A stretch of 56,435 bases of DNA from the IMG/VR virus record IMGVR_UViG_3300020200_000036, positions 1 through 56,435 of that record; one strand, given 5' to 3'. The position numbers were made by a program, and so were the translations under genes. The notes beneath the pieces were generated by a model. The model saw nothing but the letters and a program-made list of their open reading frames with translations, did not search any database and was not told the DNA's origin. Positions 1 through 56,435 of the stretch are shown in pieces (position 1 is the first letter of the stretch; each line of letters begins with the position of its first letter). Origin of the DNA: a virus.

Positions 1-150
1 AATGAAAAGAAATCCCTAGCTTTAGCGACATACGCTGAAAATAGAGATCACATTTATTTGCATATTAAGAATGGGGATTATATTATATGCAAGCTGGAAG
101 ATCTACTTGATGAGACTCGCAAGTATAACGCAAAACATTTATGGATTTAA
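1..150 (+). CDS. C-terminal fragment of an unknown small protein
   Basis: The frame beginning at base 1 is open for 49 codons and stops at TAA 148-150; the start lies upstream of the window. The visible piece contains the segment HIYLHIKNGDYIICKLEDLL and ends in KHLWI. The pattern of short beta strands followed by an acidic helix gives no recognisable family. It converges on the minus-strand gene that ends at 139, so the two 3' ends overlap by 12 bases. Its size class and strand resemble the small plus-strand genes at the right end of the window, so it may be the last gene of a similar accessory cluster. Function unknown. Confidence 0.55.
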   Translation, partial: NEKKSLALATYAENRDHIYLHIKNGDYIICKLEDLLDETRKYNAKHLWI

Positions 151-2604
151 CTGAGCTTGTTGTATCTCTGGTTTAGGTTGGTCCTTTGCTATCTTTGAGA
201 GAGTCTTAATGTTTGGATGGTTTGTTGTAGCATAAATGGTTACTGATCCCGTTGATGAAAATTCAGCAGAAGCAGAAATTCTAGCTCCAGTTGTTGTGTC
301 TCTTAAAGACACGGTACGTCCAGTAGTGAATACCCATCTGGGTCCGCCATCCTTATTTTTATCTGTTGGGTTATTTATCCATTCTTTATAAAGAGAATAA
401 GCTTGATTTTGCTCAAAGATAAAAGATTCTGAGCTTTCTAATGCCCTAACAGAAGCAACTGTGTTGTCAGAGGATCCACCAGAAAGAAAAGCATTTCCAG
501 CAATATAGGATCTTGCTATTAGTCCTTTAGTTCCATCTTGGCTCATTTTCCTTGTTAACATTTTCATTTTTAATTCGTGAGCAAGCATAGCTTTAACTTC
601 TTCTGGATTTTTACCTTCTCTAATATATTCTCTTAATCTTACAACTAACTCATGTTTAATTTGTTGATTAAAATCATTTTTACTTGCAAAATCTTCTATG
701 TAGGTTGTAGCCATCTGAGACAAAGAATTCTTAGATATTTTTTTTCCATTATTTGTTTTAGTCTCAATCTCACCTAGACTATCAACAGCAGATTCCATTC
801 TTTCTATCTCTTCAGATAGCTGCATCATTTCTTTATATTGAGGACTGTTAGTATCAGCCATCCACAGTTGACCAAGTGTAGTAGCCATAGCCTTTCTTAA
901 ATTTTTAGCATTACGTCTTTCTTCAGGTGTGCAAGTTCCACTCTTACAATCTTTGCCTTGAAGCACTGAATCTATTTGTTGCTTTGTTCTACCTCCAAGG
1001 TGAACACCCTTTTTTAAATTTAAATAATTTTTTAAACTTATTCCAACTGTAAAATAGTTTCTATTTAAATCTTCTGGGCAAGATAACCGATCTGTAGCGG
1101 CGGCGCAGGCTTCCCTAATATTTTTCTCAACTATTAAGTCTCTGATTCTATCATCCTCAAAGCCTTGTCTTCTTAGTGCTTCGAAAGCTGCCTTCTTTGT
1201 AGTATAAATCTCTAAAGTGTCGGCTCTTTTTCCTTCTCCTACTTCCGCACCTACTCTAAGCAAGTATTCAGGTCTTCGTATTGTGTGCTCCTGACCAGCA
1301 AACATTGTAAGTTTACGAACTAACATTTCTGGAGCATTCTCGCCAAATATTTCTTTCATAGCATTTATAGTTTCTATCTCTTTCGCAACGTCTATGGGCA
1401 TAGAACCCTCACTATTTTTAAATTCTGATTCAAGTCTAGCTACGCTTTCAAATACCCTATTTAATTTATCCCTCTCGTTTCTCCATTTTTCTATAATATT
1501 ACCAGCCCTTCTAAAGCAATCTCGGTATTCTTGTGTCCCACGCTCGTATACATCACAACCTCTAATGATGTGTGTAAATTCTTCAACTGATTCCATAAAG
1601 TCGCCTCGGATTCTATTTGATTCTCCATCGTTTACATTTAAATCACCAGTGCTGACTTTATCTAGCTCACCGCATCCATTTACTTTTGATCCACCATTAA
1701 ATAAAATACTAAGTCTTTTGGATCGGTCATTGAACACAACACCACGACCACTGTAACCATTTAGTGGTTGCTTTATTGCTATACGACCACCTGAGAGTCT
1801 TACAACTGTTCTTTTTAATTCTTGGCATTCTTCAGGTGTTGGATTTTCTTTGATAGCTAGATCTATCGCTCTCTCTAACCTATCCTGAACTTCTAGTTTT
1901 AAATCTTTCATTTCCTCTCCTGTTGAAAGATCGTACTCCCTAGTAGTTCCATCCTCATCTCTAATTATGGTTACAGAATTCCATAACGCTTTTGCCCACG
2001 ATCCATTATGATCACCGGCTCGTAATTGATCATGTAGACCTTTTGCAAAATCTAAAATCTCTAGGCTAGTTGCATTGTTTCTCTCCTTTTTAACTATACT
2101 CCTAAGCAATCCTGGGACTTTTCCTTGAATTTTAAATATCTTTGAGATTATAGACATTCCAGGCCAAGATCCATATTTAGCGGCTGAAGATAATATCTGC
2201 CCACCTTCTCCTCCCGAAGCGACATCCTCTCCCCCCTCTTCTTGAGCTACGGATGCATCTCCAAAGTTAGAATAAAATCTATCTGGATCTGAATTTACTT
2301 GAAATCCTCTTGAACCATTTGGAGCACTTTGATTATCCCAATAAACAATCCCCTCTTGAGTTTGCCACATTTTTATTGGCTTCTTAGCTGATGGAGGAGT
2401 AAAAGGATTGTTTTGAGTATATTTAGGAAGTTGTACTTGAGGATTGTTTGGATCAGGCATTGTTTGTTGAGCCTGAGCTATAGCTGCATCTCCTAGAGAT
2501 TGAGCTTGATTATCTATGGCTTCATAGAGATTTTTCTCTAGTAGCCTAAGAGTTCTTTTCTTAAGTCGTGAATAGCTTTCAAGTAATTCAATAAAATACT
2601 TCAT
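139..2604 (-). CDS. Large putative internal head or structural protein with capsid-targeting-like N-terminus
   Basis: An 821-residue protein of unrecognised family. It begins MKYFIELLES, which resembles the T4 internal-protein targeting peptide (MKxYxEFIAE type) and contains LLE, a fit to the gp21 protease rule (L/I)xE. A second LLE follows at about residues 22-24. Residues 40-130 are Gln/Pro/Asn-rich and low-complexity. The middle (about 240-700) is charged and largely helical, with several Cys residues (for example DCKSGTC near residue 550). The C-terminus (about 750-800) looks beta-rich. It follows a terminator downstream of gp19, so it probably has its own promoter: TATAAT sits 6 bases before GGC-ATG with no Shine-Dalgarno. 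Packaging inside the head is inference from the N-terminus; a tail structural role is possible. Confidence 0.6.
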   Translation of the reverse strand: MKYFIELLESYSRLKKRTLRLLEKNLYEAIDNQAQSLGDAAIAQAQQTMPDPNNPQVQLPKYTQNNPFTPPSAKKPIKMWQTQEGIVYWDNQSAPNGSRGFQVNSDPDRFYSNFGDASVAQEEGGEDVASGGEGGQILSSAAKYGSWPGMSIISKIFKIQGKVPGLLRSIVKKERNNATSLEILDFAKGLHDQLRAGDHNGSWAKALWNSVTIIRDEDGTTREYDLSTGEEMKDLKLEVQDRLERAIDLAIKENPTPEECQELKRTVVRLSGGRIAIKQPLNGYSGRGVVFNDRSKRLSILFNGGSKVNGCGELDKVSTGDLNVNDGESNRIRGDFMESVEEFTHIIRGCDVYERGTQEYRDCFRRAGNIIEKWRNERDKLNRVFESVARLESEFKNSEGSMPIDVAKEIETINAMKEIFGENAPEMLVRKLTMFAGQEHTIRRPEYLLRVGAEVGEGKRADTLEIYTTKKAAFEALRRQGFEDDRIRDLIVEKNIREACAAATDRLSCPEDLNRNYFTVGISLKNYLNLKKGVHLGGRTKQQIDSVLQGKDCKSGTCTPEERRNAKNLRKAMATTLGQLWMADTNSPQYKEMMQLSEEIERMESAVDSLGEIETKTNNGKKISKNSLSQMATTYIEDFASKNDFNQQIKHELVVRLREYIREGKNPEEVKAMLAHELKMKMLTRKMSQDGTKGLIARSYIAGNAFLSGGSSDNTVASVRALESSESFIFEQNQAYSLYKEWINNPTDKNKDGGPRWVFTTGRTVSLRDTTTGARISASAEFSSTGSVTIYATTNHPNIKTLSKIAKDQPKPEIQQAQLNP

Positions 2605-2616
2605 GCCATTATTATA

Positions 2617-2646
2617 GAAAAATAGCCTACCTTATTGGTAGGCTAT
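2617..2646 (-). terminator. Rho-independent terminator after tail tube gene
   Basis: A perfect 10-bp stem (2622-2631 pairing with 2637-2646; ATAGCCTACC against GGTAGGCTAT) has a 5-base loop and is followed on the minus strand by TTTTC. It lies between the gp19 stop (2672) and the next gene start (2604), where it would end the neck-sheath-tube transcript. Confidence 0.85.
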
Positions 2647-2671
2647 GTTTAAATTAAACTAACTATTAAAA

Positions 2672-3259
2672 TTAAGCGTAATTGAAATAGTCGAGGAAGT
2701 CATAACGGAACTCTACTTCAATGGTGGCAAAATCGTTTGTGTTATAATTCTTTTCTGAGAACCTTACAGACTTTGGATATACTCCATAAAACTCTACCGC
2801 TGCATGAGGCGTCCTGGTGTTATCAAGTTCTACAACTCTCATTTTTATAGCTTTGAATGTATTGTTTCCAGTCCCGCCAGGAGCAGCAAGCTCTGTCATG
2901 TTGCCTGTAAGAGGATTGTATATTGTTTTAAACCATGTCCACAGGGCAGCACAAGTGCGTCTTAAATATAGATTATCAAAGGTCACTGTGACGGAATCAA
3001 AATTTGGAGTACCTGGGTAGTAAACTCTATCGTTTACTCTTGCAACCATGATGTCTTCAACTCCGTACCCAACAGCACCAACTTGCTTGGCTCCTAAGGT
3101 AAGATCAGTCGTTTGCTGAACGCTTATGTTTGGAGGAAGTCCGAAGAACTGTATCTCAAACTGATATGATCTTACTGAATCAAGAGCAGTTGAAATCGTG
3201 GGGAGATTTTCCCCTCTATTAAACGGACGATAACTATTAGCATAATAACTTTGAACCAT
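2672..3259 (-). CDS. gp19: Tail tube protein (gp19-like)
   Basis: A 195-residue protein of the T4 gp19 tail-tube family, which stacks as hexameric rings to form the inner tube through which DNA passes. T4 gp19 is about 163 residues. Visible hallmarks are the N-terminal FNRGENLPTISTALDSVRSYQFEIQF strand region described here in part as SYQFEIQFFGLPP, the central VTVTFDNLYLRRTCAALWTWFKTIY helix region (key residues YLRRT and ALWTWFK), and the C-terminal AAVEFYGVYPKSVRF and FATIEVEFRYDFLDYF strands. It lies directly downstream of the sheath gene with a 15-base gap and an AGGTAA ribosome-binding site, the conserved sheath-then-tube order. A strong terminator follows. Confidence 0.93.
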   Translation of the reverse strand: MVQSYYANSYRPFNRGENLPTISTALDSVRSYQFEIQFFGLPPNISVQQTTDLTLGAKQVGAVGYGVEDIMVARVNDRVYYPGTPNFDSVTVTFDNLYLRRTCAALWTWFKTIYNPLTGNMTELAAPGGTGNNTFKAIKMRVVELDNTRTPHAAVEFYGVYPKSVRFSEKNYNTNDFATIEVEFRYDFLDYFNYA

Positions 3260-3274
3260 TTTTTTAATTACCTA

Positions 3275-5329
3275 TTAAAATGAAGCCGATTGACTTGTTA
3301 AGTTGACCTCGAAAATTATCCATTCAGCAGTCTTAGTTGGTTTAAGTAGAATCTTGCACCATAGCTCGTTTCTATCAATCCTTAAAGGTGTATTAACTGA
3401 TGAATCACAAATTACTTTAAAATCTGTGATGCCTCTTCTAGCTTGTATATCACTGAGAACAGCTTGCGCCTTAGTTTTAACAATGTCCCAGGTGAATGCA
3501 TCATTAGGCTCAAACAAATCTTGGCGACCAGTTGCAAGTAAAACCTTTCGTAAAAAAATCATTAATCTTCTTACATTTATTCTGTCTAAAGCCGTAGCGG
3601 CTCTCTGAGCAGTCTTTTGTCCGAAAATTGTTATACCTTCAGGTACAAAGTTAACTATTGGGTTGATATTGTTAACGTACAAGGCATCACGATCACCTTG
3701 GTTAAGTGGAAGTTCAGTGTCAGTTGGCTTTGTAAGTCTTCCTCTACGGAAACCAGCAGGAGCAAACCAAGACTCGGCTACGTTATCCGTAAAAGCCATT
3801 TGTCTTACAGCAAAAATAGATGGATCATACCATCTGTCTTTCCCTGTAAAAACGTCAAACACTTGAACGTGCGGCCAGAAAACCGCAGCCCAAGAGTTGT
3901 TAATAGCAGCGGTTCTTGATGTGGATCTTCCGTTCATCCATTCTGTAGCTTCTTGAACTGTATCAAGTCCCACAGGGGGTGCTACAACAGCAACAAAGTT
4001 CTGAGAAGTTTCAGCAAGGGTGATGAGATTATTCTGAATTTCATCTTCAAAAAATCCTGGAATAATACCAATTGATATATTAAGGAGATCATCATCGAGA
4101 GCGTACAGTCCAGTCTTCTCGGCAGCAGTACCAATAATTGCTTGGGAATTCATTGTGCCGTTAGTGCCCCCCGACAGACTATAAGTTCCATCCTTTAATT
4201 TAACGAATCTTGAGTTCGATCCAACTACTTTTCCGCCGTTATTTAAAATTACAGTTACACCACCTCCGACCATCTGTGTTATACGAGAAACGAAATCTGG
4301 AAGCTTGTTAGGGGACGATGCGATAGATCCAGAAAGCATTAATTCACCTTTAATAAAATCTGAGGTGGTGTTTTCAATTCCAATATTTATAACATCTTCA
4401 ATAAATGTTGAATGATCTAAAAGTGAAACATTGAACGTCTCAGCGATAGCCCCCTCATAGTTTGTACCTAGTAGTGAATTATAAGATCCGTTGCTCTCCA
4501 CTTCCATGCTAAGTCCAACTGTCCTACCAGTAAGCCCAACTGTTGAAAGATTGTAACCAGTTCCTGGGTACTGTGATCTCACTAAATAAGAAAATGTTGA
4601 AGTTTCAATATCTCCACCATAAACTGAGGCTGCTCCTGTAGCACTAACAGCTTCAGTTCCCTCCGCTGAAACTACATGAATAGCTGAAGGGTAAAGATTT
4701 GCAGTTGTATATGGTGTAGACGAGAAAGCCGAAACAGTCAACGAAGCTAGTTTTCCAGGATAAGCCCCAATAATATATCCAAAAGTATTACTGTTAGTAT
4801 CAAAATCAACGCTGACATGATCTGTTTTGGCATTACCAGTTCCGACTATTGAAGCTATGGCCGAAGCTTGCTCGATACCAGCATTTATATTAGACTGAAG
4901 AGCAGGTATGTTAAAAGCTTGTTCATCCATAACTAAAAGTCCTTCGGAATCTCTTACTGAAACTTTTAAATAAAGGCTGTTTGTAAGACCGAATGAGCTT
5001 GTAGTAAATTTAACAGATGGGCAAACTCCGAAGGGAATTAATGAAGATGCGTCTTGAGCATCATCGCTTATCGCCCTAACGAATCGTATTTGATTTGTAG
5101 TTTCTAGAATTTCTAATGCCCCCTCAAGACCTTGACCCTGTAAATACTCGTTTGGTTCTCCAAAAGTATTAACAAGATTTTCTTGGCTAGTTATAAGAGT
5201 TGGAGTATTTGGTTCACCCTTTGTAGCAAATCCAACAATACCAACTATTGATGACTCAATATTTGGTGGATAAGACGAATTATCTTTCTCTAAAAAAATT
5301 ACAGCAGGACTAGAAGGAATAGCACCCAT
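3275..5329 (-). CDS. gp18: Contractile tail sheath protein (gp18-like)
   Basis: A 684-residue sheath protein (T4 gp18 is about 659). The N-terminus contains IVGFATKGEPNTPTLITS, typical of sheath starts where the first strand is followed by a passage on tail/host switching surfaces. The C-terminal part carries the conserved core: RTAAINNSWAAVFWPHVQVFD, then WFAPAGFRRGRL, LYVNNINPIVNF, GITIFGQKTAQ, LDRINVRRLMIFLRK and the closing FEVNLTSQ strand. These are the parts that make the inter-subunit mesh around the tube. The middle (about 150-400) is the variable, outward-facing insertion. An AAGGGT ribosome-binding site precedes the ATG. It is followed by gp19 and preceded by a small Pro-rich gene. 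Confidence 0.95.
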   Translation of the reverse strand: MGAIPSSPAVIFLEKDNSSYPPNIESSIVGIVGFATKGEPNTPTLITSQENLVNTFGEPNEYLQGQGLEGALEILETTNQIRFVRAISDDAQDASSLIPFGVCPSVKFTTSSFGLTNSLYLKVSVRDSEGLLVMDEQAFNIPALQSNINAGIEQASAIASIVGTGNAKTDHVSVDFDTNSNTFGYIIGAYPGKLASLTVSAFSSTPYTTANLYPSAIHVVSAEGTEAVSATGAASVYGGDIETSTFSYLVRSQYPGTGYNLSTVGLTGRTVGLSMEVESNGSYNSLLGTNYEGAIAETFNVSLLDHSTFIEDVINIGIENTTSDFIKGELMLSGSIASSPNKLPDFVSRITQMVGGGVTVILNNGGKVVGSNSRFVKLKDGTYSLSGGTNGTMNSQAIIGTAAEKTGLYALDDDLLNISIGIIPGFFEDEIQNNLITLAETSQNFVAVVAPPVGLDTVQEATEWMNGRSTSRTAAINNSWAAVFWPHVQVFDVFTGKDRWYDPSIFAVRQMAFTDNVAESWFAPAGFRRGRLTKPTDTELPLNQGDRDALYVNNINPIVNFVPEGITIFGQKTAQRAATALDRINVRRLMIFLRKVLLATGRQDLFEPNDAFTWDIVKTKAQAVLSDIQARRGITDFKVICDSSVNTPLRIDRNELWCKILLKPTKTAEWIIFEVNLTSQSASF

Positions 5330-5341
5330 TTAAGATACCCT

Positions 5342-5584
5342 TTAATTAGAAATACTAAGTATTCTTCTTCTATGAAGATTTTTAACTTGTTGGCTTATTT
5401 GAGATTCTAATACTCTAATAGCCTGTTTTGGCTCAAGCCAAACGTGATCCACCCCACCAAGATTCTCCAGTATAATAAAAAGACCTTGGACAGAGTAATT
5501 TTTAATTATTTTTGTTGGCTGACCGGGGGTAGATTTTGTTGGCTGACCGGGGGTAGAGGGAGGCGTAGGTTGTTTTTTAGTCAT
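5342..5584 (-). CDS. Small tail-region protein with Pro-rich repeat N-terminus
   Basis: An 80-residue protein between gp15 and gp18. The first 27 residues are Pro/Thr/Gln-rich and contain an exact tandem duplication of STPGQPTK, encoded by two perfect 24-base repeats. The folded part (about 28-80) reads NYSVQGLFIILENLGG, then HVWLEPKQAIRVLESQIS and a basic end HRRRIL. The Val-x-Leu-x-Pro-x-x-(S/A) style segment with SQIS resembles small tail-sheath-adjacent proteins in other environmental T4-like phages, but I cannot assign a family. It probably interacts with the sheath or the tail terminus, judging only from position. It is separated from gp18 by 12 bases and from gp15 by an AT-rich 69-base gap. 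Confidence 0.7.
   Translation of the reverse strand: MTKKQPTPPSTPGQPTKSTPGQPTKIIKNYSVQGLFIILENLGGVDHVWLEPKQAIRVLESQISQQVKNLHRRRILSISN
5510..5557 (-). repeat. Two perfect 24-bp tandem repeats in the small tail gene
   Basis: Copies at 5510-5533 and 5534-5557 are identical and in frame. Each encodes eight residues (STPGQPTK register) in the Pro-rich N-terminal arm of the 80-residue protein. Confidence 0.95.
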
Positions 5585-5626
5585 TGTGAAAAACTCTAAT
5601 AGTATTTACCCTTCCTGACAATCATT

Positions 5627-5648
5627 TTAAATTAAATTTTTAATTTAA
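5627..5648. other. AT-only inverted repeat in the gp15 to small-tail-gene gap
   Basis: TTAAATTAAA at 5627-5636 is followed after two T bases by its perfect complement at 5639-5648. This gives an AT-only hairpin in the 69-base non-coding gap 5585-5653, just downstream of the gp15 stop. It could weakly attenuate transcription or be base-composition noise; there is no GC clamp as in the two strong terminators. Confidence 0.4.
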
Positions 5649-5653
5649 TTGTA

Positions 5654-6469
5654 TTAAGATCCTAAACTTCCGTCAATAATAACATTAATTTTATCTAAAT
5701 CTAAAGAAGTTTCGGTATTTTCTTCTGTAGCTGATACTAATGGGAGTACGCACTTTTCGCAAAAACATGACATATCGTGAGTTGGAACAGAGTCTTTTAA
5801 TTCAGATATCTGATAATTAAGATTTTCTATTCTTCCAGTTGAGGTGTAAAGAAACTTTGGACTTGGAATATATGTCTCTACTGATATTTGAATAGACTTT
5901 TTAAGAATTCTATCCTCCCGATCAGGGGCTTCCCCCTGTTCTATCTCTGACTCAGATACAATAAAAGACTTAGTTACGTTATTAGATTTAATATCAACTT
6001 CAAGATCTGGATTAAATAATAAAAATATGTGTTCTCTTATTTGATCCATATCTTCTTTATACTTAGTCCATATGTTAATTGTGTATGTTATATCAACTGG
6101 CATAGGGGCTAAACTTAAAGTTCTAATAGCTTTTTGCTGACGCTTGTGCCAACACTTTTCATGAACTAGCATTGTTCCGTAACGTCTTCTAGAAATGTTA
6201 TCTGATGATGAATCTTCGCTGATTGTTATTGCTGGAATAGTAATATTATCACCAACAGTAGATCTAGCCACAGCCCTCTCTTGGTTAGCGTGAAAACATT
6301 TAACATTAATAGAATTATTATTTTTATCTACATAATGTATTCCACTAAATGTTGATATTAAAAATCTAAGAATATCTTTAAAAACTTTTTGTGAAAACAT
6401 CCCCCTCGATGCGTTTGTTTTTTCCACAATCTCTTTCAATACTTGATTGTTAAGTGGGATATTAGTCAT
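5654..6469 (-). CDS. gp15: Tail completion / sheath stabiliser (gp15-like)
   Basis: A 271-residue protein, almost exactly the length of T4 gp15 (272), which caps the tail and stabilises the sheath terminus before head joining. Visible family features are the N-terminal helix region FKDILRFLISTFSGIHYVD, the early strand RRRYGTMLVHEKCWHKRQQK, and the characteristic LAPMPVDITYTINIWTKYKEDMDQI (key residues APMPVD and WTKYKEDM), in which Pro-x-Pro-Val-Asp leads into a beta strand and an acidic helix. The C-terminus contains a CFCEKC pair that could bind metal. It is in the conserved gp13-gp14-gp15-gp18-gp19 run. Confidence 0.88.
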   Translation of the reverse strand: MTNIPLNNQVLKEIVEKTNASRGMFSQKVFKDILRFLISTFSGIHYVDKNNNSINVKCFHANQERAVARSTVGDNITIPAITISEDSSSDNISRRRYGTMLVHEKCWHKRQQKAIRTLSLAPMPVDITYTINIWTKYKEDMDQIREHIFLLFNPDLEVDIKSNNVTKSFIVSESEIEQGEAPDREDRILKKSIQISVETYIPSPKFLYTSTGRIENLNYQISELKDSVPTHDMSCFCEKCVLPLVSATEENTETSLDLDKINVIIDGSLGS

Positions 6470-6481
6470 TTTCTCTTACCT

Positions 6482-7033
6482 TTAATGATTTTTGTGATAG
6501 ATTAGATCAGATTTTGGCGGTTGCTGTAAATGAACATCATCAGAATCCCTAAGAAGTTTTGCACTACAAATTAAATGATATACCCCATAAGTTTCAAAGC
6601 TATCTTCTTGAACTTCATATACTTCGTACTTTAAGTTTTGAAACTCAGGCTTTATTATATCTCCTGCGATAAGCGTCCTACCTAATCTTCTCTCAGCATA
6701 AGTTTTGTTAAATGTGAATACCTGATCATTTGTTAATTCTATTCCAAATTGAGTTAAATTCTCTTCAATAGGCTTTGGATCATAATGACCGTACACTCTT
6801 GTCGGAGCTACAGAAAACGATTTGTTTCGTTCTTCTCCATACACATCATCTATCTCTTTTGTTTGATAGTATTTAAAAACAAGAAGAGGGGATCCGGCAA
6901 GCTTTATTTGCTCCTCGTCAACAAGATTAAACAAGTTTTGATCGTTTAATTTGTTGAATAGTTTGAAAGGGCTTTCATACTCGTCAGAGTTCGGAAGACT
7001 TACATTTGATTTATATTTTCCAAAGTTACTCAT
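6482..7033 (-). CDS. gp14: Neck protein (gp14-like)
   Basis: A 183-residue protein between gp13 and gp15, where T4 carries neck gene 14 (256 residues). The central SPLLVFKYYQTKEIDDVYGE and the following VYGHYDPKPIEENLTQFGIEL segments fit the gp14 pattern of a strand plus a conserved Tyr-Gly-x-Tyr-Asp-Pro turn. The C-terminal part RTLIAGDIIKPEFQNLKYEVYEVQ looks like an OB or SH3-like beta barrel typical of neck connectors. It is shorter than T4 gp14, mostly by loss of the C-terminal part. It starts two bases from the gp13 stop, implying translational coupling. It should form the hexameric ring between gp13 and the tail. Confidence 0.8.
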   Translation of the reverse strand: MSNFGKYKSNVSLPNSDEYESPFKLFNKLNDQNLFNLVDEEQIKLAGSPLLVFKYYQTKEIDDVYGEERNKSFSVAPTRVYGHYDPKPIEENLTQFGIELTNDQVFTFNKTYAERRLGRTLIAGDIIKPEFQNLKYEVYEVQEDSFETYGVYHLICSAKLLRDSDDVHLQQPPKSDLIYHKNH

Positions 7034-7034
7034 A

Positions 7035-7898
7035 CTACCCTACGATAAACATTGGACCTTCTTGAATCTCACTAATCAACTCTTCCATAAGTTGCTTTTT
7101 TTCTTCAGCAGACTCTTGAACAAGTACGCCACCATCAAGTTGTGCTCCTCCACCTGGGCCAGGAAGTATTTTGTACTTGCCCCTGATCCGCCCTAATATT
7201 CCCTTACCAGCAGCCGTAGCGTAACGCTGAATCCAATTGCGATAGGCATGGTGAATTGTATTAGAATCCAAAGCTCTATACTCTATAATTACCGGGTCTG
7301 GTGTTTGCCTCGGTACTGGGTATAACTGTAAGTATTTTCCATTTAGAATGCTCCAGCTACCTTCATTAGATAGTACTCTTCTTGTCATCTCAAGATATTG
7401 TTGTGTTAAGAAGAAGTCTCCAATTCCCCCTCCTTGAAAGAATCTATTTGAATTAAAAAACGAAAGAGTTAAATCAAATGCTAATGATCCTGGTGTGTAG
7501 TTTAGTCCAAAAATATCTTTTTTGTATATAACATCGTTTATATTATTAGCTAGGAACTGAGGCAATTCATATACATTTTCTCCTGAGCTAGCATCAAAAA
7601 CAGCATACTGGCAAGCCCATTGTGGTGAGTAATAATCCAGTTTAGATACAGCCTCATCAATACAAGTCTTAACTTGAAATGGAGTTAATTCAACGGCAAC
7701 AATCGGGTGTCCAAGCTGCGCCAGGACATAATCATTAACTGACTGCTCAAATAAATTAAATTGAACTCCATCAGCCTCTAAATTTTTATTTAATTTATCT
7801 TGATTTATATCATTAGATAAAGTATAGTCTGTGAGTCTCTGCCCACCATAACGACCGTAGCTAGACCCATAGCTTGTTATTGTTGGAGTAGATACCAT
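7035..7898 (-). CDS. gp13: Neck protein (gp13-like)
   Basis: A 287-residue neck protein (T4 gp13 about 309) that binds the portal vertex after packaging. Recognisable parts are the N-terminal GSSYGRYGGQRLTDYTLS region, LGHPIVAVELTPFQVKTCIDEAVSKLDYYSP (key residues ELTPFQ and DEAVSK), QQYLEMTRRVLS, and the C-terminal RYATAAGKGILGRIRGKY followed by LPGPGGGAQLDGG. It follows the gp23 terminator, so it needs its own promoter. The only candidate is TATAAGTA at 7907-7900, which practically abuts the ATG; no Shine-Dalgarno is seen. The start codon choice is therefore less certain than the gene itself. Confidence 0.9.
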   Translation of the reverse strand: MVSTPTITSYGSSYGRYGGQRLTDYTLSNDINQDKLNKNLEADGVQFNLFEQSVNDYVLAQLGHPIVAVELTPFQVKTCIDEAVSKLDYYSPQWACQYAVFDASSGENVYELPQFLANNINDVIYKKDIFGLNYTPGSLAFDLTLSFFNSNRFFQGGGIGDFFLTQQYLEMTRRVLSNEGSWSILNGKYLQLYPVPRQTPDPVIIEYRALDSNTIHHAYRNWIQRYATAAGKGILGRIRGKYKILPGPGGGAQLDGGVLVQESAEEKKQLMEELISEIQEGPMFIVG

Positions 7899-7926
7899 AT
7901 ACTTATATTTAGGTACTCTATAAAAG

Positions 7927-7956
7927 AAAAAAGCGGGCTTTTTAGGCCCGCTTTTT
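7927..7956 (-). terminator. Rho-independent terminator after major capsid gene
   Basis: The stem AAGCGGGC (7931-7938) pairs with GCCCGCTT (7946-7953), giving a GC-rich core of six pairs extended by A-T pairs, with a short T-rich loop. On the minus strand it is followed by a run of T residues. It lies 21 bases past the gp23 stop, a typical position to insulate very high capsid expression. Confidence 0.92.
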
Positions 7957-7976
7957 AAGTCACCAAGGACCTAAGA

Positions 7977-9569
7977 TCACTTGGTTCCGACGTTTACACC
8001 AGTGTTAGCGAAGAAGCTGTTACCAGTGAGGTATCCAGAGGTAGCTCCGATAAGCCTGATTACTCGGTAGAATCTGCTAGCGGGCTGAACAGCAGCCTTA
8101 GCATATCTCGTCATGATACCCTTTCTTGGCTGGAATGTGCCAGGATCAGTTACCATTGGGAGTGGCATGAGTGGGATGTATGGGCAGTAAACGAATCCGC
8201 TGTCCATTGGGCTTCCACCGTTATATCCGATTATGATCTCGTCCTCTGGGAAGAGAGGATCAACGATCAACTCGTATTTACCGGCAAACTTGCCCTTATA
8301 CTCAATCTTAGTTCCCATGTTGCTCGGTCCATCTTTCTCTGAGATGCCGCCCTCAAGTTTCGCGGCTGACTCTAGGAGTGAAGCCATAAGTGGCGAGGTG
8401 ATTAGAACCGTACCTGGGCCACGCTGAGTGGTCTTATAGATATCCTGGCTGGCAAAGTTAAGGACAGCTAGGAGGTTGGCGAATCTGTGTCCAACGTGCT
8501 GTGGAGCATAGCTAGTACCGAGGAACTGAGCAAGGTCAGCTACAATGACGTTGCTGGCCTTTGTTCCAACGCTAGTCGCCTGGAGTGTGTTGCCCCAGGT
8601 GAAGTTTCCATGGTCCGACTGGGTTGTGGTTCCCAGGGTTCCAGCGTTCAACTGACCGTACTGTTGAGTAAAGTTGTTTGAGTTCGCCATCGGATCCAGT
8701 GATCTAGATCTCCATCCCGCAATTGATCCGGCAGCGTCACCACCTAAACCGTAAGCAATCATACGAATATCTTCGATTAGCTCGCGGTCGATCTCAAGTG
8801 AAAGCTCTTTGCTAAGTAGCTCAGTAAGCTCACGCTCTAGATCGAGGTTGTGGTATGCCTTGAGATCTTGGGAAGCCTCAATCGTCCAGAGAGCGCGCAT
8901 CTTGCGAGTATTCGCAACAACTGGCTGCTGCTCAATGTGAAATTGAACTTCTGGGATTCCTGTTCCATCAAGACGTTCACCGGCTGAAACAACCCAGCCC
9001 ATCGTTGTGGTTGAGGCAGGCCATGAAGCAATTTGACCACCGTAAGTTGACGATGGCGATCCGTGGGTCGCGGCAAGCACGTTTGAAAGGTCAAACGCGC
9101 CAGAAACCATTGACTGCTCCAGTCTGTTAGATCCCCAAGTTCCGGCTGCACCAGGACCTGAGACTGTATCTATTGGGCTAGTCTGAGTTCCACGGTAGGT
9201 AAGATTAAACTTGCTATAAACATTTTGACCATACTCTCCAGCCCATCTGCTGTTGCCAAGATAGAATATCTGGCTGACAGGAGCATCCATCGGCTGAGTA
9301 GCTCCAATGTAATTAAATACTAGATTTGGGTACACTCTACGAACGAGTGGGAACGCAAACTTCTGAAAGACTCCAATGTTACCAACAGTGGTGGAGCCAG
9401 TGCTCAGAGACTCTTCATTGAGTCTGTTGCTCTCGGCTAAAACAGCCTTTGCTTGGTTCTCAAGCAATTGAGCAGTAACCCGTGCGGTATACTCATTTTT
9501 GATACCGTCAAGGGCCTTTGACCACTTCTGAGTAAGCTCAGGTGATCCTCCAATTTTTGAAACGTCCAT
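7977..9569 (-). CDS. gp23: Major capsid protein (gp23-like)
   Basis: A 530-residue HK97-fold major capsid protein (T4 gp23 is 521) that forms the hexamers of the head. The first ~60 residues are a charged helical pro-region with LLE (35-37), LAE (44-46) and LNE (50-52), all fitting the gp21 cleavage rule (L/I)xE. The mature start is likely near residue 53. Family landmarks include FAFPLVRRVYPNLVFNYIGATQPM (key FPLVRRVYP), a glycine-rich loop region, WTIEASQDLKAYHNLD, LSLEIDRELIEDIR, and the C-terminal PYIPLMPLPMV and GIMTRYAKAAV. A strong AAGGAG ribosome-binding site lies 7 bases before the ATG, and codon use is visibly more GC-rich than in neighbouring genes, consistent with high expression. 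Confidence 0.97.
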   Translation of the reverse strand: MDVSKIGGSPELTQKWSKALDGIKNEYTARVTAQLLENQAKAVLAESNRLNEESLSTGSTTVGNIGVFQKFAFPLVRRVYPNLVFNYIGATQPMDAPVSQIFYLGNSRWAGEYGQNVYSKFNLTYRGTQTSPIDTVSGPGAAGTWGSNRLEQSMVSGAFDLSNVLAATHGSPSSTYGGQIASWPASTTTMGWVVSAGERLDGTGIPEVQFHIEQQPVVANTRKMRALWTIEASQDLKAYHNLDLERELTELLSKELSLEIDRELIEDIRMIAYGLGGDAAGSIAGWRSRSLDPMANSNNFTQQYGQLNAGTLGTTTQSDHGNFTWGNTLQATSVGTKASNVIVADLAQFLGTSYAPQHVGHRFANLLAVLNFASQDIYKTTQRGPGTVLITSPLMASLLESAAKLEGGISEKDGPSNMGTKIEYKGKFAGKYELIVDPLFPEDEIIIGYNGGSPMDSGFVYCPYIPLMPLPMVTDPGTFQPRKGIMTRYAKAAVQPASRFYRVIRLIGATSGYLTGNSFFANTGVNVGTK

Positions 9570-9588
9570 AATTTTCTCCTTGAAAATA

Positions 9589-10227
9589 TTAGTTAGACAT
9601 CAATCTGATGACCTCTTCGGTCAAAAACTTATTACCATTCGTCTCAGGCTTTACGCCATCGCTGCGTTCTTCTAACTTCTTCCCTTGACGTTGGAAATTT
9701 TCTCTTGAAACAACTTCAGCGGTATCAGAGAGTCGCATCGACGAGATGGCTCTTGATTCCGCTAAATTAACTTTAACTTTCTTAACATTCTCTTCAAGCT
9801 TCTCATTTTTATCTGAGAGGACCTTGAGTAGATTCTTAAGCTGCACGTTCTCCTTTAATGACTTATCTAGCTCGCCAGCAAGAACATCAATCTTCTTTGA
9901 CAGATCGTCCTGCTCTAGAGCCATTAGGTTAACAGCAGTAACCTCATCATCGGGAGTAAGCTCTGTAACAAATAACGCTTTGGCTGACTCATACAGTTGG
10001 GCGTTACGGAACGTCTCGTTCTCAAGCTCTAATTCTCTAACAGCTTGCTCTTTAAGACGCTCAATTTGTCCTCTTAAATAAGCCTTAACCTTGATGGTCA
10101 GGTCTTCCGTTTTAGCGTTAACTTCCTCTTCGATCTTCTTGTGAACGAGGGTGGCGATCTTCTCGACCGTATCCTCAGTTAGACCCTCTGGGAGGAGGCT
10201 AGCTATTTGATCTATTGAATTACTCAT
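9589..10227 (-). CDS. gp22: Prohead core scaffolding protein (gp22-like)
   Basis: A 212-residue, highly charged, almost fully helical protein between the protease and the capsid gene, the T4 position of core scaffold gp22 (269 residues). Residues 14-130 alternate acidic and hydrophobic residues in coiled-coil heptads (for example KKIEEEVNAKTEDLTIKV and VQLKNLLKVLSDKNEKLEEN). It should assemble inside the prohead and be degraded by gp21. Several LxE/IxE tripeptides are present, as expected of a protease substrate. The conserved C-terminus FLTEEVIRLMSN probably contacts capsid protein. It is 19 bases upstream of the gp23 ATG. Confidence 0.88.
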   Translation of the reverse strand: MSNSIDQIASLLPEGLTEDTVEKIATLVHKKIEEEVNAKTEDLTIKVKAYLRGQIERLKEQAVRELELENETFRNAQLYESAKALFVTELTPDDEVTAVNLMALEQDDLSKKIDVLAGELDKSLKENVQLKNLLKVLSDKNEKLEENVKKVKVNLAESRAISSMRLSDTAEVVSRENFQRQGKKLEERSDGVKPETNGNKFLTEEVIRLMSN

Positions 10228-10268
10228 ATATCTTATTTATCTCCTTTAATTAAAAATAATAAAATTTA

Positions 10269-11048
10269 TTATTTTTTGCGAGCAACATTAACAATATTCT
10301 TTTGGGCTGGGGTTAGCTTTGAACCTCTTTTTGGAGGAAAGTTAGTCTCACCGGCTCGTTCCTCAGCACCCTCTTCACCCTTTGGATGCTTGGCTCCATA
10401 TCTTCTAACGGTAGCGTCGCCTCTGACTTCCTCAACTCTACCAAGCTTCCGATCAATCTTTTTCTCCAGAAGCTTTAAGAAATATCTCTGGCCTACAACT
10501 TCTTTAATTGTAGACTCAATAATTTGCTTATCCTTTTTAAGCTGCTTTGACTCAGCTAGAGCAGGATATGCCCCCCTGGTTGATGGGTCGGCAACAATAT
10601 CAAACGTAACAAGTTTAAAGTCCTCGTTAACCGTTTTAAAATTAGATTTACCCTCACTTAAAGTCCCCATCCCTCGGCTTGAGATTCCTATTTTTACACC
10701 ACCCTCAATCAAGCCCTGAACAACTTTACCCGCTGGGGTTGGTAGGATTTCAGCTTCCCCTATTACTTCTTTTCCCTCCATCCAAAGGTTAGTGATAAGG
10801 TGAGAAGCGTTTGATAACTTAACCATGTCATAAGTTGGGTGGTCTAGTTCCCCTACGAGCCTTCTCTCCTTTATAGCTTCATTCAATGACTTTACTGCAC
10901 TCTCAAGAACTTTCTGTGGATAAATTCTTAAATTACTATTAGCCTCGTCGGCTCTTTGAAATATACCACGCACCTTAAGTGGTCCAGACTTCCCCTCATT
11001 AAGGATTTTAAGATTTTGAATGATGAATACGTCTTGAATTTGATGCAT
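10269..11048 (-). CDS. gp21: Prohead maturation protease (gp21-like)
   Basis: A 259-residue serine protease of the T4 gp21 / prohead protease family (herpesvirus-assemblin-like fold). Visible catalytic motifs are VGELDHP (His70) and IGISSRGMG (Ser123 or Ser124), with the intervening ALITNLWMEG strand region typical of the fold. It cleaves the capsid precursor, scaffold and internal proteins after (L/I)xE and then itself. The basic C-terminal tail (about 190-259, rich in Lys/Arg/Glu) is longer than in T4 (212 residues) and may be a removable targeting tail. The gene sits in the canonical 21-22-23 order, 3 bases after an internal-head candidate. Confidence 0.95.
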   Translation of the reverse strand: MHQIQDVFIIQNLKILNEGKSGPLKVRGIFQRADEANSNLRIYPQKVLESAVKSLNEAIKERRLVGELDHPTYDMVKLSNASHLITNLWMEGKEVIGEAEILPTPAGKVVQGLIEGGVKIGISSRGMGTLSEGKSNFKTVNEDFKLVTFDIVADPSTRGAYPALAESKQLKKDKQIIESTIKEVVGQRYFLKLLEKKIDRKLGRVEEVRGDATVRRYGAKHPKGEEGAEERAGETNFPPKRGSKLTPAQKNIVNVARKK

Positions 11049-11050
11049 GA

Positions 11051-11455
11051 TTATTTACCTTTATTTTTCTTTTCTTTAGATGATCCTGCATGACGAACCA
11101 TTGTTCGTGTAGCATACTTTTTAACATCTTTGAAGGATGAAGGTATAGACCCTGGGCTAAATCCCTTGGCGGTTCTACCACCTACCATTTGCTCATCATC
11201 CTTGCCCCACTTCTGTTTGGTAATGACGTAGAGACGGTCGGCATTCTTTGTTGAAAAGATCTGACCCATGTATCCATTACGAAGAGCGTCAGTTATAGAG
11301 TTATAAATTCTAACTCTAGACTTTCCTGGGGTGGTATGAGATTTCTTCTGACTGCTTTGCTGGATAGCTTCCCTACCCTCTTTAGAACCTCTTCCCTTCT
11401 CAGTCTTTCTCTCTGTTATTGAAATCTCTTCTAAAAGGGATATAAAGTCTTTCAT
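11051..11455 (-). CDS. Small basic prohead/internal head protein candidate
   Basis: A 134-residue, strongly basic protein of unrecognised family. The N-terminus MKDFISLLEEISITE matches the capsid-targeting style also seen at the start of the 821-residue protein (MK-x-F-I-x-LLE) and contains LLE, a gp21-type site. After it comes a Lys/Ser-rich linker. A compact segment follows (about 48-110: IYNSITDALRNGYMGQIFS, RLYVITKQKWG, AKGFSPGSIPSSFKDVKKYA), and then a Lys-rich tail. The basic charge, the location between core genes and gp21, and the 4-base overlap with the preceding gene suggest a DNA-associated internal protein or a gp68-type core component; both are inference. Confidence 0.7.
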   Translation of the reverse strand: MKDFISLLEEISITERKTEKGRGSKEGREAIQQSSQKKSHTTPGKSRVRIYNSITDALRNGYMGQIFSTKNADRLYVITKQKWGKDDEQMVGGRTAKGFSPGSIPSSFKDVKKYATRTMVRHAGSSKEKKNKGK

Positions 11456-11871
11456 TTTCCACCATGCTTTCTTTGAAGTCTTGCGATACAGCTTTTAAGC
11501 TTTTTACTTCCCCCAGGCATATTAACTCCTAAATTTCCAGCAGTCGTGGCACCAGAAGATATCTCTTCCATTATTTGTTTAGCCTCCACAATCAAAGTTG
11601 AAAGTCTTTCTACTAAATTTGTTAGTTTAGACTCTGAAGATTCTTTTATTTGCAATGCTGTCTTTTTAGGTTGTGACTTCTTTCCTTCCAACACTAATGA
11701 AACATAATCATCAGACACTTCAATTTTGCTAACGTCAGGAGCACCAACATTTTGTAATGTTGATTCCTTAAGGGCGGGCTTTAAAGCTTGTGATGGATTT
11801 TTTGCCATGTCCTTTAACAGATCCATGGCAAAACTACCTACTGAAATATCTGGTAAAAATTTATCGCTCAT
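11452..11871 (-). CDS. Prohead core protein candidate with gp23-like processing site
   Basis: A 139-residue helical protein in the T4 gene 67/68 position. Residues 80-103 form an amphipathic helix (LTNLVERLSTLIVEAKQIME). Immediately after it, the sequence IMEEISSGATTAGNLGV resembles the pro-region boundary of this phage's own gp23 (LNEESLSTGSTTVGNIGV). Both put an (L/I)xEE protease site a few residues before an STG/SSG-x-TT-x-GN-x-GV motif. The end is basic (RLQRKHGGK). Its ATGA-type junction with the next gene and its neighbours indicate a core/scaffold role, likely processed by gp21. I do not recognise the family by name. Confidence 0.72.
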   Translation of the reverse strand: MSDKFLPDISVGSFAMDLLKDMAKNPSQALKPALKESTLQNVGAPDVSKIEVSDDYVSLVLEGKKSQPKKTALQIKESSESKLTNLVERLSTLIVEAKQIMEEISSGATTAGNLGVNMPGGSKKLKSCIARLQRKHGGK

Positions 11872-11900
11872 GCAGTTAGACCAACTGTCCTAAGTTAGCC

Positions 11901-12392
11901 TCACTTCATCTCAGGGCCAGTCGTTGACGGTTGTGCATTGCTGCTCTTCTTGTGCATCTTCGCAAGGAAGGCGGGCATCTTCGTGTCCTCGCCCTTGGCC
12001 TTACCCTTTTCCTTACCCTTGTCCTCGCCCTCATCCTCGCCCTCATCCTCGCCCTCATCCTCGCCCTCATCCTCATCCTCATCCTCACCCTCGTCCTTGC
12101 CCTCGTCCTTGCCCTCCGTTAACTGAGACATCTCGTCTATGATGTCAATCATAAGATCAATGTGCTCTGAGAGCTTATCATCGCTGATAGGGGCCTCAAG
12201 GTGTGACTCGCAAAGGGGGCAAACATGAGCCTCCTCGTTTACAACCTCAACTGGGGCATCCTTAGTGGCGGGCTGCTCGACCGTCTCATCAGCCTTAGGG
12301 GCGGCGTCCTCATTTAACTTGATCCCACCCTTATTCCAAAAAGCTTGGCTAAGGATCTGATCAACCTCTTCTTTTAAAACATTGTTCTTCAT
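11901..12392 (-). CDS. Acidic prohead core protein candidate with GEDE repeats
   Basis: A 163-residue acidic protein. The N-terminal helix MKNNVLKEEVDQILSQAFWNKG is followed by an acidic linker, a CPLCESH element (possible metal knuckle or disulphide) and a helix DLMIDIIDEM. Next is a run of about 40 residues built from GKDE/GEDE units, then a basic tail ending in TGPEMK. T4 gp67 is a small acidic core protein in the same region of the operon, so this may be its positional counterpart, but sequence similarity cannot be claimed. AAGAGG lies upstream of the ATG. It begins the head-core run that continues through gp21, gp22 and gp23. Confidence 0.7.
   Translation of the reverse strand: MKNNVLKEEVDQILSQAFWNKGGIKLNEDAAPKADETVEQPATKDAPVEVVNEEAHVCPLCESHLEAPISDDKLSEHIDLMIDIIDEMSQLTEGKDEGKDEGEDEDEDEGEDEGEDEGEDEGEDKGKEKGKAKGEDTKMPAFLAKMHKKSSNAQPSTTGPEMK
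12019..12112 (-). repeat. Imperfect 12-bp/6-bp tandem repeats encoding Gly-Glu-Asp-Glu units
   Basis: On the plus strand the unit TCCTCGCCCTCA is reiterated with TCCTCA and TCCTTG variants across this stretch. In the minus-strand gene it encodes the acidic GEDE/GKDE run. Such arrays change length by slippage. Confidence 0.85.
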
Positions 12393-12476
12393 AATTAAAA
12401 AAAACCTCTTATCCGATAATTAATTACCTACTACTATTTACTAGAGTAATTAAACTAATTTAATAAAATTTTAAAA
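12393..12476 (-). other. AT-rich 84-base gap before the head-core gene run
   Basis: This is the longest untranslated gap in the left half. It contains AT-rich sequence with a small inverted repeat (TTACT CT AGTAA near 12440) and the ribosome-binding site of the next gene. I see no strong terminator and no clean late-promoter box (nearest is GTAAATAG). It probably holds the promoter for the head-core operon, but the element cannot be pinned down. Confidence 0.35.
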
Positions 12477-12806
12477 TTAGTTAACAAACACCTTATTTGC
12501 TTCATTGGCTCCAACCTTGTCCCCACAGGAAAGGGCTGCTCCACTAAAAGACATTCCTATTAAAGAAGGGCCAACTAAAACATTAGTGCTGCCCCCGGTT
12601 ACAATTGGTTCATGGTCTGTATCGCCACAGCTAACATTGGCTGAGATGTAAGCATCTCCAACTAAAACAGGGGCAGATGAAGCAGGCCCAATAAAAACTA
12701 AGGCTGCCGCCCCAGGCCCTTGCATACCCAGTAGATGCGTAGTTGCCTCGTGACAATGTTCAGTTGGCGGGATGCTAGGGTCTATTATGGTTGCTGCTGC
12801 TGGCAT
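12477..12806 (-). CDS. PAAR-type spike tip protein
   Basis: A 109-residue protein with PAAR-like architecture. It has repeated short beta strands with conserved turns: VFIGPASSAPVLVGD, SCGDTDHEPIVTGGSTNVLVGP and ALSCGDKV. PAAR proteins form a small metal-stabilised cone that sharpens the central spike; the His (HEP), Cys and Asp residues seen here are plausible ligands. T4 gp5.4 has this role on gp5. A gp5-like spike trimer is encoded at 33012-34154 in this window, which gives the partner. It lies 1 base downstream of a large tail protein gene and is separated from the head-core genes by an 84-base gap. Confidence 0.8.
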   Translation of the reverse strand: MPAAATIIDPSIPPTEHCHEATTHLLGMQGPGAAALVFIGPASSAPVLVGDAYISANVSCGDTDHEPIVTGGSTNVLVGPSLIGMSFSGAALSCGDKVGANEANKVFVN

Positions 12807-12807
12807 A

Positions 12808-15333
12808 TTATTTTAATGAATTTTTAAAGTCTATTCTATCTGCTTCTGTTATTATTATAGAGTCATTAGGCACGGTTGCTGATTCAGGAATTCCGTAATA
12901 TATTGTAGTATTTGCATCAGTTATAATATTGTTAACAAATACTCCTTGAACAAAGCCATGCTCTATCTTTGATATTAAATATTGAGAATTAGTGTACATT
13001 AATTTTCCAATATCATTCAGAGTCATTCTTCTATAAATGTCATACCAACTTAAAAATCCATATTGACTACCAGAAGTGTCTTTTAAATATAAAGCAACAG
13101 TTGCAAGCTTATCAGTTAAATTTAATAAATTTGATTCTGGTGAATTAACTCTAAATTCAGGGTCGGGCTGCGTAGAGCTAAACCCCACAGGGAAGGAATA
13201 GTAAGAATTTAAAAACTCCTCAGAGCTAGCATCAAATGAATAAAATAACCCTTCTAAATCTTTATTTAAATATTTTTCATAAAGACCAACACTATCAGTT
13301 CCAAACTGTAAAACAACTTTATGAGTAGACAGCAGTGGAGATTTAATAAGTAAATCTGTTTGATCTATGGTAGGCTTTAAACTTAAAGTTCTTATGACAG
13401 CAGAATTTGAGTAGTCTTCAAATTTAGACTTACCATTGAATGGATTGTGCTTTGATCCACACCCAGGTAAAAGAATGAGACCTTGTGGCAAACTTCTTAA
13501 TATTAATTTATTGGAATTTAAAGTTGTTTCTCTATTTAAAGCTTTTACACTAAAGTCCTCTATCTCACAATATACAGAGCTAGAGTCTCTCGCATAGTGA
13601 ATAAACGGATCCCTGTAATCAACATTTATCTTTGATAAGTTAAAACAATTATTTATTGAATGTTTTATAGCCTCTTCGGTTGTTACTCTTATATAATTTG
13701 CTGAAGTTGTAGTAACCATTATTTTTGTTCCTATAATATCCCCAACAGAAGACATATCAAGAATAAAGTACATCAACTCTACATCAGCAGAAGAGTTATA
13801 AGTCGAAGTAAATTCGTGATTATTTAAAGGCGAAGTTGACGTTAGCCTAAGAGAAGAATCTGCACCTAGTAATCCAAGAATTAATTCCCTATCTCTTGTA
13901 TTTAAATAATAAGAGTTGGATAGCTCGTTATATGTTGGGAGAGGATACTCCTCTCCATTTATTAATAGCGAAGAAAAATAATATCCTGCCCCATCACCAA
14001 ACTGAGTCTCTATAGAACTTGCGGATGGAATATCTATTAATGCTGGTAATTGCTGGGTTGGGATGCCATTATTTGTAACTAATAGAGGTTCTGAAGTTCC
14101 ATCTATTTGAAGAACATCTATCTTACATTTTAAATCTTCTGGAAGAAATCTCATTCTTCTAAAATCATTTCTTTCGTTTTCATGTAACTCTACTTTTTCA
14201 TAATCTGGGTTTATAGAAGTTTCTTCAAATATCGCTAAAGAAGTGCTCATCGTAGCTTGAGATTCCTGCGTTCTCCCTAATGAATAGAAGTTGTCATTTT
14301 CTTGTTTATTGGCTACGTTAATAAAAAATGATGAATCAAATTCATTTAATGTTCCTTGCAACAAATGAGATTTTATTGTGTTTAAAAAAACAGAAAAATC
14401 AATTTTTAATCCACCCTCTCCGTGAATATTATTTAAGCTTTCATACAAAAAAGGGTTTAGACTGATAGAAATTTTCTCAATACTAAGATTAGATATATGT
14501 CTTTCATTCCACGCAGCGGTAGAGTTTTGCATATCTAAAAAATATTTAACTTCCTCCGCTACTTCGGTAGAGAAAATGTCTACTCTATGTTGATTTTCAA
14601 CTAATTTTGTTACTGGAGTAACTGGAATTTTAAAAAAATTGTAAATTTGATTGTATAGCGGTGTCGATCCAGCCGCCGTGGCAGGATTGAAGTAGGTTGC
14701 TGGAAAGTTTGGAGTTTGGGGGCTACCACTATTAAGACAATCTTCTTGCAATAAATTAGAAAGTCTTGTGGTTAAATTCCCCCCTGTTGTATTTATTGGA
14801 AAACTCTCGCTTCCTTCATTTAAATTTGTCGTTAAATTATACTCTAAGGATGCGTTTACTAGCTGAGGGTTGTTACTTGGAAATAAAAATTGAGATGGGT
14901 TTGGCTGTACTTGAATACCAAATCTTTGACCTCTTCCTGAATTAAGATTATATCTATACTCTGCTCGTGTAACAAATGCATTGCCTGATATTTGAGGTCC
15001 TCGGCCCACGCCTCTTCTTCTTGCCTCTGCCGGAACAAATTGTGGTGGAGTTCTTCTTCTAGTGACTCTTGGCCTTCTCGGTCTTGGGGGAAGTTGTGGT
15101 GGGGGTGGTGGTGGTGGTGGGGGTGGTGTAGGTGGAATTAATATCGGCCCCCCTTCTTCGGCATCAGGTAGGAGAGTACCAGTGACACATACCGGCAGAG
15201 TTAGAACGGGGGTTACTATGTTCCCATTTGGAATGTAGTTTGTATTTACCGTATCAGTTATGGAATTTCTTGCTTCAAACCCCGGTAAGAGATTTCCACA
15301 AGGTAAAGATCTAGGATATCCAATGGAAGTCAT
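12808..15333 (-). CDS. Large tail/baseplate structural protein with polyproline segment
   Basis: An 841-residue protein of unrecognised family. Residues 60-100 form a polyproline and Pro/Arg-rich linker (nine consecutive Pro, then PRPRRPRVTRRRTPP), separating a short N-terminal anchor from a long beta-rich body. The C-terminal region contains a structured segment around SQYGFLSWYDIYRRMTLNDIG and ends DRIDFKNSLK. It sits between another large structural gene and the PAAR tip gene, so it is most likely attached to the baseplate or fibre network. The ATG is preceded by TATAAATA with one intervening base and no Shine-Dalgarno, which is odd (see findings). Confidence 0.72.
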   Translation of the reverse strand: MTSIGYPRSLPCGNLLPGFEARNSITDTVNTNYIPNGNIVTPVLTLPVCVTGTLLPDAEEGGPILIPPTPPPPPPPPPPQLPPRPRRPRVTRRRTPPQFVPAEARRRGVGRGPQISGNAFVTRAEYRYNLNSGRGQRFGIQVQPNPSQFLFPSNNPQLVNASLEYNLTTNLNEGSESFPINTTGGNLTTRLSNLLQEDCLNSGSPQTPNFPATYFNPATAAGSTPLYNQIYNFFKIPVTPVTKLVENQHRVDIFSTEVAEEVKYFLDMQNSTAAWNERHISNLSIEKISISLNPFLYESLNNIHGEGGLKIDFSVFLNTIKSHLLQGTLNEFDSSFFINVANKQENDNFYSLGRTQESQATMSTSLAIFEETSINPDYEKVELHENERNDFRRMRFLPEDLKCKIDVLQIDGTSEPLLVTNNGIPTQQLPALIDIPSASSIETQFGDGAGYYFSSLLINGEEYPLPTYNELSNSYYLNTRDRELILGLLGADSSLRLTSTSPLNNHEFTSTYNSSADVELMYFILDMSSVGDIIGTKIMVTTTSANYIRVTTEEAIKHSINNCFNLSKINVDYRDPFIHYARDSSSVYCEIEDFSVKALNRETTLNSNKLILRSLPQGLILLPGCGSKHNPFNGKSKFEDYSNSAVIRTLSLKPTIDQTDLLIKSPLLSTHKVVLQFGTDSVGLYEKYLNKDLEGLFYSFDASSEEFLNSYYSFPVGFSSTQPDPEFRVNSPESNLLNLTDKLATVALYLKDTSGSQYGFLSWYDIYRRMTLNDIGKLMYTNSQYLISKIEHGFVQGVFVNNIITDANTTIYYGIPESATVPNDSIIITEADRIDFKNSLK

Positions 15334-15345
15334 TTATTTATAGGG

Positions 15346-18081
15346 CTAGTACCCAGTAATTAATGATATAGTATTATTGTTGTGAAAAATAGTAGGGCAA
15401 TTATAGCCGGGTTGGATTCCAATAATTTCAAACTTTACTGATGGATATAGAGCTATTCCATAGTTGGTGTTTCCAAATGGGTCAGGACCTAGAGAGGTAT
15501 CCCCCACAAAAACTCCGGCTCCACCGCCAGGGATCGTTGTCGATCCGGCTGGCTTGTGTCCTGCGGTACGAATATCCTCAGATATCTCCCTAGTCATAAC
15601 TAGGAATCCATTGTAGTTCTTCGCCCATCTTTCAGAAAGAGGATTTACTGTATTCCTATTCACACCTAAATGCCCCAATGGGAATGTAGCTCTATTATCA
15701 CTGAACGGTCTGCCTCCTATACGATTAGCTAAGGCCACGTTGCCGGCGGGTTCGGTCAACCCGCCGGGGTATGTGTACAGCGGGCCATTTGGCCCTCCAT
15801 GAAGTTCTTTTAATTTTATCGCCCATACACAAAAAATTGTAAATTCAATCAAGTTATTTCTTTTTTCTTTAGTTACAATTATATCTGACGGTCCATTCTT
15901 ACAAGTGCAATTATGATAAGATGCTCTTAAATGAAAATCACTTGCCCAAGGAGCCTGAAAAGGATCTATTACGAGTCTTTTCTTTACGAAACAAAACGTA
16001 AAATCATTGTGATAATTTCCTTCTCCTGCGTAGTTGCCGTGCCCGCCGTGGACCCACGGATAGTCGGCATGATTAACAGTAGAGCCGAACGGAGCTTCGT
16101 AAGTATTTTCAAAGTGTCCCTGGTGAGCCTGTACCATAGAATGGAGAGACTGACCGTTTTGAGAACCGGGTACTATATAATCATCTAACCAAATCTTAAA
16201 CAAATTATCAAACCAACTAGCCTTTGTTATTGGAGTGCCACCCCAATTGGAAAAAACGTCAAAATTAATTATATTTATCCAATCCATATGTGTACGAGGG
16301 GTATAGTTAATAGTGCCTTGGTTAGGGTTAAGAACAGTCTGATGAACATGAGATAAGGGGATCCAATTCGCTACGTCCCACCCTGGATCCAAATTTATCT
16401 CATTAGGGTAATTATATTTCTGCCTAACTATGTTAACAAGTTGGGCCCCGTGAGCACTACCTGCCAAGCCCGCGCCAATGATGTTGCCACCGAGGATTCT
16501 TCTTTCCACATCCATCAGAGCCCCTTCAACGCCGTAAAAAAGTCCTCCAAGTATATAACCAGTCTTAATGATTTTAGGATATTCGACAGGGAATGGTGGT
16601 ATAGTAGCGGCAACTTCGGTAAGTCTATCATTAATATCTTTAATCGGAAGATCAACATAAGCTTGAGTTGCAACTGGGTTAGCTAATGATATTTGTGGAT
16701 GAGCAGCGGCTATACCAGCCCTTTCATTGTATGCAAGCTCTGTTGTTCTAAAGAAAGGTCTTATGTCAATTAAATCATTAGAAGTAAGAATAGGGATATT
16801 ATTTTCATTTTGTGATGCTCCGGCTCTTACAACAACGTAGGCTAGGGGAAGTATTGACTGACCTAGCAAAGCCATGTGATTATTTTCTACATTATCCGCC
16901 AAAGTTGGAGCAAAATTTAATAAATCATCGGGAGATGGAAAAGATCCTTTTACGCCGCTAAATCCAAGATTTTGATTTAATGTGTCAGCATGAGATGCTA
17001 ACATCAAATTATTTCCATCCTCATCTTGCAGCGGAATTGTGTGTCCGTAATCTAGATGACTTAGGGATAGATCCCTTGAAGACCTTTTATTTAGACCAAG
17101 CCCCGCTCCCTTTACAATACCTAGCTGGGGGGTGTAAATTTTTGTAGGAGTATTTCCACCGTTTACAAATTTTGCAATAGTTGCAGCAGAAGTATCTATT
17201 GGTTTTGAATATACAAACAGTAAATCTATTCTTTGATTAGCTTCTTGAATAAGTGTTTTTTGTCCGCTTGAGTCAAAATAGAAATGATCCTGAGGATTAA
17301 ACGGCGGTATTTCTATGGAAAGCTCTTCAGGAATATCTACTATAGAAGTTCTAGCGACCCCTCTCCATTTTTTAATAAACCCGCTCTCTAGTACAGGAAG
17401 ACTAGCGTACCCTAACTCATTACCAGAAGCTGATTGCCCAGGTAAGAAATCAAACTTTAAACCTCTTACAGTTGATGCATCATAGAGTGGACTGAACACT
17501 CCATTTCGGATGTACAGCCTTCCTTTGTACATTGGATAGGGCCATTTCCCACCAAAGTCTAATGCTTCAAGTCTAGCTTCATTGTACCCAGCCCCACCGG
17601 ACAACATCAATGGTGATACTGTATGATGCCATGCTGAGGCTTTGGTAAAAATTCTTTCAACTAAACCGTTTAGTGCCAGAGAGTCTTCTGCTACAACCCC
17701 TTTAACCTTATCAATTATTTGTTGAATATAAGCGTGATTATTTGTCTTTTCAGTGACAATATCTTCATAGGTTGGAATTACATTAAGTAATTGCATTGGT
17801 TGAAGATTAAATACGTCATTTATTCTTGCGGTGTATCTCCCTGGCCTTACATAGACTACGTTATCTGATCCGTCAATGTAAGGTTGAAGTTCTGTAAGTT
17901 TATCTCTACCTACTCCATGTTGGCTAGGATTCATCTTTTCTAATTGATCCTTGAGCCAAAGATCGTTTTGTTGGAGTTGTTTAAGAGGTATATTATCAAC
18001 TTCATAGTAAATTGGATCGTTGGCTTTGAAGTATCTGATTGGATCAGTGAATCTGTAAGAACTTTGAGCGAATATTACCAT
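15346..18081 (-). CDS. Large virion structural protein (baseplate/fibre-associated)
   Basis: A 911-residue protein. The N-terminus, containing SSYRFTDPIRYFKANDPIYYEVDNIPLKQL and then WLKDQLE (key motif FKANDPIYYEVDNIPLKQL), is of a type I recall from structural proteins of marine T4-like phages, where it seems to be an attachment module. The rest is beta- and loop-rich with many Gly, Asn, His and aromatic residues, for example repeated HxDYxW/HGGHGNY patterns around 650-690. No enzyme motif is evident. It starts at the base where the beta-helix gene ends (TAATG-style overlap), indicating coupled expression with the fibre. It is a probable adaptor or fibre carrying carbohydrate-binding surfaces; function is inferred from context. 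Confidence 0.72.
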   Translation of the reverse strand: MVIFAQSSYRFTDPIRYFKANDPIYYEVDNIPLKQLQQNDLWLKDQLEKMNPSQHGVGRDKLTELQPYIDGSDNVVYVRPGRYTARINDVFNLQPMQLLNVIPTYEDIVTEKTNNHAYIQQIIDKVKGVVAEDSLALNGLVERIFTKASAWHHTVSPLMLSGGAGYNEARLEALDFGGKWPYPMYKGRLYIRNGVFSPLYDASTVRGLKFDFLPGQSASGNELGYASLPVLESGFIKKWRGVARTSIVDIPEELSIEIPPFNPQDHFYFDSSGQKTLIQEANQRIDLLFVYSKPIDTSAATIAKFVNGGNTPTKIYTPQLGIVKGAGLGLNKRSSRDLSLSHLDYGHTIPLQDEDGNNLMLASHADTLNQNLGFSGVKGSFPSPDDLLNFAPTLADNVENNHMALLGQSILPLAYVVVRAGASQNENNIPILTSNDLIDIRPFFRTTELAYNERAGIAAAHPQISLANPVATQAYVDLPIKDINDRLTEVAATIPPFPVEYPKIIKTGYILGGLFYGVEGALMDVERRILGGNIIGAGLAGSAHGAQLVNIVRQKYNYPNEINLDPGWDVANWIPLSHVHQTVLNPNQGTINYTPRTHMDWINIINFDVFSNWGGTPITKASWFDNLFKIWLDDYIVPGSQNGQSLHSMVQAHQGHFENTYEAPFGSTVNHADYPWVHGGHGNYAGEGNYHNDFTFCFVKKRLVIDPFQAPWASDFHLRASYHNCTCKNGPSDIIVTKEKRNNLIEFTIFCVWAIKLKELHGGPNGPLYTYPGGLTEPAGNVALANRIGGRPFSDNRATFPLGHLGVNRNTVNPLSERWAKNYNGFLVMTREISEDIRTAGHKPAGSTTIPGGGAGVFVGDTSLGPDPFGNTNYGIALYPSVKFEIIGIQPGYNCPTIFHNNNTISLITGY
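15743..15767. other. Perfect GC-rich inverted repeat inside a structural gene
   Basis: CCGGCGGGTT (15743-15752) and AACCCGCCGG (15758-15767) form a perfect 10-bp stem with a 5-base loop in an otherwise AT-rich gene. It is in frame in the 911-residue protein (Pro-Gly-Gly/Pro-Ala-Gly codons). There is no T-run beside it, so it is not a standard terminator. Confidence 0.8.
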
Positions 18082-21000
18082 TAGTTGTCCCTTTGTAAAT
18101 CAAAAAAGTTTGGTGATCTTAATCCCTTAGTATTGTAAGAACTTCCGAATTCAACATCGTCGTATGGGTAGTAGATTGAAACCAACTTTGCATTTCCAGA
18201 TTTTCCTGTAGAACAATGTTTAGCATTAGCAAACAAATCTGAAGAAGACTCATCTAAGAATACTCTGATAAATCCTCCGTTGTCCATTATACTAGACCCA
18301 TAATAGTACCCAGATGGGACTATATTATTAGATGAGTTCCTTTGCAAAGCTATTTTATAAATAGAACTCAAATTATCTGCGCTACAGATTAATGAAGAAG
18401 ATGGTTGATACCCCTGAGAATAGATTTGTGGTATTATATCATTCGTTGTTGAGCTTAAGTCTGTAAAAGCGTTAGCAACAGGATTAACAGAGAAATACAA
18501 CCTGAACACACCATAATTTAAGGCAGAAGAAGTTCCAAAAGGATTTGCAGACGCTGGGGCTGCTCCAAAGTAATCAAGGATTGAGACGGAGCTTGTGTCT
18601 TGGGTTCCCGAAGGAAGACCTGACGCTATGCCGCCCGTACTAGATCTCCATACCCCCGAAGGCCCAACATAGCCTGCTGCTCTTGGATAAAGACCCTGTA
18701 CAGAGGTGTAGGAAGATTTTAATTGAGACGTATCTGCTATATTCCAAATAAATGTTTTGAAACAAAGTCCACCATTAGCAGCAGGAATGGAATTATCATA
18801 ATAAGGTGCCGAGGAATTCCACCACCCAGCAGGGAAGTTAACATTGTTAATGTTAACCAAGCTATTGTTCAAAGCTCTTACACAATATCCCCCGTTCGTT
18901 ACTGAACTAAAATCGTTTATAGGAGTGTTATAGTCTTTTAAGTAATAAAGATTTTTAGAGTTTTCGGCCAAATCGAAAGCCTTAGCATTTGAAATATATG
19001 GATTATCCGCCCCTGGAAATCCTACAGCATAGGAACCTATTGGATTTGGATAGAATTGTAATGATCCAGCACTTACATATGCCTCAAGGTACTCCATGTT
19101 TTGACTATAGTCTATCCCACTACCCACTCTATTACTGTAAAAATTCCCGGTTGTATCCCATGATGTTTTAAATGATCCTAAATCTTTGGCATTAAAAACT
19201 GAATTATTGTCTAAGACTACGCAAGACCTTGTAGCGTGAAGCTCGACAGAAGTATGATTTAAGTTGTTACTCAAATCAATTGAGGATATATCCAAAATAT
19301 CTATACCATTTAAGCTATATGGATTTATATTAATAGTTGAATTATTCTCAGCTAATAAATCAATTCCATATTTAGCTATAACAGTGGGACCATTAAATTC
19401 TATTTTTGAGTTATCACCAGCGTAGCAACCAGCGATATTCTTTTGGTTAATTCTTTCTGAGGGGCCTATTATGCGAGTTGCGGCAAGCCTTGTTCCAATT
19501 AACTTTGCAAAAGAATTATTAGTTACTGATAATTCAGACCCTTTTGCTATAGGGGCATCCCCAACATGGTCCGCATTTCTCTTAAGGAGAGGTCCAATTA
19601 ACACAACATTTGAATTATTAGTTAGTTCAATAGCTGGAATTGGTGCCATATTATTATTGTGGATAAGTTTTGCTCCTATAGTTTGACAAAATTCTATTTG
19701 ATCATAGATAGAATCCATATTAGAAGTAATCACAGGATTCATTTTTGAATTAGAAAGAACTATGTGCTGACCATTACCGCTAAAGTATAGTGGTCCGTTA
19801 TTTTCAGGAGCATAATTTCCATAGGGGGATAAATTCTTTCCATAAATAATATTAGAATTATTTGCTTCTATGGCAGTTTTTTGATTATACATCATAGAAA
19901 GCTTATCTATTTCAAATACAGATGAGTCTAGTTTGATTCCATTAAGGTTTTCAAATACACTTAGTCTACCGTCGAAAGATAACTTAGAGTTGGTAAGCTT
20001 AATTCCGCACCCCACGTTACCCTGAATATTAATATTTATGGTGTGTCTGTAATGATTAGAAGAACTAGCCATAAATGTATCGCCACCTTGGAGTATTGAA
20101 TTATTTAAAACAATACCATTTGAATTTTTGCTAAAATCAAAAATACAATTAACATTTACATAAGGATCAATATCTGTGAAATAATCTTCGGCTGCCTCGA
20201 TAATATAATTTTTGTAAAGAGGGCTTAGGAATTCTCTCGTAGAATTTATAGTAATTGTACTATTGTTTGATAAAATTCCGGCAGCCTTATCATAATTTGT
20301 ATAGCCTAAAGTTGAGTCGTATGAATCATAAAATATTTTTGAACTCCATAATCCAGTTAGTCTATTACCAGTTGAATCAAAATCGTATATTCTATTAGCT
20401 ACACAACCTCTTAACAAATTTACATTTGAGTCATTAAATAAGAATCCGGCCTTCCTATGCCTTACAGATACAATATTTTCTAAATTAATATTATTAGAAT
20501 TAGCAACTTCAACTCCATAATAATTTGTAGATCTATTGTAGCCACTACCATCTACAAAGAAGTTTCTAATGTATATTGGACCTTCACAGTTATTAACAAT
20601 AATTTTATCTAGCCTATTTCCGAATACTAAGCTGTTAACCCCATGAGTATTGTTACTTGTATGATCATTTAAGTATAGGTGATGAGAGTTACCGTTTATT
20701 AAATCTATTGTGCTGGAATCATAAGTAAATATACCATCTGCTATTTCCGCATTTAAATCATATGGGGTAAATTGAAATCTATCTGGTAAAGCTGGGCTGG
20801 CTGCTGCAAATGCAATATTTTTGCTTGCTATACTTAAAGTTGGTCTAGTGTATTTTGAATTATACCCATTTGAAATTAACGGCTGAGAAATAAATGCATT
20901 AAAATTTGAAGTTAGTCGGGTATCATTAGTCGCACTACATATTGTTGTAGAAATACTTAAACACGAAGCAGCTAGCAGACTTTTCTGTGCTCCGACATTA

Positions 21001-21557
21001 TAGTCTTGAAATGTACCTGTTTCAACACCTATAGCTGAGTAATATGAATATTTATTATTTAGAACTGAACTAGCATAATTCATTCCTAATTCATCATGAA
21101 CACTTCCATAATTATAGGACGCAGACACCACTGCAAGTGATTTTGAAAAAGTTCTGTTAATTATTTCTAATGAACCCCTAGGTCCAAATCTGAAGTTATT
21201 TAAAACTAGATCACCTAAAGCACCGAAGTTTCCAACTTCAATAATGATTGGAAAATTAATAGTCTCTGGAAGAGCGTCGATTGCGGCACTGAGACTTCTG
21301 AAGATATTCTTGTTGCAGCTTATGGCACTGTCTGGGGCATCGGCTGAGACCGCGAGAACTACTCCAGGGATGCTTGATGTTGGATACCCAATCTTCTCCC
21401 ACAAATAGAAAGTTCTCTCCTCAAGATCGTAAACAGGCATATTATCCTGTTCCCAATTGTAGAATGCACTTGAATCAAACTTTGTAACCTTGTCGGTCCA
21501 GCAGTGAAAAAGCTTTACAGTGCTACTGGTTGTATAAATATCTTCTTTAATAAACAT
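18081..21557 (-). CDS. Right-handed beta-helix tail fibre/tailspike-like protein
   Basis: An 1158-residue protein with the repeat texture of a parallel beta-helix: many short hydrophobic strands separated by Asn/Ser turns (for example NNSTITINS, LTNSKLSFDG, LDSSVFEIDKL, NSNIIYGKN, NNSVFNAKDLG) across residues 270-850. The region just after the N-terminus (about 60-110) has ISCNKNIFRSLSAAIDALP and IIIEVGNFG, the usual lead-in where a pectate-lyase-like helix begins. A C-terminal beta-rich domain (about 900-1158) may be the trimerisation or receptor-binding end. No catalytic residues can be assigned with certainty. It lies between two small tail genes and large structural proteins; host-surface recognition or depolymerisation is likely. 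Confidence 0.75.
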   Translation of the reverse strand: MFIKEDIYTTSSTVKLFHCWTDKVTKFDSSAFYNWEQDNMPVYDLEERTFYLWEKIGYPTSSIPGVVLAVSADAPDSAISCNKNIFRSLSAAIDALPETINFPIIIEVGNFGALGDLVLNNFRFGPRGSLEIINRTFSKSLAVVSASYNYGSVHDELGMNYASSVLNNKYSYYSAIGVETGTFQDYNVGAQKSLLAASCLSISTTICSATNDTRLTSNFNAFISQPLISNGYNSKYTRPTLSIASKNIAFAAASPALPDRFQFTPYDLNAEIADGIFTYDSSTIDLINGNSHHLYLNDHTSNNTHGVNSLVFGNRLDKIIVNNCEGPIYIRNFFVDGSGYNRSTNYYGVEVANSNNINLENIVSVRHRKAGFLFNDSNVNLLRGCVANRIYDFDSTGNRLTGLWSSKIFYDSYDSTLGYTNYDKAAGILSNNSTITINSTREFLSPLYKNYIIEAAEDYFTDIDPYVNVNCIFDFSKNSNGIVLNNSILQGGDTFMASSSNHYRHTININIQGNVGCGIKLTNSKLSFDGRLSVFENLNGIKLDSSVFEIDKLSMMYNQKTAIEANNSNIIYGKNLSPYGNYAPENNGPLYFSGNGQHIVLSNSKMNPVITSNMDSIYDQIEFCQTIGAKLIHNNNMAPIPAIELTNNSNVVLIGPLLKRNADHVGDAPIAKGSELSVTNNSFAKLIGTRLAATRIIGPSERINQKNIAGCYAGDNSKIEFNGPTVIAKYGIDLLAENNSTININPYSLNGIDILDISSIDLSNNLNHTSVELHATRSCVVLDNNSVFNAKDLGSFKTSWDTTGNFYSNRVGSGIDYSQNMEYLEAYVSAGSLQFYPNPIGSYAVGFPGADNPYISNAKAFDLAENSKNLYYLKDYNTPINDFSSVTNGGYCVRALNNSLVNINNVNFPAGWWNSSAPYYDNSIPAANGGLCFKTFIWNIADTSQLKSSYTSVQGLYPRAAGYVGPSGVWRSSTGGIASGLPSGTQDTSSVSILDYFGAAPASANPFGTSSALNYGVFRLYFSVNPVANAFTDLSSTTNDIIPQIYSQGYQPSSSLICSADNLSSIYKIALQRNSSNNIVPSGYYYGSSIMDNGGFIRVFLDESSSDLFANAKHCSTGKSGNAKLVSIYYPYDDVEFGSSYNTKGLRSPNFFDLQRDN

Positions 21558-21558
21558 T

Positions 21559-22176
21559 TTAGAAAGTTAAACTCCATCTAAAAACAAGTGCAAAATCGTC
21601 AGTTTTTCTAACATTATCAAATGATCTGTAGGCTACTAAAATCGGAGCCGTAGGACTTGATTTTTTTATATTTTTTATGAACAAACCGATCTCATTTAGG
21701 TAGGCTATAGAGGATCCTCTACTTAAATTATTACAAGACTCTTGATCTATAAATATAGTAAATCTAACTGTATTATCATCAATTCTAGTAATTTGATGTT
21801 GTGGAATCAAACCATACCATTTGTATGTGGATACAATAGAATTATTAATTAATTGATAAGCAGATTCTGTAAGTATGTCCCCAGCCCCCTCTGTTCCAAT
21901 ATATTCAGATAGACTAGATAGTGGAGATGACAAACTATTTGTTTGATATACCTCGTTATCCGCACCACCAGATACCCCGACTTGAAATCTATCTATTTGA
22001 TAATCTAATACAGAGTCAGATCCAGACAATGAGAATAGATGTGCCAGTGACATCCCCATGCCTGAAACAATTACGTTATGATCATCAAAAACAACTTCTT
22101 CAGAGCCATTTGAAAATAGCTTTGATATTTTTAAATGACCTTTTATCTCAAGTTCATCAATTATGTTCTTTATCAT
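21559..22176 (-). CDS. Conserved tail protein, short beta-sandwich type
   Basis: A 205-residue protein. The reading frame is open to 22194, but the ATG at 22176 overlaps the upstream stop as ATGA and gives MIKNIIDELEIKGHL, so I take that start. The N-terminal region LKISKLFSNGSEEVVFDDHNVIVSGMG, then LAHLFSLSGS and YQIDRFQVGVSGG (key motif FDDHNVIVSGMG) is a signature I associate with tail proteins of marine T4-like phages. A later VRFTIFIDQESCNN segment and the end LVFRWSLTF look like strands of a trimeric beta-sandwich, similar to base or collar domains of short fibres. It probably links the wedge and the beta-helix fibre. Function by context only. Confidence 0.7.
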   Translation of the reverse strand: MIKNIIDELEIKGHLKISKLFSNGSEEVVFDDHNVIVSGMGMSLAHLFSLSGSDSVLDYQIDRFQVGVSGGADNEVYQTNSLSSPLSSLSEYIGTEGAGDILTESAYQLINNSIVSTYKWYGLIPQHQITRIDDNTVRFTIFIDQESCNNLSRGSSIAYLNEIGLFIKNIKKSSPTAPILVAYRSFDNVRKTDDFALVFRWSLTF

Positions 22177-23153
22177 ACAAAATACAGTTCCCAATTTAAA
22201 GTAAGCGCAGGACCCTGATATGGGTAGTCATGTGTAAAATTAAACCCTGAAGATACTCCAAAATCATTAACAGTTAATAAATTTTTGTTAAAAGTCTTTT
22301 TAGCAAAAAGTTTATATTTTCTTATATTATTTAGATAGTTAAATGAATAAGGAGGGGTTTTACCTTCACTTAATAATGTTTTTAAATCTAAGTACCAAAG
22401 CCCTATGTGGTAAAGCCCACCAAATAAACTTAAAGATCCGGCATCCCCTTGAGCTATGTATATTTTATAGGTAACTTTATTTGGGAAAGTTCCGGCCTCA
22501 ATTAATCTAACTGCCCCCTTAGTATTATCGTTAGTTAAAGTTGCGTGATAAGTTGCATCTCCACTAGCAAAAGTTAAGAATCCAGAAGAGTCCATTAACT
22601 TATATTCATTAAAGTTGCTATACAAAGTTCCCGAATAAATTACGCTGGTAGATGGGCTTAGTTCTGAGGACACTGCCCAGTACTTAAATCCGTGACCTGA
22701 CGGAGCAAAACAACCTATCAAGTGAGCGTGAGAGCTTAAATTTATAGAAACCGCAGAATTTAAACAATGTCCTATATCAACAACCCCAGACGAATAATTA
22801 GGTAAAGTAGATTTAGACTCTAGCCTTGTATTTAACGGAGAGGGTGATTCTGGTAGAATTCTATAAATATGTTCTAATGAGATTTCCGTAGCCGATGTGT
22901 GGTAGCTTGATGCTGTTAGTGGTTGATAAGACACAACCTTTATTGCAGTGTTAGACGGGATAACTGATTGTGCTGATGGGTTTAAAATCTTATGAGCATG
23001 AAATTTAAAGCCATCGGCGTCTTTCCCAAAAGAAACAGCTTGAATGGTATAATTAGATGCATCAAGAATAGCTGACGCAGAGGATATTGAAGCCAAGCTT
23101 CTCTCTGCGGTAAGCACATCGACAATTAGTTTTCCTGCTCCATCTACTAGCAT
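22173..23153 (-). CDS. Tail structural protein of unknown family
   Basis: A 326-residue beta-rich protein. It starts one base after the stop of the giant wedge gene and ends with ATGA overlap onto the next gene, so it is translated as part of one operon. The N-terminal MLVDGAGKLIVDVLTAERSLASIS and NYTIQAVSFGKDADGFKFHAH (key AVSFGKDADGF) and the C-terminal LTLNWELYFV are visible landmarks. The C-terminal ending resembles that of the next protein (LVFRWSLTF), suggesting similar closing strands. Most likely a baseplate-periphery or fibre-connector component; no enzyme motif. Confidence 0.68.
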   Translation of the reverse strand: MLVDGAGKLIVDVLTAERSLASISSASAILDASNYTIQAVSFGKDADGFKFHAHKILNPSAQSVIPSNTAIKVVSYQPLTASSYHTSATEISLEHIYRILPESPSPLNTRLESKSTLPNYSSGVVDIGHCLNSAVSINLSSHAHLIGCFAPSGHGFKYWAVSSELSPSTSVIYSGTLYSNFNEYKLMDSSGFLTFASGDATYHATLTNDNTKGAVRLIEAGTFPNKVTYKIYIAQGDAGSLSLFGGLYHIGLWYLDLKTLLSEGKTPPYSFNYLNNIRKYKLFAKKTFNKNLLTVNDFGVSSGFNFTHDYPYQGPALTLNWELYFV

Positions 23154-23154
23154 T

Positions 23155-26100
23155 TTAATTATTGTAAGTTAAATTAGTTATACCGCCGGTTGTTCCTGTC
23201 ACAGAATAAGTATTCCAGAATGGAGATTCCACATAGTTTATTCTACTACCACCACTCGTTTCATAAACTCCACTTGTATATGGAGCAGACCTACTTGCAT
23301 ATCCAAACTCACTTGTATAAGCTCCTGCAATTTCGTTAAAATATCTTATTATAGATTGTAAATGATTCCTATTTATATCTACTCTATATTCTTTACAATA
23401 AATTTCTCCCATCGTAGAGCCATTTGGCGTACCAGTTACAAATATCTTAGACAAGTTATGTAAAGTTAAATCCATTAAATTTAAATCATAATATAATGTA
23501 AATTTGTTTTTATCTTTAGCATCGCTGAATATTTCAATGACATATCTTTGATTAAGTCTGTGGACATAATTTGATACATTTTCAAAATAATCAATTGGGA
23601 CATTAATATATTTATTTTTTGTATTAAAAGTTAATTCTAATTGATTGAAATCTGATTTGTCTAAAGATGCAATAGTATCGTTTTCTTTATTTTTATTTGC
23701 AATTAATATAAAGTTGTTACATCTTATAGAACTACTATTTAAGTCTCTAATAAGTTCTGGCATAGAAAGCTGATGGCAGTAGGTAGGTACGAGAGTCGAG
23801 TTTGTTACTAAACTAGCATCATGCTGTTTCCACTCTCCATTCTTCATAAAGGTCCATATCTTATTTCTTTCTGGTTTCGTATGTATCCAGAAGTTAATAG
23901 CTCCCCCGCCGAATACCTCTCCATTTAAAGTTGATATTAAAGCCTTGAGGTTAAGTTTGAATTCGTGATCAGGAGTCAAGAAGTTTGTAGGAACATCAAA
24001 TCCGTCATTTGAGTAGTGAGTGTACTTCCCTATATCAAAAATCATTCTACTGAATGAATTTATTGATTTTTGTTTTATAAGAACATTATCATGAATTAAT
24101 GGATTATACCTATGTCCAAATTTCTCAGAGCCCACTACATCTAGGACTGCAAAGCTGTTATCCCGGCTGCACCCAGACGGGTGGCAGAATTCCATATGGC
24201 TTATAATACCAGAATTTCTAAATTCTCTTTGGATTGTTGAATTGTCTTCTCGGTATATTGTTGCATCTTCTATCGTTGATGCAACAAAAGTTCCAGAAGA
24301 ATTTCCAGACACAGAAAACAATGGGCTAGTTGCATAAAATTCATAAATATTATCAAGGCTAGATGTAATGTACTGAGCATACTGATTTGCAAAATTACCT
24401 TTTACTAGCAGATCAGAATTGTACAACAAAGATCCAAATGTATGCCCAAAAATGGTTGGTCCATTCAGATTTACTAGCCCACCACCAACTCTGTGTCTAT
24501 TAAAGTTGTGGGTATAATTTTCATATAGTTTGTGGAAATCTCTACCAAACTTAAAGTTTATATAATTATCAAATGAGTTTGGAAAAGCCCCGCTATAAAT
24601 TGTTGCACTATTAGCGTAACTTTGGAGATTGTCTTTCCACATAGAAGTCTTAGCATATTCCCTACGCCTTCCTGCATAATAAGCTGAGGCTTGAACTACT
24701 TTAGCCTGCTCTTGAATGTAGTGTAATGTGGCTACAAACTTATCTAGTTGCCCTCGGTCTAAGAAGCTGTCAGTTCTAGCCAAAGTCCCAAGCCAAGCGT
24801 AGAAATATCTTTCTCCAATCTCATCTAAAGACTCATCATTAAAGTGAATATTTGATAATGTATAATTTTCTGCGGAGAAATTTCCACTTATACTGTACGA
24901 TGGAATATTAAGTATATTTGAGAAAAGTAATACCCCTGGTGGTGATATTGGGGAGGAATTAGATTCAAATAATGGTTCTTCTACAAATCCATTTATATCA
25001 TCAAAATTTAACAACTGCCCATATTGATCTGTATTTAAATTTTCTTGCCCTTGGCGTACGACAGATGTAGATGACCATGACCATGTTCCAAATGAACCCG
25101 ACAAGAAGTTTTCACCTCCAGCTATCCCAAATGTAGCAAACGTGGTCGCTAAAGCAGTCTTAGTTCCCCCTCCAAACTCAAGAAGTCCTGGGGATGGTTC
25201 CCAGTATCCATTAGGAAAGTAAAATCTATCTGGCTCTGATCCTTGTCCCATTTCATCCGCAATCTTGGATCTTAATATCTTAAAATTAATTGGAGATGGA
25301 AATTTTGCTTTTACTGTATCTAAGAAATAAGCTGTGGCAGCAGAAAATGCTATGGCACTTACATCATTTTCTTGCCCTGTTCCTGCCTCGGATTCTCCTT
25401 GAGCCCAAATCAAAGCAACATTTCTAATATTAGATGACCCACCTAATGAGTTTACAGCAGCGTCTACAACATTATTAAATCTCTTGTAGAGAGCATTGGT
25501 AAAAGTATTACTAGGGCACCAACTGTTAACAGCACTACTATTCACTACAAGAGAATTATCAGAAGCAAATTTTACAATATAAGTATTCTTGGCTAACTCA
25601 CTCTTTTGGAGTAGTTCACAGAATTTTACCTCAGGACCCCAGAAATCTGATCCGTAACTAAATGGGACACCAGTAAAAGAGTTATCATATAGTGGATTTA
25701 AAATTTGAGTGTTACCAAAAGGAATTACAGTATCTACGAAAGCAGACGCTTCGATATCCCAATAATTAATTCCACCCACAGAATCTCTCTGCCTTGTTCC
25801 TGCGCCGTTCATATTACTTTGGCCTGCCATAATAACTAAATTCTTTGTAGGCCCAACTTCTGACCATCCACGAGCAGGGACGGTATTACTTACATTATAT
25901 CCATAGTAAGAATTACTAGAATCAAGAGTATTACACTTTGAATATATTTCTGGTATATTATTGTAGTCAGGGATTGAAACAAAAGTCATTGAGCTTGGAA
26001 CTAGCCCTAATGGAGTTTTTGTAGTTGAAAAGTTATAATCATAAGATACTGGCATATTAAACCCAGTACGATCATAGAAACCTCCCTTAGGGAGTATAAA

Positions 26101-28245
26101 CTTTAAATCTCTTCTACGGTGTGATCTTCTTGGTAAGGTAGATGAAACTAAAGCATCAAATCTAATAAGGCTATCTGATAAACTGTCTACATTGGACCTA
26201 GAGAAGGTTGCGGTGGATGTTGGTGTGAGTCCTCTCTTATAAGTCTTCATAGCAATAGCGGATGTTCCAAACCCAGCTATTGATGCCCCGCTGGCATAAG
26301 TTATTGCAGCGTAATCCTGTTTAGCGACTCGGATGTATGGGCGAATAGCCTCCAGGTAGCCTTCAAAGTCCTCCGCAGACGATCTCGCAATAATCTCTGG
26401 TACTGCCTTTGCTGGAGAAAAGTCTTTAATTGTTTGTGATGTTATAGTAAGTATTTCAGGCGAATCTGCCTCTAATGATGATTTTCCAAAATCAAAGCTT
26501 GAAGTATCTATAACAATTTGAAAGTGAGATGATTTTCCATTCCACAAAGATAAATACTCAGTTTTCGTATCCGACAAATCTCTAATAATTGAATCCCAGT
26601 TGGGGGCATACTCTGCACTTGGAGTAAACATTAAAAAACTATTTTTAAGAGAATAGTCTTCATTAGTTCCCAAAGTGTATTTTAATATGTAATTTTTAAC
26701 TTTTTCAGCAAATGTAATTGGGACTCCAAAACAAATTAATTTATCTTCTATAAAAGAAACTAGCTCTTTAGTAATTTTTACAGTTCTATAGTATGGAATT
26801 TCTTCAAAAGGCGGAATTTTATTTATTTTATTTCTATATTTAAAAATAAAATCTGGATCGTCTACCCTAAATCTTCTTCCACCAAATAGAAAGTTGTCTG
26901 GAAATGCAGTGGCAAGGTCTGTTAATATGTTGTCAACGCACATTCTTATATTTTCATCAAAACTACTTAAGCTGTAGTTAGTGACTCCTAGACTTTGAGC
27001 TTTAGTCTGAGTCCAAGTAGAAAAATTTTGAAGGAATGTAGACTCTGTTGCTAAAGAATAGTGAATTAAGAATGGGATATAAGATTCCCACATTTCTGTA
27101 ATTAAAGAGCTAGCACTTAGTATATCTTGTCCGAAAATAGAATCTGCAATAAGACTTACACACTTCTTAGTTCCCACCGCTCTGTAAATATCAACAGCAT
27201 TCGCTATTTGGAGTCTCCACCGATCAGGTTCGGAGCCAAATAACTTCCACCCTATTAAGTTTGCTAGTAATGGCAAGTATTCATCTGGACATTCATTTAT
27301 GTCATACAATGCTTCAAGTCGATCAACTTGATTAGAGTAATCTGCAAAGGCAAACGACATTGCCTTTATTAATTTTATAAATGGCCCTTGTAGATATTTT
27401 TTAGTTATTAAAAACGAGTTTTGCAAATAATCGTCAATAGCATTTTTTACTCTAACATCTCCATCATCAATATAAAGTGGAGAGTATAGAACATCAACTA
27501 AAGTATTAAGTTTAGTAAGCTGCTGCGTTCCACTTGTAAACTGTGAACTTGTATTACTAGCTATAGGTAAAAAATCTTTAGGAATAACATTAATAGAACT
27601 CCACGACTGAGTGGTGTAGTTACGCCAAATATATTCAGTCAGTCCCCTAATACCATCATTGGTTTTTAATGTTTTTGCTGTGTAAGTATTGTTTGTTAAG
27701 ATATCCAATACATAAGACGATGGATTGTACTCTAAAGATTCACCTCTATTTAAAAAATAGAGCCAAGATAAATTCGTTATTAAATAATTATGTGTTTGTT
27801 CTTTTGTTGCGCCCTCTACAAATATCAATGTTGGATTATTTGTTCTTATTCCAGGTAGTAGAGTATTCTTTAAATAATCTCTGAATTCGTCACTAGAATT
27901 AAAATCTCTTAATGACTTGTTTAATGGTAATAGTATTTTTCTTTCAAAATCGTTAATGTCTATATCAGTAAGATTATTTTGTTTTACAAAGAATTGAGCT
28001 ATGCCCTCAGGAGTATTCATTCCACTATAAACTGTCCCAGTAACTCCACTAATAAAAAGTATGCTATTTATATTTCCAATTACATTTAAATGAGAATTTA
28101 TTAATTGATCTATGATGTCAATTTCATTATTTTTTAATGCATAGTCTTCTTCATAATACATTGACGGAATGACATACTTCATTGCGTCGCTGTAATTTGA
28201 CTTGTGGTACTGACGATTATCTATGAACTTAATTGGACTAGACAT
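23155..28245 (-). CDS. Giant gp7/gpI-like baseplate wedge protein with embedded SGNH esterase domain
   Basis: A 1696-residue protein directly after gp6, where T4 has wedge gp7 (about 1032). Start taken at the ATG 28245; a TTG at 28251 is the alternative. Residues 310-375 contain a P2-gpI-like tail-protein module (CPDEYLPLLANLIGW, then IYRAVGTKKCVSLIADSIFG). Residues 800-1145 form a SASA/DUF303-type SGNH hydrolase: block I LVIMAGQSNMNG (nucleophile Ser810), a GPEVKFCELL block, ALIWAQGESE (about 948-955), and block V NIHFNDESLDEIGERYF (His1134). Such enzymes remove acetyl groups from sialic acids or other sugars. The C-terminal 550 residues are beta-rich and unassigned. A surface-polysaccharide deacetylase in the baseplate is inferred. 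Confidence 0.8.
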   Translation of the reverse strand: MSSPIKFIDNRQYHKSNYSDAMKYVIPSMYYEEDYALKNNEIDIIDQLINSHLNVIGNINSILFISGVTGTVYSGMNTPEGIAQFFVKQNNLTDIDINDFERKILLPLNKSLRDFNSSDEFRDYLKNTLLPGIRTNNPTLIFVEGATKEQTHNYLITNLSWLYFLNRGESLEYNPSSYVLDILTNNTYTAKTLKTNDGIRGLTEYIWRNYTTQSWSSINVIPKDFLPIASNTSSQFTSGTQQLTKLNTLVDVLYSPLYIDDGDVRVKNAIDDYLQNSFLITKKYLQGPFIKLIKAMSFAFADYSNQVDRLEALYDINECPDEYLPLLANLIGWKLFGSEPDRWRLQIANAVDIYRAVGTKKCVSLIADSIFGQDILSASSLITEMWESYIPFLIHYSLATESTFLQNFSTWTQTKAQSLGVTNYSLSSFDENIRMCVDNILTDLATAFPDNFLFGGRRFRVDDPDFIFKYRNKINKIPPFEEIPYYRTVKITKELVSFIEDKLICFGVPITFAEKVKNYILKYTLGTNEDYSLKNSFLMFTPSAEYAPNWDSIIRDLSDTKTEYLSLWNGKSSHFQIVIDTSSFDFGKSSLEADSPEILTITSQTIKDFSPAKAVPEIIARSSAEDFEGYLEAIRPYIRVAKQDYAAITYASGASIAGFGTSAIAMKTYKRGLTPTSTATFSRSNVDSLSDSLIRFDALVSSTLPRRSHRRRDLKFILPKGGFYDRTGFNMPVSYDYNFSTTKTPLGLVPSSMTFVSIPDYNNIPEIYSKCNTLDSSNSYYGYNVSNTVPARGWSEVGPTKNLVIMAGQSNMNGAGTRQRDSVGGINYWDIEASAFVDTVIPFGNTQILNPLYDNSFTGVPFSYGSDFWGPEVKFCELLQKSELAKNTYIVKFASDNSLVVNSSAVNSWCPSNTFTNALYKRFNNVVDAAVNSLGGSSNIRNVALIWAQGESEAGTGQENDVSAIAFSAATAYFLDTVKAKFPSPINFKILRSKIADEMGQGSEPDRFYFPNGYWEPSPGLLEFGGGTKTALATTFATFGIAGGENFLSGSFGTWSWSSTSVVRQGQENLNTDQYGQLLNFDDINGFVEEPLFESNSSPISPPGVLLFSNILNIPSYSISGNFSAENYTLSNIHFNDESLDEIGERYFYAWLGTLARTDSFLDRGQLDKFVATLHYIQEQAKVVQASAYYAGRRREYAKTSMWKDNLQSYANSATIYSGAFPNSFDNYINFKFGRDFHKLYENYTHNFNRHRVGGGLVNLNGPTIFGHTFGSLLYNSDLLVKGNFANQYAQYITSSLDNIYEFYATSPLFSVSGNSSGTFVASTIEDATIYREDNSTIQREFRNSGIISHMEFCHPSGCSRDNSFAVLDVVGSEKFGHRYNPLIHDNVLIKQKSINSFSRMIFDIGKYTHYSNDGFDVPTNFLTPDHEFKLNLKALISTLNGEVFGGGAINFWIHTKPERNKIWTFMKNGEWKQHDASLVTNSTLVPTYCHQLSMPELIRDLNSSSIRCNNFILIANKNKENDTIASLDKSDFNQLELTFNTKNKYINVPIDYFENVSNYVHRLNQRYVIEIFSDAKDKNKFTLYYDLNLMDLTLHNLSKIFVTGTPNGSTMGEIYCKEYRVDINRNHLQSIIRYFNEIAGAYTSEFGYASRSAPYTSGVYETSGGSRINYVESPFWNTYSVTGTTGGITNLTYNN

Positions 28246-29842
28246 AAACAATATTTAATGTATAATTATTTAATTGAACTATCTCATTAAAGTTTACTTG
28301 AATAGTTTCTGAAACATTGTCTATGGTAGCGAATCTAACCTCTTCGACTTGGAATATTGAATACATCAAGTCCTGAGGATTAAATACTTTTCCAAAGTCA
28401 TTGTTGTCCATATTGAAAAATGCTTCGATAGTATTTCTAACTTTTTGTCTAATAGAGGTCTCATTGAACTGATACTTCTTATCCAATCTAAGAGTTATTT
28501 GAAGGTCTAAAGTTCTTATTAAACCATCTACAACCACCACCTCATCAGTAAGCATCTTTTTATCATCTATTGCTAAAAGGATTTGACGCTTATATTCTGG
28601 TGTAGCTTTTCTTAGCTGTAAATTATTAGCTTTTTCAAGAACATATAGATCAATTATATTAGCAGAAGAGTAAGCTCTTCTTGTGACCGCAGTGGCTTTG
28701 CCTATTGACCCATAGGAGCTAATGTAGCTGTTAACGAATGCTTTGTAATCGTTCAATGTTACTAAGCGATTTTGAGTTCTAAACATTAAAGGTCCGTACC
28801 GCTTGGCATTTTCTGCTGTTTCCGCATCGGACCCACCAGTTCCTATTGAAGTATTTTGTATAGTTGCTTGGTGTGTAGTAGTTGATTCTCCGTTAGTAAA
28901 AGTTAAAGAAACTGGGGCATTAAGTACTCCCTTTCCAATATTTCCTCTTGTACCGCCCCCAGTTCTGTAAAGTATAGTGTAGCTATCCCCAATAGCGGGG
29001 GTTTTACCTATATTACTGTCTCCAAAAACTACAGTACCCCCATAATTATCATTAGACAATAATTGGAATACTCGTTGGGATGGTCCTGATGCATAAAATA
29101 TATTATCAACTTGAACATACTCACCGCTGGTAGCGGATTCTCCATTTATTATAACTTGTAAGCTCCCTTCAACAATAGGAGATTGTGCAAGAGAAACATT
29201 TTTTAACGATTCTGTATCTGAGAATGTTCCACGTTCGATAACTAAAGATCCCTCTAATAAAACTAGACTGGAGAATGTTGTAACACTCCCTTCCTTTTCT
29301 GAGTTGTACACTACAATATCAGCGGTAGGAGTGGCTGTATCTATGTCCCCGTCTGCTGCGATCTTATACAGGGTGTACGTTAGTGGTAATCCATCTTCTG
29401 GGGAAGTTATAGTAACTGATCTATCCTTTGCAGCTATTGTTATGTAACTGTTAGGGGAATTTGTCCATGTAAAAGGGAGTGTCAGTTTGGAGTCCGAAGC
29501 GGCAGATATCGGACCCCTCATCCTAATACCAATAAGTTGCAATAAATTTTTAATACTTGACCTAGATCTAGCAGTTTTTAAAAAATTCTCATTAGCTAAA
29601 TAATCAGCTTTGTAGGACAAAACATGGCCCATGTAGGCTATAAGTTCTATGAGCATCATTCCAAAGTCTGATTCTGAGAAGTAATTGTAATCAAGCGGGT
29701 AGACCGCTTGAATATAACGAAGCAAAGAATCTCTAAGAGTTACGAAGTCAGTAGAAGCAAAATTTATATAGTTTCTCTTATCAACATCATCTGATGTTAA
29801 GAGTTTCATGAAGTCAGAATTTGCTGTGCCACGAAATTTCAT
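28238..29842 (-). CDS. gp6: Baseplate wedge protein (gp6-like, baseplate J family)
   Basis: A 534-residue gpJ/gp6-family protein (T4 gp6 about 660), which forms the inner iris of the baseplate that opens on contraction. Landmarks are the N-terminal FVTLRDSLLRYIQAVYPLDYNYFSESDFGMMLIELIAYMGHVLSY, given here by its key parts SDFGMMLIELIAYMGH, then YRTGGGTRGNIGKG, the MFRTQNRLVTLNDYKAFV block, and YKRQILLAIDDKKMLTDEVV. It shares one base with the gp25 stop (TAATG) and overlaps the gp7-like gene by 8 bases, the conserved 25-6-7 wedge cassette. Confidence 0.93.
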   Translation of the reverse strand: MKFRGTANSDFMKLLTSDDVDKRNYINFASTDFVTLRDSLLRYIQAVYPLDYNYFSESDFGMMLIELIAYMGHVLSYKADYLANENFLKTARSRSSIKNLLQLIGIRMRGPISAASDSKLTLPFTWTNSPNSYITIAAKDRSVTITSPEDGLPLTYTLYKIAADGDIDTATPTADIVVYNSEKEGSVTTFSSLVLLEGSLVIERGTFSDTESLKNVSLAQSPIVEGSLQVIINGESATSGEYVQVDNIFYASGPSQRVFQLLSNDNYGGTVVFGDSNIGKTPAIGDSYTILYRTGGGTRGNIGKGVLNAPVSLTFTNGESTTTHQATIQNTSIGTGGSDAETAENAKRYGPLMFRTQNRLVTLNDYKAFVNSYISSYGSIGKATAVTRRAYSSANIIDLYVLEKANNLQLRKATPEYKRQILLAIDDKKMLTDEVVVVDGLIRTLDLQITLRLDKKYQFNETSIRQKVRNTIEAFFNMDNNDFGKVFNPQDLMYSIFQVEEVRFATIDNVSETIQVNFNEIVQLNNYTLNIVYV

Positions 29843-30306
29843 TATTGTATATTTAGGGTTATGTCAAAAGCAATACTATCCACAACATTCAAAGTGCAAT
29901 AAATCTTTACAATTAAGACTTGTCCACTTTGATTACTTGAAGTTTGACCTGGGAATATTTGAATTTTATTTACAGATATTCCCCTAGCATACCTAGAAAA
30001 CGACTCTAAAATTTCTCTTTTTATTTGACTAAAAGTTGCTTGATCCATTGGCTCCATAAGAAATCTTCTTAGGTTGGTTCCATATGAGGGGAGCATTACT
30101 CGTTCTCCACGGGAAGTGGATAGAAGTTGTTTTAAATGTCCTTTTGCAAGCTTAACATCAGAACACCTAGTTAAAAATTTTCTAGAATCAATGCCTCCTA
30201 AAGGGAATGAAAATCCATAAGCTTTGTTCACATTCCTTTTTTCTAAAAGAACGGGTGGCTTAGGAACGGTAGATCCATAAATTTCTATTGTTTGGTTTAA
30301 TGCCAT
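29842..30306 (-). CDS. gp25: Baseplate wedge protein (gp25-like, GPW/gp25 family)
   Basis: A 154-residue gp25 homologue (T4 132). It has the family core: GGIDSRKFLTRCSDVKLAKGHLKQLLSTSRGERVMLPSYG, key part STSRGERVMLPSYGTNLRRFLMEP, then the helix ATFSQIKREILESFSRY and the closing strand VLIVKIYCTLN. gp25 starts sheath polymerisation at the baseplate and carries the conserved EPR-like motif region that contacts the sheath; here it appears as MEPMD. It sits 3 bases downstream of the ConA-like gene and is coupled to gp6. Confidence 0.93.
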   Translation of the reverse strand: MALNQTIEIYGSTVPKPPVLLEKRNVNKAYGFSFPLGGIDSRKFLTRCSDVKLAKGHLKQLLSTSRGERVMLPSYGTNLRRFLMEPMDQATFSQIKREILESFSRYARGISVNKIQIFPGQTSSNQSGQVLIVKIYCTLNVVDSIAFDITLNIQ

Positions 30307-30308
30307 AA

Positions 30309-33005
30309 TTATAACTTAGAAACATCAATGTTTTTAAAGAATGCTCTATGAGTATTGTAATTATTTAGTATTTGAGATCCATCTAATGCTTTAGAATAAA
30401 ACTTTATACTGCCTAAGTAACCTCTTAAACCGCTTATTATACCCCCGTAAATTCCCCCCATAAAGTTCCCTTTATCGTATAGTCCATCAGTATATCCACC
30501 ACCTACCACCCAAGGGGTGAAGAAGGAGTCTAATTTTGGACCATATTTAAGACTCTCTGGGGCGTCTGAATTTACAGAAGTTTGCGAATACTCAAAGCTG
30601 TTAGATAATTTAAATGTTGGCAAGTTTGGCATTGTAAATTTTTGAATGCCAAACACATTTGAAAGACTTGATGTCGTTACTCTAGAACCGTCAAAGTAGA
30701 ATGATATCTCATCTAACTTTGGATTAAATGTTACCCCTATATGACAGAACTGACCTGAGACATTTTTCATATCGGTTGATAGTGGGTGCTTCATTGTATG
30801 GTATTTTGTTTTATCCACACAGTCTTCCACTTCGTAGAAAGATCTATTAATTAATCCCGCTGACGAAGCAGTTACTGATTGTGTAGGTGCAATGAAGAAT
30901 GCTGTATTAGCGACTGGATTATCGCTAGAGTTATTGGAAGCTCCCTGGTCACTCACAATTCTTCTATCGCGGGTGAATCCCATTATAAATCCACGAACAA
31001 CCTCACTGCCAAAATTATTTGAAATGTATTCCGTGTTACTAGATCCCTCACTTCCTACAAATCCTACGTTTTCGTTAGCTAGAACTAATCGGTAAAGTGA
31101 AGACACTCCGTCAATACCGCTACTTGTAAATATATCCGGTACATATGTCCAGAAATCTATTGATGCCCCATCAAAATTATATAGTAAGTCGTTAAATTTT
31201 TGTGACTCACTAAGTTTTACAAAACTACCAAGCCCAGACAAAGATGTTGGACTACTACTTGAATGTTTTGTTATTCCTCTAAGATATGGTATTCCTAATC
31301 CTCTAGAGAATACTGAATCTGTCCCTTCCGCTACTAATTGAGCGTAAAGTTCATTTGATTCAGATGCTGAATTTCTTACATTAAAGAATGTTGATGATGG
31401 ATCCTCTACATCTGTGTCCAAGAAATTGTACATAGCAAACAAGCCATCCGTAGTTAAGCTGTTCTCTGTTTGCAGAATTACTGCATCAACAGCCGAGACG
31501 CTACTACCATCGTATATAATTGCTCCATCTCCGTTTTCTGGAATAATAAGATGCTCCAGGGAAGAATTCTTCGTATTACCAATCTTTGGGATAATATAAT
31601 TTGTCTGTAATATTATTGGGAACACAACCCCAGATACATCAGCTTGGCTAAAGGACAAATACTTTTGTTTTTGAATATCTACCGCTAAATTTATACCAGA
31701 TAAGTATGAGAAGTCGTTGATTGGAACTTCTCCTGGGTTATATATTGTTTGTGTTTGATATAGTTGAGGCAGGGCTACCGCTAATTCTATCTGCTTCTTT
31801 CTCTTATTAATTTTTTTGTTTAATGTTGTATTCTCTGAAATTAAAGATTGCTTAAAGTTTAAAATTATCGAGGTGGGGGCAGAGCTTGTCTCTAGTTCTT
31901 GTATTTGAGAAGACAGATCGTAAATTCTTTTGTTCTTATTCCCAATTAACTCTTGTAAAAAGCCATCTTTGTCGTAGTATGCTCTAAGGTATTCTTTTTC
32001 ATTTATTATATCAGGGTCAAGAATAGTGTTAAAATAAGAAGCAAGATCTTTTGTAGAGAATTGTTTCCCACGGCCACCTAGATTAGGATCTTGTATAAAC
32101 CTCCAAAGATCTTCTTTGTGTAGTAGATTACGTTTTGTGGATAAATAAGTTAAAACAGGCTCTATACCGCTTGTTTGAGAATCAAAGTAGAGACCGTCTT
32201 TAGATAAAATAAATTGTCCTATGGAGCTTTTTGGCGGTCCATAAATCAGTCTAAATATTTCTCTCTCCCCCTCTCCCGTTCCGCTAGCTAGCGGTGGGCA
32301 ATTTTTAGCAGCATATGGAGTATTTACAAATAAAGGGTATAGTTCTGGGCGAAATATTGGCTCCTTAGAAATACCTTTTTCTCTATCCAGAAGGATAGAT
32401 CTAATTTCATCTGCTTTGGCGGTTGCGTCTTGTATAAAAGATAAGGCAGCCTCTGCCTGTAATTTTTGCGAAGCAAAATTACTCTCAACAAAATCCGCAA
32501 ATGCTGACGGGTCCATCGGGGTTTCGGCTCCAAGTCCCCTTTCTTGAAGTCTTCTTGATTGTTTAAATGACTCTAAACAATTTTTTATACTGTTTATTGC
32601 ACCCGCGACATTTTGATAATTAGCATATAGATTGCCAGCAGTCTGAGTTATTGCCTGAGTAATACCTATTAATCCACCGATAGCGGCAACCACATCATTA
32701 TCCTTAGAAGCACCCAATATTTTAGATAAAAATGAAAATTCTCCATTCTCATCTAAAATTTTAATAGCTCCTAAGGCATCCCTTATCTCGTTAGCTATAG
32801 TTTTTAAGGCATCATCAGCTAACGTAACCCCTTTCTCTATACCTTCTAAAAGTGAAGTTAATAGTGGTGTCGGGAGTAACCCCAAAGCATTTGCGGCAAG
32901 GTTTAATATACAACTAGGTAGTCCAAAGGAAGCTCCAAGGGCTGCTGTTGGATCACCCCCTGATCCTAGAAGACTGTTAAATAAATTAAAATCAAAAGAT
33001 ACCAT
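30309..33005 (-). CDS. Large baseplate protein with helical N-terminus and ConA/LamG-like C-terminal domain
   Basis: An 898-residue protein not matched in the T4 wedge set. The first ~210 residues are Ala/Leu/Ile-rich helices (LPSCILNLAANALGLLP, IGGLIGITQAITQTAGNLY) that could pack against the tube or hub. A coiled-coil-like stretch is near 360-400. Residues about 600-890 have the texture of a concanavalin/LamG jelly roll: SIDFWTYVPDIF, GQFCHIGVTFNPKLDEISFYFDGS and the final YLGSIKFYSKALDGSQILNNYN, the classic close of laminin-G-like folds. This suggests sugar or surface binding. It is encoded between the spike gene and gp25. Confidence 0.72.
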   Translation of the reverse strand: MVSFDFNLFNSLLGSGGDPTAALGASFGLPSCILNLAANALGLLPTPLLTSLLEGIEKGVTLADDALKTIANEIRDALGAIKILDENGEFSFLSKILGASKDNDVVAAIGGLIGITQAITQTAGNLYANYQNVAGAINSIKNCLESFKQSRRLQERGLGAETPMDPSAFADFVESNFASQKLQAEAALSFIQDATAKADEIRSILLDREKGISKEPIFRPELYPLFVNTPYAAKNCPPLASGTGEGEREIFRLIYGPPKSSIGQFILSKDGLYFDSQTSGIEPVLTYLSTKRNLLHKEDLWRFIQDPNLGGRGKQFSTKDLASYFNTILDPDIINEKEYLRAYYDKDGFLQELIGNKNKRIYDLSSQIQELETSSAPTSIILNFKQSLISENTTLNKKINKRKKQIELAVALPQLYQTQTIYNPGEVPINDFSYLSGINLAVDIQKQKYLSFSQADVSGVVFPIILQTNYIIPKIGNTKNSSLEHLIIPENGDGAIIYDGSSVSAVDAVILQTENSLTTDGLFAMYNFLDTDVEDPSSTFFNVRNSASESNELYAQLVAEGTDSVFSRGLGIPYLRGITKHSSSSPTSLSGLGSFVKLSESQKFNDLLYNFDGASIDFWTYVPDIFTSSGIDGVSSLYRLVLANENVGFVGSEGSSNTEYISNNFGSEVVRGFIMGFTRDRRIVSDQGASNNSSDNPVANTAFFIAPTQSVTASSAGLINRSFYEVEDCVDKTKYHTMKHPLSTDMKNVSGQFCHIGVTFNPKLDEISFYFDGSRVTTSSLSNVFGIQKFTMPNLPTFKLSNSFEYSQTSVNSDAPESLKYGPKLDSFFTPWVVGGGYTDGLYDKGNFMGGIYGGIISGLRGYLGSIKFYSKALDGSQILNNYNTHRAFFKNIDVSKL

Positions 33006-33011
33006 TTTTTA

Positions 33012-34154
33012 TTATCTTCCGTAAGCATTTTTTCTGGGAGCGACTTCTGACAAGGAAGGAAGAGCAGTTTGTGTAACACTATTTAGTGTTAGTGGGGTAA
33101 GTGCTCCTAAATTAGTGGCAACAAAGCCATAAGCATTTAATTGTGTTGTTCCCTCTACATTAGTATTGATCCCTCCCTTAATATTAACATTTCCTCCAGT
33201 AGCCTCAATGTTAATATCCCCTCCAGTAGAAAGTAGATCTATTCCCGATTCCGCCTGCACAGTTACTTTAAACTTTGAAAATAGCTTAATGTCGCCACCT
33301 GAATTAATCTGAACAATCCCTTTCTGTGTAGATATAAAAATATTGCTATTGGCTGCATTAGGCGAGGGATTATCCGTAAAGATATTAATATCTCTCCACT
33401 TCGATATTAAATTAATATTACCCCACATTAAACCAGGGTCCCCCCCAGTTGAAGACTCTGATAAATTTTTTAATTTGTACAATCCCTCAGAAGTATTTGT
33501 TAAAGTTATGTCTCTCCCTTCTGTAACTTGTATTTTATAACTACCATGTCCAACTATACATTGCTGGGTGCCAAAGGTATTTATTTCCATACCTCTTGGG
33601 ATATACCCCTTAGTTGGATTAGGGGTATAAGGTATTTGGACAGGGCCCCCAAGACATATATAATCCCCTGGGCTGTTCTTAATTATTACTCCGTTTGCTT
33701 GTGGGCTATCACTTAAAATTATTTGCTGATTCTTACTACTCTTTAGTTCAACTTGATTTACTATCGGCTCACCTTGAGCGTAATAGTTTTGAATCTTTAG
33801 ACCAGCATCCTTGTGATTCTTAAAGAACATTGCCGTAGGGTTTCCGAAAGGATCAAACATTTTCCTGTCCGAATATAAAGGGGCGGCATTTCCTTCTATG
33901 TCCTTTGATATCTTACCAAGCATCTCCCCATGCCCGACTATTGTTGTTAAATAATAATATTCTGAATTATCTGAGTATACAAGAATTTCTGATCCCACAG
34001 TAGGGGGAGCAAATAGTCCATAAAAATATCTTTGATGGTTAGGGGAAGTATACTTAACTTTTATATTTACCGGCCCAGGCAACAGCACAGCATTGATTAT
34101 ATTTTCTGGGTCAAAAGACCTGTAAGGTTCGACTATTGCTTTAAGTATTTCCAT
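33012..34154 (-). CDS. Central spike protein (gp5/VgrG-like, no lysozyme domain)
   Basis: A 381-residue protein, start taken at ATG 34154, two bases after the upstream stop (the frame is open to 34211). The N-terminal OB-fold-like part includes VLLPGPVNIKVKYTSPN, then FYGLFAPPTVGSEILVYSDNSEYYYLTTIVGHG (key PPTVGSEILV). This is followed by repeated strands (VELKSSKNQQIILSDS, NGVIIKNSPGDYICLG) and a C-terminal triple-stranded beta-helix with VxVx8 spacing (GGDINIEATGGNVNIKGG). T4 gp5 (575 residues) carries a lysozyme between these parts; none is visible here. It should trimerise into the piercing spike and carry the PAAR tip. Confidence 0.82.
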   Translation of the reverse strand: MEILKAIVEPYRSFDPENIINAVLLPGPVNIKVKYTSPNHQRYFYGLFAPPTVGSEILVYSDNSEYYYLTTIVGHGEMLGKISKDIEGNAAPLYSDRKMFDPFGNPTAMFFKNHKDAGLKIQNYYAQGEPIVNQVELKSSKNQQIILSDSPQANGVIIKNSPGDYICLGGPVQIPYTPNPTKGYIPRGMEINTFGTQQCIVGHGSYKIQVTEGRDITLTNTSEGLYKLKNLSESSTGGDPGLMWGNINLISKWRDINIFTDNPSPNAANSNIFISTQKGIVQINSGGDIKLFSKFKVTVQAESGIDLLSTGGDINIEATGGNVNIKGGINTNVEGTTQLNAYGFVATNLGALTPLTLNSVTQTALPSLSEVAPRKNAYGR

Positions 34155-34156
34155 AA

Positions 34157-36958
34157 TTACATTCCATAAGAATTTCCAACAGTCTTTAGCAATAGGAACT
34201 GAGAGTAGCATTCCTTCGTTGATATAACGTGCTTAAGAGCAGCTATATTATAGATCCCACTAAAGAAGTCTAAATTTGTAGAATTATTTCTAGAGTTAAC
34301 ATTCATAGGAGTGACTTGCTTAGAGAAAACAAAAGCTGGCTTAAAATTTACTAATCTTATATTTGATAAATGAAAGAAAGGCAGTGTTTTAATACTAAGT
34401 TTTATTTGTTGAGAATTTAATTGTTTCCAAAGTTCAGCAGCTATGTTCTCTTGAGACAGGCCAAATTCTTTAGGGCTAAACACTACTCCATCCGGCCTTA
34501 AAAGTAAATCATTATCGTCCAAAGTTTTAATATCAAAAATAGTAAATAATGTATTAGCTAAATTAAAATAAGCTTCTTGTTTTGAAATTTCAAATCCACC
34601 AGTATCTATAAATTCACCAAGAAATGAGGAGACCCGTTCTTTAAATACTCCTACTGTTGAGACCCGTTCTTTAAATACTCCTACTGTTTTATTATCTTGT
34701 AATTTACTTGCAGCAATTGAAAGTAGCAAAGCGTCTATATTAATATTACCTTGTGATTTATAAATTAATTTATCAAATCCAAGACCTCCTAAATTTTCTA
34801 AAGCATCTAATACTTTAATAACAATATCCTGAGAAATTAATCCTATACCATTTCTTTTTTTAACTTCATTTTCTATTTCTTGCAAGAATTTAAGGCGAGC
34901 CGCCGACCTGCTGCCGCCGGTTATAGTTACTAATGCTAAATCTAAATAAGATGGAGATCTAGGTTTTACATTTTTTAATTGTCTAAACAAAGGTAGTTTA
35001 AATTCCCCTTCATTCATAAAATCAATTTCTGAGTCTTTAGCTAAATAAAACTGTTGAACTAATATTGTTTTTAACGCTTCTTTAAATCCTACTTTTCTGC
35101 CACCTATTTCAAAAGTTTGACTTAATACACCAGACAATAAATTTTTATAAGCATCAAATACCGAACTTAAGTTTAATCCTTGTATATTTACTTTATTGGC
35201 ATTGTTAGCAACTAAGCTTAAGTATGCTTTTGAAAAGTTACTGTTGATAGCCAATCTAAGCCCATTTAAATATATTTCACTATTTGTAAACTGTATATTC
35301 AAGATGTTGGAATTTTTAAAATTGTTTAAAAAGACAGGTATTTCAAATAACTCAAACAATCCGCCTTTAGTTTTAAATAACTCTGAAAAATTAGCTCCTA
35401 CTCCCCCATCTATTGCAAGCTCATCTAAGTTTGCTTGTTCATAAAAATTAGAACTTGTTTTTCTTTTAGATATTAAACTTATTAAATCAATTCCATAAGT
35501 TGGATTTGTAAGTATTTTTGCAACATTAGTATTTAAATTATTGTCTTTTGAATAGAGGGGGTCTTCAGAATCATAAATTTTTAATGTTGGCTCAAATGTA
35601 TTTTGTAATATGTCTAAGTATTGATCAAATGTAACAGCATTTTCAGATGAGTTTGGAATGTAATTTCTATACAGATACTCACTTATCATTTGCTGAGGCC
35701 CAAATACAATACATTTACCAAACCCACTTGGATCTATTGCATCTCCTATTAGCCCCCTCTTCCGCCAGAAGTCTAAGAGCTTTGTATTGTTTTCTTGAAA
35801 AATTACAAAATCATCAACTGTTTTTAAGATAGATTTTATACCAACATTTATTTTATTTAACGCTTCGTAGAAATCTGGAAATGAGGGGTTAATACTAGAG
35901 TCTTCCTTATTACAAACTAGCATATAACTGTCAATAGCTGATGTTCCGTTATCGTTTTCCTGCTGGGCATCCACAATAGTGGGGGTAATAGATACCCCTG
36001 TTGGCTTTTTTAATCCTTGAGATATTACATTAAATTCCTGTGTTTCATTAACTTCTTTTATCCCTAATTTCTCAATATAAAACTTTATGTTTTGATAATT
36101 TATTATTGATGGTTTAACTATAAAATCTCCTGGATATAATATATCTTCTACAGACTGTGATTCTCCTAAAGCAGGTAATATACCTATAATATTCTCTTCT
36201 GGAGTTTTTGTAATTATTGACAAATATTTTTTAACTAATCTATATAAAATATTTTCTAAAGTATCAACATTATTATTTTTTCTAATAGTTACTATTAGTT
36301 TATCAACAGCATCTAGAAATAAGAATTCTCTTTTGAAGTTAGGATCTTCAAAATTAAACTTTAATTTTGGTCTAAATATAGATTCATTAGAAGCATAATA
36401 CTTAAATGTATATTTTCTTAAACCATTAGAAACATCTATGTTAGTTTTGTTAAGATAGAAAACTAATATATCACTCCAATTAGAAAGCAAACTGTCCGTT
36501 CCAAAAGCTACAAAAATTCTATTGTAAACATTAGCGTATTGAAGCAGACTATTCATATCAAATTCTCTTATTCCAACTCTCGTAGAGTCATCTGATATAG
36601 TTAAAGATCCTCCTAGCTTATCTTGTTTCTTTACTGGAGTCGTGTTTTTAGCTCCGTCGCCACGAAATGCAGACTGCAACGAGGACTTAACACTGTTTGT
36701 AAGATGCATGAACATATTCTGCTCAAAGTTGCCATCTGTATCTAAGAATTCTAATGTTAAGCTAGGGTTATTTTCGTTATCAAAGTTTACGGAGTACTCT
36801 AATGATTGAAGATATTTATTGTTCTTCCCAGATATAACTATTGCATCAGGTGCAGAAGGAAGATCCTCTACGTTAATGTATTTATTTCTTAAGAAAAATT
36901 CTTTAGCTACTTGAGCATTATTTGTTATGAATACATTAGGAGTAAGAATCTTAGACAT
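34157..36958 (-). CDS. Large baseplate hub-type protein upstream of the spike gene
   Basis: A 933-residue protein between gp53 and the spike gene, the position of a gp27/gpD-like hub. The N-terminus MSKILTPNVFITNNAQ, then YLQSLEYSVNFDNENNPSLTLEFLD (key SLTLEFLD), fits the beginning of a hub beta domain. A later KYTFKYYASNE strand and a C-terminal FFHLSNIRLVNFKPAFVFSKQV strand pair are consistent with hub barrels. The middle is helical and much longer than T4 gp27 (391), so other functions may be inserted. It carries a perfect 30-base tandem duplication (TVGVFKERVS twice). Hub assignment is inference from order; moderate certainty. Confidence 0.68.
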   Translation of the reverse strand: MSKILTPNVFITNNAQVAKEFFLRNKYINVEDLPSAPDAIVISGKNNKYLQSLEYSVNFDNENNPSLTLEFLDTDGNFEQNMFMHLTNSVKSSLQSAFRGDGAKNTTPVKKQDKLGGSLTISDDSTRVGIREFDMNSLLQYANVYNRIFVAFGTDSLLSNWSDILVFYLNKTNIDVSNGLRKYTFKYYASNESIFRPKLKFNFEDPNFKREFLFLDAVDKLIVTIRKNNNVDTLENILYRLVKKYLSIITKTPEENIIGILPALGESQSVEDILYPGDFIVKPSIINYQNIKFYIEKLGIKEVNETQEFNVISQGLKKPTGVSITPTIVDAQQENDNGTSAIDSYMLVCNKEDSSINPSFPDFYEALNKINVGIKSILKTVDDFVIFQENNTKLLDFWRKRGLIGDAIDPSGFGKCIVFGPQQMISEYLYRNYIPNSSENAVTFDQYLDILQNTFEPTLKIYDSEDPLYSKDNNLNTNVAKILTNPTYGIDLISLISKRKTSSNFYEQANLDELAIDGGVGANFSELFKTKGGLFELFEIPVFLNNFKNSNILNIQFTNSEIYLNGLRLAINSNFSKAYLSLVANNANKVNIQGLNLSSVFDAYKNLLSGVLSQTFEIGGRKVGFKEALKTILVQQFYLAKDSEIDFMNEGEFKLPLFRQLKNVKPRSPSYLDLALVTITGGSRSAARLKFLQEIENEVKKRNGIGLISQDIVIKVLDALENLGGLGFDKLIYKSQGNINIDALLLSIAASKLQDNKTVGVFKERVSTVGVFKERVSSFLGEFIDTGGFEISKQEAYFNLANTLFTIFDIKTLDDNDLLLRPDGVVFSPKEFGLSQENIAAELWKQLNSQQIKLSIKTLPFFHLSNIRLVNFKPAFVFSKQVTPMNVNSRNNSTNLDFFSGIYNIAALKHVISTKECYSQFLLLKTVGNSYGM
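34629..34688 (-). repeat. Perfect 30-bp tandem duplication in the hub-type gene
   Basis: Positions 34629-34658 and 34659-34688 are identical, duplicating ten codons (TVGVFKERVS) in frame near residue 760 of the 933-residue protein. The lack of any mismatch implies a recent event or strong sequence constraint. Confidence 0.97.
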
Positions 36959-36962
36959 ATAA

Positions 36963-37250
36963 TTATATGATAGGTAATAATAGCTTATCCCCTACATTTA
37001 ATTCTTGGAATGGATCTTTAATGTTATTGAACATTACGATCATCCAATCCTTAGTAACAGTCCCATAAAACAAATTTGATATTAAATCAGGTCTGTGGGC
37101 GTACCCAGCGGGTATGCGTACTACTTCTACTTTAAAACTTTGAAGAGAGTTTAAATAATCAGCTAAGGCATTTCCATCTGCAATAAAAATGTTTTTTCCT
37201 TTGTGACTTACTACCCCACCACCGAGCCTGTAATGATTAATGTATGTCAT
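36963..37250 (-). CDS. gp53: Baseplate wedge protein, gp53/LysM-like
   Basis: A 95-residue protein matching the core of T4 gp53 (196 residues): YAHRPDLISNLFYGTVTKDWMIVMFNNIKDPFQELNVGDKLLLPII, key motif RPDLISNLFYGT followed by WMIVMFNNIKDPFQEL and GDKLLLP. This is a LysM-like fold used to bridge wedge and tube. It overlaps the preceding gene by 4 bases (ATGA). The short length means it is essentially the minimal LysM-like module with a small N-terminal strand (HYRLGGGVVSHKGKNIFIADG). Confidence 0.82.
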   Translation of the reverse strand: MTYINHYRLGGGVVSHKGKNIFIADGNALADYLNSLQSFKVEVVRIPAGYAHRPDLISNLFYGTVTKDWMIVMFNNIKDPFQELNVGDKLLLPII

Positions 37251-38818
37251 TGATTTCTTAATCTCCTCTCTGGTTGAGGTTCAATAGGTAAATTTCTATT
37301 AAAGTAATTAGGATCTAACGTGTCCCCCCTAGGTGGACCACTTTCTATTATCAATGGTGGTGAATTTGTAAATCCCTCTAATCTTAAAGGTTGATCACTT
37401 GTGTATGGGGATGCTTGATTTTGTACCGCTCTCTCTGGGGGTGGGCTAATTGGGAGACCCCTAGTTAAAGCATTAGGATCTAGCGGGTTAATTCCCCTAG
37501 ATGGATTTGGTATATCCCCCGGAAGTGGAATATTTACAGCAAGACTATCCCCCATTGGAGGGGTTCCAAGAGAATTCATATCAATAAAAGTATTTCGTTC
37601 AATTTGTTCCTCAGGTGGTCTTGTTGTTCCTTGATTCTGTGTGTTATATTCGTTATCTCTATCAATAGCGTAAGGATTAACTAAAGTACCAAGTCCCTCT
37701 TCTCCAGTATTAAAAATAGTTTGAAGTGAACGAGCACGATTACGAGCGTCCTGTACACTCTCCTCAATTCTCCTCCTTTCTTCTTCTTCTTGTTTTTCCC
37801 AAGCCGCCACATTTACAAGATCTCTCTCATACTCACCAAAAGTAGAATTCCAAGGATCCATAGTTCTGTGATTTATGATGCTTTCCCAACCAGTTAAATT
37901 TTCTGCTGTGGCTAAGTCATTTTTTACAGTTGTCCAAGGTATGAATTCTCCAAAATTACCAGTTCTATTTTCTGATAAATTCATAGTAACTTCCACTCTT
38001 CTTGGATTCATATTTTTTAATTCATAACCATTTTCAGAAACTATTCTTAAATTATAGTTGGTGCAAACGCATGGAATGTTGTTATACATGGTCCCGTGAT
38101 TTATGTAAATAGTCGGAGGACTTAAACTTGTATTTGAAGAGTTGTTAACAGTAGCAGTCCGTACAACATTTATTAAAAGCATAAAATAGCTTATTGCATT
38201 TTTTAAAACTTTCGGTCTCTCTTTTTTAAATAAATTTAAAATTTGAGCTGGATTCTCAAAAACAGGTATTTTTAATGCATTTGTAAACTGTGATAATTTC
38301 TCAAGCAAAGAATCCGATGCACTTTTAGGTGGCAAAAAACTATCGTATTGAGATAAGCTTTGTTGATAATAATTTACTCCGTATGAATTTCCAATATCAA
38401 CTCCCACAGGAGACGCCAACCAACCCGCTGCTTCACTCTGATCCCTGTCTGCTTGAACAGAAAACTTTCTTTTTTCAGCATCTCTCTCACTATAGAAATA
38501 TCTAAATGAATCTGAGAATTGAGAGTTAAGTCCTACATTATTAATATGATCAATAATATTTGGAAGAGTTATAAAAAACTTTAATGAAAACTCTCTAGAT
38601 TTTGATCCATGGTATGAGAATAAGTTTCCCGCTCTTCCAAGAAGATCATAAACTCCTAAATTAGGTCTCTGAGACTCAGAGATTTCAATGTTTTCAAGTA
38701 TTGGAAAATAAAATTCAATTGATCTCTCATTAGATATTTGAGGATACTTGTAATAGAGATAAGATCTCTCAGGAAGTAGTCTTGGGGAAAATAAAGCTTC
38801 TTTTTCTCCGTATAACAT
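37247..38818 (-). CDS. Putative tube-baseplate junction protein (gp48/gp54 position)
   Basis: A 523-residue protein directly downstream of the tape measure, where T4 has genes 48 and 54. Residues 1-290 look like a tube-type beta domain: FYFPILENIEISESQRPNLG, LLGRAGNLFSYHGSKSREFSLKFFI (key SREFSLKFFI), and VCTNYNLRIVSENGYELKNMNPRRVEVTMNL, key NPRRVEVTMNLSE. The C-terminal ~180 residues are disordered and Pro/Asn/Arg-rich with two related units (LDPNALTRGLPISPPPER and LDPNYFNRNLPIEPQPER). It likely primes tube polymerisation on the hub; assignment from order and strand pattern, not from a clear family match. It precedes gp53 with an ATGA overlap. Confidence 0.65.
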   Translation of the reverse strand: MLYGEKEALFSPRLLPERSYLYYKYPQISNERSIEFYFPILENIEISESQRPNLGVYDLLGRAGNLFSYHGSKSREFSLKFFITLPNIIDHINNVGLNSQFSDSFRYFYSERDAEKRKFSVQADRDQSEAAGWLASPVGVDIGNSYGVNYYQQSLSQYDSFLPPKSASDSLLEKLSQFTNALKIPVFENPAQILNLFKKERPKVLKNAISYFMLLINVVRTATVNNSSNTSLSPPTIYINHGTMYNNIPCVCTNYNLRIVSENGYELKNMNPRRVEVTMNLSENRTGNFGEFIPWTTVKNDLATAENLTGWESIINHRTMDPWNSTFGEYERDLVNVAAWEKQEEEERRRIEESVQDARNRARSLQTIFNTGEEGLGTLVNPYAIDRDNEYNTQNQGTTRPPEEQIERNTFIDMNSLGTPPMGDSLAVNIPLPGDIPNPSRGINPLDPNALTRGLPISPPPERAVQNQASPYTSDQPLRLEGFTNSPPLIIESGPPRGDTLDPNYFNRNLPIEPQPERRLRNQ

Positions 38819-38821
38819 AGG

Positions 38822-40537
38822 TTACCTCGGAATACCAAACGAGACTGGCTGTGTCAAAGAACGAGTTGCTATATTGTTATTGACAGATTGAAGTTGTAAT
38901 ACCATTTCTTTCTGAACAGCCAAGGATTCTTTAGACGTTGTATCAGTTTGAGGATTTAATGACATCACCATTGCATTTAAAGAATCCAACAAAGTATTAG
39001 TTCTTCTAACTTGAGGAGTTTCTTTATTAGGATCTAACAAGTCGTTAGTTATTCTAGATTGATTTGCTGTGTCATTAGATGCATCTTTTACCGCATCCAT
39101 AACATCAGATATAGTCCATAAAGCTGTGCCTACTCCAACTATAGCACCTATTGCAGTCCCTAGTCCAGGGGCAACTGATCCTGCAATTGCGCCTGTCGCT
39201 GCTCCTGTGGCTAATTTTTTAGCTATTTGAGATATTAAAAATTTAGTACCAAATCCCGCACCTAGAGCTGTTAGTCCGCCCGTCGCTGCTCCAGCCACTC
39301 CAACAGCTTTCGATGGAAATTTTTGAACTATTTCTTGGAGAGCTTTTGCAGATCTCTCCATTGAATTAGCATAACGCTCTTGAAATGTTTTAAGTGTGGC
39401 AAGATTTTGAGTATTTTCTGTAGTTGCTTCGGAAGCATCTTGTAATGCAGCTTCCACAGATTGGAAAGCTCTGACATTCTGCATTCCTCCAAACAGTTCT
39501 GCAATAGAGGCTGCGGCTCTTCTTCCACTAGCTCCAGTCCCATACCCAGCGGTCATAGACCTAAATGTATTATTAAATGTTTTAACTGCTTGAAGAGTTA
39601 ACTTGGTCTGCTCCTCTTTTGATGCATCTAAAAATTTATTTTGGATATCAAATATACCAGCAATCATTGCTTGCGATTCATTACCAACACCAGTTAAGAA
39701 CTCTGCAACGACACCTAGCTCTTTAGTAGCTCTGTCTCCAATCATCGCAGCCACTTCACCAAGAGCTTCGGTTGTTTGTGCCCCCTTTCCAAGGAGTGAG
39801 GCTGTTTGTACTGATTCGGCTAGCGAGTTTACTGCTTTAAGCATTGTCTCTTGGCTCATTCCGTATGCAACAGCAGTGTCAGAAAGTCTTCTAGACATAT
39901 CCTGAACTTGAGTTGAATTTAATCTAAGGCTCAGAGAAGTGTTAGCTAAGAACGATTGAAGAGTTTGAGTTCCTTGGTTCGTCAGCTTCATTGTGCTGAT
40001 TAACCGCAGTGTATTTACATCTAAATTCTTAAAGCCAACTTCTCTTAAATCTAATATCTCACCAGCAAGCTTAGACATTCTAATCCCAAGATTTGGAATG
40101 TCCATTTTCTGAAGGGTTGTATTTGTCCCCATTGCCCTGGCTTGAAGGTCATCAACCTTCAAAACAAGTTGTGACATTTGTTTCAATTGACGAACAAATA
40201 AACTTTCTACCAACCCTGGTTTATTTCTGCCAGGAACATCAGAATTATCATCGTCTGAGTTTGGGGGTTTAGCGGGGGGTATTACGGGGTTTGGGGGGTT
40301 AGCGGGGGGTATTACGGGTGTTATTGGGCTAGGTGCAGAGGGTTTCTGAATAATTTTCCGCCAGTCTTTGAAAAAACTTTGGCTGTTCTTAGCAAAGTTA
40401 TTAAAGTTATTTTGAAAAATCTTGGCGGGGCCTTTCTGATCATGTAAAATCTTGTTCAACTTCTGAACAGAATTTGCCAGCAACTTCATTTCCCGTATAA
40501 CTGGGTCTTTTTTTGTAGGTTTTTTGGGTTTTGCCAT
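38822..40537 (-). CDS. Tail tape measure protein candidate (gp29-like)
   Basis: A 571-residue protein, near the length of T4 gp29 (590), the tape measure. The first 100 residues are basic and then Pro-rich with repeated VIPPAxPPN units. Residues 120-400 are long amphipathic helices (SLFVRQLKQMSQLVLKVDDL; LRLISTMKLTNQGTQTLQSF). Residues 405-480 are hydrophobic and Gly/Ala-rich (VGVAGAATGGLTALGAGFG; ATGAIAGSVAPGLGTAIGAI), as in tape measures that enter the membrane. Its place before the junction protein and gp53 supports this. A similar length to gp29 predicts a T4-like tail length. The gp26-like frameshift cassette lies upstream on the same strand. Confidence 0.78.
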   Translation of the reverse strand: MAKPKKPTKKDPVIREMKLLANSVQKLNKILHDQKGPAKIFQNNFNNFAKNSQSFFKDWRKIIQKPSAPSPITPVIPPANPPNPVIPPAKPPNSDDDNSDVPGRNKPGLVESLFVRQLKQMSQLVLKVDDLQARAMGTNTTLQKMDIPNLGIRMSKLAGEILDLREVGFKNLDVNTLRLISTMKLTNQGTQTLQSFLANTSLSLRLNSTQVQDMSRRLSDTAVAYGMSQETMLKAVNSLAESVQTASLLGKGAQTTEALGEVAAMIGDRATKELGVVAEFLTGVGNESQAMIAGIFDIQNKFLDASKEEQTKLTLQAVKTFNNTFRSMTAGYGTGASGRRAAASIAELFGGMQNVRAFQSVEAALQDASEATTENTQNLATLKTFQERYANSMERSAKALQEIVQKFPSKAVGVAGAATGGLTALGAGFGTKFLISQIAKKLATGAATGAIAGSVAPGLGTAIGAIVGVGTALWTISDVMDAVKDASNDTANQSRITNDLLDPNKETPQVRRTNTLLDSLNAMVMSLNPQTDTTSKESLAVQKEMVLQLQSVNNNIATRSLTQPVSFGIPR

Positions 40538-40559
40538 TTTTATCTACCTTATATATTTA

Positions 40560-41000
40560 TTATTGCCTTTTAATAAGCAGATATACCGAACTTATCTTAG
40601 AAATATCTAAAGTTTTAAATGCACTTAGCCCAAATACATACTTTAAAAAGCTTGGCATTAACTTATATTCACACCTATTCTGTTTCTTGTGAAATAACTT
40701 TAAAACTATTTTAAATAAGAAAGATTCTTCGTTTAGCTCAAAACAACAGAGTAAATCATTGTTTCTGGTAGACATAAAATTACCTAGTGGCCCCCTCTCA
40801 GTAGCTGCAATTAGAACAGTCTTAGCTCCACTTTCAAGATAACTTAACTGCATAATCTCCCCAGGTTTTAAAATTTTTACAGAGTTCGTAAAAGACTTAT
40901 AGTGATACTTAACCACTTGATCATCAAGATCCTCTTCACTCTCATCAATATATTTCTCTATTTCTGAGGTCTTCTTATTTAATAATGGGATCTTAATCAT
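40560..41000 (-). CDS. Unknown small protein upstream of tape measure
   Basis: A 146-residue protein that I cannot assign. It has an acidic N-terminal linker (DESEEDLDDQVVKYHYKSF), then strands ILKPGEIMQLSYLESGAKTVLIAATERGPLG, key PGEIMQLSYL and KTVLIAATERGP. It continues with NDLLCCFELNE, a basic segment KLFHKKQNRCEYK, and ends in SSVYLLIKRQ. A compact alpha/beta domain seems likely. It is 22 bases upstream of the tape-measure gene on the same strand and is probably co-transcribed; a chaperone or tail-assembly role is possible but not shown. Confidence 0.65.
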   Translation of the reverse strand: MIKIPLLNKKTSEIEKYIDESEEDLDDQVVKYHYKSFTNSVKILKPGEIMQLSYLESGAKTVLIAATERGPLGNFMSTRNNDLLCCFELNEESFLFKIVLKLFHKKQNRCEYKLMPSFLKYVFGLSAFKTLDISKISSVYLLIKRQ

Positions 41001-41060
41001 TGTAACATCTTTGAAATATTTAAAAATATCCTCAAAAAAATTAAAATAGGATACTCTAAT

Positions 41061-41363
41061 ATGTATTATATGAGCAATTTAGATATTGATATTGTAGACT
41101 TTATTGACTTAATTAACTTTACTTTGAGTGATGAATTTATAAATAAGTGGAGATATAGATTTAGTATAAAATTTATAAAAGAGTTTCAAGATAAGATTAT
41201 AAAGTCATTAAAAGACAGAAAACCAATAAAAATTGATTCGTTGATCAAATACTTGTCTAAAAGATGTGGATACTCCACAGAGCAAGTATGCAATTTTCTT
41301 GAAGCTATAGACGTTAAAATCTATCAACCATTAATTTTGGGAAGATCTTCAGTTTCTTTCTGA
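41061..41363 (+). CDS. Unknown 100-residue plus-strand protein
   Basis: A small, mostly helical protein. It begins MYYMSNLDIDIVDFIDLINFTLSDEF (a second ATG nine bases on gives MSNLDID) and contains a basic helix KDRKPIKIDSLIKYLSKRCGYSTEQVCNFLEAIDV (key KRCGYSTEQVCNFLEAI). The latter part could be a small winged-helix or similar nucleic-acid-binding fold, but I cannot name a family. AGGA lies about 9 bases before the first ATG. It stands alone on the plus strand between minus-strand genes and overlaps the 3' end of the nuclease gene by 40 bases, tail to tail. It may belong with the replication genes next door. Confidence 0.65.
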   Translation: MYYMSNLDIDIVDFIDLINFTLSDEFINKWRYRFSIKFIKEFQDKIIKSLKDRKPIKIDSLIKYLSKRCGYSTEQVCNFLEAIDVKIYQPLILGRSSVSF

Positions 41364-42127
41364 TTCTTAAGTTTAACTTGCTCTTCAATTCTGGATTCGA
41401 TTGTACAGTTGTCGTTAAAAGCAGGGCACAATGGCTTATACTCACACCATTCACAGAACTGATTTTGCATAGCTGGGAATTCATCCTTCTTCTTCTTACG
41501 AATCTTCCATACCTTATTTATTTCTTTCTCCCTCCACATATTGATAGATGATTGCGGGAACTTAACAGATATTAAATTATCTGTTAGTGGATAGTAGTGA
41601 GCGCACCAAATATCACTTATTGGAACTTTGAATTCCTCGGAGACAGCAAAAGCATACCCCATTAGCTGTTTATCCCTGGAAAGGTCCATCCGTGTCTTTT
41701 CCTTCTTGGAAGTTTTATAGTCTATAATTAAAATTCCGCCTTGTTGGCCCTTTACGATTCTATCAATGAATCCGTTATATTTAATTCCCTCCGCTAGATC
41801 TACGGAGAACTCATGCTCCACTGCCATCGTTTCCCCTAGCCCACCGTTAAACCTTAAAAAGTTACGAAGACATTGAGCAATCCTGTCTTTATAGACAAGA
41901 GGCACTTTGTAATCTTTTTTTATGTTTTCTGCTATTTTTTCTAGCTCAGAGATATGATTCTCAGTATGCCCAAGCTCGAAAATTCTATGTATATAAGTTC
42001 CGAAGTCCAAAGCATCCTCATTCTTTGATGGGTAGCCAGGAAACTTCCTTATATATCTATAGTCGTACTTGAGCAAACATTGATCTATTACGTCACTTTT
42101 TGAACTGCTTAGTCGGTCTATAAACAT
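41324..42127 (-). CDS. PD-(D/E)XK nuclease with predicted Fe-S cluster (RecB/Cas4-like)
   Basis: A 267-residue nuclease of the RecB/Cas4-like PD-(D/E)XK group. The active site is visible in order: His47 (FGTYIHRIF), Glu104/Glu106 region (AVEHEFSV), Asp122 (YNGFIDRIV), Asp136-x-Lys138 (ILIIDYKTS) and Gln154 (DKQLMGYA). Cys17 together with Cys225, Cys228 and Cys234 (FCEWCEYKPLCP) matches the four-Cys 4Fe-4S arrangement of AddB/Cas4-type enzymes. It likely trims DNA ends in phage recombination or replication. It is transcribed away from the primase gene, sharing the CATG start tetranucleotide, and has GAGGA upstream of its ATG. It lies inside the tail gene region. Confidence 0.88.
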   Translation of the reverse strand: MFIDRLSSSKSDVIDQCLLKYDYRYIRKFPGYPSKNEDALDFGTYIHRIFELGHTENHISELEKIAENIKKDYKVPLVYKDRIAQCLRNFLRFNGGLGETMAVEHEFSVDLAEGIKYNGFIDRIVKGQQGGILIIDYKTSKKEKTRMDLSRDKQLMGYAFAVSEEFKVPISDIWCAHYYPLTDNLISVKFPQSSINMWREKEINKVWKIRKKKKDEFPAMQNQFCEWCEYKPLCPAFNDNCTIESRIEEQVKLKNQKETEDLPKING

Positions 42128-43094
42128 GATATCCTCAACTTACATTAGAGACTATTTACTTAAAAAGTTTCAGGGAAAATATAAATTAATAAGTGGGGAA
42201 CGAGAACTTACGATACCATCGCTATTTTTGGATCACGATCCTAAGCGGCATATGTCCATAAATCTAGATAGCGGACTATGGCAGTGTTTTAAATCTGGCG
42301 AACGTGGTAACTTTCTGCATCTTTATGCAAGACTGGAGAATATCACCTATAAAGATGCCTATAAGCGTTTTCTGGTCGAGGAATTCTTCTCTGAGCCAAC
42401 GGAGCCAGTCCTCCCTGATGATTCCGTAGAGAGGCTTCCAGAGGACTTCTCGCAAGCATACAGTAGGGTAGATATATCCTCATTCAACGAGGTTAATAGT
42501 GCAGCATCATTATTTATAATTGATAGGCGTATTTCTCAATACGGAGACTTTTATTATACAGCAGAGGGTCCGTATCGTAACCGTCTGATAATACCTTATG
42601 ATAACGGAAGGAATGTCTACTACTTCCAGGCTAGGTCACTTTTTGGGCAGGAACCTAAGTATCTTAATTTTAAAGGAATTAAATCTTCCTCTATACTTTT
42701 CCCATTCAAATACGACAGCAATGACCCGTTGTATATTTGTGAGGGTGCCATAGACGCAATATCATTACAATTAGCAGGATTCAACGCAACAACCACTATT
42801 TCATGCCATGTTTCCAAATCTCAATTGGAGCAATTAAAATACTATCAAGGGAAAATTGTAGTTGCTTACGATAACGATAAAGCCGGATCAGTTGGTCTTC
42901 GTAACTTTGAGATTTTACGAAGACATATGAGGATGCAATCAATCTATTACTGCTTTCCCCCTAATAAGTACAAGGATTGGAATGAAGCTTGGGTAGTGGA
43001 TCCAACTTCTATACTATCTTCTCTTAAGAATGCTAGATTGTTTGAGATGAACGAGTGGGATATTATGTCAGAGTTAAATACATTGGATCTGTAA
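42126..43094 (+). CDS. DnaG-type primase (gp61-like) with degenerate zinc-binding domain
   Basis: A 322-residue primase, close to T4 gp61 (342). The N-terminal region retains the shape of a CHC2 domain (HMSINLDSGLWQCFKSGERGNFLHLYARL, key HMSINLDSGLWQCFKSGE), but only one Cys remains, so zinc ligands appear lost. The Toprim domain is intact: YICEGAIDAISLQLAGF (catalytic Glu) and VVAYDNDKAG (Asp-x-Asp). It synthesises RNA primers for lagging-strand replication with a helicase not encoded here. Its ATG shares two bases with the divergent nuclease ATG, and no Shine-Dalgarno is seen. Its 3' end overlaps the convergent structural gene by 32 bases. Confidence 0.88.
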   Translation: MISSTYIRDYLLKKFQGKYKLISGERELTIPSLFLDHDPKRHMSINLDSGLWQCFKSGERGNFLHLYARLENITYKDAYKRFLVEEFFSEPTEPVLPDDSVERLPEDFSQAYSRVDISSFNEVNSAASLFIIDRRISQYGDFYYTAEGPYRNRLIIPYDNGRNVYYFQARSLFGQEPKYLNFKGIKSSSILFPFKYDSNDPLYICEGAIDAISLQLAGFNATTTISCHVSKSQLEQLKYYQGKIVVAYDNDKAGSVGLRNFEILRRHMRMQSIYYCFPPNKYKDWNEAWVVDPTSILSSLKNARLFEMNEWDIMSELNTLDL

Positions 43095-44013
43095 TCAACA
43101 CTTCGTTAAATAAGGAGTATTTAGCTCTAATGGCATAAACTCCACGAGTGGAATCGAAGTTCCCGGCAGTGACTTGAGAATGTGTTGATAATGTCTCTGT
43201 ATTCCATTGGAAAATCATCACATTATCTGCGCTCATAAAAGTGTGAGCAGATGTGTCTGCGAAACTAGACACAGTAACCTTAGCTGGGAGATTGGCGGCT
43301 TCGTTCACTTTTACAATCTCTATTGATCCATTTGTAATTACATTATCTCTAAGTAGATTCTTTATTGACTCGTCTATTCCAATATTTTCAACAACAATAT
43401 TAGTAGCTAGTTTTAGATCTACTTTTGATCCTAGCGTTACTTTGCTGTTTATTAGCCTAGTCTTGGCTTTTAGCATCAGAGGTTCAGTTAGAACTGTAAA
43501 TCCCCCCTTTCTGAGCTTAAATTCATTGATTACAATCTGAAGCTCAGATCCTTCTGCCATATTTATGGTCCAGATGTCATTATAATCTTTTGTTGACTGG
43601 GCATCATTTGCTATCTGTTCACTAAGCCCATCAAGATTTATAACACCTGAAAGATTTATAGTTCCATCAAGAATAACAATGTATTTTCCAACACCAGTTT
43701 TAAATATACCGCTGGCTGATTGCCCCCCAGTATAGTTTGAAACATTGAAACATACATTGCTAGTATCAGCGGAGGAGTTGCAGAAATTCATAAGAATCTG
43801 ACCACTGACATTTGGAGTATCTATTAACTGTGTAGATGATCCAAGAAGTGAATTTGGATATAAGTTGTCCGATCTGGCAAAGATAGTGACTGCGCTGATT
43901 TGATATGGGTCAGCGTATTGTCCATCTAATAAAAAGAAAGCCTGTAATCCGACCTTTTCTAGCACAGATGGTCGATTATTTCTTTCACTAATGTATATGT
44001 TGTTCAAAAGCAT
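43063..44013 (-). CDS. Unknown beta-rich protein in the tail cluster
   Basis: A 316-residue beta-rich protein with a hydrophobic strand pattern throughout (YIVILDGTINLSGVINLDG; GFTVLTEPLMLKAKTRLINS; LATNIVVENIGIDESIKNLL) and the ending VYAIRAKYSLFNEVLITDPMYL. The N-terminus contains ISERNNRPSVLEKVGLQAFFLLDGQYADPYQISAVTIF (key LLDGQYADPYQISAV). I recall similar sequences among structural proteins of T4-like marine phages but cannot name a function. It follows the gp26 frameshift ORF with a 26-base overlap and precedes the tape-measure cluster across two inserted replication genes. Probably a virion protein. Confidence 0.65.
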   Translation of the reverse strand: MLLNNIYISERNNRPSVLEKVGLQAFFLLDGQYADPYQISAVTIFARSDNLYPNSLLGSSTQLIDTPNVSGQILMNFCNSSADTSNVCFNVSNYTGGQSASGIFKTGVGKYIVILDGTINLSGVINLDGLSEQIANDAQSTKDYNDIWTINMAEGSELQIVINEFKLRKGGFTVLTEPLMLKAKTRLINSKVTLGSKVDLKLATNIVVENIGIDESIKNLLRDNVITNGSIEIVKVNEAANLPAKVTVSSFADTSAHTFMSADNVMIFQWNTETLSTHSQVTAGNFDSTRGVYAIRAKYSLFNEVLITDPMYLTLT

Positions 44014-44224
44014 TTTTCTGAGCTTCCAGATCTTTTGTGTATAATTTTAAAAACACCGCTCTTTCGAGCTTTGTCATAGACTTAACATCTTGATAAGTAA
44101 AACTGCACTTACTTACCAGTATGTAGGCTTCTAGGAGCAAGTCCTCTATGTTTATTTTGGATGTTAAGTCACTGAAAAAAAATTTTCGTTGATTGGGACA
44201 GTCATTAACGACTCCCCCCCACAC
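43988..44224 (-). CDS. -1 frame extension of gp26-like protein (probable frameshift product)
   Basis: An open frame of up to 78 codons overlapping the gp26 3' end by 61 bases in the -1 frame. There is no ATG near its start; the only upstream candidate is a GTG at 44224 without a ribosome-binding site. The unique region (from about 44163 down) encodes a helical segment INIEDLLLEAYILVSKCSFTYQDVKSMTKLERAVFLKLYTK (key EDLLLEAYILV and TKLERAVFLKLY). A -1 slip at the AAAATTTTTTTT run would fuse it to gp26 as a protein of about 306 residues. Independent translation from an internal TTG cannot be excluded. Synthesis by frameshift is inferred. Confidence 0.6.
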   Translation of the reverse strand: MWGGVVNDCPNQRKFFFSDLTSKINIEDLLLEAYILVSKCSFTYQDVKSMTKLERAVFLKLYTKDLEAQKNAFEQHIH

Positions 44225-44907
44225 TCAGAACAGTGCAAAATAAACTTAGGGTCGAGGCCAAGGTCAGTCCGCAAGATATTATTTAAAATAAATTTAATAT
44301 CACGAATATGCATCCTTGGGATGGCTCGGCTAATAAAAACTGGATCTGAGGTTCCGTCTAGCTCAACAACAAATCTCCAAATATTATTATAGATCTGCTC
44401 TTGATTGTTTAAAAATTGCTCATCAGATACCCGTGGGAACCTTACCTTAGCAGTTTTTTTAAGTTTAGGTAAAGTTATTTCTCTAGGGTCAAGTATGTCT
44501 TGTGGTAGGTAATTTACTACCAGCTTATTTAAATCAATGTTGATATCAGCTTCAGCAGAACACTTAGGGCAAACTACATGGGCTGGGTAATTCTCGCCAT
44601 AGGAAATTTCTCTTATTTTTAATAAAATTAATATTTTATCTATTAAAAGTAAGGAATTTGTATCGAATCCTTTAACGCATTTTGATAGCAGTAAATTTAC
44701 CGGGTTTATGCCACTCCTTACGCTAGTTGATAATTGTTTTTCGTCTTCAAACTTTATTGGGCTGATTACTATCTCGGCTCTCTTGCTAGGGTAAAATCTA
44801 CCTTCTGTTGGTAGTTTAATTATAACATCTGTCTCTACTGGAGCGTCGCTAAACAGACTGTCTATTCTGGCATCTCTATCAGGTTGAAATTTATCTAAGT
44901 TTGACAT
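44164..44907 (-). CDS. gp26: Baseplate hub / tail-assembly protein (gp26-like)
   Basis: A 247-residue homologue of the T4 gp26 baseplate family (T4 208). It contains TDVIIKLPTEGRFYPS, then ISPIKFEDEKQLST and LLLIDKILILLKIREISYG, and two intact Cys pairs (CPKC at 113-116, CSEC at 226-229) that probably form a zinc ribbon. The C-terminal MHIRDIKFILNNILRTDLGLDP is a family landmark. It lies head to head with uvsW, the same neighbourhood as uvsW-uvsY-25-26 in T4. Its last codons contain a T8 slippery run leading into a -1 frame ORF, which suggests a tail-chaperone-like pair. AGGAAT precedes the ATG with suitable spacing. Confidence 0.85.
   Translation of the reverse strand: MSNLDKFQPDRDARIDSLFSDAPVETDVIIKLPTEGRFYPSKRAEIVISPIKFEDEKQLSTSVRSGINPVNLLLSKCVKGFDTNSLLLIDKILILLKIREISYGENYPAHVVCPKCSAEADINIDLNKLVVNYLPQDILDPREITLPKLKKTAKVRFPRVSDEQFLNNQEQIYNNIWRFVVELDGTSDPVFISRAIPRMHIRDIKFILNNILRTDLGLDPKFILHCSECGGESLMTVPINENFFSVT
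44175..44186 (-). promoter_or_regulatory. Candidate -1 programmed ribosomal frameshift site
   Basis: On the minus strand the gp26 frame reads GAA AAT TTT TTT TCA, three codons before the TAA stop. Both A-AAT-TTT and T-TTT-TTT satisfy the X-XXY-YYZ slippery rule. A -1 slip leads into the 78-codon frame. A short AGGA/TCCT hairpin is possible about 30 bases downstream; no strong pseudoknot is visible. Confidence 0.55.
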
Positions 44908-44937
44908 ATAATTCCTATATCTACTATTATAGTAGGT
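44901..44937. promoter_or_regulatory. Divergent promoter region between gp26-like and uvsW genes
   Basis: Only 30 bases separate the two starts. On the plus strand TTGACA (44901-44906) is followed after 18 bases by TATTAT (44925-44930), a good sigma-70-type pair whose start point would fall at or next to the uvsW ATG. CTACTA-TTA-TAGTAG (44921-44935) is a perfect inverted repeat containing TATAAT on the minus strand. TTGACA partly overlaps the gp26 start codon, so coding constraint explains some of the match. Confidence 0.4.
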
Positions 44938-46311
44938 ATGAAAATTAGGGTAGGTATTATAGACTCCTTAATAGAGACTGATAACCCACAAATAATAAAA
45001 ATATTATCTGATAAATGGGCTTTCCCTGTGCCTGGGCATCAGTTCACTCCAGCGTATCGCCGTAGGGGGTGGGACGGCAATAAGAGGTTTATCACTCCTG
45101 CTGGAAGGTTCAAAACGGGACTACTTCCGGCTATCCTAGAAGATCTTGCCAAGATTAACTGCAAACCTGAAATAGAGAGAGAATATCCTTCCAATGACAG
45201 TAAAAAATTTGCAACAAGTATAAAAGAATTTAATCTATTTGACTATCAAGAAAAAGCAGTTAAAGATGCAATAAAGTCTGAGAGGGCTTTAATCCTGTCC
45301 CCAACTGGGTCTGGGAAGACACTAATTCTAGCCTCTATGCTTACAGCTTTTCAGGATAAGAAAGTAGTTATCCTGTTTGACGAGCGAAGCATTCTTATAC
45401 AGACGTTTGATTATTTGACAAAGAAATGTGGTTTCAAGGATATTGGGATTAATCTCGGCGGTGATCACAAGAACGGCAGAATAATGCTGTCAACCGTTCA
45501 AAGTATTGAAAAGATATTTGACAGCCATTTAAATGAATCGGAGGTGTTGATTGTTGACGAAGTTCATAAATTTTGTCGTGGCGAAATTTCCATTGCTGCA
45601 ATACAGAGTTTTCCAAATGCTAGCTACCGTTTCGGATTTACCGCTACTATTCCAGATGATACCATTGGTCAGTTAACTTTGCGCGGTGCATTCGGTAGTA
45701 TTATTACAACTAAGACTACTCAGGACTTGATTAGTGAGAAAAAATTAGCCAAGCCGGTTATCCAAATTATAGAATATAAAGACGATCTGTCTGAGCAGGA
45801 CATGAAAGATTCTTACATAAATCTGTACGAAAAGTTCATTGTAAACTCAGACAAACGTAATCGTCTTATTATTGATCTTGCATCAAAGATATCAGACAGT
45901 AACCATACAGCCAAAGTTTGTATCCTAGTAAAGAACTTAGCGCACCTTGAGATTCTTAGACTCGCCATCCCGAACTCCTACACTCTTGAGGGAATCAACT
46001 CTATATCAGAACGTAAAAAGGCTATCAAAGGATTTATAAAGTCTAAAAAGGCAGCTTTTTTAATAGGAACCAAAGTATTGCAGACGGGGATTAATATCGA
46101 GGAGATCTCTCACCTCATCAATGCCAGAGGACTAAAAGATAAGATTCCTACAATTCAGGGGCTTGGCCGTGGTATGCGTAAAATGGACGGTAAATCATCC
46201 GTCATGGTGTACGACTTTATGGATGAAATACCATACATGAACGATCACTCCAAGCAGCGAATCAAGCATTACAGAAAAGAGGGCCATGAGATTAATTGGA
46301 TAAAATTATGA
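44938..46311 (+). CDS. uvsW: UvsW-like superfamily 2 DNA/RNA helicase
   Basis: A 457-residue helicase (T4 UvsW roughly 500-590). The N-terminal domain includes FPVPGHQFTPAYRRRGWDGNKRFI (key TPAYRRRGWDG), the UvsW-specific lead. SF2 motifs follow: FDYQEKAV (Q-like), Walker A SPTGSGKT (121-128), LIVDEVH (DEVH 207-210), FTATI (234-238), LVKNLAHLEIL, GTKVLQTGIN and QGLGRGMRK (motif VI, about 415). UvsW unwinds branched DNA and R-loops and helps switch T4 from origin- to recombination-dependent replication. It is encoded opposite gp26 and is followed by a small gene with ATGA overlap. No usable Shine-Dalgarno is seen at the ATG. Confidence 0.93.
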   Translation: MKIRVGIIDSLIETDNPQIIKILSDKWAFPVPGHQFTPAYRRRGWDGNKRFITPAGRFKTGLLPAILEDLAKINCKPEIEREYPSNDSKKFATSIKEFNLFDYQEKAVKDAIKSERALILSPTGSGKTLILASMLTAFQDKKVVILFDERSILIQTFDYLTKKCGFKDIGINLGGDHKNGRIMLSTVQSIEKIFDSHLNESEVLIVDEVHKFCRGEISIAAIQSFPNASYRFGFTATIPDDTIGQLTLRGAFGSIITTKTTQDLISEKKLAKPVIQIIEYKDDLSEQDMKDSYINLYEKFIVNSDKRNRLIIDLASKISDSNHTAKVCILVKNLAHLEILRLAIPNSYTLEGINSISERKKAIKGFIKSKKAAFLIGTKVLQTGINIEEISHLINARGLKDKIPTIQGLGRGMRKMDGKSSVMVYDFMDEIPYMNDHSKQRIKHYRKEGHEINWIKL

Positions 46312-46535
46312 AACCAGCAAATATTGTTTTAGATTCACTTTACAAGTTTACACAAACTCAAAAGAACAGCATGGATACTGTTTGCACTGATATAATGTCT
46401 TTAAAGGAAAAGCAAATTGGATTAGATACATTTAATACTTTAAACAATGCTATTAAAGAGTTAGAAGGCATTAGAGACAATATAGTTTCTAGACTTTTAT
46501 CATCTATGAAGCGTGGAGATATGATTAAAGATTAA
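46308..46535 (+). CDS. Small helical protein coupled to uvsW (uvsW.1 position)
   Basis: A 75-residue protein starting at ATG 46308, which overlaps the uvsW stop as ATGA; a TTG four codons upstream is a poorer start. It is entirely helical: KPANIVLDSLYKFTQTQKNS, then MSLKEKQIGLDTFNTLNNAIKELEGIRDNIVSRLLSSM (key NNAIKELEGIRDNIVSRL), a likely short coiled coil. T4 has a similarly sized uvsW.1 in the same place, so equivalence by position is possible; I cannot confirm homology by eye. It ends one base short of the convergent tail fibre stop. Confidence 0.7.
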   Translation: MKPANIVLDSLYKFTQTQKNSMDTVCTDIMSLKEKQIGLDTFNTLNNAIKELEGIRDNIVSRLLSSMKRGDMIKD

Positions 46536-46536
46536 A

Positions 46537-47970
46537 TTACTTTACTCCCCAATAAATTTGTGATGGAAGATTACCTGAATCAACGTCAACTTGCAATACA
46601 TAAGATGTATCTGGTGTGCCAGTGGGGACTTCTAACCAATACGGGAGTCCGGTTTCATTAATAGGATCATTCAATAATACAGCAGGATTCGATGGTTGAC
46701 CTAAATTAACAATATTAGTTCCATTGTAATAAAATAGATCTCCTGTTGCTAAAGTGCTTGGTACAGCACAAAACTTTCTTCCAGCGGTCGTGAACGAGGT
46801 CGAAGCAGTTAAATCCACTCCACTAAAATAAATTAATACGTTAGATCCTGTTGATTGATTTGCTATTGCTTGAAGAGTTGCATCAAGATTTACATAAGTA
46901 GTTGCAGATATAGTTGTAGCACTTAAAGATGAGACTCTGTAATTAGAGTTTGCATAAGTTCCACCACCGGCTGATACAAAGTTATTTGAAAGATTTGGGG
47001 CAACATGGCCTGGGACCCAGTTTGATAGTGTATCTCCTTGCCAAACTCCTGAAGTACCATTCCAAGTAAGAGGGCTGCCGTCTTCCATAAATGAGAAATA
47101 AGGATCACCTGAAACAGTTGTAGATCTTTGTACGTTATCTAGGTCACCTAAATCTATATGGTCTAACTGAACTTGACCTGTACCATAACCAATTCTTGCA
47201 GATTTCCATTGTGAATTTGAACTATTCCAATATAATACATGGTTGTTCGATGGGTTTGGAACATTAACATCGAATAAATTATCTAAAGTAGTACCTGTGG
47301 TAAAAAAAGTACCAGTAGCCACAGAATTTAGAGGATCTCCTCCGTTCCCAACTAAGAAGTGGTTTGCTGTAAATGAAGTTTGTCCAGTTCCACCGTAAGT
47401 AACTGACAATGGAGTGTTTTCTATTGCTATAGTTCCAAGTTCCAGGTTATTTCTCGCTTGTGCCGTACCCGTAGCCCCAGTTCCACCGTTAGCAACTGAC
47501 AATGGAGTGTTTTCTATTGCTATAGTTCCAAGTCCCAGGTTAGTTCTCGCTTGTGCCATACCCGTAGCCCCAGTTCCACCGTTAATAACTGACAATGGAG
47601 TGTTTAGACTTAAGATATTAGCAGTTAAGGTAGTTCCATTAAATGTTAAGTTACTATCTGAAGAATATCTTGTTCCATTATAATATATTACTCCATTTGA
47701 ATTTGGTGTAGCGGTTGCGTTAGTCCCACCTTGCTCTATTGTAACAACATTTGCAGTTGTAAGTAAAACTCCAGTTCCTTGTAAAGAAGTTACATTTATT
47801 GATGTCGGATCTACCCCCCCACCAGGACTGTATGTATAACCATTAATGCTAGTTACATTTAAACTATCAATAGCCAAATAATTCGATTCAGCAAGTCTAT
47901 ATGGGATGCCAGTTTCACTGTCAACGTGAAGAATAATAGGTCGTGGATCGTCTTTTGGCCCAATAGTCAT
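46537..47970 (-). CDS. Tail fibre protein with GGTGATG repeats
   Basis: A 477-residue fibre. The N-terminus MTIGPKDDPRPIILHVDSETGIPYRLAES is likely the virion attachment end. Residues 120-200 contain repeated units of the form TPLSV-x-x-GGTGATG-x-AQAR-x-NLxLGTIAIEN, the collagen-like/GGTGA fibre repeats common in phage tail fibres. Two 31-residue copies are nearly identical at DNA level, and a third is partial. The C-terminal half is beta-rich with FYYNGTNIVNLGQPSNP-type strands and a terminal SQIYWGVK. The N- and C-termini share the phrase ETG(I/L)PYRL/PYWL, indicating a duplicated element. It is probably trimeric and a determinant of host range. Confidence 0.82.
   Translation of the reverse strand: MTIGPKDDPRPIILHVDSETGIPYRLAESNYLAIDSLNVTSINGYTYSPGGGVDPTSINVTSLQGTGVLLTTANVVTIEQGGTNATATPNSNGVIYYNGTRYSSDSNLTFNGTTLTANILSLNTPLSVINGGTGATGMAQARTNLGLGTIAIENTPLSVANGGTGATGTAQARNNLELGTIAIENTPLSVTYGGTGQTSFTANHFLVGNGGDPLNSVATGTFFTTGTTLDNLFDVNVPNPSNNHVLYWNSSNSQWKSARIGYGTGQVQLDHIDLGDLDNVQRSTTVSGDPYFSFMEDGSPLTWNGTSGVWQGDTLSNWVPGHVAPNLSNNFVSAGGGTYANSNYRVSSLSATTISATTYVNLDATLQAIANQSTGSNVLIYFSGVDLTASTSFTTAGRKFCAVPSTLATGDLFYYNGTNIVNLGQPSNPAVLLNDPINETGLPYWLEVPTGTPDTSYVLQVDVDSGNLPSQIYWGVK
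47401..47586 (-). repeat. Two 93-bp tandem repeats in tail fibre gene
   Basis: Copies at 47401-47493 and 47494-47586 differ at only a few positions; a third partial copy follows from 47587 and a diverged one precedes. Each encodes 31 residues of the GGTGATG-AQAR-NLxLGTIAIEN unit. Confidence 0.92.
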
Positions 47971-48022
47971 AAAATTATTGTGATATATGACTTTAGAAGT
48001 TCATATTAAAATATTAATAATT

Positions 48023-49909
48023 CTACTTACTTTTTTTCTTCTTTGTTTTAGCTGGTGGCTCCTCATCAGCAACCTCTTCATCTTCTTTGCCGTCTTCCTC
48101 ACCATCTTCCCCATCATTGTTAGAGCCTACGTCAGCGTCACCATTCTTAGTATCTATTGGGGGAATTTCGTCTCCATCCCCATCACCAATTGGAGCCTTT
48201 TTATTTCCGTCGCCTTCATCTTTCACATCGCTCTCTTCCCCTTCGCTGCCATCAACTCCCATATCAGACTTAAGCATGGAAATAAGATCTTCTAATTCTC
48301 TCATGTTGTCGATAAGATCATCCTTCTCAACAAACTCGGCTTCGTCATCGTACCCATCAAGATTTCCTCTATCTTTTTCAGCTTCGCCTTCCATGTCTTC
48401 GGCAGCCTCTTCTCCTTGAACTTCAGCAGCGGCGTCCTCTGCGCCCATGGCAGGCATTTCATCAGATTTCTCATCGTCTTCGTCAGGCATTATTTTCATG
48501 CCCGCGTCTTCTCCTCCATCGGGCTCATACTGACCCTCCCCTTTGGGTATTTCCGAAGCCATGCCAGCCGCAGCAGGGGGTACTTCGCCGCCCGCAGCCT
48601 CTCCACCCATTCCGGCTTGAATCATCTTCAGGACTTGTCCAATCTTGCCAAGATCGTCAGCAACCTTGTCGAAGTTAAGATAATTCATTAGGCTTGTTTC
48701 ATGAAGAATAGTGTCATACTCGCAATCCTTAAAAACTCCATCTAAGAAGTCTGAGACATCAATAGCCTCTACACCATTCTTATTTTTAAGTGAATCAGAA
48801 AATTCATAAAGAGTCTTCTTAAGAACTGAATTCTTTGGGCTAAGTTTGCCAAGGGACTCAAATATTACAATGTGAGTCTTTACAAGCGAATCAAAAGTTG
48901 GAATGTCAGTTAGGTTCTGAACATTGACACCATATTTCTCATTTAATAGATGAGTGACATAATCCTTAACTGGCTTCTTAAATTCAAATACCTTAGCAGA
49001 AAATTCCTTGATATCTTTGGATGGCACAGCCTTAGTATCAACAAGTAGATCTAAGTTATTCTCAACAAGGTTTGAGATTTGCTTCTTCGTAGCCATAGCA
49101 AAATATGGAATATCGACAATTATCTCTGAGAGAAGCTTCATTATATTTTCATCTGATTCATAGATAAAGGCTGGAAGCTTCTGAACTTTATCATTTGTCA
49201 GCCAGACGGTATCTAGCTTCGATTTAGCCTCGACAAGCTCCTTAGTGATTAGCTCGTGCTTGCAGAGATGATCATACAGCGTGTGATTTACAGTCGCTGG
49301 AATTTCGTAGTTCTTACTCTCAGCAAGAGAAGCATAAGTAATTTTTGGAGTATTAAATGACTTTGAAATTACTGATGAAAGCTTTATTGTGTTTCTTATT
49401 TCTGGAATATTTATAAAGTTTGAAGATTCCCTAAGGAGTTTAACAAGATCATCCTTCATCTCAATAAGTCTAATAAACTCTTCTGATGAAACAATTTTAG
49501 TGCGCTCATCAAATCTTTCTATTTTAGAGATAAGTCTATCTTTTACTCTATCAAAGTGAAGTCTAGTCTCCCACAGACCTAGGACAGAATCAAAACTATC
49601 TTGTACTTTGGTTAGATCATTCTCAAGCATATCTGCAAGAAATTCACTAACTTTTTTGTCAACTAACTTTGAGTAAATTTCTTTATCCTCAAACAAAGTG
49701 GCATCTTCAACAGTAATATTATTTAATTTAAGAGCCTTTTTATCGAACTCGCCACGGATGGCTTGTCCCGACTCAGTTAAATAAGTTACAGTGTTATCTT
49801 CTACGTTGAATATTTCAACATTCTCCCGCAATGAACGAGCGAGATAATCACCTAGTTTTATTAGGTTTAGGAAAGTCTTATTACGCGACTCAAATAAGTT
49901 AGTTAACAT
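48023..49909 (-). CDS. Large acidic head-core candidate next to portal
   Basis: A 628-residue protein directly downstream of the portal gene. Residues 1-440 are helical and charged (LTNLFESRNKTFLNLIKLGDYL; DDLVKLLRESSNFINIPEIRN), with LYDHLCKHELITKELVEAK and similar long helices. Residues 455-615 are extremely acidic and low-complexity (long runs of E, D, G, A, M), ending in a Lys tail KTKKKKSK. This composition fits prohead core proteins such as T4 gp67/gp22, and the place (portal, then core) agrees with T4 order 20-67-68. I cannot prove homology. Several LxE/IxE sites could serve gp21. It is far larger than any T4 core protein. Confidence 0.7.
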   Translation of the reverse strand: MLTNLFESRNKTFLNLIKLGDYLARSLRENVEIFNVEDNTVTYLTESGQAIRGEFDKKALKLNNITVEDATLFEDKEIYSKLVDKKVSEFLADMLENDLTKVQDSFDSVLGLWETRLHFDRVKDRLISKIERFDERTKIVSSEEFIRLIEMKDDLVKLLRESSNFINIPEIRNTIKLSSVISKSFNTPKITYASLAESKNYEIPATVNHTLYDHLCKHELITKELVEAKSKLDTVWLTNDKVQKLPAFIYESDENIMKLLSEIIVDIPYFAMATKKQISNLVENNLDLLVDTKAVPSKDIKEFSAKVFEFKKPVKDYVTHLLNEKYGVNVQNLTDIPTFDSLVKTHIVIFESLGKLSPKNSVLKKTLYEFSDSLKNKNGVEAIDVSDFLDGVFKDCEYDTILHETSLMNYLNFDKVADDLGKIGQVLKMIQAGMGGEAAGGEVPPAAAGMASEIPKGEGQYEPDGGEDAGMKIMPDEDDEKSDEMPAMGAEDAAAEVQGEEAAEDMEGEAEKDRGNLDGYDDEAEFVEKDDLIDNMRELEDLISMLKSDMGVDGSEGEESDVKDEGDGNKKAPIGDGDGDEIPPIDTKNGDADVGSNNDGEDGEEDGKEDEEVADEEPPAKTKKKKSK

Positions 49910-49948
49910 AAAAACCTTTTATCACAAGTATCTAGGGATTTTTAATAC

Positions 49949-51790
49949 TTAAATTTTAATTAATTCCCTTTGAATAGCTAAATCTTTAACAATTTTAATT
50001 GCTTCTTCGCTTAAGCCCTCACTTAACATTAATTTAGTTAAGTTAGTGTAGTCCGTTTCTTCAACTTGAGTAGGGGGAATATTTTCCGCAGACTCCTGAC
50101 CACCAGCCTCCCCAGGTCCAGGGCCAGCCCCAATACCGCCAGGAGGAGGACCACCGGGGGGCATACCACCAGCCATGCCGCCCATCCCAGGAACGGAACC
50201 CATTGGAGTACCGGGGGGGAGGTTAGAAGCAATCGCTCCCAAAATCGGGTCCTTAGACTGTTCCTCAAGTTTAGTTTTAATTTCATTTATTTCCTCATCA
50301 TTCATTTGATAATAAGTCTTGTAGATATATTCTATTGGGAATATATTAAGACCTTTAACGGCTTGAACTAAGCGAGCTTTCTGCTCATCTATATCCAACT
50401 GTCTCTTAGCAGACATATCGGAGGGTTCAGGAAGTTTAATCTTTAACTTTGAAACCGATAGCGGTGGAAAACCTTTAACAAGAAGATGACGTTTAAGTAT
50501 TGCTTCAAGTCCAATTTCAATGCATTTCTGCACACGAAGAATCACTCTAGCAAACTTAACATCAAGCTGACTCAAATTAGCCTTTCTTTCAGGTGATTGA
50601 TCTTTTTCAACAATGTAATCTTTTGGAATTTTTAAAGTTGCTAAAAGCTTGTCTCTAAAGTACTTAACATCATCAACTTCTCCAAGATTTTCAGCACCTT
50701 TGAGAGTGTCTATTTTTGTTCCAGACCCCTTTCCATTTACAGCAACGAAAAAATCCTCGTCCTGTGATAGTGGATTAAATCTAGCATCAATTTCTCCAGT
50801 TGTACGATTAAAATACTTCTGCTTTTTAAATTTACCTTTTTGCATCTCAAGGTAATGTTCAGCTTTAGAAGCTGGGAGATTTCCAACATCAACGTAGAAT
50901 ATCCTTCTTTCTGGGGCGCGAGATAATCTGTAAATTAACATCGCGTCTTCCATCATCTTTAGTGACTTATAAATAGAGCGAGCAGCGGAAGCAATAGATT
51001 TACCATATGGATAAAAGGTTGGGTTAGATGTAAACATTCTAAAGTGTACAATCTGATTCTTGTCAAGTGGGACTACCAATCTTTGACCAGTTACTGATCC
51101 CATTTTTCCAAAAATTGTGTTATCAGCTTGCATTGGAATTTCTTGCAAAAAGTCTGTAAGAATTCCAAAATTATTTTCAATTCTATAAATATAGTTTGGA
51201 TCTAAAATTTTTATTTTCTGAATTCCACGCTTAATGTTGTCAACATCTACGACAAGCTCTATAAAACAATCACCATACTTAACTGTGTTTCTAACTATAT
51301 CCCAAATAAAAGTTGTAAGAGAAATATCCTCAAAAAATGTCTCCGATTCTTCTTTAATTAATTGATCGCTAGATTCTATTTGCAAATTAGATCCATCAAG
51401 ATTCTTTTGAGTTGAATCATCAGCATAAATATCGAATGCAGCAGCCACCTCAGGATAACTATCCATATCCTCAAATTCTTGGTATCTACGCTTACGCTCT
51501 ATTTCTTCTTCATTTACTGGGATTAACTGAGTAGATTTAAACGGTGATATACTTCCTACAGCAGTTCTTCTTAGGATAGTATCGCCCTCTAAGGGGTGTG
51601 GGTCGGAAGGCTCTATTTTAAGTGGAGTAGTTCCATCCTGATCAATATCTGGTTTGGGACGCCCAGTTAAAAATTTAGCAAAGAACTTACCAGTGCGGCC
51701 TATGGGATAATACCATGATCCGAACCAACTTGATATACTCCCACGGCTGGGACTGAATTCAGTATAACCTTCGTTTAACTTAGTAGCCAT
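49949..51790 (-). CDS. gp20: Portal vertex protein (gp20-like)
   Basis: A 613-residue portal (T4 524), the dodecameric DNA gate and packaging-motor dock. Family landmarks are RRYQEFEDMDSYPEVAAAFDIYADD (key MDSYPEVAAAFDIYADDS), FWDIVRNTVKYGDCF-like segment TFIWDIVRNTVKYGDCFIEL, LVVPLDKNQIVHFRMF, RSIYKSLKMMEDAMLIYRLSRAPERR (key LMEDAM-YRLSRAPERRIF) and FRDKLLATLKIPKDY. The C-terminal 100 residues are Gly/Pro/Met-rich, low-complexity, and longer than in T4. It overlaps the terminase 3' end by 16 bases. Confidence 0.96.
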   Translation of the reverse strand: MATKLNEGYTEFSPSRGSISSWFGSWYYPIGRTGKFFAKFLTGRPKPDIDQDGTTPLKIEPSDPHPLEGDTILRRTAVGSISPFKSTQLIPVNEEEIERKRRYQEFEDMDSYPEVAAAFDIYADDSTQKNLDGSNLQIESSDQLIKEESETFFEDISLTTFIWDIVRNTVKYGDCFIELVVDVDNIKRGIQKIKILDPNYIYRIENNFGILTDFLQEIPMQADNTIFGKMGSVTGQRLVVPLDKNQIVHFRMFTSNPTFYPYGKSIASAARSIYKSLKMMEDAMLIYRLSRAPERRIFYVDVGNLPASKAEHYLEMQKGKFKKQKYFNRTTGEIDARFNPLSQDEDFFVAVNGKGSGTKIDTLKGAENLGEVDDVKYFRDKLLATLKIPKDYIVEKDQSPERKANLSQLDVKFARVILRVQKCIEIGLEAILKRHLLVKGFPPLSVSKLKIKLPEPSDMSAKRQLDIDEQKARLVQAVKGLNIFPIEYIYKTYYQMNDEEINEIKTKLEEQSKDPILGAIASNLPPGTPMGSVPGMGGMAGGMPPGGPPPGGIGAGPGPGEAGGQESAENIPPTQVEETDYTNLTKLMLSEGLSEEAIKIVKDLAIQRELIKI

Positions 51791-53322
51791 TTAAGATCTT
51801 CTTCGTGTATTAAACCACCTGGAGTTCTAATAACATATTTAGACTGGGAGATAGGCATAATAAATTTATTATCTTCATTTGGTCTATGGCTAATCATAGG
51901 TGTGTGGGTTCTTAATTCATTAAAACCATGTACCGCTAACGCTAAAGAGATAATTAAATCATCGTGGCAGTTAACATCTGCTGTATAACGACCAGATTCA
52001 TCAATAATAAAAGTTAAAAGTTCATCTACTGTTCGCTCTGAGTTTAATTTAATTTTATTTAACCTTATAGCCTCATCCATATTGACAAGCATTTGTCGTC
52101 GATTAACATCCGCAACCTGTATCCCCGGCTCATGCTTATCGTCCATAAACAAGTTTTCATACTGCTCAATCTCCTTAATCTGATAGATTAAGTTGTGCCC
52201 AATTAAGTTACGCTCTGGAATGATATAAGCTGTGTTGTATTCACGAGCGATTTCTACAAGAATTCTAGCAAATTCATTAATTGGTGTTCGATCAGATTTA
52301 AATTCAGCTACTTGCTCACCATTATAAAGATTGATTATCTGCGCCACCGAGGAGTCCAAGCCTCGACCAATAGAAGTATCCACGCCAATAACGTAATCAT
52401 GATTAGGATTAGGAGCATTCCATATACGAAGACGGTTGTTATAGCGTGTTGAATAATCTTCATTGATTTGCTCTTTTAATTGTTTAAGTATTTCCCCATC
52501 TATAAATGTATCCCCAGTTCCAAGGAATTCAGCTTCGTATTCTTGAAGCCATTCTTTGTGACTAATAGATCCTCTTGTTTTAACTTCCCACTCATCTATA
52601 CTAACTGGTGGGTCTTGTTCCATCAATTTCTCGTACATCTTTTCGTAACCTTGATGACGGAAATACTGTGGATGATCTTTCCAGTTGATATCAATAGCGT
52701 GGAATGAATTATCTCCCCGTATAGCCCCAGTGTATTGTTTGTGAAACCAATTACCTACACCATTAACAGTAGAAAGAGCGATAACCGAACCGCCAGTAGA
52801 AATGATTGGAAATGCAGCGGTCCAGATTGTATCAATGTTCTCAATAAATGCCGCTTCATCTAAAATCAACAACGAAGCAGCAGCGGAACGTCCTGATTGT
52901 TTTGATGAAGACTTAGATTTGATCTCTGACCCATTAGAAAATTGCATAGCATGGGCTGAGTCTTTAACAACTTTAGGCTTAAGCCATTCTGGAAGCTCGT
53001 CATAGGCAGTCTTAATTCTAGATAAAACTTCCATTGACGCATCATCATCCTTAGATAGAATAACCACTTTATAATGTGGTGTAAACATACACTTCCAAAG
53101 TGAGAAAGCAGCAACTAAGGTAGTGCATCCAGCCTGTCTAAACTTTCGGAGAATGTTAAATCTGTTAGATTTAAATTCATTTATAAGTTTACGTTGAAAT
53201 GGATAAAGATCAAATTTTACAAGCCCAAAAATAGGGTGTACTACTTTAATATAATTACAAATAAAGTGTATCGGATCTTTCCTACATTTTTCAAATTCTA
53301 CTTTAATTTTATTTAAATCCAT
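51775..53322 (-). CDS. gp17: Terminase large subunit (gp17-like)
   Basis: A 515-residue packaging motor (T4 gp17 610). ATPase motifs: an atypical Walker A RQAGCTT (62-68; the usual Lys is Cys), Walker B LLILDEAAF (Asp155-Glu156) and the coupling motif ALSTVNG (182-188). The nuclease domain has VIGVDTSIGRG (Asp315), IIPERNLIGHNL and NCHDDLIISLALA (distal Asp). It cuts concatemers and drives DNA into the prohead through gp20, the next gene. No small terminase (gp16) gene is in the window. It lies head to head with the glycosyltransferase gene with only 15 bases between starts. Confidence 0.96.
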   Translation of the reverse strand: MDLNKIKVEFEKCRKDPIHFICNYIKVVHPIFGLVKFDLYPFQRKLINEFKSNRFNILRKFRQAGCTTLVAAFSLWKCMFTPHYKVVILSKDDDASMEVLSRIKTAYDELPEWLKPKVVKDSAHAMQFSNGSEIKSKSSSKQSGRSAAASLLILDEAAFIENIDTIWTAAFPIISTGGSVIALSTVNGVGNWFHKQYTGAIRGDNSFHAIDINWKDHPQYFRHQGYEKMYEKLMEQDPPVSIDEWEVKTRGSISHKEWLQEYEAEFLGTGDTFIDGEILKQLKEQINEDYSTRYNNRLRIWNAPNPNHDYVIGVDTSIGRGLDSSVAQIINLYNGEQVAEFKSDRTPINEFARILVEIAREYNTAYIIPERNLIGHNLIYQIKEIEQYENLFMDDKHEPGIQVADVNRRQMLVNMDEAIRLNKIKLNSERTVDELLTFIIDESGRYTADVNCHDDLIISLALAVHGFNELRTHTPMISHRPNEDNKFIMPISQSKYVIRTPGGLIHEEDLKWLLS

Positions 53323-53337
53323 CTATTATTCCAATAT

Positions 53338-54015
53338 ATGATATATGCTATAATATGTAGCAGGACTACTAAACCAAGTAAAACACTACCTAAATTACTT
53401 AATTATTTGATAGAATCAGGTATTAAGTATCATGTTTCATACGATGCTAACTCAATGTTTGAGGGCTATCAGGCTGGGTTAGATATCCTTAGTCCAGGCA
53501 TGGAAGATATAGTAATAATGTGCCATGACGATATTGAGATATTGTCTGATCGCACCCTATTTAAGAAAATACTAGAAGAAAATCTTTCAAATAAAAATGT
53601 TGGATTTATAGGTCCAGCAGGAACTACATATCTCGGATCAAATGCTATCTGGTGGGACATTAATAGACGTACTACGGGGTTGCACAGCGGGTTTGTATTC
53701 CAAGGGGATAACTACAACACAATGACCCCTAATTATTTTGGCTCGTGTAGAAATGTTGTAGTATTAGATGGTTTGTTTCTAGCTGCTAGAAAAGAAACAC
53801 TTGACCAGATTAGTCTTAAAAAACCAAAAGAATTTCCAACAAATTGGGACTTCTACGATCTATACTATACCCTCTCAGCCTACGAAAAAGGGTTCACTAA
53901 CAAAACTGTACCAATTGTTATTTTACACAATTCAAATGGCTATATGAGAAATACTTGGGAAGAGAATCGTATAGCCTTCTGCAAAATGTTTAGACTCCCA
54001 GTAGGATGCAAATAA
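53338..54015 (+). CDS. GT-A type glycosyltransferase
   Basis: A 225-residue protein resembling small family-2-like glycosyltransferases found in T4-like environmental phages. MIYAIICSRTTKPSKTLPKLL forms the nucleotide-sugar Rossmann strand; IVIMCHDDIEIL (about 58-68) supplies a DxD-like metal motif; VGFIGPAGTTYLGS, VVVLDGLFLAARKETL and WDFYDLYYTLSAYEKGF complete the core, with HNSNGYMR near the end as a likely acceptor-loop His. It could modify phage DNA, virion proteins or host sugars. It starts the plus-strand accessory cluster and is followed by a membrane protein with TAATG overlap. TATTAT lies 8 bases before the ATG with no Shine-Dalgarno. Confidence 0.82.
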   Translation: MIYAIICSRTTKPSKTLPKLLNYLIESGIKYHVSYDANSMFEGYQAGLDILSPGMEDIVIMCHDDIEILSDRTLFKKILEENLSNKNVGFIGPAGTTYLGSNAIWWDINRRTTGLHSGFVFQGDNYNTMTPNYFGSCRNVVVLDGLFLAARKETLDQISLKKPKEFPTNWDFYDLYYTLSAYEKGFTNKTVPIVILHNSNGYMRNTWEENRIAFCKMFRLPVGCK

Positions 54016-54416
54016 TGTTTGAAATTTATTCTTTACTTGTGTTTATTCTCGCTTGCTATGGTGGGGCAGTATGTATTTGTTTTAGCAGGCTACTTCTACC
54101 GTTACGCCTTTGGTTAACTTACAAAACTTATCATATAGACGAGGAAGGAAAGATGACCTCGGCAGTACTTAGAAGTAACCCAGTGTTTACTTTACTTAGT
54201 AAATTAGTTCATTGCCCGTTGTGCGTTGGTTTTTGGTTAGGTATTCTATTTAGTGTCTTTCTTTATAGCCATTGTTACCATATAGCCAGTTTTAGCATTT
54301 CATGGTTGCGACTCACGGCTGCTAACCCCTTTATTTATATTTTCGATGGGTTTCTTGGAAGTTCCTCAGCATGGATATTGCACCTTCTCTTTCGCAATCG
54401 AATGGAAGGTGCTTAA
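54015..54416 (+). CDS. Small membrane protein with CPLC motif (DUF1360-like)
   Basis: A 133-residue membrane protein starting at ATG 54015, which overlaps the glycosyltransferase stop; AGGA lies 8 bases upstream. An in-frame ATG at 54006 would give three more residues. Three hydrophobic segments: about 2-22 (LLVFILACYGGAVCICF), 57-78 (CPLCVGFWLGILFSVFLYSH) and 100-120 (FIYIFDGFLGSSSAWILHLLF). The CPLCVGFWLG element is typical of DUF1360-type small membrane proteins; the Cys pair may be redox-active or bind metal. It probably sits in the host inner membrane. Functional link to the glycosyltransferase is only by coupling. Confidence 0.72.
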   Translation: MFEIYSLLVFILACYGGAVCICFSRLLLPLRLWLTYKTYHIDEEGKMTSAVLRSNPVFTLLSKLVHCPLCVGFWLGILFSVFLYSHCYHIASFSISWLRLTAANPFIYIFDGFLGSSSAWILHLLFRNRMEGA

Positions 54417-54553
54417 TTCAACATCCGCTAGAACAATGAGTGACAGGACGCAATCCGAACTGTAACTTTATTAGCATAAAATAATCCTCCTATAAGTATT
54501 TAGCCAAAACTATGTTTATTAAGTTATTTTTTTAATTTATTCTATAATTTAGC
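54417..54553 (+). promoter_or_regulatory. Intergenic region with candidate promoter for the right-end cluster
   Basis: A 137-base gap with no gene. TATAAGTA at 54491-54498 is one base off the T4 late-promoter box TATAAATA. TATAAT at 54543-54548 lies only 5 bases before the ATG at 54554, fitting a sigma-70 -10 box with a start point at the ATG. No convincing -35 or terminator hairpin is seen. Confidence 0.4.
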
Positions 54554-54901
54554 ATGGAACAAAAGACTTACTTCCTTGATATTGATGGATGTATATTTAA
54601 GCATCACGACAATTTTTTAAATGGTATTCATACCGTAGAACCATTAGAGGGAGTGCAGGAAAAACTTCTTGAGTGGCATTGCCAAGGGGATAAAATTATA
54701 TTGACCACCGGACGCCCAGGAACAACCAGAAAGTTCCTAGAGAATCATCTTTTCTTGAACGGAATTATATACGATCAATTAATTATGGATTGTGGCCCTG
54801 GGGTCCGAATCTTAATTAATGACATAGATCCAAAAAATCCTGATATTATAAAGGCTAAAGCCATAAATATAACTCGTAATTTAGGAATTGGAAAAATATA
54901 A
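54554..54901 (+). CDS. HAD-superfamily phosphatase-like protein
   Basis: A 115-residue minimal HAD-fold protein. Motif I FLDIDG (Asp9, Asp11) gives the nucleophile and general acid; motif II ILTTGRP (Thr51-Thr52) follows; Arg/Lys near FLENHL and the acidic motif ILINDIDP (Asp90, Asp92) complete the site. The small size and FKHHDNF after motif I match phosphatases often found beside sugar genes in phages and bacterial capsule loci. The substrate is unknown; a sugar or nucleotide phosphate is plausible given the glycosyltransferase two genes upstream. No ribosome-binding site; TATAAT just upstream. It couples to the next gene by TAATG. Confidence 0.85.
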   Translation: MEQKTYFLDIDGCIFKHHDNFLNGIHTVEPLEGVQEKLLEWHCQGDKIILTTGRPGTTRKFLENHLFLNGIIYDQLIMDCGPGVRILINDIDPKNPDIIKAKAINITRNLGIGKI

Positions 54902-55086
54902 TGGAAACTTTTTACATACTTTTTACACTAGCTTGTATGTTTGTAATCTACGACGTAATAATGTACGGTAGATTTACTGAAATGGAAAAAAAAATAGATT
55001 ACCTTGCAAGAAACTTATTTAAAACTGAATTAGATCTAAATAATAAGATAGAGAAAGTTCGTGAGGAACGTAAAGGATTACTATGA
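54901..55086 (+). CDS. Small single-pass membrane protein
   Basis: A 61-residue protein beginning at the base that ends the HAD gene (TAATG). Residues 3-22 (TFYILFTLACMFVIYDVIMY) form a transmembrane helix, followed by a charged amphipathic helix (EMEKKIDYLARNLFKTELDLNNKIEKVREERKG) likely in the cytoplasm, perhaps a short coiled coil. The family is not recognised. Confidence 0.7.
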   Translation: METFYILFTLACMFVIYDVIMYGRFTEMEKKIDYLARNLFKTELDLNNKIEKVREERKGLL

Positions 55087-55334
55087 CGAATAAAAATTGG
55101 AATACGACTAACGCCACAACCGAATACATTAATATCGACGGGGATCGTATCCCAGTTAACATTGAAGGCATTTTGTTCTTGAATAATAAGTATAAAGCTC
55201 TAGAATTGGACTATAGGAATCTACTGGAAGACATCCACGGGCTTGAGCACGAACTTAAATCCTGTAAGAATAATAATAATTTTAATAAATTTCAACAGGA
55301 TTATTTTATTTTAGACAAAGACGGTGAATTATGA
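55083..55334 (+). CDS. Unknown 83-residue acidic protein
   Basis: It starts by ATGA overlap with the previous gene. It contains TEYINIDGDRIPVNIEGILFLNNKYKALELDYRNLLEDIHGLEHELKS, whose key parts are a strand pair (YINIDGDRIPV) and a helix that may form a coiled coil (YRNLLEDIHGLEHELK), then an Asn-rich linker and the end YFILDKDGEL. No family recognised; probably a small phage accessory protein expressed with its neighbours. Confidence 0.65.
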   Translation: MTNKNWNTTNATTEYINIDGDRIPVNIEGILFLNNKYKALELDYRNLLEDIHGLEHELKSCKNNNNFNKFQQDYFILDKDGEL

Positions 55335-55681
55335 CTAAGTATGGAAAAAATGATTTCCACGGAGATGATGACATTGGAAAGGACGAAGACGAGTTTGAGT
55401 TTATGGAAGAAGACCTTTACAAAGTTATAAGTAATATGAAAAACTGCTCCGATATGCTTATGGCCTGTGACACTGAGGAGCTTTGTGAACATTATAAAAT
55501 GTTATTTCCTGCTGTCAATGGTGTATATGTAATATCCGAGTCCAGGCTTCAGCATCTCAATGCAGAAATGATTAACATTACTCTTCGGCAACTCGTCAAA
55601 AAGGACCTCGTAGAAATGTCTTGGTCGGAAATTAAAAATGACTTTGTTTTTTCTCTTAAAGAAGACGCAAGTGGACTCTAA
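55331..55681 (+). CDS. Unknown 116-residue acidic protein
   Basis: It starts by ATGA overlap with the previous gene. The first 35 residues are acidic and probably disordered (DFHGDDDIGKDEDEFEFMEED). The remainder is a small helical domain: YKVISNMKNCSDMLMACDTEELCEHYKMLF, then VNGVYVISESRLQHLNAEMINITLRQLVKKDLVEM (key VYVISESRLQHLN and LRQLVKKDLVEM), somewhat like a winged-helix, ending SWSEIKNDFVFSLK. DNA- or protein-binding is possible but unproven. Its 3' end overlaps the next gene by 44 bases. Confidence 0.65.
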   Translation: MTKYGKNDFHGDDDIGKDEDEFEFMEEDLYKVISNMKNCSDMLMACDTEELCEHYKMLFPAVNGVYVISESRLQHLNAEMINITLRQLVKKDLVEMSWSEIKNDFVFSLKEDASGL

Positions 55682-56045
55682 AAAAGGAAAGCCAGTCGCA
55701 TTCTTTGACTACGCTGCTATGAAGGAGGTAGTAAACCTCATAGTTAAAAATAACCCAGCGGCATCAAAGCTCCCTGTTACGTTTTTAGGAACTCCGCATG
55801 AGTATATAACCATGCAAATCATAAATTCCATAGAGTTTCTTTTGTCTAACTCAAAGGCATCAACCTCTGGAACCTTAGGATTCTATGTTATATCCCAGGA
55901 CGAGTTTCAGTGCATTAATTCCATAACGGGGGAAACCGACAGATGCATTTCAATGAATATCGTATACGACCCATACTCTTGCTTTAATGATGAGTATGTT
56001 TTCTACCGAGATAAAAAAATGTGGCGCGACCTAGCTAAAGAATGA
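55638..56045 (+). CDS. Unknown 135-residue protein
   Basis: The ATG at 55638 is preceded by CGGAAA at good spacing; an in-frame GTG at 55671 near the upstream stop is an alternative that would reduce overlap. It contains KGKPVAFFDYAAMKEVVNLIVKNN, PVTFLGTPHEYITMQIINSIEFLL, and GFYVISQDEFQCINSITGETDRCISMNIVYDPY (key GFYVISQDEFQCIN). The phrase VYVISESRLQHLN in the previous protein and FYVISQDEFQCIN here are similar, suggesting the two genes share a small domain. No function known. Confidence 0.62.
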   Translation: MTLFFLLKKTQVDSKKGKPVAFFDYAAMKEVVNLIVKNNPAASKLPVTFLGTPHEYITMQIINSIEFLLSNSKASTSGTLGFYVISQDEFQCINSITGETDRCISMNIVYDPYSCFNDEYVFYRDKKMWRDLAKE

Positions 56046-56290
56046 GAAAAAGATCATATAAGTTTATAACACACAACGGTCGCATTAAAGTTTATGTTGA
56101 CGGTTATGTTATGTTTACTTTTAACCAGTTAGATTTTAAAGGTTATTACGCTTACAAAGACGATGAAAACCTCTACGGTTTAGACATCTACCTTATGAAT
56201 GATAAAGGCAGTGCCACAATCATGGAAGTTTACTTCAAAACTAAGAAAACTTGGTTAGATATCCTAAAGTTGTTAGATAAGAATATGTAA
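56042..56290 (+). CDS. Unknown 82-residue protein
   Basis: It starts by ATGA overlap. Mostly beta, with an amphipathic C-terminal helix: RKRSYKFITHNGRIKVYVDGYVMFTFN, then FKGYYAYKDDENLYGLDIYLM, MEVYFKTKKTWLDILKLLDKNM (key KTWLDILKLLDK). It resembles a small single-domain accessory protein; family not recognised. Confidence 0.65.
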   Translation: MRKRSYKFITHNGRIKVYVDGYVMFTFNQLDFKGYYAYKDDENLYGLDIYLMNDKGSATIMEVYFKTKKTWLDILKLLDKNM

Positions 56291-56292
56291 CT

Positions 56293-56435
56293 ATGGATAC
56301 AAATCAACCATTTGATCTGTGGATAGCATTCTTTCTAATTATAATGTATATTGTATACGATGCACTTTATGCAATATACTATATGTTCCTAGAAAAAAAG
56401 AAACCCCTCTCAGCCGCTAATACTGCCTCTGCTAT
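56293..56435 (+). CDS. Start of small membrane protein (runs off window)
   Basis: The ATG at 56293 opens a frame that continues to the window end (47 codons seen). The sequence MDTNQPFDLWIAFFLIIMYIVYD begins with a transmembrane helix (about residues 9-28), and the next part (ALYAIYYMFLEKKKPLSAAN, key YYMFLEKKKPLSAA) resembles small membrane proteins of marine T4-like phages that have a second helix after this basic turn. The C-terminus is missing. Function unknown. Confidence 0.65.
   Translation, partial: MDTNQPFDLWIAFFLIIMYIVYDALYAIYYMFLEKKKPLSAANTASA

Follow-up and report, generated by a model that had tools for sequence, protein, structure and literature searches.

A SASA-family hydrolase domain as an exchangeable payload in a gpI-type baseplate wedge gene of uncultivated T4-like phages

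A wedge gene of an uncultivated T4-like myovirus carries a SASA-family SGNH hydrolase domain at a clean insertion slot, which relatives hold empty or filled with unrelated folds. We read this gene, with a probability of about 0.65, as encoding a dock for exchangeable payloads at the periphery of the wedge, here fitted with an O-acetyl-glycan esterase of SASA-family SGNH type. Descriptions of enzyme exchange at the host interface usually concern tail spikes and fibres; an acceptor fixed in a wedge gene and taking unrelated folds in close relatives suggests that the baseplate, too, can serve as a module of host range.

The wedge gene and its payload slot

The window, by which we mean the whole 56,435-nucleotide stretch analysed (IMG/VR record IMGVR_UViG_3300020200_000036), encodes a T4-type terminase, portal, major head protein, head protease, sheath and tube as well as a gp15-like sheath stabiliser, which together identify it as a fragment of a T4-like myovirus. 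On its minus strand, translation of an open reading frame (ORF) from an ATG at 28245 to a stop at 23155 gives a protein of 1696 residues. The first-pass annotation had placed this gene directly after gp25 and gp6, and its coordinates and both neighbours, supported by Pfam and PHROG matches, hold (Table 1); the order gp25, gp6, 1696-residue gene is the one by which gpI/Tail_P2_I wedge subunits are recognised. Searching 50,697 phage records by tblastn with the whole protein and with the SASA domain gave no match, and a PDB sequence search with the window protein gave no useful one. A scan of genome contigs with the scaffold alignment found no relative, so it provides no link to a host or prophage. 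Relatives were retrieved from IMG/VR, and the L-numbers used below are their contig labels.

Table 1. Positions of the wedge gene, its parts and its neighbours in the window.
Feature	Position	Strand	Evidence
gp25 wedge subunit	29842..30306	-	PF04965, E 3.6e-13
gp6, baseplate J-like wedge subunit, immediately upstream of the wedge gene	28238..29842	-	PHROG 219, E 5.8e-42
Whole gene: gpI-type wedge half, SASA payload, C-terminal half	23155..28245	-	ORF, translation
Wedge half, residues 1-794	25864..28245	-	Complete separate ORF of 783-817 aa in split relatives
Tail_P2_I (gpI) core, residues 300-370	27136..27348	-	PF09684, 20.8 bits (cut-off 20.6)
Left slot edge, residues 785-793 (VSNTVPARG)	25867..25893	-	Alignments with insert-lacking relatives; split relatives end here
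Payload: SASA-family SGNH hydrolase, residues 798-1160	24766..25854	-	PF03629, fold search, dS versus flanks
Predicted nucleophile Ser810 (GQSN)	25816..25818	-	Invariant in 10/10 SASA payloads covering it
GPE block, residues 870-872	25630..25638	-	WGPE in all members but one (WGVE)
QGES block, residues 949-952	25390..25401	-	QGE(S/T) invariant
Predicted catalytic His1134, no Asp at -3	24844..24846	-	Invariant in 8/8 members covering it
Right slot edge, residues 1163-1167 (DRGQL)	24745..24759	-	Alignments with relatives
C-terminal half, residues 1161-1696; predicted jelly-roll, carbohydrate-binding-module-like	23158..24765	-	Foldseek, insert-lacking orthologue
Next gene, 326 aa; slot B empty here, filled in orthologues	22173..23153	-	Comparison of relatives
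Slot B, about residues 60-73 of the next gene	22935..22976	-	SASA in L040, Kelch in L082/L085

The window protein scores marginally for Tail_P2_I, its orthologues clearly (29.9 bits in L009, 31.3 in L016, 32.2 in L043 and 34.6 in L161; several relatives at 29.7-34.6). A profile of the wedge half also picked up BRock gp126 (E 5e-6) and, in LR756511, the ORF immediately following gp6 (E 2e-8). Homology of T4 gp7 to the wedge-half scaffold was not detected by hmmsearch (E 0.5) or hhalign (probability 0.1). Of the gpI/gp7-like tail module described earlier at about residues 310-375, the gpI part thus stands and the gp7 part does not, and any 'gp7-like' label has gene order and the Tail_P2_I core as its basis. 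Judged from profiles and gene order, the wedge half is a gpI-type wedge subunit and not a member of gp7. It shares its place after gp25 and gp6 and its Tail_P2_I core with subunits of the T4 gp7, P2 gpI and Mu gp48 type; the C-terminal half and the payload have no T4 counterpart that we could detect. Candidate scaffold relatives tried (T4 gp7, gp8 and gp10, and the post-gp6 proteins of Syn19, HTVC008M and Cr30) were set aside, none matching clearly. In cyanophage Syn19 (L171 from 11022) the virion structural gene Syn19_088, spanning 19,452 bases, lies directly after gp6, the place taken by the slot gene in the group studied here.

Most relatives of the window protein are about 1300 residues long, with the equivalents of residues 794 and ~1160 joined by a short linker; insert-lacking orthologues pass from VSNTxxxRG to DRGQL over mostly ~5-25 residues. 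Both clean insertion boundaries and insert-free orthologues after gp6 were found among the IMG/VR relatives. The enzyme had been proposed to sit within a core wedge subunit: it does share the gene, but it lies at the junction of residues 1-794 and 1161-1696 and not inside the core.

In several relatives the gene is divided in two at exactly this junction: the first gene ends at the slot, and the second ORF consists of the payload followed by the C-terminal half. The many halves cut apart at the slot in this way would fit a fusion between a wedge protein and an independent tail fibre or adhesin, in which case the enzyme would be an ordinary tail-spike enzyme and its 'wedge' setting incidental. 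We consider such a fusion unlikely, if far from negligible, since the commonest state is fused and payload-free (77 contigs), which makes the C-terminal half part of the wedge gene even without an enzyme, and since no N-terminal anchor common to the second ORFs was seen.

In the model of the insert-lacking L082 protein, low-confidence residues 484-681 end at about the slot and are followed by a beta-rich C-terminal half. Foldseek with this model returned carbohydrate-binding modules (CBM4-2 family at E 2e-4 and probability 1.00, also CBM22, CBM16 and CBM61) and, more weakly, capsule depolymerase spikes; the CBM-like matches were assigned to the C-terminal half because it is beta-rich and the rest of the L082 model is helical. 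Because the jelly roll is a widespread fold, we put forward glycan binding by this half as a hypothesis drawn from the model. The wedge gene of L161 (L161:3367-9576, 2070 residues) has a further insert of ~650 residues within the C-terminal half (residues ~1343-1995), possibly a third slot; the next gene of L161 also holds an insert.

The SASA domain: family, active site and predicted fold

The proposed SASA/DUF303 hydrolase at about residues 800-1145 was borne out by a significant PF03629 match (residues 801-980; E 4.6e-7; 30.1 bits against a curated cut-off of 24.8), and the L002 domain scored 35.7 bits. The GQSN serine, the GPE and QGES blocks and the histidine all lie where they had been named, and the serine and the QGE block are present in 10/10 members. 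The first-pass annotation had also called the catalytic residues intact, which holds for Ser and His but not for the canonical acid: at the third position before the histidine (DxxH) the window protein has S1131, and Asp is absent there in every member. On these alignments a full catalytic triad is not evident. The active site of human SIAE is given as S127, T132 and H377 (PMC8319020), so the missing Asp does not of itself imply inactivity. Like SASA/DUF303 esterases (SIAE, NanS, CE6-like), the domain combines the PF03629 score with GQSN and QGE blocks, the histidine and SGNH topology. It differs from them in the Asp, in length (~360 residues, the profile having 226 positions, with additional sequence ahead of block V) and in being embedded in a virion protein.

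The absent acid would be expected if the domain were a non-catalytic, lectin-like receptor-binding module that has retained the SGNH fold, and the other payloads of both slots include beta-propellers and Kelch/RCC1 repeats, which are often binding folds. We nevertheless judge this improbable. Ser, QGE and His are kept even in members with identities as low as ~32-35%, a constraint not needed for binding alone; omega for the domain is 0.15-0.20, indicating that it is under purifying selection; and its fold matches are esterases.

A structure model of residues 1-1190, built with 36 sequences (mean pLDDT 65.8), agrees with the SGNH assignment. It places strands and helices in SGNH order at residues 801-1152 with a confident core; residues 1088-1132, preceding the catalytic His, have pLDDT <50. 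A PDB search with the SASA profile gave no useful match. By fold, the top PDB matches were mostly SGNH esterases (PVA esterase, SIAE, PbeAcXE and aryl esterases), the best at E 1.9e-3 with probability up to 1.00 and none reaching E 0.001. Against predicted viral structures the best match was at E 2e-5, and the best ones include the Vi06 tail fibre protein E1XUC0 and the ViI adhesion protein E1XTI0. The domain is thus predicted, from the model, to have an SGNH alpha/beta/alpha fold. A SASA relative (HMM 60 bits) also occurs in a 671-residue ORF at L076:7116-9128, on a contig where no wedge scaffold could be recognised, and may represent another setting of this enzyme family.

Exchange of payloads and a second slot

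By contig, the slot between the two halves (slot A) is empty in 77, holds SASA in 11 besides the window (L002-L005, L016, L069-L072, L074 and L075), holds a payload in a split gene in 14, and in one (L127) holds a different, GDSL-like SGNH domain in a fused gene, with motifs WLGDS and FFGTN. Of the payloads found in split genes, one of ~850 residues is propeller-like (L035, L038 and L047; part of the same in L034 and L039), with related modules in L079/L080, L104 and L112/L113. L078, L106 and L099 carry a beta-helix, L101 a helix plus SGNH, and L077 a helix-SGNH-helix arrangement. The beta-helix profile matched dextranase 1ogm (E 2.6e-4) and the GH28-type enzyme 3jur (E 0.024). PDB searches with the GDSL-like and propeller profiles found no match, so the former label rests on motifs and the latter on repeats seen by eye. 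Slot A of L168 is occupied by a propeller plus galactose-oxidase-like ORF (PF09118, E 1.9e-17). This ORF (L168:11448-15077, 1210 residues) lies between the wedge and C-terminal halves and has a propeller-like N-terminus, followed by a galactose-oxidase-like region with PF09118 at its end; it would be unusual for an oxidase to be linked to the virion. On these comparisons slot A takes several interchangeable payloads, SASA among them. The wedge gene of L075 (L075:5654-8237) runs over two overlapping frames, a break that may be a sequencing error; its neighbours nearly match those of L071.

Exchange is recorded at the nucleotide level. L004 and L002 are 99-100% identical over nearly all of ~9 kb and fall to 54-74% around the SASA domain; at the protein level the flanks are 99.5-100% identical and the SASA domain 61%, with dS of 0.006 and 0.05 for the flanks and 2.1 for the domain. 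The window and L004 give the reverse pattern (flank dS 1.34 and 0.91; SASA dS 0.29), and the two patterns together mean that the SASA domain has a history different from that of its gene. L078 and L079, with 89% identity in the wedge half and 97.7% in the C-terminal half, carry unrelated payloads. SASA is found in at least three separate scaffold lineages, and on the scaffold tree it requires three changes or more, each imposed by well-supported branches (L007 and L041 are labelled 'split' there only because their contigs end, which does not affect the SASA count).

Every sequence compared is an assembled contig and cultured phages gave no match, as would also be seen if the gene were a metagenomic assembly chimera. 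We reject this explanation, giving it hardly any weight: L003 comes from another data set and matches at ~100% identity up to and including residue 1159, SASA sits at the same point in 11 contigs from several data sets, and unrelated payloads fall in the same codon interval.

A second slot, slot B, lies in the next gene. It holds SASA in L040, Kelch propellers in L082, L083, L085 and L086 (PF24681, E 3e-35 in L082 and 5e-29 in L085, the two tested) and RCC1-like propellers in L143, L150 and L162 (PF13540, E 1e-25 in L143 and 2e-22 in L162; L150 assigned by eye). Inserts with no fold assigned occur in L012/L015, L125, L157/L158/L167 and L161. None of the ~75 contigs readable at both slots, window included, has both filled. 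Slot B is filled in 0/16 contigs with slot A filled and in 15/59 with it empty (one-sided Fisher p 0.017), a comparison that includes near-identical contigs, makes no correction for phylogeny and takes the A-empty total by subtraction; the never-both-filled pattern is suggestive only.

The broader reading, in which a widespread uncultivated T4-like group has a dedicated dock in the wedge protein, with another in the following protein as its alternative, one occupied at a time, and in which the swapped payloads are esterases, glycanases of beta-helix type, propellers and a module resembling galactose oxidase, is one we hold tentatively, at a little under even odds. If it is true, such a phage would refit its baseplate to new glycans on host surfaces and leave its fibres unchanged.

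Proposed role and relation to known systems

In the role that we favour, the wedge half would build the protein into the baseplate, the payload would project from the baseplate periphery via a flexible joint, and the C-terminal half would hold the payload or bind glycan. During adsorption the SASA payload would strip O-acetyl groups from capsule or O-antigen sugars of the host, with Ser810 attacking and His1134 acting as base, and deacetylation would expose or alter the receptor. T4 gp7 is present once per wedge; if the slot protein assembles like T4 gp7/gpI, about six copies would be displayed per baseplate. Surface exposure of the payload is likewise presumed, and exchange may track host glycan type. 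SGNH enzymes act on many acetyl esters, and sequence does not tell the substrate; the target might thus be something other than a host-surface barrier, such as a receptor on cell debris (in release or superinfection) or peptidoglycan O-acetyl groups. The virion-structural context and the replacement by other glycan-active folds favour surface glycans at the adsorption stage, and we think such other targets rather improbable.

The enzyme family is known and has known relatives on spikes; its location is unusual. The Vi06 and ViI proteins are acetyl-esterase adhesins for the O-acetylated Vi capsule. Pickard et al. 2010 (doi 10.1128/JB.00659-10; cited in PMC7029224), going by the title, reportedly describe an acetyl-esterase domain common to diverse phages. 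As in those adhesins, an SGNH-like acetyl-esterase domain, here a predicted one, is carried by a phage adsorption protein. ViI and Vi06 carry the enzyme on a tail spike or fibre, whereas here it lies in a gpI-type wedge gene between two scaffold halves, on the same polypeptide as the Tail_P2_I module rather than on a separate spike or fibre, and the slot also takes unrelated folds. Work on domain-shuffling receptor-binding proteins and host-recognition clusters has emphasised fibres, spikes and a downstream variable island (PMC10684548; PMC7029224). Such proteins and the slot genes have in common recent domain-level mosaicism in host-facing tail proteins; they differ in that the acceptor here is a fixed point in the wedge gene, with a second in the next gene. 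We did not find an enzyme in a wedge subunit described in the open-access literature, which is weak as evidence of absence. Modular tail enzymes are known; the wedge-gene location and the two-dock arrangement look new. The natural series of empty, esterase, glycanase and propeller forms lends itself to testing the glycan target of each payload, and the slot tells where to look when predicting host-surface enzymes of uncultivated phages.

Other genes of the window may also concern the host interface. Downstream of the slot genes, proteins of 1158 and 911 residues (18081-21557 and 15346-18081, minus strand), kept across relatives and without a Pfam match, are probably further baseplate or adhesin parts. 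A 477-residue protein at 46537-47970 (minus strand), also without a Pfam match, has tail-fibre-like repeats of the NGGTGATG type. Near the terminase, a glycosyltransferase-like protein is encoded at 53338-54015 on the plus strand (PF13712, E 3.3e-13).
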